Source of the DNA: Lewinella sp. 4G2
GTDB lineage: Bacteria > Bacteroidota > Bacteroidia > Chitinophagales > Saprospiraceae
DNA: 64,000 nt
Assembly (NCBI RefSeq): GCF_001625015.1
Contig: NZ_LVWJ02000014.1
Span: forward strand, 3,596,001 to 3,660,000
Direction: 5' to 3'
Under the pieces are notes generated by a model, which saw only the letters and a list, made by a program, of their open reading frames with translations, was not told the DNA's origin and did no database searches. Shown in pieces: positions 1 through 64,000 of this stretch. The stretch's first letter is position 1. Every line of letters starts with the position of its first letter. A program made the translations under genes and the position numbers.

Positions 1-337
1 TGAACCTCTGCCCTGGCAAGCTCAATTGACCTGCCAGTACGCCGTTGCCATTGGCGACGTCAACGGTGATGACCGGCCCGACCTCTGGCTAGGCGGCAAC
101 CAATTTGGCGTCACCCCCCAGGTAGGAAGGCCGGACGCTGGTCGCGGCACCCTACTGCTGAATAAAGGCAACCGCGAATGGGAATACGTCGATAATCAAA
201 AGGCAGGTGTCAATATTCCTGGCCAGGTGCGGGACGCCACCTTCATCGATCTGGCCAATGGCGGCAAGGGATTGCTAGTGGGGTGCAACGACGACACCTT
301 ACGTACCTACCGCCTAAGCGAATACGCTACGAAGTAA
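1..337 (+). CDS. FG-GAP/VCBS repeat protein, C-terminal fragment
   Basis: The reading frame is open from base 2 to a TAA at 335-337, so this is the 3' end of a gene that starts before the window. It carries one clear FG-GAP calcium-binding loop (DVNGDDRPDL, near base 57) followed by a closing segment (VNIPGQVRDATFIDL) that resembles the end of the next gene, so the two look like tandem paralogues. Proteins of this type are secreted beta-propeller surface proteins. The substrate or partner cannot be told from the fragment. Only 61 bases separate it from the next gene, so the two could be co-transcribed. Confidence 0.85.
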   Translation, partial: EPLPWQAQLTCQYAVAIGDVNGDDRPDLWLGGNQFGVTPQVGRPDAGRGTLLLNKGNREWEYVDNQKAGVNIPGQVRDATFIDLANGGKGLLVGCNDDTLRTYRLSEYATK

Positions 338-398
338 AGTTGCGGAGTAACTGCTCTCTGCGATTTACCCTTTTGCCTCCCACCCTAACTAAACGAAC

Positions 399-3300
399 AT
401 GTTCCACATCGCCCGGCGCATACTGCTGTTCATTGGATTGGCCACCGCAACTACTGCGTGCGAACCGACTACGCCAACTCAGTTTGACCGGCTGAGCCCC
501 GAGCAAACGGGGATCACCTTCACGAATGAACCGGGCGAAACGGATAGCTTCAATATTTTGACCAATGAATACATCTACAACGGCGGCGGCGTGGGTGTCG
601 GGGACTTTAATCAGGACGGCCGGCCCGACCTATTCTTTACCGGGGCGGCCACCGAGAATGAGCTCTACCTCAACGATGGGGACTTTTCTTTTCGTAACGT
701 ATCCACGATAGCCGGCATCGGTGGGGGGTCCCGCTGGAATAATGGGGTGACGGTAGTGGACGTCAATAATGATGGGCTACTCGACATTTACGTTTGTGCA
801 ACCACTCGCCAGGCAGCTAAGGATAGGTCCAATCAGCTGTTCCTTAATCAAGGAAACGACGCTAAGGGTATTCCCACCTTCAAAGATGTTGCCCCTGCTT
901 ACGGTATTGCAGACACTAGCCACAACACCCAGGGCGCATGGCTGGATTACGACGGCGATGGCGATTTGGACCTCTTCCTGCTCATCAACAAAATGGTTGA
1001 TAACAAGCGGCCGAATGACTTCAGTAATAAGGTGGATGACGGCTCCGGTTCCAGAACGGACCGGCTGTACCGACAGGACCAAGTCGACGGTAACATCGTT
1101 TTTACCGAAGTAGGTAAGGAGACTGGTATTCTAAAGCAAGGGTTCAGCCTCGCCGCAACGGTCTGCGACCTCAATCGGGACGGGTGGCCGGACCTCTACG
1201 TTTCGAACGATTATTTGAGCAATGACCTGGCTTACCTTAACGTCGAGAAAGAAGGGCAACGCGTATTTGAGGAGATCAGCTACGGCATCACCAAACACAC
1301 CAGTTACAGCGCGATGGGCAATGACGTGGCCGATCTTAACAATGATGGCCTACCCGATATCATCGCCGTGGACATGCTCCCAGCTGATAATCTGCGGCGG
1401 AAGATGATGTTAGCCTCCAACAACTACACCTACCTTATTAACCTGGAGCGGTTTGGCGTCCACCCACAATTCACCCGCAATACGCTGCAACTAAGCCGGG
1501 GCCTGCGGACGGATACCTTCAGCGATTTACCCCAGTACGGGGAAGTCGCCATGCAGGCTGGCTTGCCCGCAACGGACTGGAGTTGGACGCCCCTCGTCGC
1601 TGATTTCGACCTCGACGGGATCAAGGACATCATCATCACAAATGGCTTCCCAAGAGACATTACGGATAAGGACTTTGGGGATTACAACGTCACCAATAGT
1701 CGGTACCTCAGCCCGGGAGCCCTGCTACCTAAGATACCCTCCGTCAAAATTCCCAACGTGGCTTACCGGGGTGTATCCATCGCTGATGGAATGCCTACCT
1801 ACGAGGACGCCAGCCTGAATTGGGGGATTGACGTGCCGAGCTTCAGCAACGGTGCTGCCTACGCCGACCTGGATGGAGATGGCGACCTCGATTACGTCAC
1901 CAATAATATTTACGACGCCGCCCACGTGTACCGGAATAATACGATTAGTGGAGAGGATGCGAAGTTGACAAGTATTCGTATCGCGCCCGCGAAGGATCTG
2001 ACCGACGTGGAGTGGTTCGGTGCGGAGGTCATCCTCCTGAACGGAGATTCGCTCGAGAGTTTTTTCCTCCACCCCCACCGTGGATACCTCTCTAGTCAGG
2101 GACGGGAATTGAGAGTAGCTGGTATCCACGGATTGGATACCAAAGTGGTCGTCCGCTGGCCAGGAGGTGAGTTGCGGGATTACGGTTCCGTGTCTACCCT
2201 TCCCACCAAAGGTCTGCACCCAGGTGGTGGGACACCCATTGCTGACTTGCCCATTTCTTCGGCACCCGCGGCAGCGCCGTATTTGACCACAATGCCTAGC
2301 CCGCCTTACGTGCACGAGGATTTGGATTATATCGATTTTAACGTTCAACCCATGCTCCTCCATAAACTAACGGAGCAAGGGCCTGCGGTGGCGGTGAGCG
2401 ACATCGATGGAGATGGATACGATGACCTCTACGTGAGTGGAAGCCTGGGGAAAAATGGATCGTTTCTGATGGGAAACGCGACGGGATACGAACCCGTGGC
2501 CACCCTGATTAACGATGCGGAAGACGCGCCGGAAGAACTGGGCAGCCTGTTTTTCGATGCCGACGGCGATGGTGATGAGGATTTGTACATCGTGAGTGGG
2601 AGCTATGAATACGATTTAGAAAATGGAGACTACGATGATCGCCTGTACGAAAATATTGGAGGTCGGTTCGTTAGAGCGACCGGTGGTTTGGAAGGAGAGA
2701 TAGTCGCATCAGGATCTTGTGTACGCGCTTCGGACATCGATGGAGATGGAGACCTCGACCTCTTCGTGGGTACTCGGGTGGTCCCGCACGCCTACCCCAC
2801 CCCCGCCGCTAGCGCTTGCTACCGTAATGAATCAACCTCTGGAAAACTTCGGTTCGTGTTAGACGAAAAGTGGACGAGTAATTTAGCATCCGTCTCCAAT
2901 GTTTCTGATGCCCTCTTCACCGACGCGGACAATGACGGTGATCAGGATTTGTTGATCGCAGGTGAATGGTCTGCCCTTCGCTACTTTAAAAATGACGGCG
3001 AACAATTCGTAGATGAGACTACCGTAACAAATCTTGGTGAGGCAACTGGTTGGTGGCGATCCATCACGCCGGGGGATTTCGATAACGATGGAGACGTAGA
3101 CTACATCATTGGAAATACCGGTGAAAATTCGATTCTGCGCCCATCAACGACGTTCCCGGTGCAAGCCTACGTTGGGGACATTGACGACAACAAGGGGACC
3201 GATTTTATCCCCTTTACCTACCTGCGGTCGGTAGATGGTGAATACAGATCCTACCCCTACTTCGGCAGAAACGACTTCGCCAAACAAGTTAACAAGGTGA

Positions 3301-3839
3301 AAGCAGAATACCTGACCCACCGCAACTTTGCGGATGCCGACGCCGGGCAGTTCCTCGCTGGTTCGCCCCCCGAGTCACTGCTGTCGGTCAACGAAAGCAG
3401 GAGCGTGCTACTCAGGAATGATGGTGGCAAGTTTTTCATAATGCCACTACCCGCTTCGGTGCAAGCCAGCCCGATATCCGGTGGGCAGGCAGTGGACCTG
3501 AACGACGATGATTTACTGGACGTCGTTTTGATCGGGAACGAAAGAGGTGTAGAAACCTCGCAGGGAGGGATGAATGCAGCGAATGGTCACGTACTGATCA
3601 ATCAGGGTAACCTGACCTTCAAAAGCTTGAATAATGCGGAAAGCGGATTCACGGTACCTGGAGACGGACGCGCGCTCGTCGTAGCCCGTACGCCCAACTC
3701 ACGCCGGCTGATCGCCGCCCAAAATCGAGGGCCCCTGGTTATAAGCTCCATCGTCGCAAAACCGCTAGCCGCGACTACACGAAAACAAGAGCAATACTGG
3801 GGTGCGGGATACCTATCCCAGAGTGGACTTCGCCGGTAA
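399..3839 (+). CDS. FG-GAP repeat and ASPIC/UnbV domain lipoprotein (CRTAC1-like)
   Basis: This 1146-residue protein begins with a hydrophobic signal ending in a lipobox-like TTAC (Cys21), so it is probably an outer-membrane lipoprotein. About a dozen FG-GAP/VCBS calcium-binding loops run along it (for example DFNQDGRPDL, DYDGDGDLDL, DLDGDGDLDY, DIDGDGYDDL), arranged as two beta-propeller blocks. Between them, near residues 540-610, lies an ASPIC/UnbV domain (EVILLNGD, RWPGGELRDYG). A short Ala/Pro linker after it (residues 622-627, APAAAP) is encoded by one copy of the window-wide 18-bp repeat. Such proteins are abundant in Saprospiria and often sit near SusC/SusD genes; they probably bind extracellular ligands, but the ligand is unknown. 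Confidence 0.9.
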   Translation: MFHIARRILLFIGLATATTACEPTTPTQFDRLSPEQTGITFTNEPGETDSFNILTNEYIYNGGGVGVGDFNQDGRPDLFFTGAATENELYLNDGDFSFRNVSTIAGIGGGSRWNNGVTVVDVNNDGLLDIYVCATTRQAAKDRSNQLFLNQGNDAKGIPTFKDVAPAYGIADTSHNTQGAWLDYDGDGDLDLFLLINKMVDNKRPNDFSNKVDDGSGSRTDRLYRQDQVDGNIVFTEVGKETGILKQGFSLAATVCDLNRDGWPDLYVSNDYLSNDLAYLNVEKEGQRVFEEISYGITKHTSYSAMGNDVADLNNDGLPDIIAVDMLPADNLRRKMMLASNNYTYLINLERFGVHPQFTRNTLQLSRGLRTDTFSDLPQYGEVAMQAGLPATDWSWTPLVADFDLDGIKDIIITNGFPRDITDKDFGDYNVTNSRYLSPGALLPKIPSVKIPNVAYRGVSIADGMPTYEDASLNWGIDVPSFSNGAAYADLDGDGDLDYVTNNIYDAAHVYRNNTISGEDAKLTSIRIAPAKDLTDVEWFGAEVILLNGDSLESFFLHPHRGYLSSQGRELRVAGIHGLDTKVVVRWPGGELRDYGSVSTLPTKGLHPGGGTPIADLPISSAPAAAPYLTTMPSPPYVHEDLDYIDFNVQPMLLHKLTEQGPAVAVSDIDGDGYDDLYVSGSLGKNGSFLMGNATGYEPVATLINDAEDAPEELGSLFFDADGDGDEDLYIVSGSYEYDLENGDYDDRLYENIGGRFVRATGGLEGEIVASGSCVRASDIDGDGDLDLFVGTRVVPHAYPTPAASACYRNESTSGKLRFVLDEKWTSNLASVSNVSDALFTDADNDGDQDLLIAGEWSALRYFKNDGEQFVDETTVTNLGEATGWWRSITPGDFDNDGDVDYIIGNTGENSILRPSTTFPVQAYVGDIDDNKGTDFIPFTYLRSVDGEYRSYPYFGRNDFAKQVNKVKAEYLTHRNFADADAGQFLAGSPPESLLSVNESRSVLLRNDGGKFFIMPLPASVQASPISGGQAVDLNDDDLLDVVLIGNERGVETSQGGMNAANGHVLINQGNLTFKSLNNAESGFTVPGDGRALVVARTPNSRRLIAAQNRGPLVISSIVAKPLAATTRKQEQYWGAGYLSQSGLRR
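2262..2279 (+). repeat. 18-bp interspersed motif, copy 1 (C/G variant)
   Basis: GCACCCGCGGCAGCGCCG lies inside the FG-GAP/ASPIC gene and is read as APAAAP in a linker. The 12 bases after it (TATTTGACCACA) match those after copy 2 at 11 of 12 positions, so homology between these two copies extends to about 30 bp. Confidence 0.9.
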
Positions 3840-3901
3840 CGAAGAGCGGTAGTGGAAAGTTAGTTTTCAAAACAAGGCTTCCAACAAAGTGTATTATTCA
3901 A

Positions 3902-3919
3902 CAAAATGGAGCCATTTTG
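3902..3919. promoter_or_regulatory. palindromic operator candidate upstream of the S24 regulator
   Basis: CAAAATGG-AG-CCATTTTG is a perfect 8-bp inverted repeat with a 2-bp spacer in an AT-rich gap, 97 bp before the start of the LexA/CI-like gene and just upstream of its promoter. Autoregulation by the S24 protein is inferred from position only. Confidence 0.45.
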
Positions 3920-3958
3920 AGAAAACAAACATAAAATTTGAAGAAAATGTGAGGAAAG

Positions 3959-3990
3959 TTTGCGGGGCTTGTTGGAAATGTTTTAATTTG
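3959..3990 (+). promoter_or_regulatory. sigma-ABfr-type promoter of the S24 regulator
   Basis: A TTTG (-33 box, 3959-3962) is followed after 21 bases by TAATTTG (-7 box, 3984-3990), close to the Bacteroidota consensus TTTG-N19-21-TAnnTTTG. The start codon follows 26 bases later. Confidence 0.55.
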
Positions 3991-4016
3991 CTTCCAGATA
4001 CAACTGATACCACATT

Positions 4017-4754
4017 ATGATTACAGAAGACAGAAGAGAACTTAACAAGCGGTTTCGCGAGGTTTTCGGCATTTTAGAAGAGCGCGGTAAGATCATCAAG
4101 AATGATCGAAATGGCCGTGGCCTCGGAGATTTCGCCAAGAAGATCCTCAACAACCGGTCCTACGGCCACATCGTTCGCGCTTACCTCAACGACGACGACA
4201 AGCGCTGCATCAACTATGAGCAGGCGCGCCGCGTGTGCAACGAGTACGGCGTTAACCACAGCTACCTCCTGGAGGGCGAAGGAACTCCGTTTGGGTTCGA
4301 TCTCCCCGCTCCGGTAGAACCGCAGGGCTCCGACTCCCCTACCCCCAACATCCTCTTCACCACAACCGAAGCCTTTGCCGGTTCGCCGGTCGATAACAGT
4401 AGCTTCGTGCAGGAGACACATGATTTCTTCCGCATCCCGGGGCTGGGTGGCGGTGGCTACGTAGCCTTCCCCATTAACGGTAACTCCATGGAGCCCGTGA
4501 TCAACAGCGGTGATACCGTGATCTGCAAGGAAATCGATAGCATCAACGAGATCAAGGACAACCGCATCTACGCCGTTCGTTCTAACGGCAAGATCTGGAT
4601 CAAGTACGTTCACAAGATCTACGACGGTGGCAATCGCCGCGTGAAATCCCTCAAACTGATCTCGGCCAATTACCTGGAGTACGATCCCTTCGTCGAAGAA
4701 GTGGACATGAGCACCAAGCTCTACGAAGTAGTTCGGCGCGTCAGCGAGCTCTAG
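4017..4754 (+). CDS. LexA/CI-like transcriptional regulator, S24 peptidase family
   Basis: This 245-residue protein has an N-terminal helical DNA-binding region (about residues 1-95) and a C-terminal S24 peptidase domain. The nucleophile is Ser157 in NGNSMEP and the likely general base is Lys196 in IWIKYV. An Ala-Gly pair (Ala121-Gly122, in EAFAGSP) sits between the domains where LexA and CI self-cleave. It therefore looks like a repressor inactivated by RecA-stimulated autocleavage, although no target operon or phage genes are visible. It stands alone, with its own promoter, a palindromic operator candidate upstream and a hairpin downstream. Whether it is the cell's LexA-like SOS regulator or a specialised regulator cannot be decided here. 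Confidence 0.85.
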   Translation: MITEDRRELNKRFREVFGILEERGKIIKNDRNGRGLGDFAKKILNNRSYGHIVRAYLNDDDKRCINYEQARRVCNEYGVNHSYLLEGEGTPFGFDLPAPVEPQGSDSPTPNILFTTTEAFAGSPVDNSSFVQETHDFFRIPGLGGGGYVAFPINGNSMEPVINSGDTVICKEIDSINEIKDNRIYAVRSNGKIWIKYVHKIYDGGNRRVKSLKLISANYLEYDPFVEEVDMSTKLYEVVRRVSEL

Positions 4755-4958
4755 TAGCCGTACTAACCCCGCAAGGCATGTGCTTCACGCGGATTAAACT
4801 CAAGTGAAGACGTTCTTCGGCGCAGAGTATTGCTCAGCATGCACCTGTAGAAATAACCGGTCCGGTCTTCTTCCCCTAGAGAAATACTGGTGAAGAAATT
4901 AGGGCTCCGCTGATTTACCGTCGGCGCACCCTTCAGCGACTGCTGTTTTTTGTTTTGT

Positions 4959-4992
4959 CTCCCGGTCTCATCTCAATGGTGAGGACCGGGAG
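4959..4992. terminator. hairpin in the 351-bp gap after the S24 gene
   Basis: CTCCCGGTC (4959-4967) pairs perfectly with GACCGGGAG (4984-4992). A T-rich stretch lies on its 5' side and CTTGCATTTT on its 3' side, so it may end transcripts from the regulator. Apart from this hairpin the gap 4755-5105 holds no gene that I can support. Confidence 0.4.
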
Positions 4993-5105
4993 CTTGCATT
5001 TTGGGCCTCTGAATACCCTTAAACCTGGACTCCGAGAATTACTAGTTGACAGGTTACCCAGCCGCGCAAAATTGGATACTAGCTATTGATAGGCCCCCGC
5101 AAAAT

Positions 5106-5849
5106 CTAGCTCAACTTCCGCATCATTACTCCAGCGCTGTAGTGCGCTACGGCCTCCAGGCTATTCTCCAAATTATGGTCCGCGGCGTAGGCTAGCTGAT
5201 GCTTGATACCCGTGATGGCTGCAGCATCTTTCTCGGCGATCTGCTTCGCTACCGAGAGCGTATGTTGGATAAGTTCTTCGTAATCCGGAAGAACGGCATT
5301 GACGAAGCCTACGGACTTACCCTCGTCAGCACCCATCTTCCTTCCCGTCATCGCCAACTCAGTGGTCAGGCCGGGGTTAATGATGCGGGGCAATCGCTGC
5401 AGCGTACCAATATCCGCCACGATTCCAAAGTCGATTTCCTTCACGACGAAGTAGGCGTCCGCCGAACAATACCGGATGTCACACGCCGTAGCGATGGCGA
5501 CGCCGCCGCCAATGCACCCACCCTGAATGGCCGCCAAAACTGGCTTATCACATTTAGCAATCGCGGTAATGTTACGTTGGATCTTGGCAATGAAGCCGGC
5601 CAACTTAGCCCTGGTCTCCGGGCCAACTGGCTGAGCCTGCGCCGCCAGACCGTGAAGAACGACGAGGTCCATACCGGCACACCAGTGTTTCCCCGTCCCC
5701 GTGAGGACAATAACGTTAACCTCATCGTTAGCACTCAATCCCGTGAACGTATCCTCTAGTGCTTGCCAGGCGGCTAGGTCCAGGCTGTTGGCCGTTGCAG
5801 CCCGATCAAAGTCGACCCGTGCTATCCGATCATTGATGGTGACTTTCAT
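5106..5849 (-). CDS. enoyl-CoA hydratase/isomerase family protein, likely dienoyl-CoA isomerase
   Basis: The 247-residue crotonase-fold protein shows the oxyanion-hole segments CAGMDL and GGCIGGGV, and then ACDIRYC, VVKEIDFG and VADIGTLQRLPR. The last block, with its acidic pair (Glu in KEID, Asp in VADIG), is the signature of delta(3,5)-delta(2,4)-dienoyl-CoA isomerase (ECH1 type), which shifts conjugated double bonds of unsaturated fatty acyl-CoAs during beta-oxidation. It ends the minus-strand cluster 8351-5106 and starts 6 bp after the nitronate monooxygenase-like gene, so the two are probably one operon. A general enoyl-CoA hydratase is the alternative, but the conserved block argues for the isomerase. 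Confidence 0.85.
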   Translation of the reverse strand: MKVTINDRIARVDFDRAATANSLDLAAWQALEDTFTGLSANDEVNVIVLTGTGKHWCAGMDLVVLHGLAAQAQPVGPETRAKLAGFIAKIQRNITAIAKCDKPVLAAIQGGCIGGGVAIATACDIRYCSADAYFVVKEIDFGIVADIGTLQRLPRIINPGLTTELAMTGRKMGADEGKSVGFVNAVLPDYEELIQHTLSVAKQIAEKDAAAITGIKHQLAYAADHNLENSLEAVAHYSAGVMMRKLS

Positions 5850-5855
5850 GATTCC

Positions 5856-6827
5856 TTACTTGTAGTTAGCGAGGCGGTCCGCTTGCCGCTGCATGGCGGC
5901 GACCATATCATCATGCAGACGCTCCACCAATTCGCTCACCGGCGGGTTATCGTGGATGGTAGCCACACCGTGCCCGGCGCTCCATAGATTCTTCCAGGCT
6001 TTTGCTTCGTGCTCGGCGCCGAAGTCGGCCTTGGCTTTTTGGTCCCACATATCTTTAGTGATACCGGCAGCCTCCAGACTGCCGACCATCCAGTTTGCGG
6101 GGATGCCAGAGACGGAGGCGGTATAGATGATCTCTCTGCTGCCCGAATCGATGATCATTTGCTTATAAGCTTCATCCGCGATGGCCTCCTGAGTGGCGAT
6201 GAAGCGTGTCCCCATATAACAAAGGTCAGCCCCCATTTGAAGAGCGGAAGCGATGTCGTCACCGGTACTGATGGCTCCACCCAGCAATACAACCCCGTCA
6301 AACATCTTGCGAATCTCGGCTACGAAGGGCATGGGGTTCAGCGTGCCGGCGTGACCACCGGCTCCGGCGGCAACGCAGATCAGTCCGTCGCACCCAGCAT
6401 CGATCGCCTTTTGCGCGTGGTAGGTATTGGTCACGTCGTGGAAGACCAATCCGCCGTAACTATGGACGGCATCGACAACGTCTTTCACCGCACCGAGGGA
6501 AGTAATCACCAGTGGTACCTGTTGGCGGACGATCACTTCCAGATCCGGCATTACGCGTGGATTGGTTTTGTGGACAATCAGGTTGACACCGTAGGGCGGA
6601 AGCTTCTTCCCCGTGGCCTTTTCTTCAGCAGCAAGAGCACTTTTGATCTCAACCAGCCATTCTTCGAAACCTTCGGTTGTCCGATTATTAAGCGCTGGAA
6701 AAGTACCGAGGATTCCTGCCTTACAGCATTCAATCACGAGCTGCTGGCGGCTAACGATGAACATGGGGCTCGCCACGACGGGCGTTCTAAGATGGAGGGA
6801 GTCAAGAATTTGCTGGCGATCTTTCAT
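5856..6827 (-). CDS. nitronate monooxygenase / 2-nitropropane dioxygenase-like FMN protein
   Basis: This 323-residue TIM-barrel flavoprotein begins with TPVVASPMFIVSR, the phosphate and flavin-binding start of the nitronate monooxygenase family, and continues with AAGAGGHAGT and LGGAISTGDD, which hold FMN. The family oxidises alkyl nitronates such as propionate 3-nitronate; some members are enoyl reductases. I chose the ATG at 6827 because the family homology begins there; an in-frame ATG at 6881 would add 18 residues that do not look conserved. It lies between an aldehyde dehydrogenase (63 bp upstream) and a dienoyl-CoA isomerase (6 bp downstream), which suggests a role in acyl or carbonyl catabolism. 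Confidence 0.85.
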   Translation of the reverse strand: MKDRQQILDSLHLRTPVVASPMFIVSRQQLVIECCKAGILGTFPALNNRTTEGFEEWLVEIKSALAAEEKATGKKLPPYGVNLIVHKTNPRVMPDLEVIVRQQVPLVITSLGAVKDVVDAVHSYGGLVFHDVTNTYHAQKAIDAGCDGLICVAAGAGGHAGTLNPMPFVAEIRKMFDGVVLLGGAISTGDDIASALQMGADLCYMGTRFIATQEAIADEAYKQMIIDSGSREIIYTASVSGIPANWMVGSLEAAGITKDMWDQKAKADFGAEHEAKAWKNLWSAGHGVATIHDNPPVSELVERLHDDMVAAMQRQADRLANYK

Positions 6828-6890
6828 GGCTCCAAGGTACAGCACAGTTTGCGAAAATTCGCTGGCTCTTGCACCGGGCATATGGCCTTC

Positions 6891-8351
6891 CTAAAATTGT
6901 TGCCGCAGGTACTTTGTCGTAAGATACTCCTCAATCCCGTAGGGACCTCCCTCCCTACCAAAACCGGACGCCCCTACCCCACCGAAAGGAGCACGGTGAT
7001 CTGAGATGGCTCCGGTGTTGATCCCTACCATCCCGCTATGCAGGGCGGCGGAAACTCGGCGGATTTGGCCCACATTATTGCTGTAGAAATAAGCGGCGAG
7101 GCCGGCATCCGTATCGTTAGCCATTTCAAGTGCTTCCCGCTCAGACGCAAAGGTGGTGATGGCAACGACCGGCCCGAAGATCTCCTGGCGCCACAAATCC
7201 ATTGAGGGCTTGCACCCGGTCAGCAAGGTTGGTTCGAAGTAGGTGCCGCCCAGAGCGGAGCGCTTCCCACCCATTACGAGTTGGGCACCCTTTGTAACGG
7301 CATCAGCAATCAGGTCGTCTACCTTTTTGGCGGCCGCTTCGTTGATGAGGGGGCCAATGTCGGTTCCATCCTTATTACCTGGTCCAACGATTAAAGCTGC
7401 CATTCTATCCATCAATTTTTCCGTGAAGGCATCTACGAATTTTTCGTGCACCAAAAAGCGGTTGGGGCAGATACAGGTCTGGCCGGCGTTCCGAAATTTT
7501 CCTTGCATCGCACCTGCGACAGCGCCATCTAAATCAGCGTTCTGAAACACGATGAATGGTGCATTTCCACCCAATTCTAGTGAAAGGCGTTTTAATGTCT
7601 CGGCACTCTCGCGCATCAGGAGTTTACCTACGGCCGTGGAGCCCGTGAAACTCAGTTTACGTACTACCATGGAATCAAGTAGAACTTGTGCCAAGGGAGT
7701 AGGATTTGAAGTCGGTAACACGTTTACGACGCCAGCCGGTACGCCCGCTTGCTCAGCCAGCACCGCCAGGGCGAGTGCAGTGAGTGGCGTATCCTCCGCG
7801 GGCTTGATGATGACGGTACATCCAGCGGCGAGGGCCGGAGCCACTTTACGGGCAATCATTGCCAACGGGAAATTCCAGGGAGTGATGATGGCGACGACGC
7901 CTACGGGAACTTGGTGGATGCGGCTTTCTGAGTTTGGCCCATTCGTAAGCAAATCACCGGCGATGCGTTCCGCTTCGGCCGCGTAGTAAGCCAGGTAATT
8001 CGCGCCGTAGCGTACCTCACTTGCCGCTTCTCCCAGTGGCTTACCTTGTTCCGCCGTCATCAGCGATGCCAATGAATCATGATGTTTATCTACCTCATCG
8101 TACCACGCCCGCAAGATGCTTGCCCGCTCCGTTGCCGGCCGTAATTTCCAATCCTCCAAAGCGCTGGCCGCTACCTCGATAGCTTGCCTGGCTTCCGGCG
8201 CGCCACAATCCGTGACCATCGCAATACGCGCTCCAGAAGCCGGGTTAGTGACGGCGAAGGACTTGGCCGTAGTACTATCAACCCAGGCTCCACCAATGTA
8301 AGCTTGATTTCGGACCAACATATTGTCTGTTCGGTTTTGTGAGTAAGTCAT
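6891..8351 (-). CDS. gabD: NAD(P)-dependent succinate-semialdehyde dehydrogenase
   Basis: This 486-residue aldehyde dehydrogenase shows TPWNFPLAMIARK (cofactor binding), FTGSTAVGK, the catalytic glutamate in LELGGNAP and the catalytic cysteine in NAGQTCICPNR. KFRNAGQTC and the second cysteine two residues after the first are typical of succinate-semialdehyde dehydrogenases of the GabD type, which feed 4-aminobutyrate carbon into the citric acid cycle. A longer frame from 8396 exists, but its first residues are encoded by the 18-bp repeat and promoter; the ATG at 8351 fits the family length. It heads the minus-strand cluster. The exact aldehyde substrate is inferred. Confidence 0.88.
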   Translation of the reverse strand: MTYSQNRTDNMLVRNQAYIGGAWVDSTTAKSFAVTNPASGARIAMVTDCGAPEARQAIEVAASALEDWKLRPATERASILRAWYDEVDKHHDSLASLMTAEQGKPLGEAASEVRYGANYLAYYAAEAERIAGDLLTNGPNSESRIHQVPVGVVAIITPWNFPLAMIARKVAPALAAGCTVIIKPAEDTPLTALALAVLAEQAGVPAGVVNVLPTSNPTPLAQVLLDSMVVRKLSFTGSTAVGKLLMRESAETLKRLSLELGGNAPFIVFQNADLDGAVAGAMQGKFRNAGQTCICPNRFLVHEKFVDAFTEKLMDRMAALIVGPGNKDGTDIGPLINEAAAKKVDDLIADAVTKGAQLVMGGKRSALGGTYFEPTLLTGCKPSMDLWRQEIFGPVVAITTFASEREALEMANDTDAGLAAYFYSNNVGQIRRVSAALHSGMVGINTGAISDHRAPFGGVGASGFGREGGPYGIEEYLTTKYLRQQF

Positions 8352-8369
8352 ATCAGAGTTTCGTGTGAT

Positions 8370-8398
8370 CAAATAGGGCGCTGCCGCAGGTGCCACAA
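8370..8398 (-). promoter_or_regulatory. promoter of gabD built around the 18-bp motif
   Basis: Reading the minus strand, TTG (8398-8396) is followed by exactly 20 bases and then TATTTG (8375-8370), a Bacteroidota -33/-7 pair. The 18-bp interspersed motif fills the spacer almost exactly. The start codon is 18 bases further on. Confidence 0.5.
8376..8393 (-). repeat. 18-bp interspersed motif, copy 2 (T/G variant)
   Basis: On the minus strand it reads GCACCTGCGGCAGCGCCC. It lies upstream of gabD in the same orientation as the gene, as the spacer of a promoter-like pair. Its downstream flank matches that of copy 1. Confidence 0.92.
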
Positions 8399-8714
8399 TC
8401 CGGACCGAGATGCAGGACCATACGTTACTGATCCAAAATCCAGCTTCAGCAAGGTACTCTTCCTTTTGTTTGAAAACTGGTAAAAATGGGGAATCGCGGA
8501 CCCGGATAAATGGCTCAAACTTCCAATCGATTGCGCGTCGAGGGAGGGCAAGTAATACCCAAATGAGGGGTGGATAAGCACGGAAATAAATTGAATCGTG
8601 TCGCGCAAATGGCAGCGTTTAGAAGGGTTTCAACGTATCATTGTCACACTCCCTAGTATCAATCTAGGTCGGTAATATCACCTTGATGTGTCGAGTTAGA
8701 TTAGTTTGAAGATC
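8399..8714. other. intergenic region between divergent gabD and susC-like genes
   Basis: This gap must hold the promoter of the SusC-like gene. I see a weak 5-bp inverted repeat (CCTAG...CTAGG, near 8654-8670) but no convincing -7 box and no gene. Confidence 0.4.
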
Positions 8715-11700
8715 ATGTATAAAGACTTGTTTTCACTGAGCAGCTTGCTGCTGACCACCACCTTGTTTTTGAGTTCTCCCGCTGCCATTTTTGCTGCTAG
8801 CGGGTCTGACTCTGCAACAATTGTCCCCGTCCGTACCGTGACGGGAACGGTCACTGATGAAGAGACCGGAGAGCCCCTCATTGGCGTAAACATCATCGTG
8901 CAGGGCACCAGTACTGGTACGGTAACGGACTTTGACGGTAACTACAGCCTTTCCGCCGAAGCGGACGACGTGCTCGTATTCAGTTACCTATCCTACCTAA
9001 CCAAAGAACTTAAGGTGGGCAACCGCGCCGTGATGAACGTGGAGCTTGCCCCCAATAGCAGCCAGCTTGATGAAGTGGTAGTTATCGGTTACGGTACGGC
9101 CAAGCGCTCCGACGTAACGGGCTCACTTTCAAGTATTGGTGAGGAAGAGCTACGGGAACTTCCGGTTCAGGGTTTGGATCAAGCCATTCAGGGCCGAGCG
9201 GCAGGTGTTCAGGTGACGCAAAACTCAGGTGCCCCCGGTGGCGCCGTATCCATTCGTATTCGTGGTATTGGTTCTACGCTGACGGCGGAACCGCTGTACG
9301 TGATTGACGGTGTACCCGTAGTAAATGACAATAGCGTTAGCCGCTCACAGTACGATGGTGTTGAAGGCAGTGTACAGGCGTCCAATACGCTCAATACCAT
9401 CAACCCAAACGATATTGAATCCATCGAAATCCTCAAGGACGCCTCCGCTACGGCTATTTACGGAGCTCGGGGCGCGAATGGTGTTGTATTGATTACGACT
9501 AAGCGCGGAAAAGCCGGTAAGAGCAAAATCTCCTTTGAGTCTTACATCGGCCGCCAAACCCTGGCTACAAAGGTTCCCGTTTTAGACTTGCGCCAGTACG
9601 CTGAATACTACACGCGCATTGGGTACGAAGACATTGAAGAATTTCAGGACCTGGAGCTACTCGGCAGAGGTACCGATTGGCAGGACGAGATCTTCAACCC
9701 CGCCTACAACCGCAATGCGCAGCTGACGCTGAGCGGCGGTAGCGAAAGAACGCAGTTTGCCGTATCTGGTGGCTTTACCCGCACGGATGGCATCGTTATT
9801 GGCTCCGCCTTCGACCGCTTTAGTGGAAAGATCAACCTGGATCATCAAATCAACGATAAAGTCCGGGTGGGTAATTCTCTGCTGGTAAGCCGGACTACGG
9901 AGAACATCAGTTTCAACGATAACAGCCGTGGTGTCGTCTTTTCGGCACTCACTTTTGCCCCGGCTGCTCCGGTACGGAATGCCGACGGTAGCTTCGCAGG
10001 CCCGCAGGAGGAAATTCAGTTGTTGTTCCAGAACCCGGTTTCCCGGGCACTCGAGACGGAGGACATCAACCGGAAAACCCGCTTGCTCGCTAACTTCTAC
10101 CTCGAGGCGGACCTGTTCCCCTGGTTAAAGTACCGGACCGAAGCGGGTACAGACCTCCTATTTGCCAGCCAGAGCACCTTCCTGCCTGCCTTTAGCCGGG
10201 GGATCGTTTCTCAGCGTTCCAGCTTGCGTTTGGGGGAGAACAAGAACCGCTTTTGGATCAACAAGCACCTGCTGACCTTTGACAAGCAACTGAACGAGAA
10301 CAACCGCATCACCGTACTCGCCGGCTTCGAGGCACAGGAAGGTGGCTACGAATTCAGTTCCGCCAGCCGACTGGACTTACCGAACAACGAAAATATCGCC
10401 CTGAACCTGGGTAATGCCGCCGTTCAGGATAACAACGGTGGCGCGGGTGACTTCGCCCTCGTTTCCTACTTCGGCCGCGCTAATTACTCCTTCAGCGACC
10501 GTTACCAGGTCACGGCCACTTTGCGGACGGATGGCTCCAGCCGTTTTGGACCAAACAATCGCTACGGTGTATTCCCTTCCGCCGCCTTTGCCTGGCGGGT
10601 AAGCAACGAATCCTTCCTGGCTAACTGGGAAAAGCTGGACAACCTTAAGGTCCGGATCGGTTACGGTGGTACGGGCAACCAGGAAATTGGTTTCTACAGC
10701 TACCAGAGTACGGTGGGCCAGTACACCGCCGTACAGGGAGACCAAATTACGGGTGCCTTTACACTAAATAACATCGCTAACCCGAACGTGAAGTGGGAAA
10801 GCAGCGTGCAAACCAACCTGGGTATCGACATCGGACTCTTCAACAACCGTCTGGAGATCATTGCAGATGTATACAGCCGCAAGGCCGAAGACAATCTGCT
10901 ACCCGCCCTGCTGCCGGGTACGACTGGCGGACTTTCCGCACCCTTCGTAAACGTTGGAGAAATCCTTAACCAAGGATTTGAACTGACTATCAATACGCAA
11001 AACACCACCGGTGCCCTCGATTGGAGCACATCGTTCAACTTCACCCGCAGTACTAATGAAGTAAAGAACCTGGGTGATAACGGTAGCCTGGTAGCCAGCG
11101 TAGAAGGCATCCCAGTGACGCGGACTGTTGTTGGTCGCCCCATATCTCAGTTCTACGGGTACGTGCGGGAAGGCATTTTCCAAAGCGTAGCGGAGGTAGC
11201 AGAGGCCCCATTCCAAAGCGCCGATACGCGCGCGGGTGATATCAAATTTGCGGACCTGAATGACGATGGTGTCATTGATGCAGCGGACCAAACCTTCATT
11301 GGCAACCCGCTACCCGACTTTACGGCAAACATCAACAACCGCCTCTCCTACAAGGGTTTTGACATGAACTTCCTGTTCCAAGGAGTCTTCGGTAATGACC
11401 TACTTAATCTCGTCCGTCGCCGGACGGATCGGTTTGAAGGATTTGGTAACCAGTCGATCCGCGCGCTGGAGGTCTGGACGCCGACAAATCCGTCTACTAC
11501 GGAACCACGGTCGGCCTTCTTCGACCCAAATAACAACACTCGCATCTCCACGCGTTTTATTGAGGATGGAACGTTCGTCCGCCTCAAAAACATCTCCTTA
11601 GGATACACCTTCCCTCAGCTGCTACTGAAGAAAATGAAGATGGAAAACCTCCGGGTATACCTGTCCGGCCAGAACCTGGTCACGTGGACGGAATACTCCG

Positions 11701-11813
11701 GTTACGACCCCGAGGTAGGCTCATTCAACCAGAACCCGCTCATTAACGGAGTGGATAATGGTCGTTACCCCTTAGCTCGTTCGGTCACTTTCGGTCTGAA
11801 TGCGAATTTCTAG
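8715..11813 (+). CDS. SusC/RagA-family TonB-dependent outer-membrane receptor
   Basis: The 1032-residue protein has a signal peptide (cleavage near residue 27), a carboxypeptidase-regulatory-like domain (about 38-115, VTGTVTDEETGEPLIGVN), the SusC hallmark LDEVVVIGYG, a plug domain (RGIGSTLTAEPLYVIDGVPV) and a 22-strand-type barrel ending in aromatic NANF. It imports oligosaccharides or peptides across the outer membrane together with the SusD partner encoded 34 bp downstream. I chose the ATG at 8715; a TTG at 8706 would add three residues. It opens a four-gene locus to 17115. No carbohydrate-active enzyme is present, so the nutrient is unknown. Confidence 0.96.
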   Translation: MYKDLFSLSSLLLTTTLFLSSPAAIFAASGSDSATIVPVRTVTGTVTDEETGEPLIGVNIIVQGTSTGTVTDFDGNYSLSAEADDVLVFSYLSYLTKELKVGNRAVMNVELAPNSSQLDEVVVIGYGTAKRSDVTGSLSSIGEEELRELPVQGLDQAIQGRAAGVQVTQNSGAPGGAVSIRIRGIGSTLTAEPLYVIDGVPVVNDNSVSRSQYDGVEGSVQASNTLNTINPNDIESIEILKDASATAIYGARGANGVVLITTKRGKAGKSKISFESYIGRQTLATKVPVLDLRQYAEYYTRIGYEDIEEFQDLELLGRGTDWQDEIFNPAYNRNAQLTLSGGSERTQFAVSGGFTRTDGIVIGSAFDRFSGKINLDHQINDKVRVGNSLLVSRTTENISFNDNSRGVVFSALTFAPAAPVRNADGSFAGPQEEIQLLFQNPVSRALETEDINRKTRLLANFYLEADLFPWLKYRTEAGTDLLFASQSTFLPAFSRGIVSQRSSLRLGENKNRFWINKHLLTFDKQLNENNRITVLAGFEAQEGGYEFSSASRLDLPNNENIALNLGNAAVQDNNGGAGDFALVSYFGRANYSFSDRYQVTATLRTDGSSRFGPNNRYGVFPSAAFAWRVSNESFLANWEKLDNLKVRIGYGGTGNQEIGFYSYQSTVGQYTAVQGDQITGAFTLNNIANPNVKWESSVQTNLGIDIGLFNNRLEIIADVYSRKAEDNLLPALLPGTTGGLSAPFVNVGEILNQGFELTINTQNTTGALDWSTSFNFTRSTNEVKNLGDNGSLVASVEGIPVTRTVVGRPISQFYGYVREGIFQSVAEVAEAPFQSADTRAGDIKFADLNDDGVIDAADQTFIGNPLPDFTANINNRLSYKGFDMNFLFQGVFGNDLLNLVRRRTDRFEGFGNQSIRALEVWTPTNPSTTEPRSAFFDPNNNTRISTRFIEDGTFVRLKNISLGYTFPQLLLKKMKMENLRVYLSGQNLVTWTEYSGYDPEVGSFNQNPLINGVDNGRYPLARSVTFGLNANF

Positions 11814-11847
11814 CAGTACCTTATTTGTGCATTTACAATAAATCATC

Positions 11848-13311
11848 ATGCTTAAGAAAACACTTTTACTTACAGGCTTAGCCTTTTCCGTCTTCAGTTG
11901 CGGGGAAGAGTTTCTTGACCGCCAGCCCATCGATACGGTCGCAGAAGATAACTTCTTCCAAAACCAGAAGGAGGTCGATTTAGCGACACTGGCCATCTAC
12001 ACTGCCCTTCAATCTCAGGGTTACTACGGTGAGGCCTGGTCGGTAGAAGAGCTTCCCAGCGATGATGCCCGCCGGGCGGGAGGTGACGCAATCGACAACT
12101 TCGCGACCAACGCCAATAACGGTAATATTGCTTCATACTGGAACGCACATTACCGGGCAATTACGCTGGCGAACATCGTCATCAATAAAGCTCCTGAAGC
12201 GACTATGACCGACGAGGAGCGTGCCGCACTCATTGCGGAAGCTCGCTTCCTTCGGGGCATCTCCTACTTCAACCTTGTAAGGGTTTACGGTGGCGTACCG
12301 ATCATTACCGAAATCCCCAAGATTGAGGATGACCTACTGCCTTCGCGGAATTCCGTCGACGAGGTATACGCATTTATTAAAGCGGATCTCGAACCCGGCA
12401 CGACGGATCTTCCCATTTCTACCGAGAATAGCCGCGCCACCATCGGTGCAGCCAAAATGTACCTGGCCTACGTGCACCTCACCCTTGGTGAGCATGAGGA
12501 AGCTAGCGCCCTGGCTAAAGACATTATTGACTCCGGTGTCTACTCTCTGCTAGAAGACTACGGCGATCTTTGGGACCCCAATATCTCCGATAACAACGCG
12601 GAGTCCATATTCGAGATTCAGTACGCTGGCTGTCGCAACTGGGGGACGGGTAACATGCGTCAGGCATTCTTTGCTCCCTTTGGCCAGGACATCACCCGAG
12701 CTGGTGATGGTTGGGGTGTAGTGCTTCCCACTACTCCACAGACGGGCGCTTCCGGTACTACCTCGCAGGATATTTGGGAGGACGGTGACCTTCGCCGTTA
12801 CTGGACGCTCATGGAAGCGGGCAACGAATACAAAGACATCAACCCCGGTGAAGGTTACATCTACCCAGATAATGGTGCCGGTGGATCTGGTGCCAACATC
12901 AAAAAGTACGTCATCGGCGGCGGCCCGGATGTTTGCTTTATGAGTACTCCCCAGAATGCCAGCCTGATGCGGCTTTCCGATGCCTACCTCGTATACGCTG
13001 AGGCCGAAGCCAACAAAACCGGTGGAGTTTCTCTCGACCCGCAGGTGCTGGAAGTATTCAATGCTATTCGCATCCGCGCTGGATTAGAGCCACTGGAGGT
13101 TATTACGTTAGAAGACATTGATCTTGAGCGCCGCCGCGAATATATGTTTGAAGGCAAGCGCTGGTTCGACATCAAGCGTAAGGGTGATGAAGCTGCCGTT
13201 TCGCTCATGCGTTTGGCCGGTAAGACCCTCACCGTCGAGAAATTGGTGCAACCACTTCCCGCGAACGAACTGGAGCTCAACCCGAATCTGACGCAGAACC
13301 CGGGTTACTAA
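11848..13311 (+). CDS. SusD/RagB-family nutrient-binding lipoprotein
   Basis: This 487-residue protein starts with a lipoprotein signal ending in VFSC (Cys18) and the SusD opening GEEFLDRQPID. Typical features follow: tetratricopeptide-like helices (AEARFLRGISYFNLVRVYGGVPI), and a C-terminal block (RRREYMFEGKRWFDIKRKG) found throughout the family. It forms the lid over the SusC-like barrel and binds substrate outside the cell. It lies 34 bp after the receptor gene and is clearly co-transcribed with it. A strong hairpin follows its stop codon. Confidence 0.96.
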   Translation: MLKKTLLLTGLAFSVFSCGEEFLDRQPIDTVAEDNFFQNQKEVDLATLAIYTALQSQGYYGEAWSVEELPSDDARRAGGDAIDNFATNANNGNIASYWNAHYRAITLANIVINKAPEATMTDEERAALIAEARFLRGISYFNLVRVYGGVPIITEIPKIEDDLLPSRNSVDEVYAFIKADLEPGTTDLPISTENSRATIGAAKMYLAYVHLTLGEHEEASALAKDIIDSGVYSLLEDYGDLWDPNISDNNAESIFEIQYAGCRNWGTGNMRQAFFAPFGQDITRAGDGWGVVLPTTPQTGASGTTSQDIWEDGDLRRYWTLMEAGNEYKDINPGEGYIYPDNGAGGSGANIKKYVIGGGPDVCFMSTPQNASLMRLSDAYLVYAEAEANKTGGVSLDPQVLEVFNAIRIRAGLEPLEVITLEDIDLERRREYMFEGKRWFDIKRKGDEAAVSLMRLAGKTLTVEKLVQPLPANELELNPNLTQNPGY

Positions 13312-13328
13312 TTATCAAATAGACGTCA

Positions 13329-13361
13329 CCCACTACGTCGGCATTAGGCGGACGTAGTGGG
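13329..13361 (+). promoter_or_regulatory. stable hairpin between susD-like and IPT genes
   Basis: CCCACTACGTC (13329-13339) and GACGTAGTGGG (13351-13361) form a perfect 11-bp stem with an 11-base loop. No T-run follows, so it is more likely an mRNA-stabilising or processing hairpin that lowers expression of downstream genes relative to susCD than a terminator. Confidence 0.5.
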
Positions 13362-13401
13362 CCACAAACTCTTGCGTTTCCTATACTAGACTTACACATT
13401 C

Positions 13402-14544
13402 ATGCAACTACGGCATACCCTTCTATTAGCTTTCTTGCTTCCTATCGTGTTCTCCATAACGTCCTGTGACAACACGCCGGAGCCGGAATTCATTTCCGTG
13501 GAACCAGAATTCGGTTCTGAGGAGGAGTTAATTGTCCTCAAAGGCAATAACATTGGAGAGATTCGTGAGCTGTTGTTCAACGGCACGCCGATTGCCTTCA
13601 ATACGGCTTATAACTCCGACGTCGCCCTACTCTTTCGTGTTCCCGTCGGGACGCCACTGGGAGAGACTACGGTGACGGTGCGTACGGATGGTGGGTCCTT
13701 CACCTTCCCATTCCTGGTATCCGAGTTACCTCCCGGCATTCAGTCCTTTAGCCCCAGAAGTGCGGACCCGGGTGATACCCTCACGATCCTCGGTGAAAAC
13801 TTCTTTGCTCCACCGTTGAAAGTGTGGTTCCGTACGGGTGAGCCACCCATGGATGAAATGGAACGCCGTGACAGTATTGAGGGAGAGATCCTTTTTGCCG
13901 CGGAGGATAGCATGGTGGTAATCGTCCCGGAAGGTGTCGTATCTGGCTTTCTCGTGGTACAAGCAAACGGTGGCAACTTTGAATCGAACGTTGCATTCCG
14001 CACATTTACCCGTCGCCTCATCACTGACTTTGATGGCAATGGCTTCATTCCAACCACCACCGACCTCCGTTTGAAAGGGTCAACTGACCAACGGGCGGGT
14101 ACGGTAGCGCTAATTAAAAACTCTTTCCCCTCCCCCATTGACGGAAATTTCCTTCAGTTGTCAGGCGTAAAAGAGGCTGGAGGATTCGTCGGCAGCGCGG
14201 AATCACTGATTACCGCTGAATCCGACTCCATTGGAATTACCTCCACCGTGACTAACACTTTTGTGGAAATAGACGTCAATAGTAACGGGCGCCGCGATAC
14301 CTGGTTAGGCATTAGTTTCAAGGAGCTCGCTGGTAACCCCGGTGACTTTACGTTTGCCATCAGGCTCAATGATCCGGGGTGGACAACGCGCCAGATCCCG
14401 CTAGTGAATTTCAAGAACTTTAACGGCAATGTTGTAGACCCCGGTAAGATTGTTGCTTACAAGGTCCAACTTTTGGATAGTGACGATACCGGCGCCCGCG
14501 TCGAGATCAACGTGGACAACCTCAAGCTAGTAGAGCAACAGTAG
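13402..14544 (+). CDS. IPT/TIG-domain surface lipoprotein
   Basis: This 380-residue lipoprotein (signal ending ITSC) carries two IPT/TIG immunoglobulin-like domains (about 30-110, EPEFGSEEELIVLKGNNI; and 112-200, SPRSADPGDTLTILGENF). The C-terminal half (about 210-380) is beta-rich and resembles a carbohydrate-binding jelly roll; I do not recognise the family. Its place directly after SusC and SusD is where SusE/F-type surface glycan-binding proteins are encoded, so a role in holding substrate at the cell surface is inferred. Confidence 0.8.
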   Translation: MQLRHTLLLAFLLPIVFSITSCDNTPEPEFISVEPEFGSEEELIVLKGNNIGEIRELLFNGTPIAFNTAYNSDVALLFRVPVGTPLGETTVTVRTDGGSFTFPFLVSELPPGIQSFSPRSADPGDTLTILGENFFAPPLKVWFRTGEPPMDEMERRDSIEGEILFAAEDSMVVIVPEGVVSGFLVVQANGGNFESNVAFRTFTRRLITDFDGNGFIPTTTDLRLKGSTDQRAGTVALIKNSFPSPIDGNFLQLSGVKEAGGFVGSAESLITAESDSIGITSTVTNTFVEIDVNSNGRRDTWLGISFKELAGNPGDFTFAIRLNDPGWTTRQIPLVNFKNFNGNVVDPGKIVAYKVQLLDSDDTGARVEINVDNLKLVEQQ

Positions 14545-14670
14545 CGCCGTTGCAGCTCATTTGGATCAAAATTCATTCCATGTGAGCTACCAATATCGAA
14601 TCAATTAAGGTCCCACTTCGGGGGCACCTTCAACCTTTATACTTTAATCGCTTTTTAAAACTCAAGTAGC

Positions 14671-17115
14671 ATGCAAAAACTCTTACTCATTTGCCTCGCC
14701 CTCTGCTTTTCGGCAGGAATGGTGGCGCAACCAATCTACGTCGATCAGTTCGACGACGGTGTCGTATCCGATGCCATGAACACCAACTTCGCCATTGCGG
14801 AGGCTAACAATGAAACAACCATCACCGGTCTGGGTACCAACGGCGCTTTCGCCGGTGTTTACTTTGACTTTGGTGGCCAGTTTGACATCACTGAATCCCC
14901 AAGCCTTTTTGTTCGCGCAAAGGCCAGTGAAGATGGAACGCCATTACGTTTCGACCTCGTCGATGGTGACGGCACCTTCAGTAACATGCAGCCCATCACG
15001 GTTGAGGTGACTACGGACTACGTTGTTTACGAATTCGACTTCTCCACCGTGAGCAATCCGGATGTAGACCTGTCCACCATTCAGGCTACGTTCATGTACC
15101 CGGACCCAACGTTCCCAGGTTTCACCGCTGTAGTAGCACTGGACTTCATCGCTCTCGGTGAGGCGCCTTTCGTAGCTCCTATGTCCGACATTTACCAGGA
15201 CTTGATGGACAGCGACTCTTCCGCGGCCAACTTTGGCTTCGTTCCCGATCCCTTTACCGTTAGCCGTACGGCGGATGAGAATGGTGAATTGACGCACGTT
15301 TCCATCAGTGGTGACGGTACTTCCGGTGAATTCCAGCCATTAGCCTACCAGATCCGCCCCGCTCCCGATTACCTGCTGACGCCGGTGGACATGACGGACG
15401 AGCCTTCGATCTTCATCAAAGCTCGTGCAGCAACCGCAGGTACGGTCTTCCGGGTTGACATTCAGGACATTGATAACCTGAGCTCCAACCTCCAGGCGGT
15501 CCGTTTCGAATTGGCGGATACTTTCCGCGTATTCGAGTATTCTTTTGAAGAAGCCAACGCTATCGCATTCCCAGGTACTGCGTGTACGGAAGAGAATCTT
15601 CCCTGTGCGCTTGACCGTGAGAACATTAAAGAACTGCTGATCTACATCGATCCGGGCACCGGTGCCTTTGCCGGCCAGATTGACATTGACTACATTAGCT
15701 TCGGTGTTTCTCTTGACCCACCAGAGCCCGCGGCCCCTCAGATCTACGTTGATGATTTTGACAACGACCGCGTGGACTTTACCGGCCCGACGGAAGGATT
15801 CGAAGTATCTGAGTCTGGTGGCTCACTGAACATCGCCGGTAACGGTACCTCTTCACAGTTCGGTACGATCTCTTACGACTTCAACGACCCAAGTGATGAC
15901 CAGGATACGGCCCGCGTTGCTCGTCTGCTTGACTTCACGGAAGCACAGAACAAGCTCTTCATCCGTGCCCGTACGGACGGTGCACCGCAAACCCTACGTA
16001 TTGACGTAGCGGATACGACTGGATTGTCATCCTCCAACAACACGACGATCGTCAAGACGATCTCCAGCGAGTGGCGTACTTACGAGTACAACTTCAGCGG
16101 CAACTACACTGACTTCGGTTACGGTGGTGCTGAGGGTTGTTCCCCTGACACCCCTTGCCCCGTTGATGCTACGGCCATTAAGAGCATCTTCATGTACGTC
16201 CGCCCCGGTGTAGGTATGTTCGAAGGTAACATTGAAATTGACTACATCTCCATCGGCCAACCCATCGAAGGGCGTGACGTGGAAAGCGCTGTAGGTATCG
16301 TCAACTTTAGCGATACGCTGGCTAATGCAGCCGGTGCGTTTGAAGTACGTGGTAGCGGCCTTGCTGCAGCTGTGGACAACGACATCCTGACCATTACTGG
16401 TGACGGAACAGCTACTCCATTCCAGCAGGTTCGCTTGAACCTTCAGGATGCCGACGGTGGCGCCGCTAAGGCTGACCTTGTCGGTTCCAGCAACACACTG
16501 TTTGTTCGCGCTCGCGTACGCAACCTGGCCGAAGGCGATGAAGGTGTTGATATCCGCATCGATATGGCGGACGAAGCAGGCTTTGAATCTACCAACGCCG
16601 GCTCCGAGCAAACCATCATGGGTGAGGAGTTCGCTAACTACCGCTTTACTTACGGTGGCGCCAGCTTCGAAGATGGGGGATACGGTGGTACTGCCTGCTC
16701 CATGGGCCCTTGCCCAGTGGACGGTCAGCGCATCACGGCGATCGTAATGTACCCGGATGATGGTGAAGGCCTCTTCTCCGGTGACATCGACATCGAATGG
16801 ATCAGCTTCGGTCAGGAGATCATGGAATCTACCACTGCTGTCCGTGACTTCGCCCAGCTGGATATGCTCCGTTTCTTCCCGAACCCTGCTACTGATCAGC
16901 TCGGTGTAGAGTTTAACCTGCCTACGGCAAGTGACGTACACGTATCCATCTTTGACGGCCTCGGCCGCCGGGTGATCAACCGTGATCTGGGTGTTCGCCA
17001 AGGAGGTAACAACTTCCAGGCACTTGACGTCAGCGACCTCGCCGTTGGTACTTACCACGTACAGATGGTCGTAAACGGTCAGGCGGCTCGCGCAGTTACT
17101 ATCCTGAAGCGGTAG
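14671..17115 (+). CDS. secreted multi-repeat binding protein with type IX sorting domain
   Basis: The 814-residue protein has a signal peptide (about 1-20), four tandem beta-sandwich repeats of roughly 150-190 residues (starting near 21, 180, 363 and 545) and a C-terminal T9SS type A sorting domain (about 735-814, FFPNPATDQL ... GTYHVQM). Each repeat ends with an aromatic-rich IDYISFG or IEWISFG strand. Repeats 2-4 contain a conserved cysteine pair (CTEENLPC, CSPDTPC, CSMGPC), absent from repeat 1, which probably forms a disulphide. The repeats look like carbohydrate-binding modules, but I cannot name the family. It is the last gene of the SusCD locus, followed by a strong terminator. Confidence 0.85.
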   Translation: MQKLLLICLALCFSAGMVAQPIYVDQFDDGVVSDAMNTNFAIAEANNETTITGLGTNGAFAGVYFDFGGQFDITESPSLFVRAKASEDGTPLRFDLVDGDGTFSNMQPITVEVTTDYVVYEFDFSTVSNPDVDLSTIQATFMYPDPTFPGFTAVVALDFIALGEAPFVAPMSDIYQDLMDSDSSAANFGFVPDPFTVSRTADENGELTHVSISGDGTSGEFQPLAYQIRPAPDYLLTPVDMTDEPSIFIKARAATAGTVFRVDIQDIDNLSSNLQAVRFELADTFRVFEYSFEEANAIAFPGTACTEENLPCALDRENIKELLIYIDPGTGAFAGQIDIDYISFGVSLDPPEPAAPQIYVDDFDNDRVDFTGPTEGFEVSESGGSLNIAGNGTSSQFGTISYDFNDPSDDQDTARVARLLDFTEAQNKLFIRARTDGAPQTLRIDVADTTGLSSSNNTTIVKTISSEWRTYEYNFSGNYTDFGYGGAEGCSPDTPCPVDATAIKSIFMYVRPGVGMFEGNIEIDYISIGQPIEGRDVESAVGIVNFSDTLANAAGAFEVRGSGLAAAVDNDILTITGDGTATPFQQVRLNLQDADGGAAKADLVGSSNTLFVRARVRNLAEGDEGVDIRIDMADEAGFESTNAGSEQTIMGEEFANYRFTYGGASFEDGGYGGTACSMGPCPVDGQRITAIVMYPDDGEGLFSGDIDIEWISFGQEIMESTTAVRDFAQLDMLRFFPNPATDQLGVEFNLPTASDVHVSIFDGLGRRVINRDLGVRQGGNNFQALDVSDLAVGTYHVQMVVNGQAARAVTILKR

Positions 17116-17163
17116 TACTTACTGATGCCATCGCATTAGCTTCGAGCTATTGTACCGGTAAAT

Positions 17164-17197
17164 GAAATGCTCCATTCCTTGCGGGATGGAGCATTTC
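17164..17197 (+). terminator. terminator of the SusCD locus
   Basis: GAAATGCTCCATTCC and GGGATGGAGCATTTC form a 15-bp stem with one G-U pair and a TTGC loop, followed by TATTTT. It lies 48 bp after the T9SS cargo gene. Confidence 0.8.
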
Positions 17198-17265
17198 TAT
17201 TTTGGGATACTTCGAAAGCTGAATTGCGCATTGCCTCTTACAGCGTCAGCAGAATCAAGCAACCG

Positions 17266-17730
17266 CTACGCTTCCAGCACAACTTTATCGAAAGGGTTCA
17301 AACCAACGCCCGTTACCTGGGCTTCAGCCTCGATGCGGAACTCGGAGGAAGCGTTGCGGGTTTTCTTAGCGACCCAGGCTAGCCCCTTAAAGAGTGGGTT
17401 GCGACGTCCAAATTCTTCCACCGGCGAACTGATCCGGACGAAGGGGAGCACAAAATCCACATCAACGGGTACGCCGCCGCCCGGGACCTCTACCTTCCTG
17501 CGAATTACTTCTTCGCCGAGTTGGTATTCGTCTACCAACACGTCTTCGTCGCGGCCGCGGGAGTACTTTTCAATGAGCGCCAGTTTGAATGCCGTTACGG
17601 TTTGGCTGTGTTTACTCGTCAGCCGAATCGTTCCCGACACCCTACCCTGCTCGGGGCTGAATTCAGGTGGGACGATGAGCTCCAGCTTTACGCCTTCGAT
17701 GCCCAGCCATTGTTTTACTTTACCAATCAT
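17266..17730 (-). CDS. small arrestin-like (Spo0M-related) protein
   Basis: This 154-residue soluble protein opens with GIEGVKLELIVPPEFSPEQG, then VSGTIRLTS and FKLALIEKYSRG. That pattern resembles the N-terminal arrestin-fold half of the Spo0M family, which here would be single-domain rather than the usual 250 or more residues. No signal peptide or catalytic motif is visible. It is transcribed divergently from the DUF58 gene, with the 18-bp motif in the gap. The function is unknown, and the Spo0M relation is a by-eye judgement. Confidence 0.65.
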   Translation of the reverse strand: MIGKVKQWLGIEGVKLELIVPPEFSPEQGRVSGTIRLTSKHSQTVTAFKLALIEKYSRGRDEDVLVDEYQLGEEVIRRKVEVPGGGVPVDVDFVLPFVRISSPVEEFGRRNPLFKGLAWVAKKTRNASSEFRIEAEAQVTGVGLNPFDKVVLEA

Positions 17731-17852
17731 AGCTTCAAGTTAGTACCGCAACCGAAAGAGTGGGCGTTACGTATAGACAAACGTGGGAAAGTCCTCGACG
17801 GTTGGTTACCTTGCCCGCCCGGCGGCGACCACTTATTCTCGCCAATTTCATT

Positions 17853-17870
17853 GCACCCGCGGCAGCGCCC
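17853..17870 (+). repeat. 18-bp interspersed motif, copy 3 (C/G variant)
   Basis: GCACCCGCGGCAGCGCCC lies in the divergent gap, 23 bases before the ATG of the DUF58 gene and in the same orientation. Confidence 0.92.
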
Positions 17871-17893
17871 TTGTTCACCCCAAATATTACTGG

Positions 17894-18820
17894 ATGGATC
17901 TCATCACGAACGACCAGGTTAGAGACTTAGGAAATTTTGAATTGTTGGCCAGGCAGGTCGTCGAGGGTTTCATCATTGGGCTGCATAAAAGCCCCTTTCA
18001 CGGGTTTAGCGTAGAGTTCGCCGAGCACCGCATCTACAACCAGGGGGAACCGATGAAGAACGTAGACTGGAAGGTGTATGCACGAACGGATAAGATGTAC
18101 ACCAAGCGCTACGAGGAGGAGACGAACCTGCGGTGCCAGATAGTGATCGATACCAGCTCCTCCATGTACTTCCCCGAAGTGACGCAAACCAGTGAGGACT
18201 ACATCAACAAGATCCGCTTCAGTGCCCTGGCCGCCGCGAGCTTAATGAATTTATTGAAGAAGCAGCGAGATGCGTTTGGACTCAGCACCTTCGACGAAAC
18301 GGTGGACATCCACACCCGGCCAAAGTCCAGCACGACCCATTACCGGCTCCTGTTGACTTACCTGCAGAATATCATTGATAACCCTACCCGCGACGTGAAC
18401 ACGGCTACCGCCGATGCGCTCCACCAGATTGCGGAAAGTATCCACCGCCGTTCACTGGTCATCATCTTCAGTGATATGTTTGACGACGGCGAACGTGAAG
18501 CGGATCTGTTTGCGGCGCTACAGCACTTGAAACACGCCAAGCACGAAGTGGTGCTTTTCCATACCGTCGACAAGAAAAAGGAGATTGATTTTGAATTTGA
18601 AAACCGGCCCTACGAATTCATCGACATGGAAAGCGGCGAGCGCGTTAAGCTGCAGCCCAATCAGGTCAAAGAATATTACGTAGAACAAGTCGTCGCGTAC
18701 AAAGAGCGACTGCGCATGAAGTGCCTCCAGTACGATATTGACTACGTCGAGGCAGACATCAACGCTGGCTTCCGTCCGGTACTACAGCAGTACCTGGTGA
18801 AGCGCAACCGCATGAATTAG
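17894..18820 (+). CDS. DUF58 domain protein (von Willebrand A-like)
   Basis: The 308-residue protein matches the DUF58 family: an N-terminal RQVVEGFIIGLHKSPFHGFSVEF segment, then R-Y-Y-type VDWKVYARTDKMYTKRYEEE, then a vWA-like fold with the metal-binding motif DTSSSM. Such proteins usually pair with a MoxR AAA ATPase, which is not in this window. I chose the ATG at 17894 because homology begins there; the longer frame from 17783 reads through the repeat. The DUF2805 gene follows 35 bp downstream. Confidence 0.88.
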   Translation: MDLITNDQVRDLGNFELLARQVVEGFIIGLHKSPFHGFSVEFAEHRIYNQGEPMKNVDWKVYARTDKMYTKRYEEETNLRCQIVIDTSSSMYFPEVTQTSEDYINKIRFSALAAASLMNLLKKQRDAFGLSTFDETVDIHTRPKSSTTHYRLLLTYLQNIIDNPTRDVNTATADALHQIAESIHRRSLVIIFSDMFDDGEREADLFAALQHLKHAKHEVVLFHTVDKKKEIDFEFENRPYEFIDMESGERVKLQPNQVKEYYVEQVVAYKERLRMKCLQYDIDYVEADINAGFRPVLQQYLVKRNRMN

Positions 18821-18855
18821 GCTTCAACAATTCTCCCCGCAGCCGTTATAGTGGT

Positions 18856-19140
18856 ATGCAAGAAGAATTAACCGATAGGGATATCGACCGGGTGATTGAA
18901 ATGGCCTGGGAAGACCGCACGCCATTTGCCGCCATTGAATTTCAATTCGGCCTCACCGAAGCGGAAGTCATCAAACTCATGAAGCGCGAACTGAAGCTGA
19001 ACAGCTGGAAGCGCTGGCGGGCACGCGTTCAAGGCCGTGCCACCAAACATCGGTCTCTGCGGACAACGGGTGTAGAACGCTTCAAGAGCAAAGCGCAGAA
19101 ACAGATCACCTACAATAAGATCAGTAAGAAAAAGTACTAG
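18856..19140 (+). CDS. DUF2805/TIGR03643 family small basic protein
   Basis: This 94-residue protein carries the family core IEMAWEDRTPFAAIEFQFGL followed by a helix-turn-helix-like TEAEVIKLMKRELK and a very basic tail. The family is widespread in Bacteroidota and Proteobacteria and may bind nucleic acid, but its function is unknown. It follows the DUF58 gene on the same strand and ends the transcription unit. Confidence 0.88.
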   Translation: MQEELTDRDIDRVIEMAWEDRTPFAAIEFQFGLTEAEVIKLMKRELKLNSWKRWRARVQGRATKHRSLRTTGVERFKSKAQKQITYNKISKKKY

Positions 19141-19150
19141 TAAGTCATTT

Positions 19151-19168
19151 TGGCGCTGACGCAGGTGC
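19151..19168 (-). repeat. 18-bp interspersed motif, copy 4 (T/T variant)
   Basis: The minus strand reads GCACCTGCGTCAGCGCCA between the convergent ends of the DUF2805 gene and the prenyltransferase gene. Here it cannot act as a promoter for a nearby gene. Confidence 0.9.
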
Positions 19169-19190
19169 CAAGTGAAAGGGTAAAAATAGG

Positions 19191-20060
19191 TTACCCAAAC
19201 ACTGCGAACACCAGGTAGATTCCAAAGAATACCACCCAAGTGCCCTGGTAGAAACGAGCGATGGAAGCCTGATCGGTGAGATCCAAACTACGGGTATTCA
19301 CCCCAAAACCGACGAGTAAAATGATCAATCCTCCGCCCAGATAATACTGATGTTGGGCCAACGCATACGCACCCGCTACCAGCAATGTGAAAGATAGCAA
19401 GATGGCACCCGCCCGGTAAACCCAGTCCTTAGAACGGATGAGGGATAAGGTGCGGATACCATGGGCATCGTCGCCTTCCGTATCCGGCAAGTCTTTGTAC
19501 CAGGCGATGATGACGCCAAAAACAAAAATTACCGCCGTCAACAACCAGATCGTTGGGGGGATTGGAGGAACGCTTGCGGCTTCGCCCAGATACTTAGCGT
19601 AGTGCAAGTACAGGATCAAATTAACAATGAGCCCCCGCACGACGATAATGCAGAAGGCAGCCCAAAAGTGAAAGCGTTTTAGCCGAATAGGATCGGCACT
19701 GTAAGCCGTACCGAGCGCGATGCTAGACAGTACGGTGAGCGGTAGATACGGTGGGTACCACAAGGACCCAATCACCGCCAGAACACCACAAACGCCGACA
19801 ATCCACCTACCCTGCGCGATGGTGTAGGCACCGCTGGCTAGCGGTAGATAGGGTTTGTTGATCCGATCAATCTCAACGTCCGTGAGTTGGTTCAGGCCCG
19901 TGATGTATACGTTGGCGGCAAGACATACGAACAAGGACCATGCGAACATCCCCCAATCATGTATACCGTACTGTCTGGTTGCAATCAGGTAGACGGCCAG
20001 TAAGGACAGCGTTGTACCAATCAAAGTGTGTGCCCGGCCAAACCTGAGGAAAGTGATCAT
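19191..20060 (-). CDS. homogentisate prenyltransferase (UbiA family, VTE2-like)
   Basis: This 289-residue integral membrane protein has about eight membrane segments and the two UbiA aspartate motifs: NQLTDVEIDRINKPYLPLASG (near residues 56-76) and KDLPDTEGD. The wording around both motifs, and the C-terminal RSLDLTDQASIARFY, closely parallel plant and cyanobacterial homogentisate phytyltransferase. That enzyme condenses homogentisate with a polyprenyl diphosphate, with loss of CO2, to start tocopherol or plastoquinone synthesis. Its start overlaps the end of the gamma-tocopherol-methyltransferase-like gene by 4 bp (ATGA), so the two are translationally coupled. Which prenyl chain is used cannot be told from sequence. 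Confidence 0.88.
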   Translation of the reverse strand: MITFLRFGRAHTLIGTTLSLLAVYLIATRQYGIHDWGMFAWSLFVCLAANVYITGLNQLTDVEIDRINKPYLPLASGAYTIAQGRWIVGVCGVLAVIGSLWYPPYLPLTVLSSIALGTAYSADPIRLKRFHFWAAFCIIVVRGLIVNLILYLHYAKYLGEAASVPPIPPTIWLLTAVIFVFGVIIAWYKDLPDTEGDDAHGIRTLSLIRSKDWVYRAGAILLSFTLLVAGAYALAQHQYYLGGGLIILLVGFGVNTRSLDLTDQASIARFYQGTWVVFFGIYLVFAVFG

Positions 20061-20908
20061 CCGGCGGGCTTTGTTGCGCGGACCATTCCGTAGGCAATCG
20101 CTCCAGAAGTGAAGCCCTGACGCATGTACCGCATTGCCCAGGCGCCCTTGATGGTGGACATACCTGCTTTAATCAGCCCCGGCCAATTCCTGGGGTCTAA
20201 TCCGCTTTCAATGACCGCTCCCCAAAACGGCTCTACGGCTTTGGACCAATCGTCGGTGGCGACGTTGCTGAATCCGGATAGCTTTGCCGCCTTTCCTAAA
20301 GTTGAAATGGCCACCATCGGAGGCAGGTGATACAGCTTGCAGATGTTGCCCAGGATTTTCTGTTCCTTGCCAGATAATGCCGGTGGTTCTTCCCGGTGGC
20401 ACCAGGTTGCCATCAGGAGTTGCCCACCAGGGCGGAGGAGGGAATAAAAGAGATCCATCAGCCCTTGCTTATCCGCCATGTGCTCGGCGGATTCCATGCT
20501 CCAGATGATGTCAAAGGTGCCAACATCCTCGGGTGAAAGGGTAAACAGATCTTGCGCTTTAATGGTGAGGCGGTCGCTTAAGCCAGCCTCTCGGTTGTAC
20601 CGTTGCCCGTTGTTGGCCTGGACGGGGCTGAGCGTCACGCCCAATCCGACGGCGTCAGGGAAACGCTGCGCCAGGTAGCGGCTGCTTCCACCGACCCCGC
20701 ATCCGGCGTCGAGGAAACGACTGACTTTGATCGGGCACTGGCCCCACTCCAACAAAGCCTCGATCATGTCGACTTGCGCTTGCTGGTGGTCCACCTCACG
20801 ATTACCGTCCGGGCCGTAGTAACCGTGGTGCATCTGCTCACCCCAGGTATTTAACCAAAGCGGCGTGGAAGCATCGTAGAAGTCTTTGATCTTCTGATTA
20901 AGTTGCAT
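20057..20908 (-). CDS. gamma-tocopherol C-methyltransferase-like SAM methyltransferase (VTE4-like)
   Basis: This 283-residue class I methyltransferase has the SAM loop DAGCGVGGSSRYLAQRF, VTLSPVQA, and WSMESAEHMADK. The N-terminal LWLNTWGEQMHHGYY and the late PFWGAVI ... GMSTIKGAWAM blocks mirror plant gamma-tocopherol methyltransferase, which adds the last ring methyl in vitamin E synthesis. Starts at 20908, 20914 or a GTG at 20923 are all possible; homology does not decide. The gene sits between VTE2-like and VTE3-like genes, which strongly supports a role in a prenyl-quinol pathway. A sterol or sarcosine methyltransferase is a less likely alternative. Confidence 0.87.
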   Translation of the reverse strand: MQLNQKIKDFYDASTPLWLNTWGEQMHHGYYGPDGNREVDHQQAQVDMIEALLEWGQCPIKVSRFLDAGCGVGGSSRYLAQRFPDAVGLGVTLSPVQANNGQRYNREAGLSDRLTIKAQDLFTLSPEDVGTFDIIWSMESAEHMADKQGLMDLFYSLLRPGGQLLMATWCHREEPPALSGKEQKILGNICKLYHLPPMVAISTLGKAAKLSGFSNVATDDWSKAVEPFWGAVIESGLDPRNWPGLIKAGMSTIKGAWAMRYMRQGFTSGAIAYGMVRATKPAG

Positions 20909-20997
20909 GCGCATATATTTCACATCCAGCCAGGAGGAGTGGGTAAAGTGGAAAGCTGGTCAAACTATTCGGGTATAATTGCCTGGATGGTGCCACC

Positions 20998-21927
20998 CTA
21001 TTTTCTACCGAAAGCTTTGTGGAGCATCCACGCACCAATAGCTACGCCCAGACCTACAAGTACTACTTTCTGATGATCGTTCAGTGGTTCCGGTTCGGCA
21101 TCAATCCCCCGCAGCGGTGCAGTGACTGATGCTAAAAGGGCCATTGGAATGAAGATGAATCCCGCGGCCGATCCAGCCAGGACCCTTCCGGCCAGGAGTA
21201 GTCCACGACCAAGGGAGTAGCCTTCGGGCGATGCATCCACCAGGCTCTGTTCGGGAGCCACGGAGCGGTAGGTGGAGGGGGATGGTCCAGCGGCTGGCTT
21301 CTGGCCAATGATGGCGATGCCGTAGCGTTCGTTCTCCTGCCAGTGCGGCGCTACGTAGGTGTACTGGACGTTCTTGAAGCCCGCCTCCCGGTAGTACTCG
21401 TGGTAATCCTCTTCCGGTGGAAAGAGCATCCATGTATTCGCTGCGAACTTACTGATGGGATTGACCGGCTCGATAGGGCCAATCAGCAGCGCCCAGCCAC
21501 CGGGTTTAATAACACGGTAAGATTCGTTGACGCCCAGTTGTGGATCTGGCCAGTATTCAATCGATCCGGCGGAAACGTAGCGGTCAAAAGTATCGTCGGG
21601 GAAGGGGATGTTCTCGGCATCGCCCTCGTACCAGGAGCAGCCCGCTAGCTCGCGTTTAGCCTTGGCGTGCGCCATTTGGTGGGGGCTTTGATCCACACAC
21701 GTGACGTTTCGGGCGGGGACGCGTTGCACAATGCCTTCGGTGGTAAATCCGGTTCCGGATCCCACGTCGATCACCTTTAGGTCTTCGGCATCATCCCAGT
21801 AACCGATATCGAGCGCCTTTTCGCGCATTCTTTCCGTCCAGAAAAGTGGGTTAACGAGTTTGTCGTAGAAAACGGAGAGGTAGCGGTAAAACCAATAGGC
21901 TTCGCGCTTGTGTTGCATCAGTCTCAT
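20998..21927 (-). CDS. MPBQ/MSBQ methyltransferase-like, membrane-anchored (VTE3-like)
   Basis: The 309-residue protein begins MQHKREAYWFYRYLS, then has the SAM site DVGSGTGFTTEG, DQSPHQMAHAKAK, and YVSAGSIEYWPDPQ followed by GGWALLIGP. These match plant 2-methyl-6-phytyl-benzoquinol methyltransferase (VTE3) almost word for word. That enzyme methylates the intermediate made by homogentisate prenyltransferases, in both tocopherol and plastoquinone routes. The C-terminus (about 235-309) contains hydrophobic stretches consistent with a membrane anchor, as in the plant enzyme. I chose the ATG at 21927 because homology starts there. It heads the three-gene minus-strand cluster. Confidence 0.88.
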   Translation of the reverse strand: MRLMQHKREAYWFYRYLSVFYDKLVNPLFWTERMREKALDIGYWDDAEDLKVIDVGSGTGFTTEGIVQRVPARNVTCVDQSPHQMAHAKAKRELAGCSWYEGDAENIPFPDDTFDRYVSAGSIEYWPDPQLGVNESYRVIKPGGWALLIGPIEPVNPISKFAANTWMLFPPEEDYHEYYREAGFKNVQYTYVAPHWQENERYGIAIIGQKPAAGPSPSTYRSVAPEQSLVDASPEGYSLGRGLLLAGRVLAGSAAGFIFIPMALLASVTAPLRGIDAEPEPLNDHQKVVLVGLGVAIGAWMLHKAFGRK

Positions 21928-21977
21928 GGGAAGTGGGGTTTTGGCACCAAACGGTGGGGTTGCTGGCAAAATAGAGA

Positions 21978-22032
21978 AAGCCCGGGAGATATTCGCCAAT
22001 CGCTGGTGCGGCGGCCAATATTTCCCGGGCTT
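21978..22032. terminator. terminator-like hairpin between ompA-like and VTE3-like genes
   Basis: AAGCCCGGGAGATATT (21978-21993) pairs with AATATTTCCCGGGCTT (22017-22032) with one G-T position. T-rich sequence lies on both sides. It probably ends the OmpA transcript, so the tocopherol-like genes need their own promoter; TATTTTG on the minus strand just after it is a candidate -7 box. Confidence 0.6.
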
Positions 22033-22077
22033 ATTTTGGATGACCGCAGTGTTCGCGGCTATCGGGCAGGTACTTCG

Positions 22078-22974
22078 TTATTCGGGGACCTTCGCGGGGT
22101 CCAGCAAATCGTAGAACTCGTTCAGTTTTGGCAACAGGATGATTCGCGTGCGGCGGTTCGTCGCTTTGCCCTGGGGCGTGTCGTTGCTGGCCAGGGTGTT
22201 GTACTGTCCGCGGCCGGCGGCGATCAGGCGATTGGGGTCGATGTTGTAGTTCTGTTGCAGGGCTTTCACTACTGCGGTAGAGCGGAGAACGGAGAGATCC
22301 CAGTTGTCCTTCACACAGGCGGAGTTGATGGGGTCATTGTCCGTGTAGCCTTCCACCATAAGCTCAAGGTTGGGACGGCTTTTAGCGATGGTGGCGATCT
22401 TCTGCAACACTTCACCGGCGCGGTCGGTAATCTCGTAGCTACCGGACTTGTAAAGCATCTTATCGGAAAGGTTGATGTAGACCACCGTTTTGTCGACGCG
22501 GATGTTGACGTCGTCGTCCTCGATACCGTCCTTAAGTACGTTCTTCAGGTTGATGGCCAGGGCGAGGTTAATCGAGTCAGCCTTGGACTTGGCGTTTTGG
22601 AGGAGACGGATGTAGCGGTCTTTACCTTCCAGTTGCTTGAGGGTATTACCAATATTCTGGTTCGCTCCCTGGCTGAGGACGGTTAGGTCGCCCACTTGCT
22701 GTACGCTATTGTCGCGCTGCTGCTTGAGGTCGGTGATCTGCTCTTCACGGATACGAACCTGGGTCTCCGCGTTATTAACCTGGCCCTGGAGGGCAGTTTC
22801 ACGGCGTTCACATTCGGCGAGGCGTTCGGCGTAGCGATTGAGTTCCAAATCCCGCTTGGAGATTTCTTCCTGCTGGGCATCCAGCTTAGCTTGGACGGAT
22901 TCAAATTGTTTTTTGCTGACGCAGCTGGAAAGCGTGATCAAGGACATCAAGCCCAAAAAGAGTAATTTTTGCAT
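22078..22974 (-). CDS. OmpA-family peptidoglycan-binding lipoprotein
   Basis: This 298-residue lipoprotein has a signal ending TLSSC (Cys18), a coiled coil (about 25-130, rich in Glu, Gln and Arg) and an OmpA C-terminal domain (about 165-285) with VEGYTDNDPIN, NWDLSVLRSTAVVKAL and NRRTRI, the residues that bind diaminopimelate. It anchors the outer membrane to the cell wall. I chose the ATG at 22974, which gives a proper lipoprotein signal; the longer frame adds eleven residues. A hairpin separates it from the next minus-strand gene. Confidence 0.93.
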   Translation of the reverse strand: MQKLLFLGLMSLITLSSCVSKKQFESVQAKLDAQQEEISKRDLELNRYAERLAECERRETALQGQVNNAETQVRIREEQITDLKQQRDNSVQQVGDLTVLSQGANQNIGNTLKQLEGKDRYIRLLQNAKSKADSINLALAINLKNVLKDGIEDDDVNIRVDKTVVYINLSDKMLYKSGSYEITDRAGEVLQKIATIAKSRPNLELMVEGYTDNDPINSACVKDNWDLSVLRSTAVVKALQQNYNIDPNRLIAAGRGQYNTLASNDTPQGKATNRRTRIILLPKLNEFYDLLDPAKVPE

Positions 22975-23156
22975 GTTTAGTAGTTGGTTAATGAATGCAA
23001 GTACCATTACGCGTGATACCGTAATGACAATGTTAAACAGCGCCTAAGGTAGCGTGTTCGGTCCGTCGCCACCACATATAAGGGCGGATTGATCCCAAAA
23101 AATCCTGGATGTGTCCACAATCTTCGCGCTACCCTATGTCTTGTCCCAATTACCCG

Positions 23157-23174
23157 GCACCCGCGGCAGCGCAT
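23157..23174 (+). repeat. 18-bp interspersed motif, copy 5 (C/G variant)
   Basis: GCACCCGCGGCAGCGCAT lies in the gap before accD (86 bases before its ATG, same orientation), with the last two positions deviating. The flank CCCAATTACCCG just before it resembles that of copy 8 at 33282 (CCCAATTATCCCG). Confidence 0.85.
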
Positions 23175-23232
23175 GAAATGGATAAGTGGGATTCAACCCG
23201 GCGCCGATACGGGCAAAAGGGGGGATAAAGTG

Positions 23233-23240
23233 TATCTTCG
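23233..23240 (+). promoter_or_regulatory. -7 box of accD
   Basis: TATCTTCG fits the TAnnTTTG-type -7 box seen elsewhere in the window; the accD ATG follows 20 bases later. No clear -33 box is seen. Confidence 0.5.
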
Positions 23241-23260
23241 CGCCAATCTAAATAGCGCAC

Positions 23261-24118
23261 ATGGGATGGTTTAAACGCCTTACGAGTGGAATCCAAACAA
23301 CGACCAGGAACAAGAAAGATACCCCTCAAGGTCTTTGGTATAAGTGCCCCCGCTGCACCGAAACGGTGACAACCAAGGACTTACGCGAAAATCAGTACAA
23401 GTGCCCCAACTGCCAGTACCACGAGCGGATTGGATCGGAGGAATACTTTGAGGTGATCTTTGACGGGCAGTATGAGGAGTACCAGGCGGACATGAAGGCC
23501 GTCGATATCCTGAAATTCAAAGACCTGAAAACCTACGACTCCCGCCTCGAGGCAGCAAAGAAGAAAACGGGTTTGATCGATGCAATTCGGGTAGCCCGGG
23601 GCAAGATCAACCGTCGCCAATTGGTAGTTGCCTGTATGGATTTCAGTTTCATCGGTGGCTCCATGGGTAGTGTCGTGGGTGAGAAGATTGCCTTCGCCAT
23701 CGACGAAGCGCGGACGAGCCGTACGCCCCTACTTATCATTAGCAAATCCGGTGGCGCGCGGATGATGGAGGCTGCCTTCAGCCTCATGCAGATGGCTAAA
23801 ACGAGCGTCAAACTCAGTCAGTTGGCTAAGGAAGGCGTCCCCTACTTCAGCCTGATGACGGACCCAACCACTGGTGGTGTAACCGCTAGCTACGCCATGC
23901 TGGGGGACATCAATTTTGCCGAGCCGGAAGCACTGATCGCATTTGCCGGCCCGCGAGTGGTCAAGGAAACCATCAAAAAAGAATTACCCGCTGGCTTTCA
24001 GACCTCTGAATTCTTGCTGGAACACGGCTTCCTCGACTTCATCATTGACCGGTCCGAACTGAAAGATCGGCTGAGCGACCTGCTTCACCTGTTTGAATCC
24101 GCCGAAAAGAATGCCTAA
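23261..24118 (+). CDS. accD: acetyl-CoA carboxylase carboxyltransferase subunit beta
   Basis: This 285-residue protein begins with the four-cysteine zinc ribbon (CPRC ... CPNC, about residues 29-54) and continues with a crotonase-like carboxyltransferase domain (GGSMGSVVGEK, KSGGARMMEA, DPTTGGVTASYAMLGD, FAGPRVV). It transfers the carboxyl group from biotin to acetyl-CoA in the first step of fatty acid synthesis, as a heterotetramer with AccA. The accA gene is not nearby. Its stop codon overlaps the next gene by 8 bp. Confidence 0.96.
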   Translation: MGWFKRLTSGIQTTTRNKKDTPQGLWYKCPRCTETVTTKDLRENQYKCPNCQYHERIGSEEYFEVIFDGQYEEYQADMKAVDILKFKDLKTYDSRLEAAKKKTGLIDAIRVARGKINRRQLVVACMDFSFIGGSMGSVVGEKIAFAIDEARTSRTPLLIISKSGGARMMEAAFSLMQMAKTSVKLSQLAKEGVPYFSLMTDPTTGGVTASYAMLGDINFAEPEALIAFAGPRVVKETIKKELPAGFQTSEFLLEHGFLDFIIDRSELKDRLSDLLHLFESAEKNA

Positions 24119-25118
24119 ACGCCTGGCCGGTATCTTCCTCTGCCTGCTGTTGGCCAATGTATTCAACTACGCCCTGGGCGAATGGCTGGAAGCCCACTTA
24201 CCCAACTGGGAAGAGCGCGTTGATTCGACTGACGGATCGACCTTGACCACCGCTCAGTACTACCAAGCGCTGGAAGTAGACATCGACCTCGATGAGGCGC
24301 GTATCAGTCTGTTGCGTTTTTACGCATATCTCGACGATGGCGGCCGCGATAATTACCTCGCCTGGTACGAGAGTAGGACCGACTTTGCGGAGGAACCAAT
24401 GTTGCAAAACGCGCTCGCGCAGGTGGCGGCGGTAAACACCGTCAAGTATCTTGCTCTTTTACTGTTGATCACCACCGGTATCTTGCTGTACGGCAAGGGA
24501 TTACGCAGTCAGTCTTGGGTAACTCCAGTAATCTACCTTGCGCTATTTTCCGTTACGGCGGCGCTATTTGGGGGCTTGCAGGCGCCGGTATTTTGGGGCG
24601 TTTGCACGGCTAGTTACGTCGTGTATTTCCTTAGTCTGTTGGTGTTCACGCCCATCTACCGTACAGAATGGACCGAAACGATGCGCCCAATTTTGACTAC
24701 CCTGGTCTTCCTACTCGCCGTGATGGCGTGGCGGGGACAAGAACTGGTAGATTACTGGTTTTGGACGAGTCCGCTTTTCCGTCTGGCGTTCGTCTTCACC
24801 TTGCTACTGTCCAACTACTTCCATTTCGTCCGGCTGGACGCTGCCTTTAAGGCCGCCAGATTGCGCACGGTTACGGCGCGCTTATTTGCTTACGGAATTC
24901 CCCTCGGGTTAACTTTTTCGGCGGTGGGTCTGACTCTCGGTTTGCTGGGCGCTGACGCAGGTGCCGGCATTGGGATAATGAACCAGGAACTAGCCCTACT
25001 GACAGGAGAATTTGTTGAAAGTTTCAACCCCAACGCTTCCTTTACGTTGTTCTTCGCTGGTACGACGGTGCTAATTCTATCCGGAATCGGCTACTCCGTA
25101 CAACGAATTGCTCAATGA
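24111..25118 (+). CDS. polytopic membrane protein of unknown function
   Basis: I do not recognise the family. This 335-residue protein has one N-terminal membrane segment, a periplasmic-type region (about residues 25-105) and then about seven hydrophobic segments to the C-terminus. The ATG at 24111 overlaps the accD stop (ATGCCTAA), so it is translated as part of that operon. A copy of the 18-bp repeat lies inside it, encoding the small turn GADAGAG between two late segments. No catalytic motif is evident. Confidence 0.75.
   Translation: MPKRLAGIFLCLLLANVFNYALGEWLEAHLPNWEERVDSTDGSTLTTAQYYQALEVDIDLDEARISLLRFYAYLDDGGRDNYLAWYESRTDFAEEPMLQNALAQVAAVNTVKYLALLLLITTGILLYGKGLRSQSWVTPVIYLALFSVTAALFGGLQAPVFWGVCTASYVVYFLSLLVFTPIYRTEWTETMRPILTTLVFLLAVMAWRGQELVDYWFWTSPLFRLAFVFTLLLSNYFHFVRLDAAFKAARLRTVTARLFAYGIPLGLTFSAVGLTLGLLGADAGAGIGIMNQELALLTGEFVESFNPNASFTLFFAGTTVLILSGIGYSVQRIAQ
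24947..24964 (-). repeat. 18-bp interspersed motif, copy 6 (T/T variant)
   Basis: The minus strand reads GCACCTGCGTCAGCGCCC. It lies inside the membrane protein gene, antisense to it, and is read as GADAGAG in a loop. Confidence 0.9.
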
Positions 25119-25133
25119 GCTAGAGCCAACCAA

Positions 25134-25790
25134 ATGAAACAACTTTTTACGGGCATCTTGCTGTGCCTACTCACGGGTAATGTGATTGCCCAAAACTCCC
25201 CTCTCAACATGGATTCAGTATCCTACGCACTCGGTGTGGTCCTCTCCAAGAACTTATCCGGCCAAGGATTCACCGACGTGAACGCCGACGAATTTGCCAA
25301 AGGTTTCTCCGAAGGGCTCGCCAACACCGCCGCCATTTCACCGGACCAAGCTAACAAGATCATCCAAAATTTCATGCAGGCCAAGCAGGAAGAGGAGAGC
25401 AAAGAACTCCGCAAAGATGGCGAAGACTTCCTCGCAGAGAACGCTAAGCGCCCCGAAGTAAAGGTCACCGAATCCGGTCTACAATACGAAGTATTAAAAG
25501 AAGGTACCGGCGCCAGCCCATCGGCTACCGAAACCGTGGAGGTACACTACCACGGCACCCTGATCGACGGAACGGTATTCGACAGCTCCGTAGACCGCGG
25601 ACAAACCATCAGCTTTGGTCTCAATCAGGTCATCCCTGGCTGGACGGAAGGTGTACAGTTGATGAAGGAAGGCGCGAAGTACCGTTTCTTCATTCCTTAC
25701 AACCTGGCCTACGGTGCCCGGGGCTCCGCTCCCAAGATCCCACCCTACGCTGCTTTGATCTTCGACGTAGAGTTGTTCGAGGTTAAGTAA
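25134..25790 (+). CDS. FKBP-type peptidyl-prolyl cis-trans isomerase
   Basis: The 218-residue secreted protein has a signal peptide (about 1-20), an FKBP N-terminal dimerisation domain (about 25-95, YALGVVLSKNL, ADEFAKGFSEG) and a C-terminal FKBP domain (about 110-218) with VEVHYHGTLIDGTVFDSS, VIPGWTEGVQLM and the closing ALIFDVELFEV. This is the FkpA/Mip architecture, a periplasmic folding helper. It lies 15 bp after the membrane protein gene and ends the operon at a strong terminator. Confidence 0.95.
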   Translation: MKQLFTGILLCLLTGNVIAQNSPLNMDSVSYALGVVLSKNLSGQGFTDVNADEFAKGFSEGLANTAAISPDQANKIIQNFMQAKQEEESKELRKDGEDFLAENAKRPEVKVTESGLQYEVLKEGTGASPSATETVEVHYHGTLIDGTVFDSSVDRGQTISFGLNQVIPGWTEGVQLMKEGAKYRFFIPYNLAYGARGSAPKIPPYAALIFDVELFEVK

Positions 25791-25810
25791 ACACAAGACA
25801 TCCGCAATAA

Positions 25811-25843
25811 AAAAGCCCGGTGACCATTGGCCACCGGGCTTTT
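25811..25843. terminator. bidirectional terminator after the FKBP gene
   Basis: AAAAGCCCGGTG and CACCGGGCTTTT form a perfect 12-bp stem with A/T tails on both sides. It lies between two converging genes. Confidence 0.88.
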
Positions 25844-25863
25844 CTGTTCGAAGCGCGAAATGT

Positions 25864-26049
25864 TTACGCTGCGGCTACCGGGGCCTGAGGAAGCGCTACT
25901 TCGCCCTGGTGAATCCATTCCAACAGGACTTGATCCAGCGCCCCGGTGAAGTAAGCAGTGGTGGCGATAAGGGTGATCATAATCAGTGCCGTCATCAGCT
26001 TGGCGTTGCGACGGTGGCGGCGAGCATTCTTTTCGATCAGGTAAGTCAT
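25864..26049 (-). CDS. small single-pass membrane protein, unknown
   Basis: This 61-residue frame starts with a basic segment (EKNARRHRRNAKLM), followed by one membrane helix (TALIMITLIATTAYFTGA) and a short acidic and Ala/Pro tail. The positive-inside rule places the start in the cytoplasm. It lies after a shared terminator and faces the FKBP gene, with its own upstream AT-rich region, which makes it more plausible than a chance frame. I do not recognise a family. Confidence 0.6.
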   Translation of the reverse strand: MTYLIEKNARRHRRNAKLMTALIMITLIATTAYFTGALDQVLLEWIHQGEVALPQAPVAAA

Positions 26050-26199
26050 TGTTTGATTGTTTCTAAGTGTGTGTATACGTTGTGTAATAGTATCGTCGAG
26101 AGCGTGTTTTCTTACCCTCTCTCAACTATTTCAAAGAACGGAAGTATTGCCACATAAAATTGTGTGCTAATTCTTAAAACCTGGCAAAAAACTCTTAAA

Positions 26200-26865
26200 A
26201 TGCTAAATGTCGAAATGTACCAAGCCGTAAAAGCGGAAGTTGAGTCAGCCAACGCCACCTTAGTCGCCGTCACCAAGCGTCAACCACTAGAGGTAATTCA
26301 GGCGCTGTACGACCTGGGTCAACGAGACTTCGGAGAGAACCGCGTTCCAGAACTTGTGGAAAAGCACGCTGCCTTACCCAAGGACATCCGCTGGCATTTC
26401 ATTGGCCACCTGCAGCGGAATAAGGTGAAAGCGATCGCTCCTTTCATCCACCTAATTCATAGTGGAGACAGTGCCCGGCTGATCCTCGAGATTGCCAAGG
26501 AGGCGCGGAAAAATGACCGTACCATTTCGGTGCTTTTGCAGTTCCACATTGCACAGGAAGCCTCTAAATACGGACTCTCCCCTACCCAACCTGCGGCAAT
26601 TTTACGTGAGCTTAAACTTGATGAGCTCTCCGGCAAGGTCAATCTCGTAGGAGTAATGGGTATGGCGACCTACACGGAACTCGATGAGGATATTGCGGAA
26701 GAATTTGCGCTACTACGAGAGACCTTTGAAACTCTAAAGGAAACAACTTCCTTAGGCGAAATCGCTGCGTTTAAAGAAATTAGCATGGGAATGTCCGGCG
26801 ACTACCAGATTGCGTTGCAACAAGGGTCCACGATGGTTCGTGTTGGATCCCTCCTGTACCAATAG
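26200..26865 (+). CDS. YggS/PROSC-family PLP-binding protein
   Basis: This 221-residue protein is a single-domain alanine-racemase-like TIM barrel: the PLP lysine lies in LVAVTKRQP (Lys about 27), followed by FGENRVPE, WHFIGHLQRNKVK, HSGDS and near the C-terminus SMGMSGDYQIAL and GSTMVRVGSLLY. The family keeps vitamin B6 and amino-acid pools in balance and has no known enzymatic turnover. The ATG at 26200 fits the family length; an upstream GTG at 26164 adds 12 unsupported residues. It converges on xseA. Confidence 0.93.
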   Translation: MLNVEMYQAVKAEVESANATLVAVTKRQPLEVIQALYDLGQRDFGENRVPELVEKHAALPKDIRWHFIGHLQRNKVKAIAPFIHLIHSGDSARLILEIAKEARKNDRTISVLLQFHIAQEASKYGLSPTQPAAILRELKLDELSGKVNLVGVMGMATYTELDEDIAEEFALLRETFETLKETTSLGEIAAFKEISMGMSGDYQIALQQGSTMVRVGSLLYQ

Positions 26866-26891
26866 GCTTTCACAATGAGGCGGTGATGCTA

Positions 26892-28154
26892 TCACTCACT
26901 AATTCCGCCAGTGGCCTGTACAGTAAGTTGGGCGCGCCCATCCTTAAATCTTGCCTCTACGGAGCCCGCTTTAAGTTCAGCGGTTGAGGTGACCAATTTA
27001 CCGTCCTGGGTAAGCATGCTGTACCCACGGGCCAGCGTGGTCTCGGGCCGGAGGGCGGTGAGGAGGCTTTCCAGGCTGGTGAGTTTGGTCTCCTCTCGGT
27101 CGAGTATGATCGTCGGTAGTCGATCCAATTGCTCGCGAGCGCGCTGTAGCCGCTGCCCTTCCGTTTGTAGGCTGGCCTTCGCGGTGTGCTTGAGCATGAG
27201 TTGTAATCTTTCCAACTTCGGTTGCTCGCGGTATAGTAGCTGCCGGGTGAGGTGGCCGATCTCTCGACCAATCCTAACTAGGTGAGACTCCGCACGGACC
27301 AAGCGCTCGATGAGAAATACCGCGGTGGCCGTCGGCGTCTTCAGGCTCGTATGGACGACGGCGTCCAACACTACCATATCGGTTTCGTGTCCGATGCCGG
27401 AAAGAACGGGCAGGTTGTAGTCCGCCACGGCGCGGGCCAGGTCTTCATCGTCGAATGCCGCCAAATCAGTTTTGCCCCCGCCGCCGCGGATGATAATCAC
27501 CGCATCGAAGGTTTCCGGCCACTGTCGGATTTGCTTAAGGCGTGAAATGATCTCCGGTGCCGTGCGGTTGCCCTGCATGGCGGCCGTGAAGAGCCGTAGA
27601 TCAAACTGGTACCCGTAGGGGTTGGCGGCGATCTGAGCCTTGAAATCCGCCAGGCCGGCCGCCGTTTCGCTGGAGATGATCGCCAATTTAAAGGGCGTTG
27701 CGGATAGGCTTATCCCCCGATTCTTGCTGAGCAATCCTTCCGCCTTCAGCCTCTCCAGGGTCAGTTGGCGGCGGCGCTCCAGTTCACCAATGGTGTGGCT
27801 GGGGTCGATGTCCTCGACTACGAGGCGCAGACCGTAGCGTTGGTGAAAGCTGGTGGACACCTTTAGGCGCACGGAAGTACCGTCCTGCAACAGGTCCCGC
27901 ATGATGCGGATGCCGTATTTGCGTTGGAGGGATGACAAACTACTCTTCCAGACTACCGCACTGAGACTCGCGTTGACAGCGTCGGAAGCTTCTTCTTTCT
28001 CCACCAGGGTAAGCCAACAGTTACCCCGGCTGTCATTAGCCTGACCAATCTCGGCGCTGACCCAAACTGCCTGCTGAAAATTCAGCGCGAAGACACGTTG
28101 GATGAAGTTGGCCAATTCGCCGAGCCGGTAAGTCTTGATTGGGGGTGCAGCCAT
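26892..28154 (-). CDS. xseA: exodeoxyribonuclease VII large subunit
   Basis: This 420-residue protein has an N-terminal OB-fold (about 1-105, YRLGELANFIQRVF ... VWVSAEIG), then the catalytic core with VIIIRGGGGKTDLAAFDDE and GIGHETDMVVLDAVVHTSLKTP, and a long coiled coil. It degrades single-stranded DNA with the small subunit XseB. xseB usually lies next to xseA but is not seen here. I chose the ATG at 28154, where the OB-fold begins. A terminator-like structure lies only 20 bases upstream of this start. Confidence 0.94.
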   Translation of the reverse strand: MAAPPIKTYRLGELANFIQRVFALNFQQAVWVSAEIGQANDSRGNCWLTLVEKEEASDAVNASLSAVVWKSSLSSLQRKYGIRIMRDLLQDGTSVRLKVSTSFHQRYGLRLVVEDIDPSHTIGELERRRQLTLERLKAEGLLSKNRGISLSATPFKLAIISSETAAGLADFKAQIAANPYGYQFDLRLFTAAMQGNRTAPEIISRLKQIRQWPETFDAVIIIRGGGGKTDLAAFDDEDLARAVADYNLPVLSGIGHETDMVVLDAVVHTSLKTPTATAVFLIERLVRAESHLVRIGREIGHLTRQLLYREQPKLERLQLMLKHTAKASLQTEGQRLQRAREQLDRLPTIILDREETKLTSLESLLTALRPETTLARGYSMLTQDGKLVTSTAELKAGSVEARFKDGRAQLTVQATGGISE

Positions 28155-28173
28155 GGTTGGCCAAAGGTGCAGC

Positions 28174-28209
28174 AAAAAAATGAGAGCTCAACGTAAGCGT
28201 TGAGCCCTC
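28174..28209 (-). terminator. minus-strand rho-independent terminator just upstream of xseA
   Basis: Read on the minus strand, GAGGGCTCAACG-CTTA-CGTTGAGCTCTC forms a 12-bp stem whose only irregularity is a G-U pair on that strand, followed by A and seven T (28180-28174). It sits 20 bases before the xseA ATG, so it either ends a small RNA or attenuates xseA. Confidence 0.8.
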
Positions 28210-28389
28210 TTAGAAAAACACCTAAAACCCATATTCATATCATGAAGAAATCTTACCGTCGTTCTGTGAACCCATCTAAGGGTTGTTCGCTTCAGAAGAC
28301 GACCATTTGACGGCCGGATCTCTTGCAGGTCACAGCTCAAAGTGTTAGAAATTTCCTAAGGAAAATTTTGAGCTGAAATTGTCTCGTTG
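28174..28389 (-). ncRNA. candidate small RNA or xseA leader (about 215 nt)
   Basis: A full minus-strand transcription unit without a gene is visible: a -33/-7 promoter (28426-28395), a first imperfect hairpin around AGCTCAAAA ... TTTGAGCT (28372-28336), a central hairpin closed by GTCGTCTTCTG and CAGAACGAC with an inner AACCC/GGGTT stem (about 28304-28260), and a terminator with seven T. The first transcribed bases (CTCAACG) are complementary to the right arm of the terminator (CGTTGAG), so the 5' end could also break the terminator. The size and end pairing recall 6S RNA, but I see nothing that proves that identity; a leader regulating xseA is equally possible. Confidence 0.5.
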
Positions 28390-28394
28390 AGTCG

Positions 28395-28426
28395 CAAATT
28401 TAGCTGCCCACCGTTAAACCACCCAA
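28395..28426 (-). promoter_or_regulatory. sigma-ABfr-type promoter of the candidate small RNA
   Basis: On the minus strand TTG (28426-28424) is followed after 21 bases by TAAATTTG (28402-28395), a perfect match to TAnnTTTG. Confidence 0.6.
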
Positions 28427-28503
28427 TATTAATTAGGAAAATCCTTGTAGCAACTTGGATTATATTTTACGAAGTCTAATTAACGCCATCTGATAAGCCG
28501 CCC

Positions 28504-29124
28504 ATGCAGGAATCAACTAGTGAACTATGGAACCTTGCCTGGCAACTCCTGCAACGAGGCAGCGCCGATAAAAAGCACCGCTTCAGCACGGCTACGATCT
28601 CTACGGATCACAGTTACACTTTACCTGACGGCATACGGGTCAGCGCTCCGCGATCCCGCACGGTCGTGTTGCGCAAAGTAGATCGTACTGCTGGAGTACT
28701 TACGGCGTATACTGACCACCGCAGTTTCAAGGTAGATGACCTCCGGCAAAGAAGCCCTTACCTTAGCTGGTGCTTTTGGGACCCACGCAGTAGTGTGCAG
28801 GTAACGGCGCTGGGTGAGGTAACTATACTGGATGGTCCCATTGCTCGACAGCGATACCTGTCACTTCCCAAGCACAGCCGCAAAGCATACGCTACCCGGT
28901 CCGCTCCCGGACGGATAATCACCGACACACCAGACGACTTACCGAAGGACTGGGACAAGCTTTCGCAGGAGGAGACGAATTATGCCGCCGAGAATTTTGT
29001 CATTTTGGAATGTAGGCTGCTCACCGTCGACGTCCTACAACTCGGCCGCAACGGCCACCAGCGACTCCGGGCTCAGTGTATTCCCGGGGACGATAATTGG
29101 CGGCTGGAGGCCATAGTGCCTTAA
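28504..29124 (+). CDS. pyridoxamine 5'-phosphate oxidase-like flavin-binding protein
   Basis: This 206-residue protein has the split-barrel flavin-binding pattern: TVVLRKVDRTAGVLTAYTDHRSFKVDDL, then LSWCFWDPRSSVQVTALGEV and LPKHSRKAYATRSAPG. It resembles PNPOx-like proteins of Bacteroidota, which bind FMN or a related cofactor and probably act as small-molecule oxidoreductases rather than as vitamin B6 oxidase proper. It has no close operon partner; the next gene starts 60 bp downstream behind its own -7 box. Confidence 0.78.
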   Translation: MQESTSELWNLAWQLLQRGSADKKHRFSTATISTDHSYTLPDGIRVSAPRSRTVVLRKVDRTAGVLTAYTDHRSFKVDDLRQRSPYLSWCFWDPRSSVQVTALGEVTILDGPIARQRYLSLPKHSRKAYATRSAPGRIITDTPDDLPKDWDKLSQEETNYAAENFVILECRLLTVDVLQLGRNGHQRLRAQCIPGDDNWRLEAIVP

Positions 29125-29157
29125 GGCAATTCAACAATGCCATGCCGGGCCGTCGCT

Positions 29158-29165
29158 TATCTTTG
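29158..29165 (+). promoter_or_regulatory. -7 box before the GT-C-like membrane protein gene
   Basis: TATCTTTG, a perfect TAnnTTTG box, ends 19 bases before the TTG start codon at 29185. No clear -33 box is seen. Confidence 0.55.
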
Positions 29166-29184
29166 CTGATCCCAATACCTGAAA

Positions 29185-31032
29185 TTGACGCACTCCCGCC
29201 TGCTCCTTCTTTTTATCGCCGGTTTCTTGGTTACCGGCAACCTGGTGATCGACCGGTGGGAGAACACCTTGTACCACGGTGATTCTTGTTTCTACTACAT
29301 GCACGTAGTCAGCGCTTTCGTGCACGGAGACGTCGGTGATTACGATAAGACGATCACAACGCTGCGGGAAGTCAACCCATCAAGTGCAGACCCGCGGGAG
29401 GATATCTACGGTGTTCGCCTGACGGAGAAGGGCCGCCGCTACATCAAGTACACCGTTGGCGTGCCGGTACTCGAAACGCCGTTCTTCGCCCTCGGCCACC
29501 TGTATGCCAGTGTTTCCCCCAAATACGAGGCCAATGGCTGGACGCGGCCCTACGTACTAGCCGTTGGCTTTTCCATCATCGCCTACGTCACTTTGGCCTT
29601 TTGGCTGCTGATCGGTTTATTGAAACGGTACTTCGACAACCGCACGGTGACGATCGTTTGCGTAGCACTGGTCGCCGCGACAAATTTGTTTTACCACACG
29701 AACTACGTGACGATGTCACACGGGTTCCTCTTTTTCCTGCACACATGGCTGCTCTACGCAACGGTCAAGTTCTGGGACAAGCCATCGCTCTGGCGTGCCA
29801 GCTTACTCGGCGTGATCGTCGGTTTGATTGCGCTGACGCGGGTGCCAGAGATCGTCGCCGCCCTCGTACCCGTGGTATGGGGCGTGAGCAGCTGGGAGAC
29901 CGCCAAAAAAAGACTGGACTTCATCTTGAAGAATGTGAAGTTGGCCATCCCCGCCATCATTGGATTCGGGACAGTTTTCTCCCTCCAGATTGCCTATTGG
30001 TACTACGTAAGCGGACACTTCATTTTCAATCCTTACCAAGGGGAAGGATTCAACTTTTTGAAGCCCAGAGTCTGGCAGGCCTTTTTCGCGTTCGACAATG
30101 GCTGGCTGATCTATACGCCAATCATGGCCTTCGCCCTGGTAGGGCTCTTTTACCTGCGCCGGTACGCGAAGGGCTGGTTACTCCCCATCCTCTCCTTCGT
30201 CGTGTTACAGTGTTGGATCCACTACAGCTACTACGTATACAACTACTTCCCCAGCCTGGGGCAGCGACCGATGGTAGAGACCTACCCTTACCTGGCCTTC
30301 CCGCTGGCGGCAGCCTTTGCGGTTCTGCTGGGTTCCCGACGGTGGAAGTGGGTACCCGTGACTGCTCTCGTCCTGTTTGGTGCCCTCAATCTATTCCAGA
30401 CCTGGCAATCGCGGGAGGGCTACATTTGGTCGGAACGGCACAACCAGGCATTTTACTTCGCCAGCTTCGGTAAGCTCAGCAACAGTATGAACGGGCTCCG
30501 GGCCTATCACACGAATAGCTTGCAGCCAAACGAGAGCAAACTCAGGCTGATTCAGCGTGTGGACAGCACTTCATTTGAAAATAGAAACGAGCTAGGCGAT
30601 CTAGTGAGTGACTACTACGCCAGGACCGGCGATTACGCCTACCATTCCCCCAGTGAATTTTTTAACCTGACGGAGCGGCTTCCCTTAAGTGGAGATATGG
30701 CTGGTGATTACTTTCGAGTGGGCCTCCACGGTTACCTGGAGAATAAGTTTGCCTACCCCAACCGGGACAACCTCTGTACGCTCGTGGCGGAAGTTCGTGA
30801 TGGTAATGATGAGCTATTATTCTCCCGCCGCGTCCCCATCTCCGTGTTCGTGGGGAACGAGGATGGCAATATTTGGAACACCGGCCAACCGCAAGTTTGG
30901 GGGGAAGCTTCCTTCTACGTCCACCTCCCCCGCACCATCGATCCTGGCACCTACCTGAAGACCTACATCCATAATTGGCCGAAGCAAGAGATTTGGCTAG
31001 ATGACTATTCGTTGGAGCATTACCGGAAATAG
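29185..31032 (+). CDS. polytopic membrane protein, GT-C glycosyltransferase-like
   Basis: The 615-residue protein has about ten membrane segments over residues 1-410 and a C-terminal extracytoplasmic beta-rich domain (about 440-615). The loop after the first segment contains acidic residues (GDSCFYYMH, HGDVGDYDKT), as in GT-C fold mannosyl- and arabinosyltransferases, but the match is loose. The start is a TTG (29185), chosen because a perfect -7 box lies just before it and the signal-anchor starts at once. A copy of the 18-bp repeat is inside, encoding ALTRVP at a membrane boundary. The sugar donor and acceptor are unknown. Confidence 0.65.
   Translation: MTHSRLLLLFIAGFLVTGNLVIDRWENTLYHGDSCFYYMHVVSAFVHGDVGDYDKTITTLREVNPSSADPREDIYGVRLTEKGRRYIKYTVGVPVLETPFFALGHLYASVSPKYEANGWTRPYVLAVGFSIIAYVTLAFWLLIGLLKRYFDNRTVTIVCVALVAATNLFYHTNYVTMSHGFLFFLHTWLLYATVKFWDKPSLWRASLLGVIVGLIALTRVPEIVAALVPVVWGVSSWETAKKRLDFILKNVKLAIPAIIGFGTVFSLQIAYWYYVSGHFIFNPYQGEGFNFLKPRVWQAFFAFDNGWLIYTPIMAFALVGLFYLRRYAKGWLLPILSFVVLQCWIHYSYYVYNYFPSLGQRPMVETYPYLAFPLAAAFAVLLGSRRWKWVPVTALVLFGALNLFQTWQSREGYIWSERHNQAFYFASFGKLSNSMNGLRAYHTNSLQPNESKLRLIQRVDSTSFENRNELGDLVSDYYARTGDYAYHSPSEFFNLTERLPLSGDMAGDYFRVGLHGYLENKFAYPNRDNLCTLVAEVRDGNDELLFSRRVPISVFVGNEDGNIWNTGQPQVWGEASFYVHLPRTIDPGTYLKTYIHNWPKQEIWLDDYSLEHYRK
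29828..29845 (-). repeat. 18-bp interspersed motif, copy 7 (C/T variant)
   Basis: The minus strand reads GCACCCGCGTCAGCGCAA inside the GT-C-like gene, antisense to it. It is the only copy with the C/T combination at the two variable positions, and the last two bases deviate. Confidence 0.8.
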
Positions 31033-31119
31033 GGCCAGGAATTACCCACTCTACTTGTCTGACGTAACCATTATCTGCTACAACTACCAACGATCCGTGG
31101 GGTGGTATACCGGTCTACG

Positions 31120-31737
31120 CTAGTTGGACTTCCAAACTTCGTACCAGCGTTTATCGCCCTTGTTCTTCTCACGTTGCTTTTTGCGTTTAGCCTTGTCCTT
31201 ATCGCGGCGATTGCGGTTGCGTTCCCGCTGGTTGGCGCGTTGCTTTTTCTTGGGCCACACATCGTTGCGCTTAGCTAAAACGTAGCGCACACTTACTGCT
31301 GTTTGCGTATCCAGGATTCTATCGCCGCCACGGACGTTGATAGCAGGCTTAAAGTCGTAGCTCACGTTGACTCTTGCGAAGGTGATCTCCGCCCCAATGA
31401 TGCCATCGATACCGAAGGGCCGCTTGGCGAGCTCCCCGTCCTTGTTCAACTCGTCCGTCCAACCGGTGTGGACGCCAGCACCGTAGAAGAGGTTTACCCG
31501 GCGGGATAGGATGTTTTGGTGCTGCTTTCCCAACAGCGTCAGGTTACCCTGGTTCTTGAGGAGGCTGGATTGAATGATCCCTTCCAGCACGAAATTCTTA
31601 TGGATTTGGGGCAAACGTAGCTGAGCCGTCACGCCAATATCCGTACCAACCCGTAGGCCTAAGCCAACATCATAGGATTGGGCGTCAAGTTGACTATTCA
31701 AAAGAAAGGGAACTAACAGCAGGAGGTATCTGATCAT
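31120..31737 (-). CDS. outer-membrane beta-barrel protein with basic C-terminal tail
   Basis: This 205-residue protein has a signal peptide (about 1-19, ending LDAQS), a small beta-barrel-like region with alternating hydrophobic strands (about 20-155), and then an unusual tail of about 45 residues made almost entirely of Lys, Arg, Asn and Gln (RERNRNRRDKDKAKRKKQRE). Barrels of this size occur in many Bacteroidota, but a highly basic tail is not typical; it might bind lipopolysaccharide, DNA or the cell wall. I chose the ATG at 31737 because it opens the signal peptide. Confidence 0.7.
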   Translation of the reverse strand: MIRYLLLLVPFLLNSQLDAQSYDVGLGLRVGTDIGVTAQLRLPQIHKNFVLEGIIQSSLLKNQGNLTLLGKQHQNILSRRVNLFYGAGVHTGWTDELNKDGELAKRPFGIDGIIGAEITFARVNVSYDFKPAINVRGGDRILDTQTAVSVRYVLAKRNDVWPKKKQRANQRERNRNRRDKDKAKRKKQREKNKGDKRWYEVWKSN

Positions 31738-31805
31738 GGAGCAGAAACGGCAGGCGGGAAGCATTTGTGTTAAGGGGCAGCCTATTTTTATTCTCCTTAA
31801 GGCTG

Positions 31806-33227
31806 TTAATCTAGTGGGTCACTAATATCTAAACGACCGTGCTGCAACAGGAGCACCCGATCCGCAAACTGATGCGCCATCTCCACATCGTGGGTGATCA
31901 TCAGTAGCGCCATTTTGTTTTCTCGGGCCAGGCGGTGGTACAGTTGTAAGATGTCCGCTTTCACAGCTGAGTCCAGCGCAGATACCGTTTCATCCGCGAT
32001 CAAGACCGTTGGCTTGGTGGCTAAAGCAAGACAAATTGCTACCCGTTGTCGCTGCCCGCCACTCAATTGATGAGGAAGGGACCTTGCTACAAGGCTAGGG
32101 TCTAGGTCCACTTGGCATAAAAGGGCGGCAGAGTCGGGTTGGTGTTCTGCCCAGCGATTTCGATTGGATCTGAGTACTTCCTGAATGGCAAACTCAACCG
32201 AGTGGCGAGGATTCAAACTCAAGCCAGGGGATTGACTGATCAGGCTTGTTCTACCATCAAAAACATTGATCACACCGTGCGTGGGCTGTAATTCACCCAT
32301 CAGTAATTTTGCTAAGGTTGACTTCCCTACCCCGCTTTTACCGATCAGGGCGACAATTTCACCCGTCCTTATTGATAGATTGATTTCGTTGAGTAACCAT
32401 TGATCTGGTGACTTCCCTCCTTGCTTATGAGCTGCGGCATAGTCAAATTGTAGATCCTGGACGCTAAGCGCAATTGCGTCAGCAGCCAATTGTATCCTTG
32501 ACGAATGGTTTTGAGCTATGGTCGCCTCACCACTTGTCACGTCGGGCATCGAAACAATGCGTTGCGTATACCGACGAAGCAGCCTCACGTCGTGCGTAAT
32601 TAGCAGAAGCGCAGATTTTTTAGTGACAACCAATTGGCGTAACAGATCGAGAAGCGCCGTTTCATTTTCGTCATCCAGTGCGGTGGTTGGTTCGTCCGCT
32701 ACGATCAGTTGGGGCTCGCCGGCGATGGCCATGGCGATGACGATTCGTTGTAGCTGGCCACCACTCAACTGGTGGGGGTACGACCTCAGTATTCGATCCT
32801 GGTCGTTCAGCAACTGTACTTCCGTTAGCGCTGCTTTTAAGGCAATCTCTAAATTCTGCGTACTGCTTTTTGCCACGGCAGTGAGTGCTTCCTCAAGTTG
32901 CTGGCCGATCGTCAAGGTGGGGTTCAGTGCCAGGCTTGGGTCCTGCCAGATCATTCCAACTTCACGCTGGCGATAATTTTTGAGCGCCTTCTGGCTGATG
33001 GTTGTCACGCCTAACCTCTGATCTGTTTTGGTCCAGAACGACGTCGACTCAGCGCTCCAGCTAGCCGAAATTGGCAAGGTTCGCGTGATTGTCTTTGCCA
33101 CGAGTGATTTTCCGCTACCGCTCGGACCGGAAAGCCCCACTATTTCTCCGGGTTTGATCTCCAGGTTGAAGCCAGATAGTACCTCCCTCTCATCCCCAAA
33201 GGAGATCGACAGATCGGTTATTTTCAA
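31806..33227 (-). CDS. ABC transporter ATPase with two fused nucleotide-binding domains
   Basis: The 473-residue protein contains two complete ABC domains: Walker A GPSGSGKS and signature LSGGQLQR in the first half, GKSGVGKST and LSGGQRQR in the second, each with a Walker B (LIVADEPTTALD, LIADETVSALD). This is the layout of fused OppD-OppF/DppD-DppF-type ATPases that power peptide or nickel uptake. No permease or binding protein is encoded nearby. The start is probably TTG at 33227, since a stop codon lies a short way upstream in frame and no ATG or GTG intervenes. A copy of the 18-bp repeat lies 55 bp upstream in the opposite orientation. Confidence 0.88.
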   Translation of the reverse strand: MKITDLSISFGDEREVLSGFNLEIKPGEIVGLSGPSGSGKSLVAKTITRTLPISASWSAESTSFWTKTDQRLGVTTISQKALKNYRQREVGMIWQDPSLALNPTLTIGQQLEEALTAVAKSSTQNLEIALKAALTEVQLLNDQDRILRSYPHQLSGGQLQRIVIAMAIAGEPQLIVADEPTTALDDENETALLDLLRQLVVTKKSALLLITHDVRLLRRYTQRIVSMPDVTSGEATIAQNHSSRIQLAADAIALSVQDLQFDYAAAHKQGGKSPDQWLLNEINLSIRTGEIVALIGKSGVGKSTLAKLLMGELQPTHGVINVFDGRTSLISQSPGLSLNPRHSVEFAIQEVLRSNRNRWAEHQPDSAALLCQVDLDPSLVARSLPHQLSGGQRQRVAICLALATKPTVLIADETVSALDSAVKADILQLYHRLARENKMALLMITHDVEMAHQFADRVLLLQHGRLDISDPLD

Positions 33228-33281
33228 AAGTGGCTGTGGAGGTTCGATACCGTAAAATTAGCCCAATTATCCCGTTACACC

Positions 33282-33299
33282 GCACCTGCGGCAGCGCCC
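33282..33299 (+). repeat. 18-bp interspersed motif, copy 8 (T/G variant)
   Basis: GCACCTGCGGCAGCGCCC lies between the ABC ATPase start and the end of the HsdR-like gene, opposite in orientation to both. Confidence 0.92.
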
Positions 33300-33351
33300 T
33301 AGCTTGCTGAATAGCGTTCGAGAGTTGCGCGCAAGGATAGATGCAAGCCAC

Positions 33352-33828
33352 CTAGATCCACTCCGGTACGCGATCCAGAAAAGCGTAGTCTTTGGCTGCG
33401 TAATCGATCTCGGCGATCACGTTTTTTCTGCCGTTGGAGATCATGAGGTAGGGCACTTGGAGCGCGCCATTGTAATTGGCCGCCTGCCGGAAAGTGTCCG
33501 TGGATAATTTCACCCCGGGCGCCTTGCATTCGATGAGTAAAAAGGGGCGCATATCGCGATCAAAAACCAGGATGTCGGTACGGCGGGCGCCGTCGTTGAT
33601 GGTGATTCCCCGTTCCACGGTGATGCGGTTACGGTTGTATTTCATATCGCCAATGAGGAAATGCAATAGCAGTTGGCGCACGAATTCCTCGGGTTGCAGG
33701 ACGTACCATTTCTTACGGATCATGCCAAACACCAGGCGGTTATTGCCTTCCTCCTTGACGTTAAGCTGGGGGGCGAAGCGGGTCAGTTTCAGGTCCAGAA
33801 AGATCGGTTGTTTGGGGTCGGTAGCCAT
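33352..33828 (-). CDS. HsdR N-terminal-like endonuclease-fold protein
   Basis: This 158-residue protein carries the PD-(D/E)xK core of the type I restriction enzyme R-subunit N-terminal family: RRTDILVFDRD followed by LLIECKAP, with the preceding FVRQLLLHFLI helix. It is a stand-alone domain without a helicase, and no HsdM or HsdS is nearby, so it is probably not part of a restriction system; single-domain members are common in Bacteroidota and have unknown roles. The ATG at 33828 lies inside the 3' end of the upstream gene (68-bp overlap), so the two are coupled. Confidence 0.8.
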   Translation of the reverse strand: MATDPKQPIFLDLKLTRFAPQLNVKEEGNNRLVFGMIRKKWYVLQPEEFVRQLLLHFLIGDMKYNRNRITVERGITINDGARRTDILVFDRDMRPFLLIECKAPGVKLSTDTFRQAANYNGALQVPYLMISNGRKNVIAEIDYAAKDYAFLDRVPEWI

Positions 33829-34390
33829 CGGCGAGGGTTTGCAGATCGGGAAACAAGCTGATGAAGGCCTGGTTGAATTCGGCGTGGTGATCCACGAGCA
33901 AGGTGTCAACGCCGTCGAGTAATTCCGGCTGACTCAGTCGCTTTTTCAGGCGCCTGAAGACGTCATTCATGCCGGCGACCGTGCCGTACATCCGCAGCCA
34001 TTTGCCTTCGACCATGCCAGTGGCAAATCGAGCCGCCTTCTCTGGCATCAGCGGGCGCTGCCGCAGGATGCGATGGTAAGTGGTCGTGCAAAAGGTTGCA
34101 AAAGGCTCCGGGCCAAAGTCCTGCCAGTGAAGGAATAGGAAGTGGTCAAAGCCAATATCGGTAAGTACGGAAGCGTAGCGCCCGTGTCGCTTGGCAATCA
34201 GTGCATTAAGCGCTTTGACTTGTGGATGTTGATCGGTTAGCAAATCAATGGCGCGGTGCATCTCCACCCCTCTTCTGATGCCCGGCGGTAAGGCAGCCAC
34301 TTCTTTACCGCGAACTAAGTCACCAAGGTAGTTACCGACTTGTAAGTCAGCATCGAAAGCGGAAAGTGTGAGGTGGGCTAGGTAGTTGAT
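33761..34390 (-). CDS. acpH: acyl carrier protein phosphodiesterase (AcpH, DUF479), unusual start
   Basis: The 209-residue protein matches AcpH, which removes the 4'-phosphopantetheine arm from acyl carrier protein: LAHLTLS, GNYLGDLVRG, LPPGIRRGVEMHRAID, DIGFDHFLFLHW. The conserved N-terminus starts NYLAHL, and the codon in the methionine position is ATC (34390-34388); an in-frame TGA lies four codons upstream and no ATG, GTG or TTG precedes the conserved region. The first usable GTG (34300) would delete 30 conserved residues. The gene would overlap the end of ppk by 13 bp. So it uses a rare ATC start, or has a sequence error, or is N-terminally truncated. Confidence 0.75.
   Translation of the reverse strand: MNYLAHLTLSAFDADLQVGNYLGDLVRGKEVAALPPGIRRGVEMHRAIDLLTDQHPQVKALNALIAKRHGRYASVLTDIGFDHFLFLHWQDFGPEPFATFCTTTYHRILRQRPLMPEKAARFATGMVEGKWLRMYGTVAGMNDVFRRLKKRLSQPELLDGVDTLLVDHHAEFNQAFISLFPDLQTLADGYRPQTTDLSGPETDPLRPPA
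34053..34071 (-). repeat. degenerate copy of the 18-bp motif (1-bp insertion)
   Basis: The minus strand reads GCATCCTGCGGCAGCGCCC, the motif with one extra base, inside the acpH gene (read ILRQRP). It could be a diverged copy or chance. Confidence 0.5.
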
Positions 34391-36462
34391 TGCTTGGCTT
34401 CAAATTTGCGCTGAAAGTAGGCGTAAATATCCGTCTGGGCCCGGAAGGTAGGTTCATCTGGGCCAACGGAACGGTACTGGTTGAGGCGGTCGGTGGAGAT
34501 GATGCGGGCCTTTTGGTTGTCTCGCCACTGCAGATCCATGATGCGCCGTAACTCCAAACGCACCAGTGGATCCTGAATCGGCGTGACGACCTCGACGCGG
34601 CGGTGGAGGTTGCGGTCCATCCAGTCGGCCGAACCCATGAAGATGCGTTCGCGCTCCTGGCCACCAAAGATGAAGATGCGGGCGTGCTCCAAAAAGCGGT
34701 CGATGATAGAGATGATCTGAATGTTCTCGCCCGGCTCTGGCTCCAGGCGGCAGATGCCGCGGACGATCATTTTCACTTCCACCCCGGCGGCGGCGGCGGC
34801 GCGAATTTTGGCAATGATACCGGCTTCCTCTAGGCTATTCATTTTAAGGAATAAGTAGCCGTGCTGGCCATTCTGCGCCCGTTCAATTTCGTGGTCGATC
34901 AACTCAGTAAAGGTGGAGTGCATGTTGAATGGCGCCACCAAAAGGTGTTTGCAGTTGGGCAAGATCAGCTTCCCTTTCAGCAGTTGAAAGACGCGGAGAA
35001 CGTCCTCCCCAAGCGCCGGCCTACAGGTCAGTAAGGCGTGGTCCGTATACAACTTGGCTGTTTTCTCGTTGAAATTGCCCGTCCCGATGTAGGTGTAGTG
35101 GATGTACTCGCCGGACTCCTCTTCTTTCGCCAAAATGTGCAGCAACTTCGTGTGCACCTTGACGGCCGGGTAACTGTAGCGAACAGACGCACCGGCAGCC
35201 TCGAGGGCCTTGCCCCAGTACAAATTACTCGCCTCGTCGAACCGGGCCTTCGCTTCAACAAATGCCTCTACCTTCTTACCCTTTTCCAGCGCGTAAAGCA
35301 GGTTCTCCACGATGCTGGATTTCCCCGCGACCCGGTAAAGGGTGATACTGATGGTGCGCACGGACGGGTCGTCCGCGGCCTCCCTGATTAGATCGGGTAC
35401 GTAATGGTACTGCTGGTAAGGGAAGCTGAGCAGGACGTCTTTTGCACGGATAACCTCCATGATGCTCCCCACGTTTTCGAATTGTGCAGCGGGCAATGGC
35501 GGGAGTGGCGTATAGGTCAAATCATCCCGACCTTCCGGGCGGGGGAAGCCGAAGAAGTCGTTAAAGTTGTGGTAGCGAGCACCCGGAATCATATCGTATT
35601 TGGATAGATTAAGTGCTTTTTTCAGCCGCCGACGCATCCAGGTGGGCATGGCTGCGTCGTAGAGAAAGCGAGTAGGTAATCCATCCTCGCGGTGCTGGAG
35701 CCGGCTTTCAATCTTGCGGTGCAGCTCCCCGTCGAATTCATTGTCGATGTACAGTTCTGCGTCCCGACTAAGCTTAAAGCTATAGCCAAAGTTGACGGGC
35801 TGCCCCATCCAACGGGATAGGTTAGCGCGGATGATGCTGTCCAGAAAAATGACGTGGAATACTTCCGGCTGGGTCTCATCATCGGGCAACACGATGAGGC
35901 GGGGGCACTCTTTGGTGGGGAGCGGAACGAGTGCCACGTCCCCGGCCGACTGGGCGGCTTCCGAATTGATCTCCACGGCCAGGCACAATTGGCCATCTTT
36001 AATGAAAGGCAACTGCGCGTCTTCATCGTTGGAGGGAAGCCAGTGCAGTTCGAGGTGCGGTTTAATATTCTTATCGAAGTAGGCAGAGGCGAAGGCGGCC
36101 TGCTCGGGCGTCATCTCGTTGCTGTGGATGAGGTCGATCTGCTCTTCACGGAGTTCCGGCAAAATTTCATCGTTGAAGATGCGGCCAAATTCCTCCTGTT
36201 GCTCGTTGACCATTTTGCGGATGGTCTTCAATTCCTTCTTCGGCTTGAAGTCGAAGAGTTCCCGCCGTTGCTCTTTAGGGATCTTCTTGAACTGCCGCAA
36301 ACTAGCTACGCGGACTCGGTAGAACTCATCCAGGTTAGAGGTATAGATCGCCAGGAATTTGATCCGTTCGTAGAGCGGCACCCGGTGGTCAGCGGCCTCC
36401 TGTAGGACACGCGCGTTGAAGTGCAGCCAGGATATATCGCGTTTGATGAGTTCTTTAGCCAA
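34378..36462 (-). CDS. ppk1: polyphosphate kinase 1
   Basis: The 694-residue protein has the PPK1 N-domain start (RDISWLHFNARVLQEA), the middle region (DVLLSFPYQQYHY) and the two phospholipase-D-like C-terminal domains with the catalytic histidine segment (YPAVKVHTKLLHI), TYIGTGNFNEKTAKLYTD and GSADWMDRNLHRRVE. It builds polyphosphate from ATP at the membrane. It is followed on the same strand by acpH, overlapping its end, then the HsdR-like gene, so the three form an operon. A field of 8-bp repeats lies upstream. Confidence 0.96.
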   Translation of the reverse strand: MAKELIKRDISWLHFNARVLQEAADHRVPLYERIKFLAIYTSNLDEFYRVRVASLRQFKKIPKEQRRELFDFKPKKELKTIRKMVNEQQEEFGRIFNDEILPELREEQIDLIHSNEMTPEQAAFASAYFDKNIKPHLELHWLPSNDEDAQLPFIKDGQLCLAVEINSEAAQSAGDVALVPLPTKECPRLIVLPDDETQPEVFHVIFLDSIIRANLSRWMGQPVNFGYSFKLSRDAELYIDNEFDGELHRKIESRLQHREDGLPTRFLYDAAMPTWMRRRLKKALNLSKYDMIPGARYHNFNDFFGFPRPEGRDDLTYTPLPPLPAAQFENVGSIMEVIRAKDVLLSFPYQQYHYVPDLIREAADDPSVRTISITLYRVAGKSSIVENLLYALEKGKKVEAFVEAKARFDEASNLYWGKALEAAGASVRYSYPAVKVHTKLLHILAKEEESGEYIHYTYIGTGNFNEKTAKLYTDHALLTCRPALGEDVLRVFQLLKGKLILPNCKHLLVAPFNMHSTFTELIDHEIERAQNGQHGYLFLKMNSLEEAGIIAKIRAAAAAGVEVKMIVRGICRLEPEPGENIQIISIIDRFLEHARIFIFGGQERERIFMGSADWMDRNLHRRVEVVTPIQDPLVRLELRRIMDLQWRDNQKARIISTDRLNQYRSVGPDEPTFRAQTDIYAYFQRKFEAKQSTT

Positions 36463-36525
36463 GGTGGGAGTGGTTTGTTACTGGGGAAAGATGTTTTGGG
36501 GGTAGAGGTTCGGAAGTGTAGTAAA

Positions 36526-36627
36526 TTAGTCGGGTAGTATCGTAGTCGGGTAGTCTTGTAGTCGGGTAGTGCCGTACTACCCGACTACCCGACTACCCGA
36601 CTACCCGACTACCTGACTACCTGACTA
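36526..36627. repeat. palindromic field of 8-bp repeats
   Basis: About four direct copies related to GTAGTCGG are followed by about seven copies of the complement ACTACCCG, the last two with C to T changes (ACTACCTG). The whole block can fold into a large cruciform between ppk1 and the next gene. No open frame crosses it. Confidence 0.85.
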
Positions 36628-36637
36628 AAATTTTTCT

Positions 36638-36645
36638 TACCTTCG
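36638..36645 (+). promoter_or_regulatory. -7 box of the leader transcript before 36733
   Basis: TACCTTCG is identical to the boxes before the cobalamin riboswitch (49402) and the DM13 gene (53902). Confidence 0.5.
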
Positions 36646-36650
36646 CCCCA

Positions 36651-36710
36651 GCACTCACGGGAGTGCGTAAACCTGGAAATGCTTCAATGCGCATTTCCAG
36701 GTTTTCTTTT
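36651..36710 (+). terminator. 5' hairpin plus strong terminator in a gene leader
   Basis: Six bases after the -7 box comes GCACTC-ACGG-GAGTGC, then AAACCTGGAAATGC (36669-36682) and GCATTTCCAGGTTT (36691-36704), a perfect 14-bp stem followed by TCTTTT. The expected transcript starts at the first hairpin and ends after about 60 bases, 23 bases before the next ATG. It is either a very short RNA or an attenuator of the gene at 36733. Confidence 0.7.
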
Positions 36711-36732
36711 AGTAATTATAGCTATCCAACAG

Positions 36733-38130
36733 ATGTACCCACTAAACGAAGCCTACCAACAGCATTTGGAGGCCATTGCCCAGGCCATTCAGGCCAGCCC
36801 CAACCTGGCCGCCTACCTGGATGAAGAGGAAGACAGTTATTACGAAGCCCTCAAGCAGGAATTTGAGCCACAAATTGAGCAGGCCCACCAGCAGTTGATC
36901 GACTACAGCCCACTGGAAATTGAAGCTTTTGAGCGCCAGTTGTTCGACGAGCGCTTCGAAGGTTTGTTCCTACCCCGCATCCTCGGCTACGCCGTGCTCC
37001 GTGGTGAAGTGACCGAGCAATTTTACTACGCCCGCCAGAACGATCACTTTGGTGCCATTCTGAAAGCCATTGCCGCGAACTCCAATTTCGACCAGCTCAA
37101 GCAGCGGATCGGCCAGAGCATCCAGGCGGGTTTTGCGTTGAGCTCAGACATCTTCGTGACCTCTTTGGTGGACGGCATCCCCAGCAAACGGGTGCGCCAA
37201 TTCCTGCAGGCGCTGCGTACGAGTGAGGCGCGCACGGCAGATGGCCGCCGCCGCATCTTCCGCCGTTACCAAAAGCAATTTAAGGGTCGGAATTACCACT
37301 ACGCGCCCTTCCCAGTGGAAACGGTGGAGCTCAATACGCACGTCAACGCCCTTAATGACTTCCTGCAGTTCCGGGTCAGTGGTGAGTTGAACAACGACGC
37401 CCTCGTCCCTACCCTCCACGCCATGATCACCGAGGAGGATTTTGCCGGCCGCAAAGAAATTCTGCGCCCCATTGTCTTTTACGGCACCTTCTTTGAGCAG
37501 ACGCCCGAACAACGTGCGGAACTCATCACCGTTCTCAACCGCGAGCGTAAGGCCAATGGTGATGCGGTGGCAGACGAAGTTCTCCAGACGATCCTCGACT
37601 TGAAAAACGACCGGGAGTTTGAGTTTGGCGCCCTGCAGGAGCAGCGCCTCGGCAGCATCATCTCCCGCAACATCGACGATAAACTGACGGCCTACTTTAA
37701 CCTGACGGATAAGATCCACCAGGATGGCTACGTCAATACCAGCGTTCACGAAGCGATTGCCGAAGAGCTCGCCAAGCACAGCGGCCTGAGTCCATTTGCG
37801 GAGAACATCCGGGCCACGGTGCTCCAGTACTTCAAAACCCTCGCCGAAGGTTTGGGGACGGAAGAAGCGGACTACCGCCAGTGGTTTGAGATCACCGGAA
37901 AGCAATTCCCCAGCTACATCAAGATCTTCGGCAACGAGAGCTTCAACCAAAGCCTCCGTGCATTGGCCAAGAAGTATACCAAGAGCCTCACGCGCGTCCA
38001 CACCAACAAGCGTGGTAAGGACTACCGGGACATCAAAAAGATCACCGTTACGACCTGGAAGGACTACGGTTTCATGACGGAGAAGGAACTTAAAGAGTTC
38101 TTCAAAACACCCCGCAAGAAGCGCCCGTAA
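36733..38130 (+). CDS. conserved-looking helical protein of unknown function
   Basis: I do not recognise this 465-residue protein. It is soluble, strongly alpha-helical and charged, with no signal peptide, membrane segment or obvious catalytic motif; the C-terminus is basic (EFFKTPRKKRP). The codon use matches neighbouring genes and the frame is long, so it is a real gene. I chose the ATG at 36733 because the upstream part of the frame lies within the terminator of its leader. Its leader is controlled by a promoter-terminator pair, suggesting tight regulation. Confidence 0.75.
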   Translation: MYPLNEAYQQHLEAIAQAIQASPNLAAYLDEEEDSYYEALKQEFEPQIEQAHQQLIDYSPLEIEAFERQLFDERFEGLFLPRILGYAVLRGEVTEQFYYARQNDHFGAILKAIAANSNFDQLKQRIGQSIQAGFALSSDIFVTSLVDGIPSKRVRQFLQALRTSEARTADGRRRIFRRYQKQFKGRNYHYAPFPVETVELNTHVNALNDFLQFRVSGELNNDALVPTLHAMITEEDFAGRKEILRPIVFYGTFFEQTPEQRAELITVLNRERKANGDAVADEVLQTILDLKNDREFEFGALQEQRLGSIISRNIDDKLTAYFNLTDKIHQDGYVNTSVHEAIAEELAKHSGLSPFAENIRATVLQYFKTLAEGLGTEEADYRQWFEITGKQFPSYIKIFGNESFNQSLRALAKKYTKSLTRVHTNKRGKDYRDIKKITVTTWKDYGFMTEKELKEFFKTPRKKRP

Positions 38131-38241
38131 GCGGTGGCTCCCACTTCTCGGATGTATTCTGTTAGGACGATTTGTCCTAAAACAAGGAAAAGGGATGATT
38201 TCCCGCCCGGGGGTTGGAAAATGTGACGAACAAGTACCCGC

Positions 38242-38278
38242 ACGGCCGGTTCCGCAATGGAGCCGGCCGTATTTTGTT
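38242..38278 (+). terminator. terminator between the unknown gene and otsAB
   Basis: ACGGCCGGTTCC (38242-38253) and GGAGCCGGCCGT (38259-38270) form a 12-bp stem with one G-U pair, followed by ATTTTGTT. A second small inverted repeat (TTAGGAC-GATTT-GTCCTAA, 38162-38180) precedes it. Confidence 0.75.
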
Positions 38279-38360
38279 GCTGCCAGCGCTCGCTGAGCTG
38301 TTTTACTTATCACACGACTTGGCCAATAGCATTGATTGGCCGGGCGACCACCCAGCACGT

Positions 38361-40538
38361 ATGTCTCGACTAGTTATTATTTCTAACCGTTTACCAGTTA
38401 CCATTAACCGAAGCGCCGGCGAATTACACTACCACCCCAGCGCGGGTGGGCTAGCAACGGGCCTTAATAGCCTCGACGAGAGTTACAACAAGATCTGGAT
38501 CGGCTGGCCGGGGGTCGACATCACTGACGATTGGGAGCGGGAAACCGTTAAAACCGACCTCGCCAAGAAGAACCTGGCCCCGGTTTTCCTTACGCCGCAG
38601 GAGATCGACCTCTACTACGAGGGTTTCAGTAACAAAACGATCTGGCCCCACTTCCATTACTTCACGGAGTACACGGCCTACAACGATGATATGTGGGACG
38701 CCTACCAGGAAGTCAACTACAAATTCTTTCAGGAAACGGAGAAACACCTGCGGGACGGTGACATGGTCTGGGTCCACGATTACCAGCTCATGCTGTTGCC
38801 ACAAATGATTCGGGATAAGTTCCCCAACATCAGCATCGGCTTCTTCCTGCACATCCCCTTTCCCAGCTACGAGGTATTCCGGATCCTCCCCTGGCGCAAG
38901 CAGATCCTCGACGGTATCCTTGGAGCCGACCAGATTGGCTTCCACACCTTTGGCTACATGCGCCATTTCTTGTCGGCAGCCTACCGGCTCTCGGGGCACG
39001 AACATCAGTTTGGCCGCCTGAGCATCAACGAGCGGGAGATCAACGTGGACGTATTCCCAATGGGCATTAACTACGAGAAGTACGCCCACCCGGACGTCAA
39101 CGCCGAAAGCGATAAAGGGAGTGGAGAGATCCGCCGGCTGCACGCGAGCCGCAAGATCGTGCTCAGCGTTGACCGGCTGGATTACACAAAGGGCATCCCT
39201 CAGCGGGTGCGGGCATTCGGGCAGTTCATCCGGAATAACCCCAGCTACGTAGGGCAGGTAAATTTGATTATGATCGTAGTCCCCAGCCGGGCCAATGTAG
39301 ATCAGTACCAGAGTTTGAAGCACGAGGTCGACGTATTGGTCAGCCAGATCAACAGCGAGTACGGCACGTTTGACTGGATGCCGATACACTACTACTACCG
39401 GTCGCTCAATTTTGCCTCACTGACGACTCTATATAAGGAAGCGGATATCGCACTCATCACCCCCCTGCGGGACGGCATGAACCTCGTAGCCAAAGAATAC
39501 ATCGCGGCTAAGGAAGATACCAAAGACGGAGTCCTCATCCTCAGCGAAATGGCGGGGGCGGTGCACGAATTGAACGACGGTGCCATCACCGTCAATCCCC
39601 AGAGTAATAAGGACATCGAAGACGCGCTGCTGGAAGCACTAGAAATGCCCGCCGAAGAAAAGGCGGCCCGCATGACCAATATGCAGGAAAAACTGAAGCG
39701 CTACGACGTCAAGCATTGGGCGGCCACCTTCATCAAAGAACAGAAAAAACTTAAAGACAACAACAGAATGGGAAGTACCACGCATCTCAGTGGAGACACC
39801 CTGACCCAGGTTCAGGATAGCTACACCAAGGCAGGCAGCCGCTTGCTCTTCATTGATTACGATGGTACCCTCATGGGCTTCAACGAAGACCCACAGGCGG
39901 TCTCCCCAGATGATGAAGTGATCAGCCTCCTCTCCGGTCTCGCCGCCGACCCCAAGAACAACGTCGTCATCAACAGCGGCCGCGATAAGGGCACCCTCGA
40001 AAAATGGCTCGGCCACCTCGACGTCGAGATGGCCGCCGAACACGGCGTGTGGATGAAGGAGGACAACAAGTGGCACCTCAACCCTAACGTAGTCGACGGC
40101 TGGATGCCGAAGGTGCGCGACCTACTCGAGAACCTCGTGGCCCGAACGCCCGGCTCCTTCATCGAAGAGAAAGATTACAGCCTCGCCTGGCACTACCGCA
40201 GCATCGACCGGGATCTGGGCCATAAGCGCGTCCGCGAGTTTCGCGATATGCTCGCCTACCTCATTCAGAACCAGGATCTCCAGGTCCTGGAAGGCAACAA
40301 GGTGGTCGAGATCAAGAACGCCGGCGTCAACAAGGGCAAGGCTACCAGCCATTTCGTGCACAAAGACGAGTACGACTTCGTACTTGGCATCGGAGATGAC
40401 GCAACCGACGAGGACATTTTCAAAGCCCTTCCCGAGAGTGGCATCAGCATCAAAGTAGGTGCGGACCGTACGGAGGCGAAGTACAGCGTTTCGGGCGTGA
40501 ATGAGGTGCGGAAGATGTTTCGGTCGTTGATTGAATAG
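38361..40538 (+). CDS. otsAB: bifunctional trehalose-6-phosphate synthase/phosphatase
   Basis: The 725-residue protein fuses a GT20 trehalose-6-phosphate synthase (about 1-470: ISNRLPVTI, GGLATGL, WVHDYQLMLLPQMI, GFFLHIPFPS, DRLDYTKGIPQRV, PLRDGMNLVAKE) to a HAD-type trehalose phosphatase (about 485-725: LFIDYDGTLMGF, INSGRDKGTL, GIGDDATDEDIF). The two steps make trehalose from UDP-glucose and glucose-6-phosphate for stress protection. The ATG at 38361 starts exactly at MSRLVIISNRLP; the longer frame from 38214 runs through a terminator. It is preceded by that terminator and followed by a repeat copy. Confidence 0.97.
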   Translation: MSRLVIISNRLPVTINRSAGELHYHPSAGGLATGLNSLDESYNKIWIGWPGVDITDDWERETVKTDLAKKNLAPVFLTPQEIDLYYEGFSNKTIWPHFHYFTEYTAYNDDMWDAYQEVNYKFFQETEKHLRDGDMVWVHDYQLMLLPQMIRDKFPNISIGFFLHIPFPSYEVFRILPWRKQILDGILGADQIGFHTFGYMRHFLSAAYRLSGHEHQFGRLSINEREINVDVFPMGINYEKYAHPDVNAESDKGSGEIRRLHASRKIVLSVDRLDYTKGIPQRVRAFGQFIRNNPSYVGQVNLIMIVVPSRANVDQYQSLKHEVDVLVSQINSEYGTFDWMPIHYYYRSLNFASLTTLYKEADIALITPLRDGMNLVAKEYIAAKEDTKDGVLILSEMAGAVHELNDGAITVNPQSNKDIEDALLEALEMPAEEKAARMTNMQEKLKRYDVKHWAATFIKEQKKLKDNNRMGSTTHLSGDTLTQVQDSYTKAGSRLLFIDYDGTLMGFNEDPQAVSPDDEVISLLSGLAADPKNNVVINSGRDKGTLEKWLGHLDVEMAAEHGVWMKEDNKWHLNPNVVDGWMPKVRDLLENLVARTPGSFIEEKDYSLAWHYRSIDRDLGHKRVREFRDMLAYLIQNQDLQVLEGNKVVEIKNAGVNKGKATSHFVHKDEYDFVLGIGDDATDEDIFKALPESGISIKVGADRTEAKYSVSGVNEVRKMFRSLIE

Positions 40539-40623
40539 AAGTTAGATCTTAGACTTTCGATTTTGGACGTTGGACCTGGAGACTGCTTCTACAATTTGAT
40601 CTTTCATTTCACGCTCGGGATTT

Positions 40624-40641
40624 GGGCGCTGCCGCAGGTGC
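40624..40641 (-). repeat. 18-bp interspersed motif, copy 9 (T/G variant)
   Basis: The minus strand reads GCACCTGCGGCAGCGCCC in the gap between otsAB and the beta-barrel gene, opposite in orientation to both. Confidence 0.92.
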
Positions 40642-40739
40642 CAGGGGATGGGGATAGTACAAGGACTCGTTTCGTGGAACCGCGACGCCAAACGCGCAAT
40701 CTTCCAATTGGAAATACGTTTTGCCGTTAAATTAACCGT

Positions 40740-41390
40740 ATGAGGATTTTCTTACTACTCCTGGTCCTTTGCTGTTCGGTACCCGCCGCCGCGCAATTCG
40801 GCGTATCTGCTTTTTACAACGTAAACAATTTGGATGTCCCACAGAATGATGCGTGGCCTGAAGGTAGGTACGCCGACCTGGATAATGGTCCGGAATTACA
40901 GCTGAACTATTGGTTCCGACTGCCGAACCAGAGGATCGAATTTCAACCAACTTTGTTTTTCTCCCGGGCTGGCCTACGGGAAAGCAACCAATCCACCACC
41001 TACAGCAGTATCGGGCTGCAAATGGAAGTAAACGTTTACCCTTTTGATTTCGGCGGGGATTGCGACTGCCCTACGTTCGGGAAGCAGGGACCCGCGCTGC
41101 AGAAAGGTTTTTTCATTCAGGGCAGCGCTGGATTTGCAATTGACGTCCTTGGGTCGAGCTTATTTGATAATGCCGGAGGTGGACTGGTCTACGGCGGTGG
41201 CGCCGGCCTCGACATCGGTATATCCGACCTGATCACGCTGACGCCAACGGCAACTATTCGCCGAAGCGATCCTTACCGCAACATCGCGTTGGTCGACCAG
41301 AACGGCGAGGATGCCGGGACACCCAACAAATTATTGACTTACCAGCTTGGCCTTCAGGCTACGTTTCGCTTCGACCACAAGCGCTATTAA
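40740..41390 (+). CDS. outer-membrane beta-barrel protein
   Basis: This 216-residue protein has a signal peptide (about 1-19, ending AAAQF) and alternating amphipathic strands ending in an aromatic-rich QATFRFDHKRY, typical of small 8-strand outer-membrane barrels in Bacteroidota. A short Cys-rich loop (GGDCDCPTFG) lies near residue 105. A -7-like TACGTTTTG precedes the start codon by 19 bases. No substrate can be inferred. Confidence 0.75.
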   Translation: MRIFLLLLVLCCSVPAAAQFGVSAFYNVNNLDVPQNDAWPEGRYADLDNGPELQLNYWFRLPNQRIEFQPTLFFSRAGLRESNQSTTYSSIGLQMEVNVYPFDFGGDCDCPTFGKQGPALQKGFFIQGSAGFAIDVLGSSLFDNAGGGLVYGGGAGLDIGISDLITLTPTATIRRSDPYRNIALVDQNGEDAGTPNKLLTYQLGLQATFRFDHKRY

Positions 41391-41427
41391 CCCTTAGTTT
41401 GCCGTCGTAAATGCCCGGCAATCCTGG

Positions 41428-41458
41428 TTGATCGCGGGCGGGCCGTTTCGCTACATTG
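41428..41458 (+). promoter_or_regulatory. promoter of the ilv leader
   Basis: TTG (41428-41430) and TACATTG (41452-41458) are separated by 21 bases, the Bacteroidota -33/-7 spacing. The leader peptide starts 21 bases later. Confidence 0.55.
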
Positions 41459-41479
41459 TGAAACAATCATTTACTCGCG

Positions 41480-41560
41480 GTGAAATTATTTCTGCTCGTG
41501 GTCCTGGTCCTTCTACAGATTGTGGTGATTCCCGTCACCAACGAGAGGAAGGCCGCATAG
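41480..41560 (+). CDS. ilv operon leader peptide (branched-chain amino acid rich)
   Basis: A GTG-started frame of 26 residues reads MKLFLLVVLVLLQIVVIPV and then TNERKAA, ending at TAG 41558-41560. Fourteen of its first 20 residues are Leu (6), Val (6) or Ile (2). It lies 14 bases before a strong terminator and directly upstream of ilvD-ilvB-ilvN. This is the logic of the enterobacterial ilv leader: ribosomes stalling for lack of charged Leu, Val or Ile tRNA allow the structural genes to be read. It was too short for ordinary gene calling. Confidence 0.82.
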   Translation: MKLFLLVVLVLLQIVVIPVTNERKAA

Positions 41561-41611
41561 CACGGACGCCCGGTAAAAGCCGCTTTCCTCCCCTTAAGGA
41601 AAGCGGCTTTT
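41509..41611 (+). promoter_or_regulatory. transcription attenuator of ilvD-ilvB-ilvN
   Basis: Segment 3:4 is a perfect 15-bp terminator, AAAAGCCGCTTTCCT (41575-41589) with AGGAAAGCGGCTTTT (41597-41611). Segment 2, AGGAAGGC (41546-41553, over the last sense codons of the leader peptide), can pair with GCTTTCCT (41582-41589) of the terminator's left arm in eight pairs with one G-U, which would prevent termination. Segment 1, CCTTC (41509-41513) with an inner GGTGA/TCACC stem (41524-41528, 41535-41539), can instead pair with GAAGG of segment 2. A ribosome stalled on the Leu/Val/Ile codons covers segment 1 and frees segment 2. Confidence 0.78.
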
Positions 41612-41652
41612 ATGTTTGTGGGCAATACTTTACCGCATCACCAACTTACTAC

Positions 41653-41670
41653 GCACCTGCGTCAGCGCCC
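41653..41670 (+). repeat. 18-bp interspersed motif, copy 10 (T/T variant)
   Basis: GCACCTGCGTCAGCGCCC ends two bases before the ilvD ATG, in the same orientation, where a ribosome-binding site would normally lie. Confidence 0.92.
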
Positions 41671-41672
41671 AA

Positions 41673-43352
41673 ATGGCAGAACTGAATAAATACAGCAAAA
41701 ACGTTACCTCGAACCCGGAACAACCCGCCGCCCGGGCCATGCTCTACGCAATCGGCCTGGACGATACCGATATGGACAAAGCGCAGATTGGCGTGGTCTC
41801 CACCGGCTGGGAAGGCAACCCCTGTAATATGCACCTGAATAGCCTCGCGGAAGAGGTGAAACAAGGCATCAATGAATTTGATGAGCAGATCGGGCTAATC
41901 TTCCACACCATCGGCGTAAGTGACGGCATTTCGATGGGAACGGCTGGAATGCGCTTTAGCCTCGTGAGCCGCGACGTGATTGCGGACTCGATTGAAACCG
42001 TAGCCGGCGCACAGTGGTACGATGGCCTGGTAACCGTGGTAGGTTGCGATAAAAACATGCCCGGTGCCATGATCGCCCTGAGCCGTTTGGACCGCCCGGC
42101 GATCCTCCATTTTGGCGGCACCATCAGCCCCGGCTGCTACGAAGACGACAAATTGGATATCGTATCCGCCTTCGAGGTGCTCGGAAAATACCGTACCGGA
42201 GAGGTGAGCGAGGAACGGTACAAAGGCGTGATCCGCCACGCCTGCCCAGGCTCCGGGGCCTGCGGGGGGATGTACACCGCCAACACGATGGCCACCGCCA
42301 TTGAAGCGATGGGCATGGCCCTCCCCTACAACAGCTCCATCCCCGCCAACCACCCGGACAAACGGGCCGACACGCGCCGGACCGGTGAGTACATGCTCAA
42401 CCTACTGAAGAAAGACATCAAACCGAGCGATATCCTCACCCGGAAGGCCTTCGAAAATGCGATGGTAACGCTAATCGCTCTCGGTGGAAGTACAAACGCC
42501 GTGCTGCACCTCCTGGCGATGAGCCACGCCGCCGGGCTGGATATTACCATTGACGACTTCCAAAAGGTAAGCGACCGGGTTCCGTTCATCGCCGACCTGA
42601 AGCCAAGTGGCAAGTACGTGATGGAAGACCTTTACTATGCTGGAGGCGTCCCCGCCGTGATGAAGGAGCTACTCAAAAAAGGCTACCTCCACGGCGACTG
42701 CATGACCGTAACCGGGAAGACGCTCGCAGAGAATCTCCTTGAAGCCACGAATCTGAAAGAGGGCCAGGACATCATCAAGCCATTCGACCAACCGATCAAA
42801 GAGACCGGCCACCTCCGCATCCTGTACGGTAACCTGGCGGAAGAAGGCTGCGTGGCTAAGATCACTGGGAAGGAAGGCCTGCACTTCATGGGGACCGCCC
42901 GGGTCTTCAATTCAGAGCTGGCCGCGAACCAGGCCATTGGCCGCCGGGAGATCAAGGAAGGTGACGTTGTCGTCATCCGCTACTGCGGGCCGAAGGGCGG
43001 GCCGGGCATGCCCGAAATGCTCAAGCCCACCTCGGAGATCATGGGGCAGGGCCTCGGGAAGAAAGTAGCCCTCATCACCGATGGGCGCTTCAGTGGGGGA
43101 ACCCACGGATTCGTGGTTGGTCACATCAGCCCCGAGGCGATGTCCGGCGGTGGGATTGCCCTCATCGAGGATGGTGACATCATCCGGATTGACGCGGAGG
43201 CGAACACGATCAACGTAGAAATCAGTGATCAGGAATTGGCCCAACGCCGCGCAAATTGGACGCCGCCAGCCCCAACGGCCGACTCCGGTGTCCTCAAGAA
43301 ATACGCTAAGCTCGTCAGCAGCGCATCGTTAGGTTGCGTGACGGACCTTTAA
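41673..43352 (+). CDS. ilvD: dihydroxy-acid dehydratase
   Basis: The 559-residue protein has the IlvD/Edd motifs: [50 protein letters not shown] and near the end [20 protein letters not shown]. The three cysteines in these blocks bind an iron-sulphur cluster. It dehydrates 2,3-dihydroxy acids to the 2-keto acids of valine and isoleucine. I chose the ATG at 41673 ([10 protein letters not shown]), which fits the family. It is the first structural gene after the attenuator and is followed 50 bp later by ilvB. Confidence 0.96.
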
Positions 43353-43402
43353 ACGGCCCTGCCGCTCCCCCACCCTGAAGTATTCATGAAAAGTAAATCA
43401 TC

Positions 43403-45157
43403 ATGGTCATGACTAAAAAAGTTGATACCGCCACCTCCGAAGGAATGCCTACCACTGGCAATATGAATGGCGCTCACGCCCTCCTACAGTGTCTGGTGAA
43501 TGAAGGGGTGGACACCATTTTTGGTTACCCCGGTGGCGCGATCATGCCCGTCTACGATGCGCTGATTGACTTTGAGGACCAGCTCACGCACATTCTGCCT
43601 CGCCACGAACAGGGAGCCATCCACGCCGCTGAGGGGTACGCCCGCATCAAACGGCAGACTGGCGTGTGTATGGCGACCTCCGGCCCCGGCGCCACGAATT
43701 TACTGACGGGGTTAATTGACGCATTGCTCGACTCTCTCCCGTTGGTGGCAATTACCGGTCAGGTACCCGGCTTCTTGCTGGGGAGTGATGCCTTTCAGGA
43801 AGTGGACGTCATCAACTGTACCATCCCCGTCACGAAGTGGAACTACCAGATCACGGATCCAAAAGACATTGGCTGGGTATTCAAAAAGGCCTTCTTCATT
43901 GCGAATAGCGGCCGACCCGGTCCGGTACTGATCGACATCACTAAGGATGCGCAACTCGCCATGGTGGACTTTGAGTATCCGGAAAAATTGCATATCCGCA
44001 GTTACGTCCCGCACCACAAGGTGAAGCCCGCGCAAATCAGCGCGGCGGCGGACTTAATCAATGGTGCCGAGCGGCCGATGATCCTCGCCGGACACGGTAT
44101 CCACATTGCGCACGCGCAGGAGATCTTCCGGGAGTTCGTGGAGAAAACGGGTATCCCCGTTGGCGCCACCTGCCACGGGCTTTCGGCCATCCCAAATGAC
44201 CACGAACTGTTCACCGGGATGCTGGGGATGCACGGTAATTACGGGCCTAACCTGCTGCAGAACGAAGCCGACGTGATCATCGCCATCGGAATGCGTTTCG
44301 ACGACCGGGTGACGGGTAATTTAAAGTACTATCTACCCGACGCGAAGGTGGTCCACATCGAAGTTGATCCAGCTGAGATCTGTAAAAATGTCTTTGCACA
44401 CGCGCCCATCCTTGGTGACGCGAAGGATGCTCTGGAGCTACTTATTGACGCCTGTGAGCAGAAGTCCTACCCCGACTGGACCGCCCGCTTTGCGGAGTGC
44501 GCCCGGATCGAAGAGGAGCGCGTCATCAGCGAAGCCATTACCCCAACTGACGGAGGAGAGATTCGGATGGGGCAAGTCATCCGCGAAGTATCCAACCAAA
44601 CCGATGGACAGGCGATCGTCTGTACTGACGTTGGCCAACACCAGATGATGGCCGCGCGCTACTATGAATACAAGGGCCACGACCAGTGGGTCAGTTCCGG
44701 AGGGGCGGGCACGATGGGCTACGGTTTACCGGCAGCGTTCGGAGCAAAGTACGCCGACCCGAGCCGCGAAACCATCGCTTTCATCGGTGACGGTGGTTTT
44801 CAGATGACCCTGCAGGAGTTAGGCCTATGCGCTCAATGGAATGTCGGCGTGAAGATCGTGCTGCTCGATAATAACTTCCTGGGAATGGTGCGGCAGTGGC
44901 AGCAGCTCTTCCACGAAAAGCGCTACAGCTCCGTAGAGCTAGAAAACCCGGATTTCGTCACCATCGCCAAAGGCTTTGGCGTTCCGGGCCGTACTATCCG
45001 CGACCCGAAAGACGTGGACGGCGCTATCGCAGAAATGCTCGCGCACGACGGTCCGTACTTGCTACACGTCCATACGGTGAAGGAGGATAATGTTTTCCCG
45101 ATGGTTCCGAGTGGGAAGGGGGTGCATGAGGTGGTGTTGGGGCCGGAGGAGTTATGA
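43403..45157 (+). CDS. ilvB: acetolactate synthase large subunit
   Basis: The 584-residue thiamine diphosphate enzyme shows the substrate-side [15 protein letters not shown], the catalytic glutamate in [17 protein letters not shown], the FAD-binding middle domain, and the ThDP motif [13 protein letters not shown] ... NNFLGMV. It makes acetolactate or acetohydroxybutyrate, the first common step to Val, Leu and Ile. ATGs at 43403 and 43409 are both possible. A 147-bp gap of 7-bp repeats separates it from ilvN. Confidence 0.97.
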
Positions 45158-45162
45158 GTTTC

Positions 45163-45260
45163 GAGGTGCGAGTGGCGAGTTGCGAGTTGCGAGTTGCGAG
45201 TTACAAGTTTCTAGTTGCTAGTTGCTAGTGCAAAAGTTTCTAGTTGCTAGTTTCTAGTTG
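45163..45260 (+). repeat. 7-bp tandem repeats between ilvB and ilvN
   Basis: Copies of GTTGCGA and then of TAGTTGC and related heptamers (TTTCTAG) fill the ilvB-ilvN gap, followed by TCTAAAA-type heptamers up to about 45297. Similar heptamers occur at 54617 and near 53783. Confidence 0.8.
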
Positions 45261-45304
45261 CGGCTGTCTAGAATCTATCTTCTAAAATCTAAAATCTGTA
45301 GAAA

Positions 45305-45847
45305 ATGAGCGAGGTTAAGAATTATACGATTACAGTATTTACGGAGGACCAGGCGGGACTGCTTTCGCGGGTGGTGGGCATCTTTAATCGCCGGAACATT
45401 AACATCGCGAGTTTGACGACGAGCCAGAGTTCTGATCCCACTATCCACCGTTTTACGATTGTGGTAGCGGTTACGGAAGAGATGGTCCGCAAACTTCGCG
45501 CTCAGCTCGATAAGCAGGTTGACGTCCTCAAAGCCTTTTACTACAGCGATGAAGAAGTCGTGCACCAGGAGATTGCGCTGTACAAAGTACCCGTAGCGGT
45601 CTTCAATAATGGAGACCGAGTCGAGCGGCTCATCCGCCAACATAACGCGCGGGTGCTGCTGATTGAGCCTGAGTACGTCGTTATTGAAAAGACGGGGCAC
45701 GAGCATGAAATCACCGCGCTGCTCAGTGAGTTGCGGGAGTTTGGGATTTTTGAATTTGTGCGGTCGGGCCGCGTGGCCATCGTGAAGCCGATGGAACGGT
45801 TGAATAATTATTTGGCTACGATTGAGGCGGAGGCTGGCTTGGCGTAG
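45305..45847 (+). CDS. ilvN: acetolactate synthase small (regulatory) subunit
   Basis: This 180-residue protein starts with an ACT domain (YTITVFTEDQAGLLSRVVGIFNRRNINIASL, about residues 6-80) that binds valine for feedback inhibition, followed by the typical small-subunit C-terminal domain (YVVIEKTGHEHEITALL). It partners IlvB. It is the last gene of the ilvDBN operon; tandem palindromes follow its stop codon. The rest of the isoleucine/valine pathway (ilvC, ilvE) is not in the window. Confidence 0.96.
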   Translation: MSEVKNYTITVFTEDQAGLLSRVVGIFNRRNINIASLTTSQSSDPTIHRFTIVVAVTEEMVRKLRAQLDKQVDVLKAFYYSDEEVVHQEIALYKVPVAVFNNGDRVERLIRQHNARVLLIEPEYVVIEKTGHEHEITALLSELREFGIFEFVRSGRVAIVKPMERLNNYLATIEAEAGLA

Positions 45848-45848
45848 T

Positions 45849-45992
45849 GGTACGGGACCTCCGGTCCCGTTTCTTCGGGTTGGTTCGGTACGGGACCTCC
45901 GGTCCCGTTTATTCAGTTGTGAAATTGTTCTACTACGCGTTAATGACTTGACTACAAGAATATTACCTGAACATTCGGACCGGAGGTCCGAA
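45849..45992 (+). repeat. tandem and inverted palindromes after ilvN
   Basis: GGTACGGGACCTCCGGTCCC plus GTTT occurs twice as identical 24-bp copies (45849-45872, 45887-45910), each a self-complementary hairpin (CGGGACC/GGTCCCG) ending in TTT, so both can act as terminators of the ilv operon. A related palindrome, TTCGGACCGGAGGTCCGAA (45974-45992), follows, and the block closes with GTACC. The structure looks like an inserted palindromic element. Confidence 0.75.
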
Positions 45993-46017
45993 ACCGGGAT
46001 CTGTCGTACCTCAAATC

Positions 46018-46677
46018 TCAAACCGGAACGACCAGTATCTTATCGCAAACCAACTTGCTCAACACGGTCATCAAACCATCACCGTAAGCGACACGCATTG
46101 ATCCATCGAACGCTTCCACGCCCTCAATCCTCAACTGATCGTTCAGGCGCAACTGCCGTTCATTAAGGAAGTGGAGGAAGTCATTCGAGCTATGGGCAAG
46201 TGCGACGATGGAGACCACCTCCCCTTCTTTGCGGTCGCTTAGTTTTTGGTGGGAGGTCCGTCGATCCAACTGGCCTTCGGGTGTTGGGATTGGGGAACCG
46301 TGTGGGTCCACCGACGGGTAGCCCAGCATATCGTCCATCCGTTTGAAGAAGGCGGGGCTTTCTACGTGCTCGATCTGCTCGGCGATGGTGTGGACTTCTT
46401 CCCAGCCGAAACCCATTTTTTCCACCAGGAACATTTCCGTCAAACGGTGCTTACGGACGATGAGGGCGGCGGCTTTGCGCCCAGCCTCCGTTAGGGATAG
46501 GGGCTTGTATTTCGCGTAGTGCACCAATCCCTTTTCACTGAGTTTGCGGACCATGCTATTTACGGACGGGGAACTCACACCCAATTGTTTACCCAGGGCG
46601 GTCGCCGATACCTGGCCGTCCTCGTCGGAGAGCTTCAGTAATGCCTTCAGGTAGTTTTCTTCGGTTGGGCTGCGCAT
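46018..46677 (-). CDS. DtxR/MntR-family metal-dependent repressor
   Basis: This 219-residue protein has an N-terminal winged helix (EENYLKALLKLSD ... GVSSPSVNSMVRKLSEKGLV), the dimerisation and metal-binding domain (KHRLTEMFLVEKMGFGWEEVHTIAEQIEHVES, with the Glu and His ligands) and a C-terminal FeoA/SH3-like domain (about 155-219). It should sense Mn(II) or Fe(II). It is transcribed divergently from a TonB receptor, with a perfect palindrome in the gap that is a likely operator for both genes. Confidence 0.92.
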   Translation of the reverse strand: MRSPTEENYLKALLKLSDEDGQVSATALGKQLGVSSPSVNSMVRKLSEKGLVHYAKYKPLSLTEAGRKAAALIVRKHRLTEMFLVEKMGFGWEEVHTIAEQIEHVESPAFFKRMDDMLGYPSVDPHGSPIPTPEGQLDRRTSHQKLSDRKEGEVVSIVALAHSSNDFLHFLNERQLRLNDQLRIEGVEAFDGSMRVAYGDGLMTVLSKLVCDKILVVPV

Positions 46678-46730
46678 TCGTGTGAAGATAATGCCGGATC
46701 AGCGGTGAAAGATGTCCATTCAGCTAAACA

Positions 46731-46750
46731 AAGTTAGACTTATCTAACTT
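46731..46750. promoter_or_regulatory. DtxR/MntR-type operator
   Basis: AAGTTAGA-CTTA-TCTAACTT is a perfect 8-bp inverted repeat with a 4-base spacer. It overlaps the expected -33 region of the TonB receptor promoter and lies 53 bp from the regulator start, so metal-loaded repressor would block the receptor and perhaps itself. Confidence 0.75.
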
Positions 46751-46766
46751 ATTACTTAGAACACTT

Positions 46767-46774
46767 TATCTTTG
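46767..46774 (+). promoter_or_regulatory. -7 box of the metal-regulated TonB receptor
   Basis: TATCTTTG is a perfect TAnnTTTG box, 16 bases before the ATG and 16 bases after the operator. Confidence 0.65.
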
Positions 46775-46790
46775 TGGGAGTTCCCAGCTT

Positions 46791-49022
46791 ATGAAATATC
46801 TCTCATTTGCACTCTGCCTTTTCCTCTGCACCTGCGTCAGCGCCCAGAATACGCTGCACGGGGTGGTGCTGGACGATCAGGGAGTTGGCATCCCTTACGC
46901 TTCGGTGTTGGTGGCGGATTCGGGGGACGGGAGCGTTGCCGAATACGACGGCAGGTTTACTATTCCGGAGTATCCCGTGGGGACGCTACTTCGGATCAGC
47001 GCCGTCGGTTTTGCGGGGAAAGAGGTGGCCGTGGGAGCCATTAATCCGCTGGAAATTAAATTGGAACCCACCGCCGCTACCCTGGCCGACGTAGTCGTGA
47101 CGGGTACGATGCGCTCCGCCAGCCGCAGCAGTAGTCCGGTACCGGTGGAGGTTTTTACGGCGAAGTATTTCAAGGCTAACCCGACACCAAGCGTATTTGA
47201 ATCCCTTCAAACGGTGAATGGCGTGCGGCCGCAGCTCAACTGTTCGGTTTGTAATACCGGTGATATTCACATCAACGGATTGGAGGGCCCGTACACGATG
47301 GTGCTGATTGACGGAATGCCCATAGTAAGTGGTCTTTCAACGGTTTACGGGTTGACGGGTATCCCGCAAAGCCTCATCGAACGGGTGGAGATTGTCAAGG
47401 GCCCGGCCTCTACACTTTACGGCTCGGAAGCGGTGGGCGGACTGATCAACATCATCACCAAATCGCCGGAAAATGCACCCCGCATTAGTGCGGACATCAT
47501 GGCCAGCGGTTGGGGGGAGATAAATACCGACCTGGGCTACAAAACGAAAATTGGCAACGCTACGAGTTTGCTCGGCGTGAACTACTTCAACTACCAAAAC
47601 CCGATCGATAACAACGGTGATGACTTCACCGACCTTACGTTGCAGGACCGCATCTCCGTTTTTAATAAATGGAGCCTTGATCGCAAAAGTGGACGGGCGC
47701 TGACCATCGCCGGGCGCTACCTCTACGAAGACCGTTTCGGTGGGCAGCTCGATTGGAACCGGGGTGACCGTGGCGGGAACGAAGTCTACGGCGAGAGCAT
47801 CTACACCAACCGCTGGGAAACTTTTGGCACCTACGAACTACCGACAAAGGCCAATCTCACCCTGCAGTTCAGCGCCAACGGCCACTACCAAAACTCCGTT
47901 TACGGGGAGACTATCTACAACGCCAGCCAGCAAGTTGGATTTTTGCAGTTAACGCACCAAAAGGAGATCGGTACTCACAATCTGCTGCTTGGAGGTGCCT
48001 ACCGCTACACACGCTACAACGACGATACGCCGGCCACGCGGGAAGTTTCCGAAATTAGTTTGCCGGGGCTATTTGTGCAGGATGAATGGCGCCTAAATGA
48101 ATTCAACACCCTGCTCGGCGGACTGCGGTACGACCACAATTCCGTGCACGGAAGCATCCTGACGCCACGATTGAATTACAAATGGTCCAGCCAAAACCTC
48201 CTCAATACCGTGCGCCTGAGCGTCGGCAATGGCTACCGGGTCGCCAACGTATTCACCGAAGACCACGCCGCGTTGACGGGTGCCCGCGATCTGGTTTTTG
48301 CGGATGAGCTCCTACCCGAGAAAAGCTGGAACGTCAACCTGAATTACGTCCGCAAACACTTTGCCCGCAACGGCGCGGTGTGGACATTCGACGCCTCCAC
48401 CTGGTATACCCACTTTAGCAATCGGATCCTGCCGGATTACGAGACCAACCCGAACCAGATTATCTACGCGAACCTTGATGGGCGAGCCGTTAGTCAGGGC
48501 GTCAGCCTCACTACGGACGTGAGTTTTCGCGGTGGTGCCAGCGTCAATGTAGGCCTTAACGTGCAGGATGTTTTCACCGTGAAGGAGGGCGTGCGCGAAC
48601 GCCAACTGCTCACGGAAACCTACAGTGGCGTTTGGCGGCTTGGCATTCCCTGGCTGGAGCGGCAGATCACTTTTGATTACACCGGCAACGTATACGGCCC
48701 GCTCGACCTTCCCCTCCTCGGCGAAATGGACGACCGCCCCGCCGACTCGGGCTGGTTCTCCACCCAGAACTTGCAGGTAACCAAGACTTTCTCCAACGGT
48801 ATGGAAGTTTATGGCGGCGTAAAAAACCTCCTGAATTACACCCCACCTGCAAATAGCATTGCGCGTGCGTTTGATCCATTTGATGAAGATGTCGATTTTA
48901 ATCCCGATGGCACGGTCATTCCGACCCCCACCAACCCGAATGCATTGACGTTTGACCCGACTTACGTTTTTGCTTCGAACCAGGGGAGGAGGGTGTTTTT
49001 GGGGTGGAGGGTGAGTTTGTAG
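46791..49022 (+). CDS. TonB-dependent receptor under DtxR/MntR control
   Basis: The 743-residue receptor has a signal peptide (about 1-18), a carboxypeptidase-regulatory-like domain (about 20-95), a plug (GLEGPYTMVLIDGMPIVSGLS, VEIVKGPASTLYGSEAVGGLINIIT) and a barrel. The plug contains a Cys-x2-Cys motif (QLNCSVCNTGD, near residue 150) that could bind a metal. The DtxR-type operator upstream implies uptake of iron, manganese or a metal chelate. The end of the signal peptide (CTCVSAQ) is encoded by a copy of the 18-bp repeat. MITE-like repeats follow the stop codon. Confidence 0.92.
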   Translation: MKYLSFALCLFLCTCVSAQNTLHGVVLDDQGVGIPYASVLVADSGDGSVAEYDGRFTIPEYPVGTLLRISAVGFAGKEVAVGAINPLEIKLEPTAATLADVVVTGTMRSASRSSSPVPVEVFTAKYFKANPTPSVFESLQTVNGVRPQLNCSVCNTGDIHINGLEGPYTMVLIDGMPIVSGLSTVYGLTGIPQSLIERVEIVKGPASTLYGSEAVGGLINIITKSPENAPRISADIMASGWGEINTDLGYKTKIGNATSLLGVNYFNYQNPIDNNGDDFTDLTLQDRISVFNKWSLDRKSGRALTIAGRYLYEDRFGGQLDWNRGDRGGNEVYGESIYTNRWETFGTYELPTKANLTLQFSANGHYQNSVYGETIYNASQQVGFLQLTHQKEIGTHNLLLGGAYRYTRYNDDTPATREVSEISLPGLFVQDEWRLNEFNTLLGGLRYDHNSVHGSILTPRLNYKWSSQNLLNTVRLSVGNGYRVANVFTEDHAALTGARDLVFADELLPEKSWNVNLNYVRKHFARNGAVWTFDASTWYTHFSNRILPDYETNPNQIIYANLDGRAVSQGVSLTTDVSFRGGASVNVGLNVQDVFTVKEGVRERQLLTETYSGVWRLGIPWLERQITFDYTGNVYGPLDLPLLGEMDDRPADSGWFSTQNLQVTKTFSNGMEVYGGVKNLLNYTPPANSIARAFDPFDEDVDFNPDGTVIPTPTNPNALTFDPTYVFASNQGRRVFLGWRVSL
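46828..46845 (+). repeat. 18-bp interspersed motif, copy 11 (T/T variant)
   Basis: GCACCTGCGTCAGCGCCC encodes the last residues of the TonB receptor signal peptide, in the orientation of the gene. Confidence 0.92.
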
Positions 49023-49046
49023 TCTATAGTCTGTAGTCTATAGTGG
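49021..49046 (+). repeat. heptamer repeats, left border of the MITE-like pair
   Basis: AGTCTAT-AGTCTGT-AGTCTAT-AGT shows a 7-bp period. Its complement borders the pair on the other side (49361-49396). Confidence 0.75.
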
Positions 49047-49054
49047 CCGCCACT

Positions 49055-49197
49055 ACCGGACGCTTGCGGGACCTCCTGCGTCGGACGCCACAAGGACCTA
49101 TCAATTGGTGGTTATTAATTCCGTTACCACCCAATCAGGACCTTGGAGCGTGGTCAACTCGCACGCAGTAAGAGTTGATCTCCTCCAAGCGTCCGGT
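49055..49197. mobile_element. MITE-like element, copy 1 (143 bp, 12-bp terminal inverted repeats)
   Basis: The element starts ACCGGACGCTTG and ends CAAGCGTCCGGT, perfect 12-bp terminal inverted repeats. Inside are two further inverted repeats (GGTGGT ... ACCACC and TCAACT ... AGTTGA). It has no coding capacity. It is repeated 20 bp downstream at the same length. Confidence 0.65.
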
Positions 49198-49217
49198 GAT
49201 AGTAACCCACCGCCAAC

Positions 49218-49360
49218 ACCGGACGCTTGCGGGACCTCCTACGTCGGACGCCACAAGGACCTATAAAGTGGTAGTTTTTGATTCCGTTACCACCCAATCA
49301 GGACCTTGGAGCGTGGTCAACTCGCACGCAGTAAGAGTTGATCTCCTCCAAGCGTCCGGT
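49218..49360. mobile_element. MITE-like element, copy 2 (143 bp)
   Basis: It has the same length and the same 12-bp terminal inverted repeats as copy 1. The right half is identical over about 90 bases; differences cluster in the left-middle part (GGTGGTTATTAAT becomes AGTGGTAGTTTTTG-like). This pattern suggests duplication and later partial divergence. I see no clear target-site duplication. Confidence 0.65.
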
Positions 49361-49396
49361 CCAGACTACAGACTACAGACTCCAGACTATAGACTT
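49361..49396 (+). repeat. heptamer repeats, right border of the MITE-like pair
   Basis: CAGACTA-CAGACTA-CAGACTC-CAGACTA-TAGACT shows the complement of the left border, so the two MITE-like copies sit inside a larger inverted repeat. Confidence 0.75.
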
Positions 49397-49401
49397 ATAC
49401 T

Positions 49402-49409
49402 TACCTTCG
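49402..49409 (+). promoter_or_regulatory. -7 box of the cobalamin riboswitch transcript
   Basis: TACCTTCG lies directly upstream of the riboswitch. Confidence 0.5.
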
Positions 49410-49417
49410 CCCCCGCA

Positions 49418-49644
49418 TTCAGGTATCCCGGCGTAACGCCCGGGAAGTAAAAGGGAATCCGGTGTAAATCCGGAGCTGTCCCCGCAGCTGTAAGCTTCGT
49501 AATGTTTCGCGCCACTACGCCACTGGAGAGATCTGGGAAGGCCGCCCGAAATGAAGTGAGCCAGAAGACCTGCCCGAACGCACCATATGTTTCTTGACTT
49601 CGGTGAGAAAGTCGAAAACCGTTTGGGGGCATTACGCCCGGGAT
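49418..49644 (+). promoter_or_regulatory. cobalamin (B12) riboswitch
   Basis: The conserved core is plain: GGGAATCCGGTGTAAATCCGG, GAGCTGTCCCCGCAGCTGTAA (the B12 box region, about 49473-49493), GCCACTGG, TGGGAAGGCCGCCC, and GCCAGAAGACCTGCC. The left flank ATCCCGGCGTAA (49425-49436) can pair with the nearby GCCCGGGA or, alternatively, with TTACGCCCGGGAT at the 3' end (49632-49644), which could form the ligand-controlled switch. It precedes a BtuB-like receptor by about 100 bases, so cobalamin should repress the receptor. Confidence 0.93.
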
Positions 49645-49744
49645 GAAGATCAGTGGATCTCTTTCCCCTACCCTGCTTTGCGGCGTTCGTAAAGCAGCGT
49701 TTCCCCGTACGCGCTTCGCTTTTTTACCGGTAAGCTACCTACCC

Positions 49745-51658
49745 ATGACTAAGCGAATTTTACTCTTTCTCTCTTTTTGTTCTACCCTCTCACTCGGACT
49801 TGCCGCGCAGGAAGCTCCTGAATTAACGACGACCGGTGATGAAGTAATCATAACCGGAACGCGGTTCCCGAAGCAACTCGATCGGTCGACGACCAAGGTC
49901 ACCATTATTGATTCCGCTACGGTTGCGCGCAATACCGACCTTGGACAATTACTAAACGAGCAGGCGGGCATCGTCGTGAATGGTGCTTACAGCGCGCCGG
50001 GCAAGGACCGCAGCATTTTTCTGCGTAATGGTGCCAATCAATACACCCTCATTTTGCTGGACGGGCAGCCGCTCATCGACCCTTCTTCCCTTGGTGGAGC
50101 CGTTGACCTACGACTCCTTGATCTTCAGGGGATTGAGCGGATTGAGATTGTACACGGCGCTCAGTCCCTCATATATGGTTCTGACGCAGTGGCTGGGGTC
50201 ATTAACCTCATTAGCAAAGCCAATAGTGACGACCCTACCGTCACCCTGCGGGCGAGTTACGGCAGCTTCGATACCTTTGAGGCTGGCGCAGACGCCCGCG
50301 GCCGGAAAGGTAAATTAGCTTACGCGCTGGGCTTCAACGTCTACGACAGTAAGGGCATCAGCGAAGCTATTTTTAGCCCCGAACAACTAGCCGATCCACT
50401 TTTCGACCCTGCACCACTCGAAAGGGATGGTGCCCGTCGCTATAGTGGCAACGCAGCGTTTACCTATCATGCTAGCGAACACTGGACCATCCGCCCTAGC
50501 ATCCGGTACGCCCAATTCGATGGCGATTACGACGACGGTGCCTTCCAGGATAGCGACGCGAATACTTACGAGAATGAACTCGTCAACCCCGCCCTGGCCA
50601 TCGACTACGCGGAACCCGGTTTTGCCGCCGGCCTGCGCTACAATTACGTGGCGACCGACCGCCTTTTTTCCTCCGCCTTCGGCGACTTCGACTTTGCCGG
50701 CCGGGCCCAACAAGCCGATGTATTCGGCAACAAAAGCTGGAAGAATTTGGCGCTGACGCTGGGTGCCCAGGCAAGGATCGAGAAACTCACGCTGGACAAT
50801 CCCCCCGTGGATGCGGACGATAACGTAACTACTTTGAGTCCCTACCTGCAAGCTGAATTTCGGACGGACGAAAGATGGTTTGCGGAAGCTGCAATTCGCT
50901 ACAATAACCACTCGACGTTTGGCGGGCAGTTGAACTACTCCACCGGGTTCGCATACCAGGTAATTAAGGGTTTTACCGTGCGAGGAACGTATGCCACCGC
51001 CTTCCAGAGCCCAACTTTGGACCAACTGTACGGTCCATTTGGTGCCAATGCTGAATTAGAACCCCAAACTAGTTCCTCCATCGAGGCGGGTTTTGCCTAC
51101 CGAAATGAAGAGCGTGATTATGGATTCTCCGTTACCGGCTTCCAACGGACGATTGAAGACGTTATCATCTTCGGCAACCCCGGCTACCTCAACCGCGACG
51201 AACTCGACGATTTGGGCGTAGAAGTAGAGGCCTTCGCTAAGCTTGGTGAGCAGCTGAGCATCAACGGCAACTTCACCTACGTGGAGGGAGAACTCACCTC
51301 TGAAGACTTCTCCGGTAACCCCACCACCACCGAAGATTTCTTCCGCCGCCCCCGCGTATCCGGCCTGTTTGGATTAACCTACACCCCCTCCTTCCCCCTG
51401 ACGGCCCGCTTGACGACCCAATACACCGGTGACCGCCCAGACGTATTCTTCGACGCGAGTTTCAACCAAAACATCGTGGAACTAGATCCCTACCTATTGG
51501 TCAACTTCTACGTGGAGTACAAACTGCTCGCCAAGCAAAACCTCACCCTCTTCGCCGATCTCCGGAACTTGACGGATACGGACTTTGTGGAGGTGACCGG
51601 TTTCGCGACCCAGGGCCGAACGGTACGGACGGGAGCACGGTATACGATTGGGAAATAG
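49745..51658 (+). CDS. btuB: BtuB-like TonB-dependent vitamin B12 receptor
   Basis: The 637-residue receptor has a signal peptide (about 1-23), a TonB-box-like start (TTTGDEVIITGTRFPKQLDRS), a plug (GKDRSIFLRNGANQYTLILLDGQPL, GIERIEIVHGAQSLIYGSDAVAGVINLIS) and a 22-strand-type barrel ending in RTVRTGARYTIGK. BtuB identity follows from the compact size without an N-terminal regulatory domain and from the cobalamin riboswitch upstream. I chose the ATG at 49745 because it opens the signal peptide; an ATG at 49643 lies within the end of the riboswitch. Confidence 0.92.
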   Translation: MTKRILLFLSFCSTLSLGLAAQEAPELTTTGDEVIITGTRFPKQLDRSTTKVTIIDSATVARNTDLGQLLNEQAGIVVNGAYSAPGKDRSIFLRNGANQYTLILLDGQPLIDPSSLGGAVDLRLLDLQGIERIEIVHGAQSLIYGSDAVAGVINLISKANSDDPTVTLRASYGSFDTFEAGADARGRKGKLAYALGFNVYDSKGISEAIFSPEQLADPLFDPAPLERDGARRYSGNAAFTYHASEHWTIRPSIRYAQFDGDYDDGAFQDSDANTYENELVNPALAIDYAEPGFAAGLRYNYVATDRLFSSAFGDFDFAGRAQQADVFGNKSWKNLALTLGAQARIEKLTLDNPPVDADDNVTTLSPYLQAEFRTDERWFAEAAIRYNNHSTFGGQLNYSTGFAYQVIKGFTVRGTYATAFQSPTLDQLYGPFGANAELEPQTSSSIEAGFAYRNEERDYGFSVTGFQRTIEDVIIFGNPGYLNRDELDDLGVEVEAFAKLGEQLSINGNFTYVEGELTSEDFSGNPTTTEDFFRRPRVSGLFGLTYTPSFPLTARLTTQYTGDRPDVFFDASFNQNIVELDPYLLVNFYVEYKLLAKQNLTLFADLRNLTDTDFVEVTGFATQGRTVRTGARYTIGK

Positions 51659-51665
51659 GCTGAAC

Positions 51666-51712
51666 GCCGAACCGGTAGAAATTGCTGTGTCGGTGATGAA
51701 TACCGGTTCGGC
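51666..51712 (+). terminator. hairpin after btuB
   Basis: GCCGAACCGGTA (51666-51677) pairs perfectly with TACCGGTTCGGC (51701-51712) over 12 bp, with a 23-base loop. No good T-run follows; it may still end or stabilise the btuB mRNA. Confidence 0.55.
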
Positions 51713-51722
51713 CTTGCTGTGC

Positions 51723-52415
51723 CTACTGAGGAGGCAACGTTTCGATTAACTTCGACGTCATCCCTCCAACGAACAACAATAGAAACATCGCGAAGAGGGT
51801 GAGGTAGACGAAGGTGAGCAGCCCACGCTTGTGCCGGGTTATTTCTGCATCTTCTTTCAGCACGTATTCCCGGATAGTTGGGCTGTAGATGGCTCCAAGC
51901 AAACCACCTACCAGAATGGCTTGAACAGCTACTCCGCGGTAGATGAACTGTTGAAAGTCGGGTGTACCCGTGGTGAATGCGCTGATAATAAACGGTGCAA
52001 AGGCTAATAAACTCAGGAGCGCGATTGCGATTAAGAAGCTGACTTTTAAGGGGTTTGCGTCGGAGAGGAGACCACCAATACTAGCTGCTACCTTTTCCTT
52101 TCGGATTACATTCTGTGTCAAACCAAGGCGGCTATTAGCTATTTCGTCCAGTATTTTATCTGGGTCACTCAGGGTCCAAAAGATCAACTCGTTGGAATAG
52201 GTAGGGTGCGTATGCTCAATCTTAATGCCTTTACCAAGCCCAACGGCATTGGTCACGTGCTGTAGCGCCGTGATCTGACTTTGTAGGAATCGGTGCTTTC
52301 CCAGTAGCAAAACATTGAGGTTCAGGGCACCATCTTCAACGAAGAGCTTAGCTAAGGGGAAGGAAGCATTCATCATGCCGACCCGCGCGCCGCCGGTATA
52401 GGAGAGGTCTTTCAT
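51723..52415 (-). CDS. membrane protein of unknown function with soluble N-terminal domain
   Basis: I do not recognise the family. The 230-residue protein has a soluble N-terminal domain (about 1-105) with a beta-rich start (NASFPLAKLFVEDGALNLNVLLLGKHRFLQ) that resembles a PH/GRAM-like fold, then about four membrane segments (about 120-225). This could be a lipid-sensing membrane protein. It follows the aminotransferase gene on the same strand, but a terminator lies between them. Confidence 0.7.
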   Translation of the reverse strand: MKDLSYTGGARVGMMNASFPLAKLFVEDGALNLNVLLLGKHRFLQSQITALQHVTNAVGLGKGIKIEHTHPTYSNELIFWTLSDPDKILDEIANSRLGLTQNVIRKEKVAASIGGLLSDANPLKVSFLIAIALLSLLAFAPFIISAFTTGTPDFQQFIYRGVAVQAILVGGLLGAIYSPTIREYVLKEDAEITRHKRGLLTFVYLTLFAMFLLLFVGGMTSKLIETLPPQ

Positions 52416-52430
52416 GACTTAAGGATACGA

Positions 52431-52468
52431 AAAAAGCCACCCTTCAAATTTATGAAGGATGGCTTTTT
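52431..52468 (-). terminator. terminator of the aminotransferase gene
   Basis: On the minus strand AAAAAGCCATCCTTCA pairs with TGAAGGGTGGCTTTTT over 16 bp with one G-U pair and a T-tail. It lies 20 bp after the aminotransferase stop. Confidence 0.85.
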
Positions 52469-52487
52469 GATTATTTAAATGGTCGGA

Positions 52488-53693
52488 CTATTTCAGCTCG
52501 CCTAACACCTTACCGATACGCCGGATCGCTTCGGTCAGTTGTTCCTCGGAAGCGGCGTAGCTGATGCGGATACAGTTCGGGGCACCGAAGGAACTACCGC
52601 CTACCGTAGCAACGTGTGCCGTCATGAGCAGGTACTCGGCCAGATCGTCTGAATTATTGATCGTGTATTCTCCGTTGGACTTCCCGAAGAATGCGGAAGC
52701 ATCCGGGAAGAGGTAGAAGGCACCCTGGGGGCGGTTCACCTTGAGGCCGTCGATCTTACTCAGGCCATCAATGATGAGCTCACGGCGTTTAGCGAAGGCG
52801 TCCTTCATGGCGTGGCTGGGTGCCAAATCTGACGTTAGTGCGTGGAGGCCCGCCTGCTGAGCGATGCTGTTAGCTCCGGAAGTCGCCTGTCCCTGCAGCT
52901 TGGCGCAGGCCTTCGCGATTTCAGCGGGTGCGCCCATGTAGCCGAGTCTCCAGCCCGTCATGGCGAACCCCTTGGCGAAACCGTTGACGGTGATGGTCCG
53001 GTCCGCTACTTCGGGGCAGGCACCGATGGAAGCGTGCTTACCCGTGAAGTTGATCAATTCGTAAATCTCATCAGCCACTACGTAAACGTGGGGGTGGCGC
53101 TGGAGCATTTTGGCAATGGCGCTCAACTCTTCGGCAGTGTAAACGGACCCCGTGGGATTACAGGGGCTGGAGAAGAGAATGAACTTAGTTTTGTCGGTGA
53201 TCGCCGCCTCGATGGCCTCCGCGCTGACTTTGTAGTCATCTTCAATACCCGCACCAACGGTAACGGGAACGCCGCCGGCCAGCTCCACGATGGCGGAGTA
53301 GCTTACCCAGTATGGGGCGAGAATGACGACTTCGTCACCCTTGTTCAGCAGCGCGTGGGCGATGTTGTAAATGGACTGCTTCGCACCGGTGGATACAACG
53401 ATTTGATTCGGCGCGTAATCAAGACCATTCTCCCGCTTGAATTTGTCGACGATGGCCTGCTTCAGTTCCGGGATACCGGGGACGGGAGTGTACTTCGTAT
53501 ATCCCTCATCCAGTGCCACCTTTGCGGCTTCTTTGATGTGCTCCGGCGTATCAAAATCGGGCTCCCCGAGGCTGAGGCTGATCACATCGTGGCCCTGCGC
53601 TTTGACTTCACGGCCGAGGGCCGCCATTTTAAGGGTGGCCGATTCGGTCATGTTCAGGACGGTGTCCGACAGGGGGGAAGTCTTCGTTGCCAT
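52488..53693 (-). CDS. class I PLP-dependent aminotransferase (aspartate aminotransferase type)
   Basis: The 401-residue enzyme shows SLSLGEPDFDTPEHIKEAA, GYTKYTPVPGIPELKQAI, SSPCNPTGSVY, DEIYELINF and the PLP lysine in NGFAKGFAMTGWRLGYMGAP; CIRISYA near the end holds the substrate carboxylate. This fits the AspC/AspB subgroup of Bacteroidota, which moves amino groups between glutamate and oxaloacetate, though other amino acids are possible. I chose the ATG at 53693; the longer frame adds unconserved residues. Confidence 0.94.
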   Translation of the reverse strand: MATKTSPLSDTVLNMTESATLKMAALGREVKAQGHDVISLSLGEPDFDTPEHIKEAAKVALDEGYTKYTPVPGIPELKQAIVDKFKRENGLDYAPNQIVVSTGAKQSIYNIAHALLNKGDEVVILAPYWVSYSAIVELAGGVPVTVGAGIEDDYKVSAEAIEAAITDKTKFILFSSPCNPTGSVYTAEELSAIAKMLQRHPHVYVVADEIYELINFTGKHASIGACPEVADRTITVNGFAKGFAMTGWRLGYMGAPAEIAKACAKLQGQATSGANSIAQQAGLHALTSDLAPSHAMKDAFAKRRELIIDGLSKIDGLKVNRPQGAFYLFPDASAFFGKSNGEYTINNSDDLAEYLLMTAHVATVGGSSFGAPNCIRISYAASEEQLTEAIRRIGKVLGELK

Positions 53694-53901
53694 GCGGCGG
53701 GTAATTTGGGGGTGGTAAATAATTAGCGTAAAGGTACCCAGACGCCAAATTATCCCCACGATAATGTTACCGCTTTGTCCGGTTGCTAGTTGCGTTTGCT
53801 AGTGCCAGCTAAAGCGGTGAGATTAAATCCATTTCCAAGATGCGCTCATGGCTCCCGCTCCTTTTGACGGTGGGCGACAGTACTAAAGCGGGGAAAGACA
53901 G

Positions 53902-53909
53902 TACCTTCG
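53902..53909 (+). promoter_or_regulatory. -7 box of the DM13 lipoprotein gene
   Basis: TACCTTCG ends 18 bases before the ATG at 53928. Confidence 0.5.
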
Positions 53910-53927
53910 TAGGAAGACCGACCCACT

Positions 53928-54617
53928 ATGATTCGCTTACTCACGTTCTTTGCCGCCGCCTTACTATTCACCGCTTGCATTGGTGAAGATGTATTAGATG
54001 ACTACGTGCAACCTACCATCCGGTTGGCAGACTTCCCGGATACCCTAGAGGCAGGAACCTCATTCCAGTTGTCAACGCGTTTCTTCAATAACGTGGGCGC
54101 CGAGGAGCAGGCAGACGCTACCTGGTCCACCGGCGACGAAACGATTCTCACCGTTGATCAGACAGGCTTAGCCACCGGAATTACCGAAGGCTCAACTACC
54201 GTCACGGCATCCTACACGGACGTGCAATTTGGTGAGACTGCAACGGTGACCGAAACCATGATCGTGGGCGCTTCCACGGTTATCATTGACGAACCAGAAG
54301 TCCGGACCGGTACCATTGCTACTACGAGTAGCTACAAACTCACCGGCAACTTCACCCTTTCGGAAACTGAGGACGAAGGACTCCAACTCACGTTCGCCGA
54401 CGACTACGATGCGGACCGTGGTCTTCCCGGACTCTACGCCTACCTCAGTAATAATCCCCGCAGCCGGGCCGGCGCGTACGAAATTGGAAAGGTGGAGATC
54501 TTCCGAGGCGCGCATACGTATGACATCGCTGGTGTCGACATCAACGATTTTAAGTACGTGCTTTACTTCTGTAAGCCGTTTGATGTTGAGGTGGGTTCGG
54601 GGTTGATTGAGGAGTAG
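53928..54617 (+). CDS. lipoprotein with bacterial Ig-like and DM13 domains
   Basis: This 229-residue lipoprotein has a signal ending LFTAC (Cys17), a BIG2-like immunoglobulin domain (about 28-120, with TVDQTGLATGITEGSTTVTASY) and a C-terminal DM13-like domain (about 130-229: LTGNFTLSE, LPGLYAYLS, YEIGKVEIFRGAHTYDI, YVLYFCKPFDVEVG). DM13 domains carry a conserved cysteine and are proposed to take part in electron transfer or hydroxylation at the cell surface. A perfect -7 box precedes it and a field of heptamer repeats starts at its stop codon. Confidence 0.78.
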   Translation: MIRLLTFFAAALLFTACIGEDVLDDYVQPTIRLADFPDTLEAGTSFQLSTRFFNNVGAEEQADATWSTGDETILTVDQTGLATGITEGSTTVTASYTDVQFGETATVTETMIVGASTVIIDEPEVRTGTIATTSSYKLTGNFTLSETEDEGLQLTFADDYDADRGLPGLYAYLSNNPRSRAGAYEIGKVEIFRGAHTYDIAGVDINDFKYVLYFCKPFDVEVGSGLIEE

Positions 54618-54701
54618 TTGCGAGTTGCGAGTTGCGAGTTGCGAGTTGCGAGTTGCGAAGTTGCGAGTTGCGAGTTGCGAGTTGCGAGTTGCGAGTTGCG
54701 A
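54617..54701 (+). repeat. tandem heptamer array GTTGCGA, about 12 copies
   Basis: An almost perfect array of GTTGCGA units, with one 1-bp insertion in the middle, begins at the stop codon of the DM13 gene. The same unit occurs in the ilvB-ilvN gap. Confidence 0.93.
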
Positions 54702-54753
54702 AAAATAAATTCTCTGTTGCTCAAATCGAAAATCTAGCCTCTAAAGTCTCCTA

Positions 54754-55284
54754 TTATTTCCGCCCCGTTCCCTTAAAGTGGTCCTCCTTTCTCCGGAAGA
54801 GTACGTTGAAGCTCGTCAGCGAACCATAGATGCGAGTGATGTACTGCTGTAGGTTCACTTTTTCCTCATCCGTCATCGAGCTGGCGTTGATGCGTTGCTC
54901 CATTACGCGGAGGCGGTCGCGTACCATGACGATCTTGTGGAAGAAATCGTCGATGGACATTTCTTTGGAAGACAGCCCTTCCTCTCCCGGCTTAAGGATA
55001 AGTTTACCGTCCACCCATTTATCACCCAACTGTGTGGTTTCGCTAATGCCATTATAGGTTCTAAGGATGCGCACCAGCGCTTGCTCCGCCTCGTTAAAAC
55101 TGGCAACCTCTTCCGCTTCGATCGCTTCCACGACCTCAAATTCCTGATAATCGCGGCCAACGGTTTTGATCCCGTAGGTCATGAAGGTGATGTCGTAGGC
55201 AGCTTTGTACAATTTTATGATAACGCCATCTCCGAATGCTGGGTGGCGGAGGCGGGTTCCGACGCCTAGATTACTGGTATCCAT
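54754..55284 (-). CDS. conserved hypothetical protein with CarD/Tudor-like N-terminus
   Basis: This 176-residue protein starts LGVGTRLRHPAFGDGVIIKLY, a small barrel like that in CarD- or UvrD-C-terminal Tudor domains, followed by a helical domain with a coiled-coil flavour (about 85-176, MSIDDFFHKIVMVRDRLRVMEQRI). That suggests a protein-binding partner in transcription or repair, but no family is certain. It lies 147 bp upstream of mutS2's end, on the same strand. Confidence 0.7.
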   Translation of the reverse strand: MDTSNLGVGTRLRHPAFGDGVIIKLYKAAYDITFMTYGIKTVGRDYQEFEVVEAIEAEEVASFNEAEQALVRILRTYNGISETTQLGDKWVDGKLILKPGEEGLSSKEMSIDDFFHKIVMVRDRLRVMEQRINASSMTDEEKVNLQQYITRIYGSLTSFNVLFRRKEDHFKGTGRK

Positions 55285-55286
55285 TT

Positions 55287-55425
55287 TAGTCTCTAGTTTA
55301 TAGTATGTAGTCTACAGTCCGTAGTAAATCAGGTTCTCCTAGCGGCCTCACAACCGAGCGAAGCGACAATGGGTGGTTCTTGGAGCGGCCGGGAATTTAG
55401 TCTACAGTCTGTAGTCTAAAGTCTC
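55287..55425. repeat. heptamer repeats flanking a 65-bp unique core
   Basis: AGTCTAC/AGTCCGT-type heptamers on the left (55287-55328) and AGTCTAC-AGTCTGT-AGTCTAA-AGTCTCA on the right (55397-55425) surround a short core. The layout resembles the borders of the MITE-like pair at 49021-49396, but the core is not the same sequence. Confidence 0.6.
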
Positions 55426-55431
55426 AAGGAG

Positions 55432-57813
55432 TTACAAATCTACAATCGTTACCCCATCTCCGCCTGCTTCGCGGGGAGGGTGGCTTAACGAGAAATTATG
55501 ATTGTATTCTTTCAATTTTTGGCGCACGGCGCGCCGTAAAGTCCCCGAGCCCTTGCCGTGGACGATGCGTAACTGATCGGCGTTTGCCATGAGCGCATTA
55601 TCGACGAAAGCTTCGGTGGTCGCCAATACTTCTTCGTAGCGCATCCCGCGGACGTCCAACTTATTAGAAAAGGTCGCCGCAGCGCCGAGGCTGCTGCTGA
55701 CGCTCTTTTCCCGACGGACGGTCAGTTGATCCTTCGCCGGTTCTAGATCGCGTAGTTTTACTTGAAGGCGTAGGTCGCCGACGATCACGGTGGCCCGCTT
55801 ACGGTCAATCTTCTCCACTTGCCCAGTGGCACCACCCGCACGGAGGCGGACGAAATCACCTTCTTTGATGGGTTCTTCTTCCTTCGTAGTCGGTGCGTAG
55901 TAAATATCTTCACGCAGGTCGGACACCTGTTTACCAACTGATTCGCGCTTTTCCCGGAGTTGCTTGGCTTTCTCCTTCGCTTCCTCGATCTTCTTGCCTT
56001 CCCGGAGGTCACGGATCAGGTTCTCCATCTCCTTATTGTACTTCGCTGTTTCGGCGAGGGCCTGTTCCTTGGCCTCCAGCTTTAGTCGTTTACGGCGGAC
56101 CTCCATGTTCTTGTGGAGTTCTTCGTAGGTGCGGGTCAAAGCATCAAGGGTCTTCTGCTTCTGTTCAAGGTTGGCGAGCATTTCTTCGGACTCCGCCTTC
56201 TCGCGTTGAAGGTCCACGAGTAGTTGGTCGACGGCCCGCTCATTCTTACCCGCCTTCTTGCGGGCATACTGTAGGACGCGACGGGGTAAGCCGGATTTCT
56301 GGGCGATCTCAAAAGCGTAGCTCGATCCCGGCCGGCCAATTTTCAACTCGTAAGTTGGAGCGAGGGTCTCCGTATCGAAATGCATCCCACCATTGAGAAT
56401 TCCCTTCGCTTTGTACGCGTAGATCTTGAGGTTGGAGTAGTGGGTGGTGATGACGCCAAACACCTTGCGGTAATTCAGGCTGTCGAGTACCCCTTCGGCG
56501 ATGGCGCCACCAGAAGTCGGATCCGTGCCCGAACCAAATTCGTCGATGAGTACCAACGACGTATCGTCCGCCGCCGCCAAAAACTCCTTAGCGTTTTTCA
56601 ATCGAGAGCTGTAGGTGGACAGATCATCTTCAATACTCTGCTGATCACCAATGTCGGCAAAGATCTTTTGAAAGATGCCCATTTCTGATTCGCTATCCAC
56701 CGGCACCAGCATACCGCACTGCAGCATCAACTGGAGGATACCGACCGACTTCATGGAGATCGATTTACCACCTGCGTTCGGCCCGGAAAGCATCAGGATG
56801 CGATTCTTCCCGGTCAGCTTAAGATCAAAGGGAACGGTCTTCTTGCCGTACTGCTTATTCTTGAGGTAGAGGATTGGGTGGCGGCCCTCGATGATTCCAA
56901 TCCGCGGCTTCGCATCCAGCTTGGGCCGTTCGGCTTTAAGGGACTTGGCCAGCTTTGCCTTTGCCTGAATGACATCGAGGTAAGCGATGAGATCCTGGTA
57001 AGATTGAATATGGTCAACGTATGGACGCAGCGTCGCCGATAACTCCCGCAGAATCCGGTTGATCTCCCGCTTCTCTTCTTGCTGGTAGTCGAAGATGTCG
57101 TTGTTGATTCCAATCACTTCGTTAGGCTCGATGTAGGCCGTTTTTCCCGTGGCCGATTCATCGTGAATTATACCCCGGATCTTGCGCTTATTCTCACTCG
57201 GTACCGTCAGGACCCTGCGACCATTCCGCATACTCTCGACCGTATCGGCCAGGTAGCCGGCCCGCTTGTACTTTTCGATGACCTGGCGGAAGGTCTTCTC
57301 CACTTCCCGTTGCTTGGAACCGATCAGCCGACGGATCCGCGCTAGTTCGGGGGATGCGTCAGACCGGATGACACCCTCTGCATCGATCACCCGCTCAATG
57401 GCTTTGGATAGTTCTGGTTCGTAGTGGACTTCCCGGACCAGATCGTAAAGCGTCGGGTAGGTGCCGCGCAGGCTGGAACTTTCAAAGTATTTGAAGATCC
57501 CCTTAGCCTGCAACAGCAGCACGTTCAACTTGGCAAGACCGGTCTGACTCAACACGTAACCTTCCACGCGCAGCATCCGTAGCTCCTCCTCGACGTCTTC
57601 GTAGGCACCGATGGTGAACATATTCCGTTCGTCGGAACCCGTTTTGAATTCTGCCGTCTCATCGAGCCAGCGGTTGATTTGCCTAAATTTAGTTGAAGGC
57701 TCCAGGTTGCGGACGATGGCACGGCCAATGTCTCCGGTGCAATTGGCCTCCACGAGTTCGAGGATCTTATCGAACTCCAGTTTTTCGTAGGTATCGCGTG
57801 GCAGTAAGGTCAT
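55432..57813 (-). CDS. mutS2: endonuclease MutS2
   Basis: The 793-residue protein has the MutS core and ATPase (Walker A GPNAGGKSISMK, ADIGDQQSIEDDLSTYSS, LVLIDEFGSGTDPTSGGAIAEGVL), a long coiled coil (about 520-640) and a C-terminal Smr nuclease domain (LDVRGMRYEEVL, RIVHGKGSGTLRRAV). It lacks the mismatch-recognition domain, as MutS2 does. In other bacteria it suppresses homologous recombination or rescues collided ribosomes. The next gene on the strand starts within 150 bp. Confidence 0.96.
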   Translation of the reverse strand: MTLLPRDTYEKLEFDKILELVEANCTGDIGRAIVRNLEPSTKFRQINRWLDETAEFKTGSDERNMFTIGAYEDVEEELRMLRVEGYVLSQTGLAKLNVLLLQAKGIFKYFESSSLRGTYPTLYDLVREVHYEPELSKAIERVIDAEGVIRSDASPELARIRRLIGSKQREVEKTFRQVIEKYKRAGYLADTVESMRNGRRVLTVPSENKRKIRGIIHDESATGKTAYIEPNEVIGINNDIFDYQQEEKREINRILRELSATLRPYVDHIQSYQDLIAYLDVIQAKAKLAKSLKAERPKLDAKPRIGIIEGRHPILYLKNKQYGKKTVPFDLKLTGKNRILMLSGPNAGGKSISMKSVGILQLMLQCGMLVPVDSESEMGIFQKIFADIGDQQSIEDDLSTYSSRLKNAKEFLAAADDTSLVLIDEFGSGTDPTSGGAIAEGVLDSLNYRKVFGVITTHYSNLKIYAYKAKGILNGGMHFDTETLAPTYELKIGRPGSSYAFEIAQKSGLPRRVLQYARKKAGKNERAVDQLLVDLQREKAESEEMLANLEQKQKTLDALTRTYEELHKNMEVRRKRLKLEAKEQALAETAKYNKEMENLIRDLREGKKIEEAKEKAKQLREKRESVGKQVSDLREDIYYAPTTKEEEPIKEGDFVRLRAGGATGQVEKIDRKRATVIVGDLRLQVKLRDLEPAKDQLTVRREKSVSSSLGAAATFSNKLDVRGMRYEEVLATTEAFVDNALMANADQLRIVHGKGSGTLRRAVRQKLKEYNHNFSLSHPPREAGGDGVTIVDL

Positions 57814-57919
57814 ACTCGGTGGTAACGGTCAGGGTCGGGGGCAGGTTTTGCCAACCGGGAGGCAGGCAGTTCGGGTCCTTACTAACCAGGCAAAGCACCG
57901 GATAGTTCCCGTAGTAGGC

Positions 57920-59488
57920 CTAGTTTTGGCCCGCGAATTCCGACCAATTCGTACCCACCAGATTCACTACGGGCGGTAGCTTTCCGGCGTTCATTTGCTC
58001 GGCGATAATCGCCACGTCCTTGTCACGCTTCACGCCCAAAGCAGCCTGTAGCGTTTCACCTTTTACGTAGTAGGCAATAAATGAAGTCTCGCCCGGCACT
58101 CCGTCGAGTAATACTTGATCAAAGTCCGTCGCGTGCCCGGCGTAGCGTAGGTTAGTTCCCTGCTGGTTGCTCCAGAAAAAGGGCAACATCGTGTAAGGTT
58201 CCGCGTGCCCCGCCATGTTTCTGCCGGCGACTCTACCCTGCTGCGCGGCTACCTTCCAGTGCTCGATTCGGGCGACCCCGGTGCGGTCTGGGTATTCGGC
58301 GATGTCGCCCGCCACGTAAGTACCGGGCGCGCTCGTAGCGAGATGATTATCTACGGAAATACCGCCGTCATCGTTAGCGGCCAGGCCAGTAAGGTAATTC
58401 GTGCTGGGTTGCACGCCGATACCGACAACGACAACGTCTGCTTTGAGTCGTTCACCGCCCTCCGTGATGACGGCGCGGACGCTACCCTTTCCTTCAAATT
58501 CCTTGACCTTATCACCCAGCTTGAATTTGACGCCCGCGGCTTCGTGGAGTTGCTGGATGAAGTCGCCAACCTCTTTCCCAAATTGCTTCTCAAACAAAGT
58601 CTCTTCGGGGGAGATCACGGTGATCTTGCCCCCCTGTTTACCCAGGCTCATTGCGCTTTCAAGGCCAATGAAGCTGCCGCCGACAATAACCACCGGCGTG
58701 CCTTTCTTCACTTGCTCGCGGATTCGGCGGCCATCCCTGGCGTTCCGGATTGTGTAGATGCCACCAAGTTTCGCACCGGGTGCGTCCAACTTGCGCGGCG
58801 CGCCTCCCGTGGCGAGTAGCACCTTGTCGTACGTCAGTGTTTTACCATCGGCAACGATCTTTTTTTCCCGTACATCGACGGACTCAGCGGTCGTTTTCTC
58901 GAGCAAAACAACTCCCTGCTTTGCGTAAAACTCTTCGGAGTGCAAGGGCAGATCAGCGGGATCCTTGGCTCCGGAAAGCAGGGCCTTACTAACGTGCGTC
59001 CGGTCGTAAGGCGGCAGATCCTCGCTGGTAATCATGACGATGCTTCCTTCGCCATCGTGTTCGCGAATACCGTACACGGCGTTGGCAGCGGCAATTCCAC
59101 CACCGACAATCGCGTATTTATAATGCCCTTCGTCCGATTTTTCGGGCGCTGCCGCAGGTGCAGGGTTAAGGGGGGAGGCAGCCTTAGGCTCCGTTGCCAC
59201 CAGAATATCATCGCCGTCCACCCGAACGTCAAAGGTCGCAATGCCATCCAGCCCGGGGGCTTCGATCTGAGCTCCGGTGCGGACATCAAAGCAAGCGTGG
59301 TGGAAGGGGCACCGAAGGCGGTGCTCACAAAGGGCCGCATTCTCTAATGGAAGCCCAAAATGGCTACACTTGGACTCCACTGCGTAAACTTCCCCATCGA
59401 CGTTAGTAAGTAGCACTTTGTATTCGCCATGGTCAAATTGGTGGGTGTGCCCGGCGGGCAAATTGCTAAGCTTAAAAACTGGAGTCAT
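57920..59488 (-). CDS. Rieske-FAD oxidoreductase of the AIFM3 type
   Basis: The 522-residue protein fuses an N-terminal Rieske [2Fe-2S] domain (about 1-100; Cys41, His43, Cys60, His63 in CSHFG ... CPFHH) to an FAD/NAD(P)H-dependent reductase (about 130-522; AIVGGGIAAANAV, VVIVGGSFIGLESAMSLGK, TYVAGDIAEYPD). This is the layout of apoptosis-inducing-factor-like ferredoxin or rubredoxin reductases. The linker APAAAP (about residues 110-115) is encoded by a copy of the 18-bp repeat. I chose the ATG at 59488, where the Rieske domain starts. Its electron acceptor is unknown. Confidence 0.9.
   Translation of the reverse strand: MTPVFKLSNLPAGHTHQFDHGEYKVLLTNVDGEVYAVESKCSHFGLPLENAALCEHRLRCPFHHACFDVRTGAQIEAPGLDGIATFDVRVDGDDILVATEPKAASPLNPAPAAAPEKSDEGHYKYAIVGGGIAAANAVYGIREHDGEGSIVMITSEDLPPYDRTHVSKALLSGAKDPADLPLHSEEFYAKQGVVLLEKTTAESVDVREKKIVADGKTLTYDKVLLATGGAPRKLDAPGAKLGGIYTIRNARDGRRIREQVKKGTPVVIVGGSFIGLESAMSLGKQGGKITVISPEETLFEKQFGKEVGDFIQQLHEAAGVKFKLGDKVKEFEGKGSVRAVITEGGERLKADVVVVGIGVQPSTNYLTGLAANDDGGISVDNHLATSAPGTYVAGDIAEYPDRTGVARIEHWKVAAQQGRVAGRNMAGHAEPYTMLPFFWSNQQGTNLRYAGHATDFDQVLLDGVPGETSFIAYYVKGETLQAALGVKRDKDVAIIAEQMNAGKLPPVVNLVGTNWSEFAGQN
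59144..59161 (-). repeat. 18-bp interspersed motif, copy 12 (T/G variant)
   Basis: The minus strand reads GCACCTGCGGCAGCGCCC, in the orientation of the gene, encoding APAAAP in the linker between Rieske and FAD domains. Confidence 0.92.
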
Positions 59489-59620
59489 AACTGAGGGCTG
59501 AGTTGGATTATATGGTAACTGTTTCGGTACTCCAATCTGGAACGGTGGTAAATGGTTCACTAAAACCCGGGTGAAGCAGGAGTAGCCTCACTCAATTCGC
59601 ATGTGCCTGCTGACGGGTGC

Positions 59621-60655
59621 CTAAATCACTTCAATCAGGTGATCGCCCGCCGAAACCATTGCACCGAACGGCCGACAGTGGATATCGTGCGTTTGGCAGA
59701 GCGCGATGAATTCGTCGGCGTGGTCCGTAGCGACCGCACAGAGTAACCCGCCGCTCGTTTGGGGATCGGCGAGTAGGTGCAACGCTCGGTCATCAGCGGC
59801 TTTGATACCTTGTCCGTAACTGTCCAAATTGCGGATTGTACCGCCGGGGATGCAGCCTTCCGCAAGGTAGTGGTCCAATACGCCATCGCCGATGAAGGGG
59901 ACATCATCCAGTCGAATCCGGGCTTTAGTATTGCTGGAATTACACATTTCCGTTAGGTGGCCGAGCAGGCCGAAGCCGGTCACGTCCGTCATGGCGTGAA
60001 CGTAGTCCAGTTGGCCAATCTCCTGCCCGATACGGTTCAGTTTGGTCATTTGTTGGACGGCCAAGTGGGCATCTTCGGTACGTAGTTTTTTCTTTTTCTG
60101 CGCGGTGCTGAGGATACCAACACCGAGTGGCTTAGTCAGGAAAAGAAGATCGCCAGCGTGGGCGCCACCGTTCTTCTTCAGGTATTTATTCTGTACCCTT
60201 CCCGTTACGGCCAATCCAAAAATGGGTTCCGGGCTGTCAATACTGTGCCCACCGGCGAGCGGGATTCCGGCTGCCTCACAAGCCTGGCGGCCACCCTCGA
60301 CGACCGTGCCGGCGACTTCGGCTTGTAGCTGTTTGATGGGCCACCCAAGTATGGCGATGGCCATTAATGGTGTACCTCCCATTGCATAAACGTCGCTGAT
60401 TGCATTCGTCGCTGCGATCTTGCCAAAGGTGAGCGGGTCGTCCACGATGGGCATGAAAAAGTCGGTGGTGGAGATGATGGAGGTTCCATCCCCTAGGTCA
60501 AATACTGCTGCATCATCCCGCTGGTCATTGCCCACCAACAATTGTTCGTAGACCGGTCCCTGATTAGTTTGGGAAAGGATCTTATCAAGGATAGCAGGAG
60601 ATATCTTACAGCCACAGCCTGCGCCGTGAGAGTATTCAGTGAGTTTGATGGCCAC
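59621..60655 (-). CDS. selD: selenide, water dikinase
   Basis: The 344-residue protein has the SelD start with the catalytic Cys/Lys segment ([11 protein letters not shown]; Cys14 or Cys16, Lys17), [44 protein letters not shown] and [10 protein letters not shown]. It makes selenophosphate from selenide and ATP. The active-site residue is encoded by an ordinary cysteine codon, not TGA. No selA, selB or tRNA-Sec is in the window; selenophosphate may serve tRNA 2-selenouridine synthesis instead, or those genes may lie elsewhere. Confidence 0.95.
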
Positions 60656-60812
60656 GTCGTGTTATTTGTAGCCAAGGTAGGAACTCTACCGTCAGGATTT
60701 GGCCGGATAGCCACCTGCCTCTTTATGGTCATGTAGGCTGGGTCCAGTTTAAAATTGAGTCCAGCAATAATGGAGTTGGTCTTTTCGTGATGGCTCATTT
60801 CCCCTTCACCTT

Positions 60813-60830
60813 GCACCTGCGGCAGCGCCC
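60813..60830 (+). repeat. 18-bp interspersed motif, copy 13 (T/G variant)
   Basis: GCACCTGCGGCAGCGCCC is flanked by TTG (60811-60813) and TACTTTTA (60834-60841), again 20 bases apart, 16 bases before the next ATG. This is the same promoter-like layout as copy 2. Confidence 0.92.
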
Positions 60831-60846
60831 GGTTACTTTTACAGCT

Positions 60847-61614
60847 ATGAATAAAATTGCGGTCATTGGGACTGGAAACCTGGCCTGGCACATCGTGCCC
60901 GCGCTGAAATCTCTTGGCCACCAGGTAGTTGCCGTTAGCCGCCACACCAGTAGGAGCCACCAGTGGCCGGTGCGCGTGATCGACCACGCCGGTCTGGTGC
61001 GGTTTGCACCGGATACCGTGGTGCTGGCCGTGCCGGACAAGATGATAGCGGAGTGTTCGCGTAAACTCAGCCACGTACTTCCGCCGTCTACGTTAGTGAT
61101 CCACACCAGTGGCGCGACGGCCATGAAAAAGATTGATGGGCACTTTGAAAATAAAGGGGTGATCTGGCCAATTCGTAGCCTCCGCAAAGGGACCGCCCCC
61201 CTACCCTGGACGGATCTACCGGTAGCCTACCAGGGGAACAATGATTTCAGTAAGACCCGTATTCGTATCCTTGTGGACACCTTGACTCAAATTTCCTACT
61301 CGCTTGATAGCCAGCAACGTGCGCGGCTTCATCTGGCTGCTGTTTACAGCAACAACTTTACTAATTGGTTGTACCAGATCAGTTACGATCTGTGTGAGGA
61401 GATGGATATTCCTTTTGAGGCGCTACTGCCAATCATAAAAAATACTGCCCTGCGGCAGGATGGTACCGAGCCCAAGCTACTGCAGACGGGAGCCGCCGCC
61501 CGCGACGATAAGCCGACAATGGATAAGCACCTGAAATTACTGAACGGACACCCAGAATTTGCCCGCTTGTACCGCTTACTTAGTAACCTGATCCAGGAAG
61601 GCGTGGAAGATTGA
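60847..61614 (+). CDS. Rossmann-like and DUF2520 domain oxidoreductase
   Basis: The 255-residue protein opens with an NAD(P)-binding fold (KIAVIGTGNLAWHIVPAL) as in ketopantoate or pyrroline-5-carboxylate reductases, and its C-terminal half matches DUF2520 (HLAAVYSNNFTNWLYQIS, PIIKNTALR). The reaction is unknown; the family occurs in many Bacteroidota. I chose the ATG at 60847 since homology starts there; the longer frame runs through the 18-bp repeat. It is divergent from selD. Confidence 0.85.
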   Translation: MNKIAVIGTGNLAWHIVPALKSLGHQVVAVSRHTSRSHQWPVRVIDHAGLVRFAPDTVVLAVPDKMIAECSRKLSHVLPPSTLVIHTSGATAMKKIDGHFENKGVIWPIRSLRKGTAPLPWTDLPVAYQGNNDFSKTRIRILVDTLTQISYSLDSQQRARLHLAAVYSNNFTNWLYQISYDLCEEMDIPFEALLPIIKNTALRQDGTEPKLLQTGAAARDDKPTMDKHLKLLNGHPEFARLYRLLSNLIQEGVED

Positions 61615-61752
61615 GCACGATTGATTGACCGAATACAGGGACAATCAGGAAGCCGGGTGCTATGGCGACGCGACAATAAGTAAACCTTAACGGTGACGAT
61701 ACAACGGGCCTCGGGCCGGTACCGTTCTTTAGTGCGAATAATCCACCTATAT

Positions 61753-62490
61753 ATGTTACGACGCTCCATCTTTCTCTTTGCCCTTACGCTGCTCTTTACC
61801 CTTCCCGCCCAGGCTCAATTTGGGAAGACGCTTAACAAACTAAAGAGTCAGGCCGACGAAGTCCTTGGCGGTGGAGGTCCACTTTCCGAAGAAAAGATTG
61901 GGGAGGGCCTCAAGGAAGCTCTTAACCAGGGCGTGGATAAGGCCGTCACAAAACTGGCCACCGAAAATGGTTACTACGCTAGCCCCTACAAGATTTTGAT
62001 TCCCGAAGAAGCGCAAGTGATCGTTAGCCGTGTGAGTGCCCTGCCCGGGTTTGGTAACGTAGAACGGGACCTCACCCAGCGCCTGAACCAGGCAGCAGAA
62101 TTAGCGGCCTCCAAAGCCAGCCCCATTTTTGTGGACGCAATCACGGGCCTGACGATAAAGGATGCGATGAACTTACTGATGGGCGAGCAGGACGCCGCTA
62201 CCCGATACTTAGAATCGAACACTTCGAGTGCCCTCACCACTGCTTTTCAACCAGTCATCAAAAGCTCACTGGACGAAGTGAATGCGACCGATTTATGGCG
62301 CTCCATCGTCACGGCGTACAATAAGATTCCTTTCGTCAAAAAAACCGACCCGGAATTAGACGCTTACGTGACGAATCGCGCGCTCGAAGGAATGTTTGGC
62401 CTGATCGAAGTAAAGGAAACGGAGTTGCGTGATAACCCAGCCCTGCGAAATACGGAACTGTTGAAGCAGGTGTTCGCCCGACAGGATTAG
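61753..62490 (+). CDS. DUF4197 domain exported protein
   Basis: This 245-residue protein has a signal peptide (about 1-21, ending AQAQF) and the DUF4197 core: LSEEKIGEGLKEALNQGVDKAV, YKILIPEEA, GLTIKDAMNLLMGEQDAATRYL, and a C-terminal DAYVTNRALEGMFGLIE. The family is widespread in Gram-negative bacteria, is helical and has no known function. The ATG at 61753 opens the signal peptide. Confidence 0.9.
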   Translation: MLRRSIFLFALTLLFTLPAQAQFGKTLNKLKSQADEVLGGGGPLSEEKIGEGLKEALNQGVDKAVTKLATENGYYASPYKILIPEEAQVIVSRVSALPGFGNVERDLTQRLNQAAELAASKASPIFVDAITGLTIKDAMNLLMGEQDAATRYLESNTSSALTTAFQPVIKSSLDEVNATDLWRSIVTAYNKIPFVKKTDPELDAYVTNRALEGMFGLIEVKETELRDNPALRNTELLKQVFARQD

Positions 62491-62575
62491 GGCCATTTCT
62501 CACCTTATAAGCCTACCTCAGGCGTTGGATAAACAGACTTAATTTACAGTTAACATTGGCTAGGAATTTGATGTG

Positions 62576-62583
62576 GACCTTTG
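62576..62583 (+). promoter_or_regulatory. possible -7 box before the Oar-like receptor
   Basis: GACCTTTG resembles TAnnTTTG with one change; a TTG lies 17 bases upstream (62556-62558), shorter than usual. The match is weak. Confidence 0.3.
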
Positions 62584-62648
62584 CACCACCAAAGCGCCCT
62601 ACGGGACGTGTGTATTAAGGTCTTTTTCATAATCAAATTTCTGCTAGT

Positions 62649-64000
62649 ATGAGGAATTTTACTTCATTTTTCGGCACGTTGTTGCTGGTGCTTGCCTTCT
62701 CCGTGGCGGCGACCGCACAGGGTGTTACGACCGCTTCCATTTTCGGTAAGATTACCGATCAGGATTCCGGTGAGCCACTGATCGGAGCTACGATCCAGGC
62801 AATCCACACGCCTTCTGGCTCTACTTACGGTAACGTAACGGACCTTGACGGCTTCTTCCGTATCCCCGGCATGCGCGTTGGTGGTCCTTACCAGATCTCC
62901 GTCACTTACGTTGGCTACGCGCCGATTGTTGAGGACAACGTGACCCTACAACTCGGCCAGGCCTACCAATTCAACAAGAAGATGGGCGGCGATGCCGTCG
63001 AATTGGAAGGTGTTGAAGTGATTTCCAGCCGTTCGGACGTATTCAATGGCCAGAAGACCGGCCAGGAAACGACCGTAACCGAGGAGGCTATCGCTGCCCT
63101 TCCTGCCGTTAGCCGTTCAATTGGTGACTTTACGCGCCTTACGCCTCAGTCCACTACCCGTGAGGGTAACGACGGTCTTGAGCTCAGCTTTGGTGGTATT
63201 AACAACCGCTACAATGCAATCTTCATCGACGGTGCGGTAAGTAACGACGTGTTCGGCCTCGCCGGCTCCGGTACTAACGGTGGCCAGACGGGTGTATCTC
63301 CGATCTCCGTAGACGCCATTGAGTCCTTCCAGGTGAACCTTGCTCCATTCGACGTTCGTCAGGGTGGCTTCGCTGGTGCCAGTATCAACGCCATTACACG
63401 TTCCGGTTCCAACAACTTCGAAGCTTCCGTTTACGGTTTCTACCGTGACCAGAACCTCGTACGTGGTAACCTTGACGGCGCTGAATTCAGTGACTTCACG
63501 GCCTACACCACCGGTTTCCGCGTAGGTGGCCCACTGATTGAGAACAAGCTGTTCTTCTTCGCTAACTACGAGCGCCAGGACGAGACTACGCCCCAGCCAT
63601 TTGATTCTGACGATTACGAAGGTGCCAGCAGCATTGCGGACATCAACGCTCTCGGAGACTTCCTCCGCAATGAGTACGGTTACGAGCCCGGTACTTTCAC
63701 CGACAACGAGTCCTTCCTTCAGAGTGACAAAGTGAACTTGAAGTTTGACTACAACGTCAACCCAAGCAACAAGGTCTCCCTTAGCCTCGCTTACGTGGGT
63801 GCGGACAACCTGGAAGGTGTTCAGTCTAACGCTCGTGGTATCAACTTCCTCGGCAGTTCAGAGCGCTTCAAGGCTTCTACCTACCGTGGTACGCTGGAGA
63901 TTAACTCCATGATCGGTAACAACAAGAGTAACAACCTCGTCATCGGCGCTACTTTCCAGCGTGATGATCGTGACCCGAATGGTGATCCCTTCCCCTTCGT
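62649..64000 (+). CDS. Oar-like TonB-dependent receptor, N-terminal part (runs off the window)
   Basis: The frame is open from ATG 62649 to the window end, giving at least 450 residues. It has a signal peptide (about 1-23), a carboxypeptidase-regulatory-like domain (about 28-115, IFGKITDQDSGEPLIGATIQ), and a plug with the Oar-type wording SRSIGDFTRLTPQ, GINNRYNAIFIDGA and PFDVRQGGFAGASINAITRSGSN. Such receptors of about 1000-1100 residues are linked to adhesion or export of peptides in Bacteroidota and Myxococcota. The barrel is cut by the window edge. Confidence 0.9.
   Translation, partial: MRNFTSFFGTLLLVLAFSVAATAQGVTTASIFGKITDQDSGEPLIGATIQAIHTPSGSTYGNVTDLDGFFRIPGMRVGGPYQISVTYVGYAPIVEDNVTLQLGQAYQFNKKMGGDAVELEGVEVISSRSDVFNGQKTGQETTVTEEAIAALPAVSRSIGDFTRLTPQSTTREGNDGLELSFGGINNRYNAIFIDGAVSNDVFGLAGSGTNGGQTGVSPISVDAIESFQVNLAPFDVRQGGFAGASINAITRSGSNNFEASVYGFYRDQNLVRGNLDGAEFSDFTAYTTGFRVGGPLIENKLFFFANYERQDETTPQPFDSDDYEGASSIADINALGDFLRNEYGYEPGTFTDNESFLQSDKVNLKFDYNVNPSNKVSLSLAYVGADNLEGVQSNARGINFLGSSERFKASTYRGTLEINSMIGNNKSNNLVIGATFQRDDRDPNGDPFPF

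What the first reader, a model, noticed from the sequence alone, without database searches (positions are those of the whole stretch)
19191..21927. Tocopherol/plastoquinone-type gene trio resembling plant VTE2, VTE4 and VTE3
Three adjacent minus-strand genes (one pair overlapping by 4 bp) encode a homogentisate-type prenyltransferase, a gamma-tocopherol methyltransferase-like enzyme and an MPBQ methyltransferase-like enzyme with a membrane anchor. In plants these carry out prenylation and two ring methylations of vitamin E synthesis. No tocopherol cyclase or hydroxyphenylpyruvate dioxygenase is in the window. In a presumably non-photosynthetic bacterium this suggests tocopherol, tocotrienol or a new methylated prenyl benzoquinone, perhaps for protection of membrane lipids.
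Basis: partly seen in the sequence, partly recalled or inferred. Interest (0 to 1): 0.85.

Follow-up and report, generated by a model that had tools for sequence, protein, structure and literature searches.

The report
Plant-type vitamin E genes in Bacteroidota
A marine, apparently non-photosynthetic bacterium and a number of its relatives carry a conserved gene cluster that looks like the core of the plant vitamin E pathway, so vitamin E-like antioxidants may be made outside photosynthetic life.

Summary
The trio is real. In a Neolewinella genome (Bacteroidota, Saprospiraceae) three minus-strand genes encode a homogentisate phytyltransferase (VTE2/HPT, 281 bits, curated cut-off 226), a VTE4-like (gamma-tocopherol-methyltransferase-like) enzyme and a plant-type VTE3-like methyltransferase with a C-terminal membrane anchor. 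HPT is over cut-off in 21 of 21 sampled genus members, 0 of 19 other relatives and 21 of 199 family genomes. Outside the genus, 11 of 17 HPT loci have a complete cluster in fixed order, GGR-VTE3-VTE4-VTE2; three more are cut by contig ends; three are diverged HPTs without it. The fourth gene, a geranylgeranyl reductase, would supply the phytyl chain; here it lies elsewhere. HPPD is present. The weak point is cyclisation: the only PF14249 (tocopherol cyclase family) protein is distant (78 bits; a recalled cyanobacterial cyclase scores 447), has EKDWG for EKNWG, and also occurs in 66 of 178 family genomes without HPT, though 19 of 21 HPT holders have it. Most likely product: a di- or trimethylated phytyl-benzoquinol, about even odds of cyclisation to tocopherol, serving as a membrane antioxidant beside menaquinone-7. 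The paper searches listed no such report. VTE3/VTE4 references were recalled from memory; chemistry is untested.

The parts
19191..20060 (-). VTE2/HPT-like homogentisate prenyltransferase (UbiA family)
   Evidence: NF009525 281 bits over cut-off 226; PF01040 128.9 bits; N57, D61, D65 and D190, D193, D197 invariant in 13 aligned homologues
20057..20923 (-). VTE4-like (gamma-tocopherol methyltransferase-like) SAM methyltransferase
   Evidence: class I MTase; 42% to recalled Synechocystis slr0089, 28-31% to sll0418-type enzymes incl. two fetched cyanobacterial plasmid records; no curated NCBIfam model met
20998..21927 (-). VTE3-like (plant-type MPBQ methyltransferase-like) SAM methyltransferase with C-terminal membrane anchor
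   Evidence: 49% to recalled Arabidopsis VTE3; about 43% over 61% of its length to shorter haloarchaeal enzymes; hydrophobic C-terminus; UbiE/MenG cut-off not met
20057..20060 (-). 4-bp overlap of TMT stop and HPT start (ATGA)

Best explanation
The trio is the larger part of a four-enzyme pathway that turns homogentisate into a methylated phytyl-benzoquinol. HPPD makes homogentisate from hydroxyphenylpyruvate; a geranylgeranyl reductase (in the ancestral cluster, elsewhere in this genome) reduces geranylgeranyl to phytyl diphosphate; HPT condenses the two with loss of CO2; the VTE3-like enzyme, anchored in the membrane, adds a second ring methyl; the VTE4-like enzyme adds a further one. Because VTE4 acts on chromanols in plants and cyanobacteria (established knowledge), a cyclisation step is likely, and the native PF14249 protein is the only candidate seen; I put chromanol (tocopherol-type) at about 55% and an uncyclised di- or trimethyl-phytylbenzoquinol at about 45%. 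The product probably protects membrane lipids and is not the respiratory quinone, which is MK-7. Shown here: gene families, linkage, distribution. Inferred: every reaction, the order of steps, the product and the role.
For: HPT over curated cut-off with invariant Asp motifs. Distribution: HPT in 21 of 21 genus genomes and 0 of 19 others of 40 relatives, 21 of 199 family genomes, 2 of 395 phylum genomes. VTE3-VTE4 pair in 15 of 15 loci, HPT also within the stored flank (at most 6 kb) in 10 of 15. Outside the genus, 11 of 17 HPT loci show complete GGR-VTE3-VTE4-HPT, 3 are cut by contig ends, 3 lack the cluster. One cluster has a ferredoxin-like gene between VTE3 and GGR. Close GGR orthologue in 16 of 21 genus genomes and 0 of 19 others. 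HPPD 437 bits over cut-off 277. PF14249 protein in 19 of 21 HPT holders against 66 of 178 non-holders (Fisher p 2e-6, not corrected for kinship). A superoxide dismutase gene lies just upstream of the PF14249 gene, same strand, in 7 of 21 genus loci, in keeping with an antioxidant role. Respiratory quinone MK-7 in the Lewinellaceae description (PMC5167729, passages read).
Against: No enzyme or product was tested. The PF14249 protein is far from true VTE1 (23-24% and 78 bits against 447 for a recalled cyanobacterial cyclase), has YxEKDWG (63 of 64 distinct Bacteroidota genes examined) instead of YxEKNWG, is not in the cluster loci, and HPT-positive and -negative genomes mix in its tree. 5 of 21 genus genomes lack a close orthologue of the reductase, two of them rated 100% complete. 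The tree join of TMT with slr0089 is not strongly supported (84/73). Diverged hmgA-like matches in 35 of 40 relatives (none over cut-off) leave open that HPPD serves tyrosine breakdown.
Confidence: 0.75

Rival explanations
1. The cluster stops at a non-cyclised methylated phytyl- or geranylgeranyl-benzoquinone (plastoquinone-like), used as a redox carrier or antioxidant; the VTE4-like enzyme methylates the benzoquinol ring and the PF14249 protein is unrelated.
For: No PF14249 match in any of the 17 cluster or HPT loci; the Bacteroidota PF14249 proteins are distant from VTE1 and occur without HPT in 66 of 178 family genomes. Unusual plastoquinones are known in non-phototrophic Nitrospira (PMC12324825, abstract read).
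Against: A separate VTE4-type enzyme suggests a chromanol substrate; 19 of 21 HPT holders have a PF14249 gene. MT3 does not meet the methyl-plastoquinone MpqE model (35.9 bits, cut-off 335).
Confidence: 0.4
2. The two methyltransferases and the UbiA enzyme belong to menaquinone, ubiquinone or sterol metabolism and the vitamin E likeness is superficial.
For: Both methyltransferases hit generic SAM families; MT3 has weak UbiE-family similarity.
Against: MT3 scores 60.8 bits against the MenG/UbiE cut-off of 158, TMT 39.5 against the UbiG cut-off of 103, and HPT passes only the HPT model among those listed. MK-7 is given as the quinone of the three related families described in PMC5167729 (passages) while the cluster is patchy.
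Confidence: 0.05
3. The PF14249 protein cyclises menaquinol (a chromanol of vitamin K type) as its old function, and was recruited to the prenyl-benzoquinol where the cluster is present.
For: The gene occurs in many Saprospiraceae without HPT and holders and non-holders mix in its tree; the reported respiratory quinone is MK-7.
Against: No direct evidence; no menachromanol is known to me from these bacteria.
Confidence: 0.15

Closest known systems
Cyanobacterial tocopherol pathway (Synechocystis slr1736 HPT, slr0089 gamma-TMT, sll0418 MPBQ-MT, slr1737 cyclase; gene names recalled)
   Same: HPT of the same equivalog (recalled slr1736 scores 467 bits on the same model); VTE4-like enzyme nearest to recalled slr0089; HPPD and a geranylgeranyl reductase present
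   Different: Non-photosynthetic host (established knowledge, not tested); MPBQ methyltransferase is plant-type, not sll0418-type; genes clustered; no close slr1737 homologue found
Plant tocopherol pathway (VTE1-VTE4, HPPD, GGR)
   Same: Same set of activities; VTE3 of the plant type including a C-terminal anchor (49-51% to recalled Arabidopsis VTE3)
   Different: Gene cluster in bacteria; reductase meets only the broad TIGR02032 model (220 bits) and scores 75 bits on ChlP TIGR02028, cut-off 505; cyclase distant
Methyl-plastoquinone of Nitrospira (PMC12324825, abstract)
   Same: A benzoquinone in a non-phototroph
   Different: MpqE model not met; there it is the exclusive quinone, here the reported respiratory quinone is MK-7
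Tocopherol cyclase-like proteins of heterotrophs (PMC4963081, abstract and passages)
   Same: Same kind of cyclase-like protein; function unknown there too
   Different: The passages read do not link them to HPT, VTE3 or VTE4; the main text has no occurrence of Lewinella, Saprospira or Bacteroid

Membership tests
VTE2 / homogentisate phytyltransferase | Meets the curated HPT equivalog NF009525 | tested here: met
   281 bits, cut-off 226; next model 54 bits, cut-off 313
VTE2 / homogentisate phytyltransferase | Two Asp-rich motifs of UbiA prenyltransferases (motif recalled) | tested here: met
   N57, D61, D65, D190, D193, D197 invariant in 13 of 13
VTE2 / homogentisate phytyltransferase | Uses homogentisate and phytyl diphosphate | not testable with these tools
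   needs enzyme assay
VTE3 (plant-type MPBQ methyltransferase) | Closer to plant VTE3 than to other methyltransferases | tested here: inconclusive
   49% to recalled Arabidopsis VTE3; two haloarchaeal relatives fall outside (100/100), but the plant reference is recalled, not fetched
VTE3 (plant-type MPBQ methyltransferase) | C-terminal membrane anchor | tested here: met
   hydrophobic 242-275 and 288-306 (hydropathy only); absent in the haloarchaeal relative shown
VTE4 (gamma-tocopherol methyltransferase) | Groups with gamma-TMT, apart from sll0418-type MPBQ-MT | tested here: inconclusive
   42% to recalled slr0089, 28-31% to sll0418 type; joint branch 84/73, not strong
VTE1 (tocopherol cyclase) | PF14249 over gathering score | tested here: met
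   77.7 bits, cut-off 26.6; recalled slr1737 scores 447
VTE1 (tocopherol cyclase) | YxEKNWG motif of photosynthetic cyclases (PMC4963081) | tested here: not met
   YTEKDWG in this genome; the paper reports the motif more or less preserved in heterotrophs
VTE1 (tocopherol cyclase) | Found with the rest of the pathway | tested here: inconclusive
   19 of 21 HPT holders but also 66 of 178 non-holders (64 over cut-off)
Geranylgeranyl reductase | GG-reductase subfamily TIGR02032 | tested here: met
   220 bits, cut-off 158.8
ChlP (plant/cyanobacterial GG reductase) | TIGR02028 / TIGR02023 cut-offs | tested here: not met
   75 of 505 and 120 of 343 bits
HPPD | TIGR01263 over cut-off | tested here: met
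   437 bits, cut-off 277
MenG/UbiE menaquinone methyltransferase (rival for MT3) | TIGR01934 cut-off | tested here: not met
   60.8 of 158.35 bits
MpqE methyl-plastoquinone methyltransferase (rival for MT3) | NF052510 cut-off | tested here: not met
   35.9 of 335 bits

The most novel reading that the evidence does not exclude
Saprospiraceae make true vitamin E-type chromanols by an operon-encoded pathway (GGR-VTE3-VTE4-VTE2), with a second kind of cyclase of the EKDWG type; and the plant VTE3 methyltransferase, long thought to be of archaeal origin (recalled), shares its nearest known ancestry, membrane anchor included, with this bacterial lineage.
Probability: 0.3. Interest if true: 0.88.

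Novelty: new variant of a known kind. Interest (0 to 1): 0.72.

Why it matters
Tocochromanols are regarded as products of photosynthetic organisms, with claims for a few protozoan parasites (PMC6832408, passages read). A conserved cluster in a non-phototrophic bacterial family would extend that range, give cultured strains in which the product can be looked for at once, offer a natural test of side-chain reduction (genus members with and without the reductase), and supply the closest prokaryotic relatives of plant VTE3 found here. It would also give PF14249 proteins of heterotrophs, function unknown so far (PMC4963081), a testable role.

Tried and rejected
Viral contigs: no HPT or VTE3 relatives; nine weak generic methyltransferases (23-34%) for TMT. 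Plasmid records: HPT only one distant archaeal UbiA; TMT weak hits, of which the two cyanobacterial ones that I fetched proved to be sll0418-type; cyclase only three records, of the genera Pusillibacter, Subdoligranulum and Monoglobus. The haloarchaeal VTE3-like gene of Halomontanus lies beside a prenyltransferase, but that enzyme fails the HPT model (39.8 bits, cut-off 226; it meets NF009516). hmgA: only sub-threshold matches in 35 of 40 relatives, so nothing is concluded on homogentisate breakdown. Promoter and terminator scan at or below chance. Distance correlation of the four genes (Spearman 0.45-0.67 on 28 pairs of cluster genomes, 0.55-0.83 on 91-136 pairs with the genus) fits joint inheritance but is not decisive; three gene rows were missing there. 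The first VTE3 tree held a doubtful frame for Natronococcus (branch length 10) and was rebuilt without it and without the Bacteroidota and Chroococcidiopsis outgroups. In the cyclase tree I dropped three duplicate loci; it has 64 Bacteroidota genes, among them 36 of the 85 matching family genomes and 8 of the 15 HPT-positive ones outside the genus. Structure prediction was not run: the useful alignments held sequences from outside the sources its rule names. That I know of no earlier report rests (search listings). One search gave one paper and four with both words; two of the five were opened at those words and are unrelated (PMC6801134, PMC4626686), three were seen in the listing only.
Full report
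What is there. The three minus-strand genes are real and at the stated place. HPT (19191-20060) overlaps TMT (20057-20923) by four bases; MT3 (20998-21927) lies 74 bp upstream of TMT. The flanking genes, OmpA-like upstream and DUF58 convergent downstream, are not seen beside the cluster in the other loci listed (by eye).

Where it is. The nearest named relative of MT3 is that of Neolewinella antarctica, 87% over the best segment, a marine member of the Saprospiria. The Lewinellaceae description gives menaquinone-7 as respiratory quinone and carotenoid pigments (PMC5167729, passages read). That these bacteria are non-photosynthetic is established knowledge; I did not test it.

HPT. NCBIfam's curated equivalog for homogentisate phytyltransferase is met at 281 bits, cut-off 226; the other prenyltransferase models listed are far below their cut-offs. 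The two Asp motifs are invariant in 13 aligned homologues. Among 40 relatives all 21 genus members, the window's genome included, have HPT over cut-off and none of the 19 others do. In an even sample of 395 phylum genomes only 2 do, both of the genus; in 199 family genomes 21 do, in 16 of 112 genera.

The cluster. I fetched the surroundings of all 17 HPTs outside the genus found. Eleven of 17 have GGR, VTE3-like, VTE4-like and HPT genes in that order on one strand; three are consistent but cut by contig ends; three are diverged HPTs (34-40% identity) without the other genes. In a tree those three sit with a recalled Synechocystis HPT (90/91) apart from the cluster type, which suggests separate acquisitions. 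One of the three (L190) stands beside a gene whose second half is DUF92 (180.6 bits, cut-off 27.5), the family to which I recall that the phytyl-phosphate kinase VTE6 belongs; this hints at phytol salvage there. In this genome the reductase has moved away: it lies about 0.4 Mb from the trio. Genes that are kept together in the genome after losing linkage are likely to work together (inference).

The reductase. It meets the geranylgeranyl reductase subfamily model (220 bits, cut-off 158.8) but not the ChlP models. A close orthologue (67-100%) is in 16 of 21 genus members and 0 of 19 other relatives. One cluster carries a ferredoxin-like gene beside it (L183; it meets no NCBIfam cut-off). The five genus genomes without it (G002, G003, G008, G010, G015; G002 and G015 rated 100% complete, G010 55%) predict an unsaturated side chain.

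The methyltransferases. No curated model fits either. MT3 has a close relative in only 2 of 395 phylum genomes, its own and one more of the genus; 383 have some match, but the next best is 36% over 132 residues. Its nearest plasmid-borne relatives are haloarchaeal (three records at about 43% over 61% of its length); the two used in the tree are 209 and 219 aa and so too short for the anchor. A recalled Arabidopsis VTE3 is 49-51% identical and falls among the Saprospiraceae proteins, with the haloarchaea outside (100/100). Its position inside is not resolved: holding the Saprospiraceae together without it is not rejected (p-AU 0.10). TMT is 42% to recalled slr0089 and 28-31% to the sll0418 type; two cyanobacterial plasmid records, 73-77% to my recalled sll0418, supply fetched members of that type. 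The TMT-slr0089 branch is only 84/73.

Homogentisate supply. HPPD is present at 437 bits, on another contig.

The cyclase question. The genome has one PF14249 protein. PF14249 is found in 21 of 21 genus members and 4 of 19 other relatives, in 11 of 395 phylum genomes and in 85 of 199 family genomes, 83 over cut-off. Of the 21 HPT holders 19 have it (missing: G562, 83% complete, and G570, the DUF92 neighbour case), against 66 of 178 non-holders; Fisher p is 2e-6 without correction for kinship. A Fe/Mn superoxide dismutase gene lies just upstream on the same strand in 7 of 21 genus loci and in 0 of 4 loci of other relatives, which fits an antioxidant role. Against VTE1 identity: 78 bits where a recalled cyanobacterial cyclase scores 447; 23-24% identity; EKDWG in 63 of 64 distinct Bacteroidota genes examined where photosynthetic cyclases have EKNWG (PMC4963081, passages read); no match in the cluster loci; and a tree in which HPT holders and non-holders mix. 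I therefore do not file it as VTE1. It may still work as a cyclase.

Mechanism. Most likely homogentisate is phytylated by HPT, methylated by the anchored VTE3-like enzyme and again by the VTE4-like enzyme, with cyclisation to a chromanol about as likely as not. The product would be a membrane antioxidant beside MK-7. All reactions are inferred from family membership and linkage.

Known or new. The searches list no paper whose title or abstract start deals with such genes or compounds in Saprospiraceae or Lewinella; PMC4963081 reports cyclase-like proteins in heterotrophs without a function. Only open-licence papers are held, so older chemistry may be missing; I recall a 1982 survey of alpha-tocopherolquinone in microorganisms but did not see it. 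I rate this a new variant of a known pathway: known enzyme families, new host group, new gene arrangement, plant-type VTE3, unresolved cyclase.

Noticed in passing
   Followed up: partly
   Followed up: partly
L098:7404-9309; L049, L052, L056, L059, L060, L063: A Fe/Mn superoxide dismutase gene lies just upstream of the PF14249 gene on the same strand in 7 of 21 genus loci.
   Followed up: partly
L186, L189, L190: Three diverged HPTs without the cluster group with a recalled Synechocystis HPT, suggesting a second acquisition in the family.
   Followed up: partly
L230:4938-6630 (Halomontanus rarus plasmid): A haloarchaeal VTE3-like methyltransferase lies head to head with a UbiA prenyltransferase that is not HPT: perhaps another prenylated quinone.
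   Followed up: partly
family sample: PF14249 'tocopherol cyclase' proteins occur in 66 of 178 Saprospiraceae genomes without HPT; function unknown, possibly on menaquinol.
   Followed up: partly
G002, G003, G008, G010, G015: Five genus genomes have HPT but no close orthologue of the linked geranylgeranyl reductase; predicts an unsaturated side chain.
   Followed up: no
window 59621-60655: A frame starting [17 protein letters not shown] resembles selenophosphate synthetase SelD (recalled); not checked.
   Followed up: no
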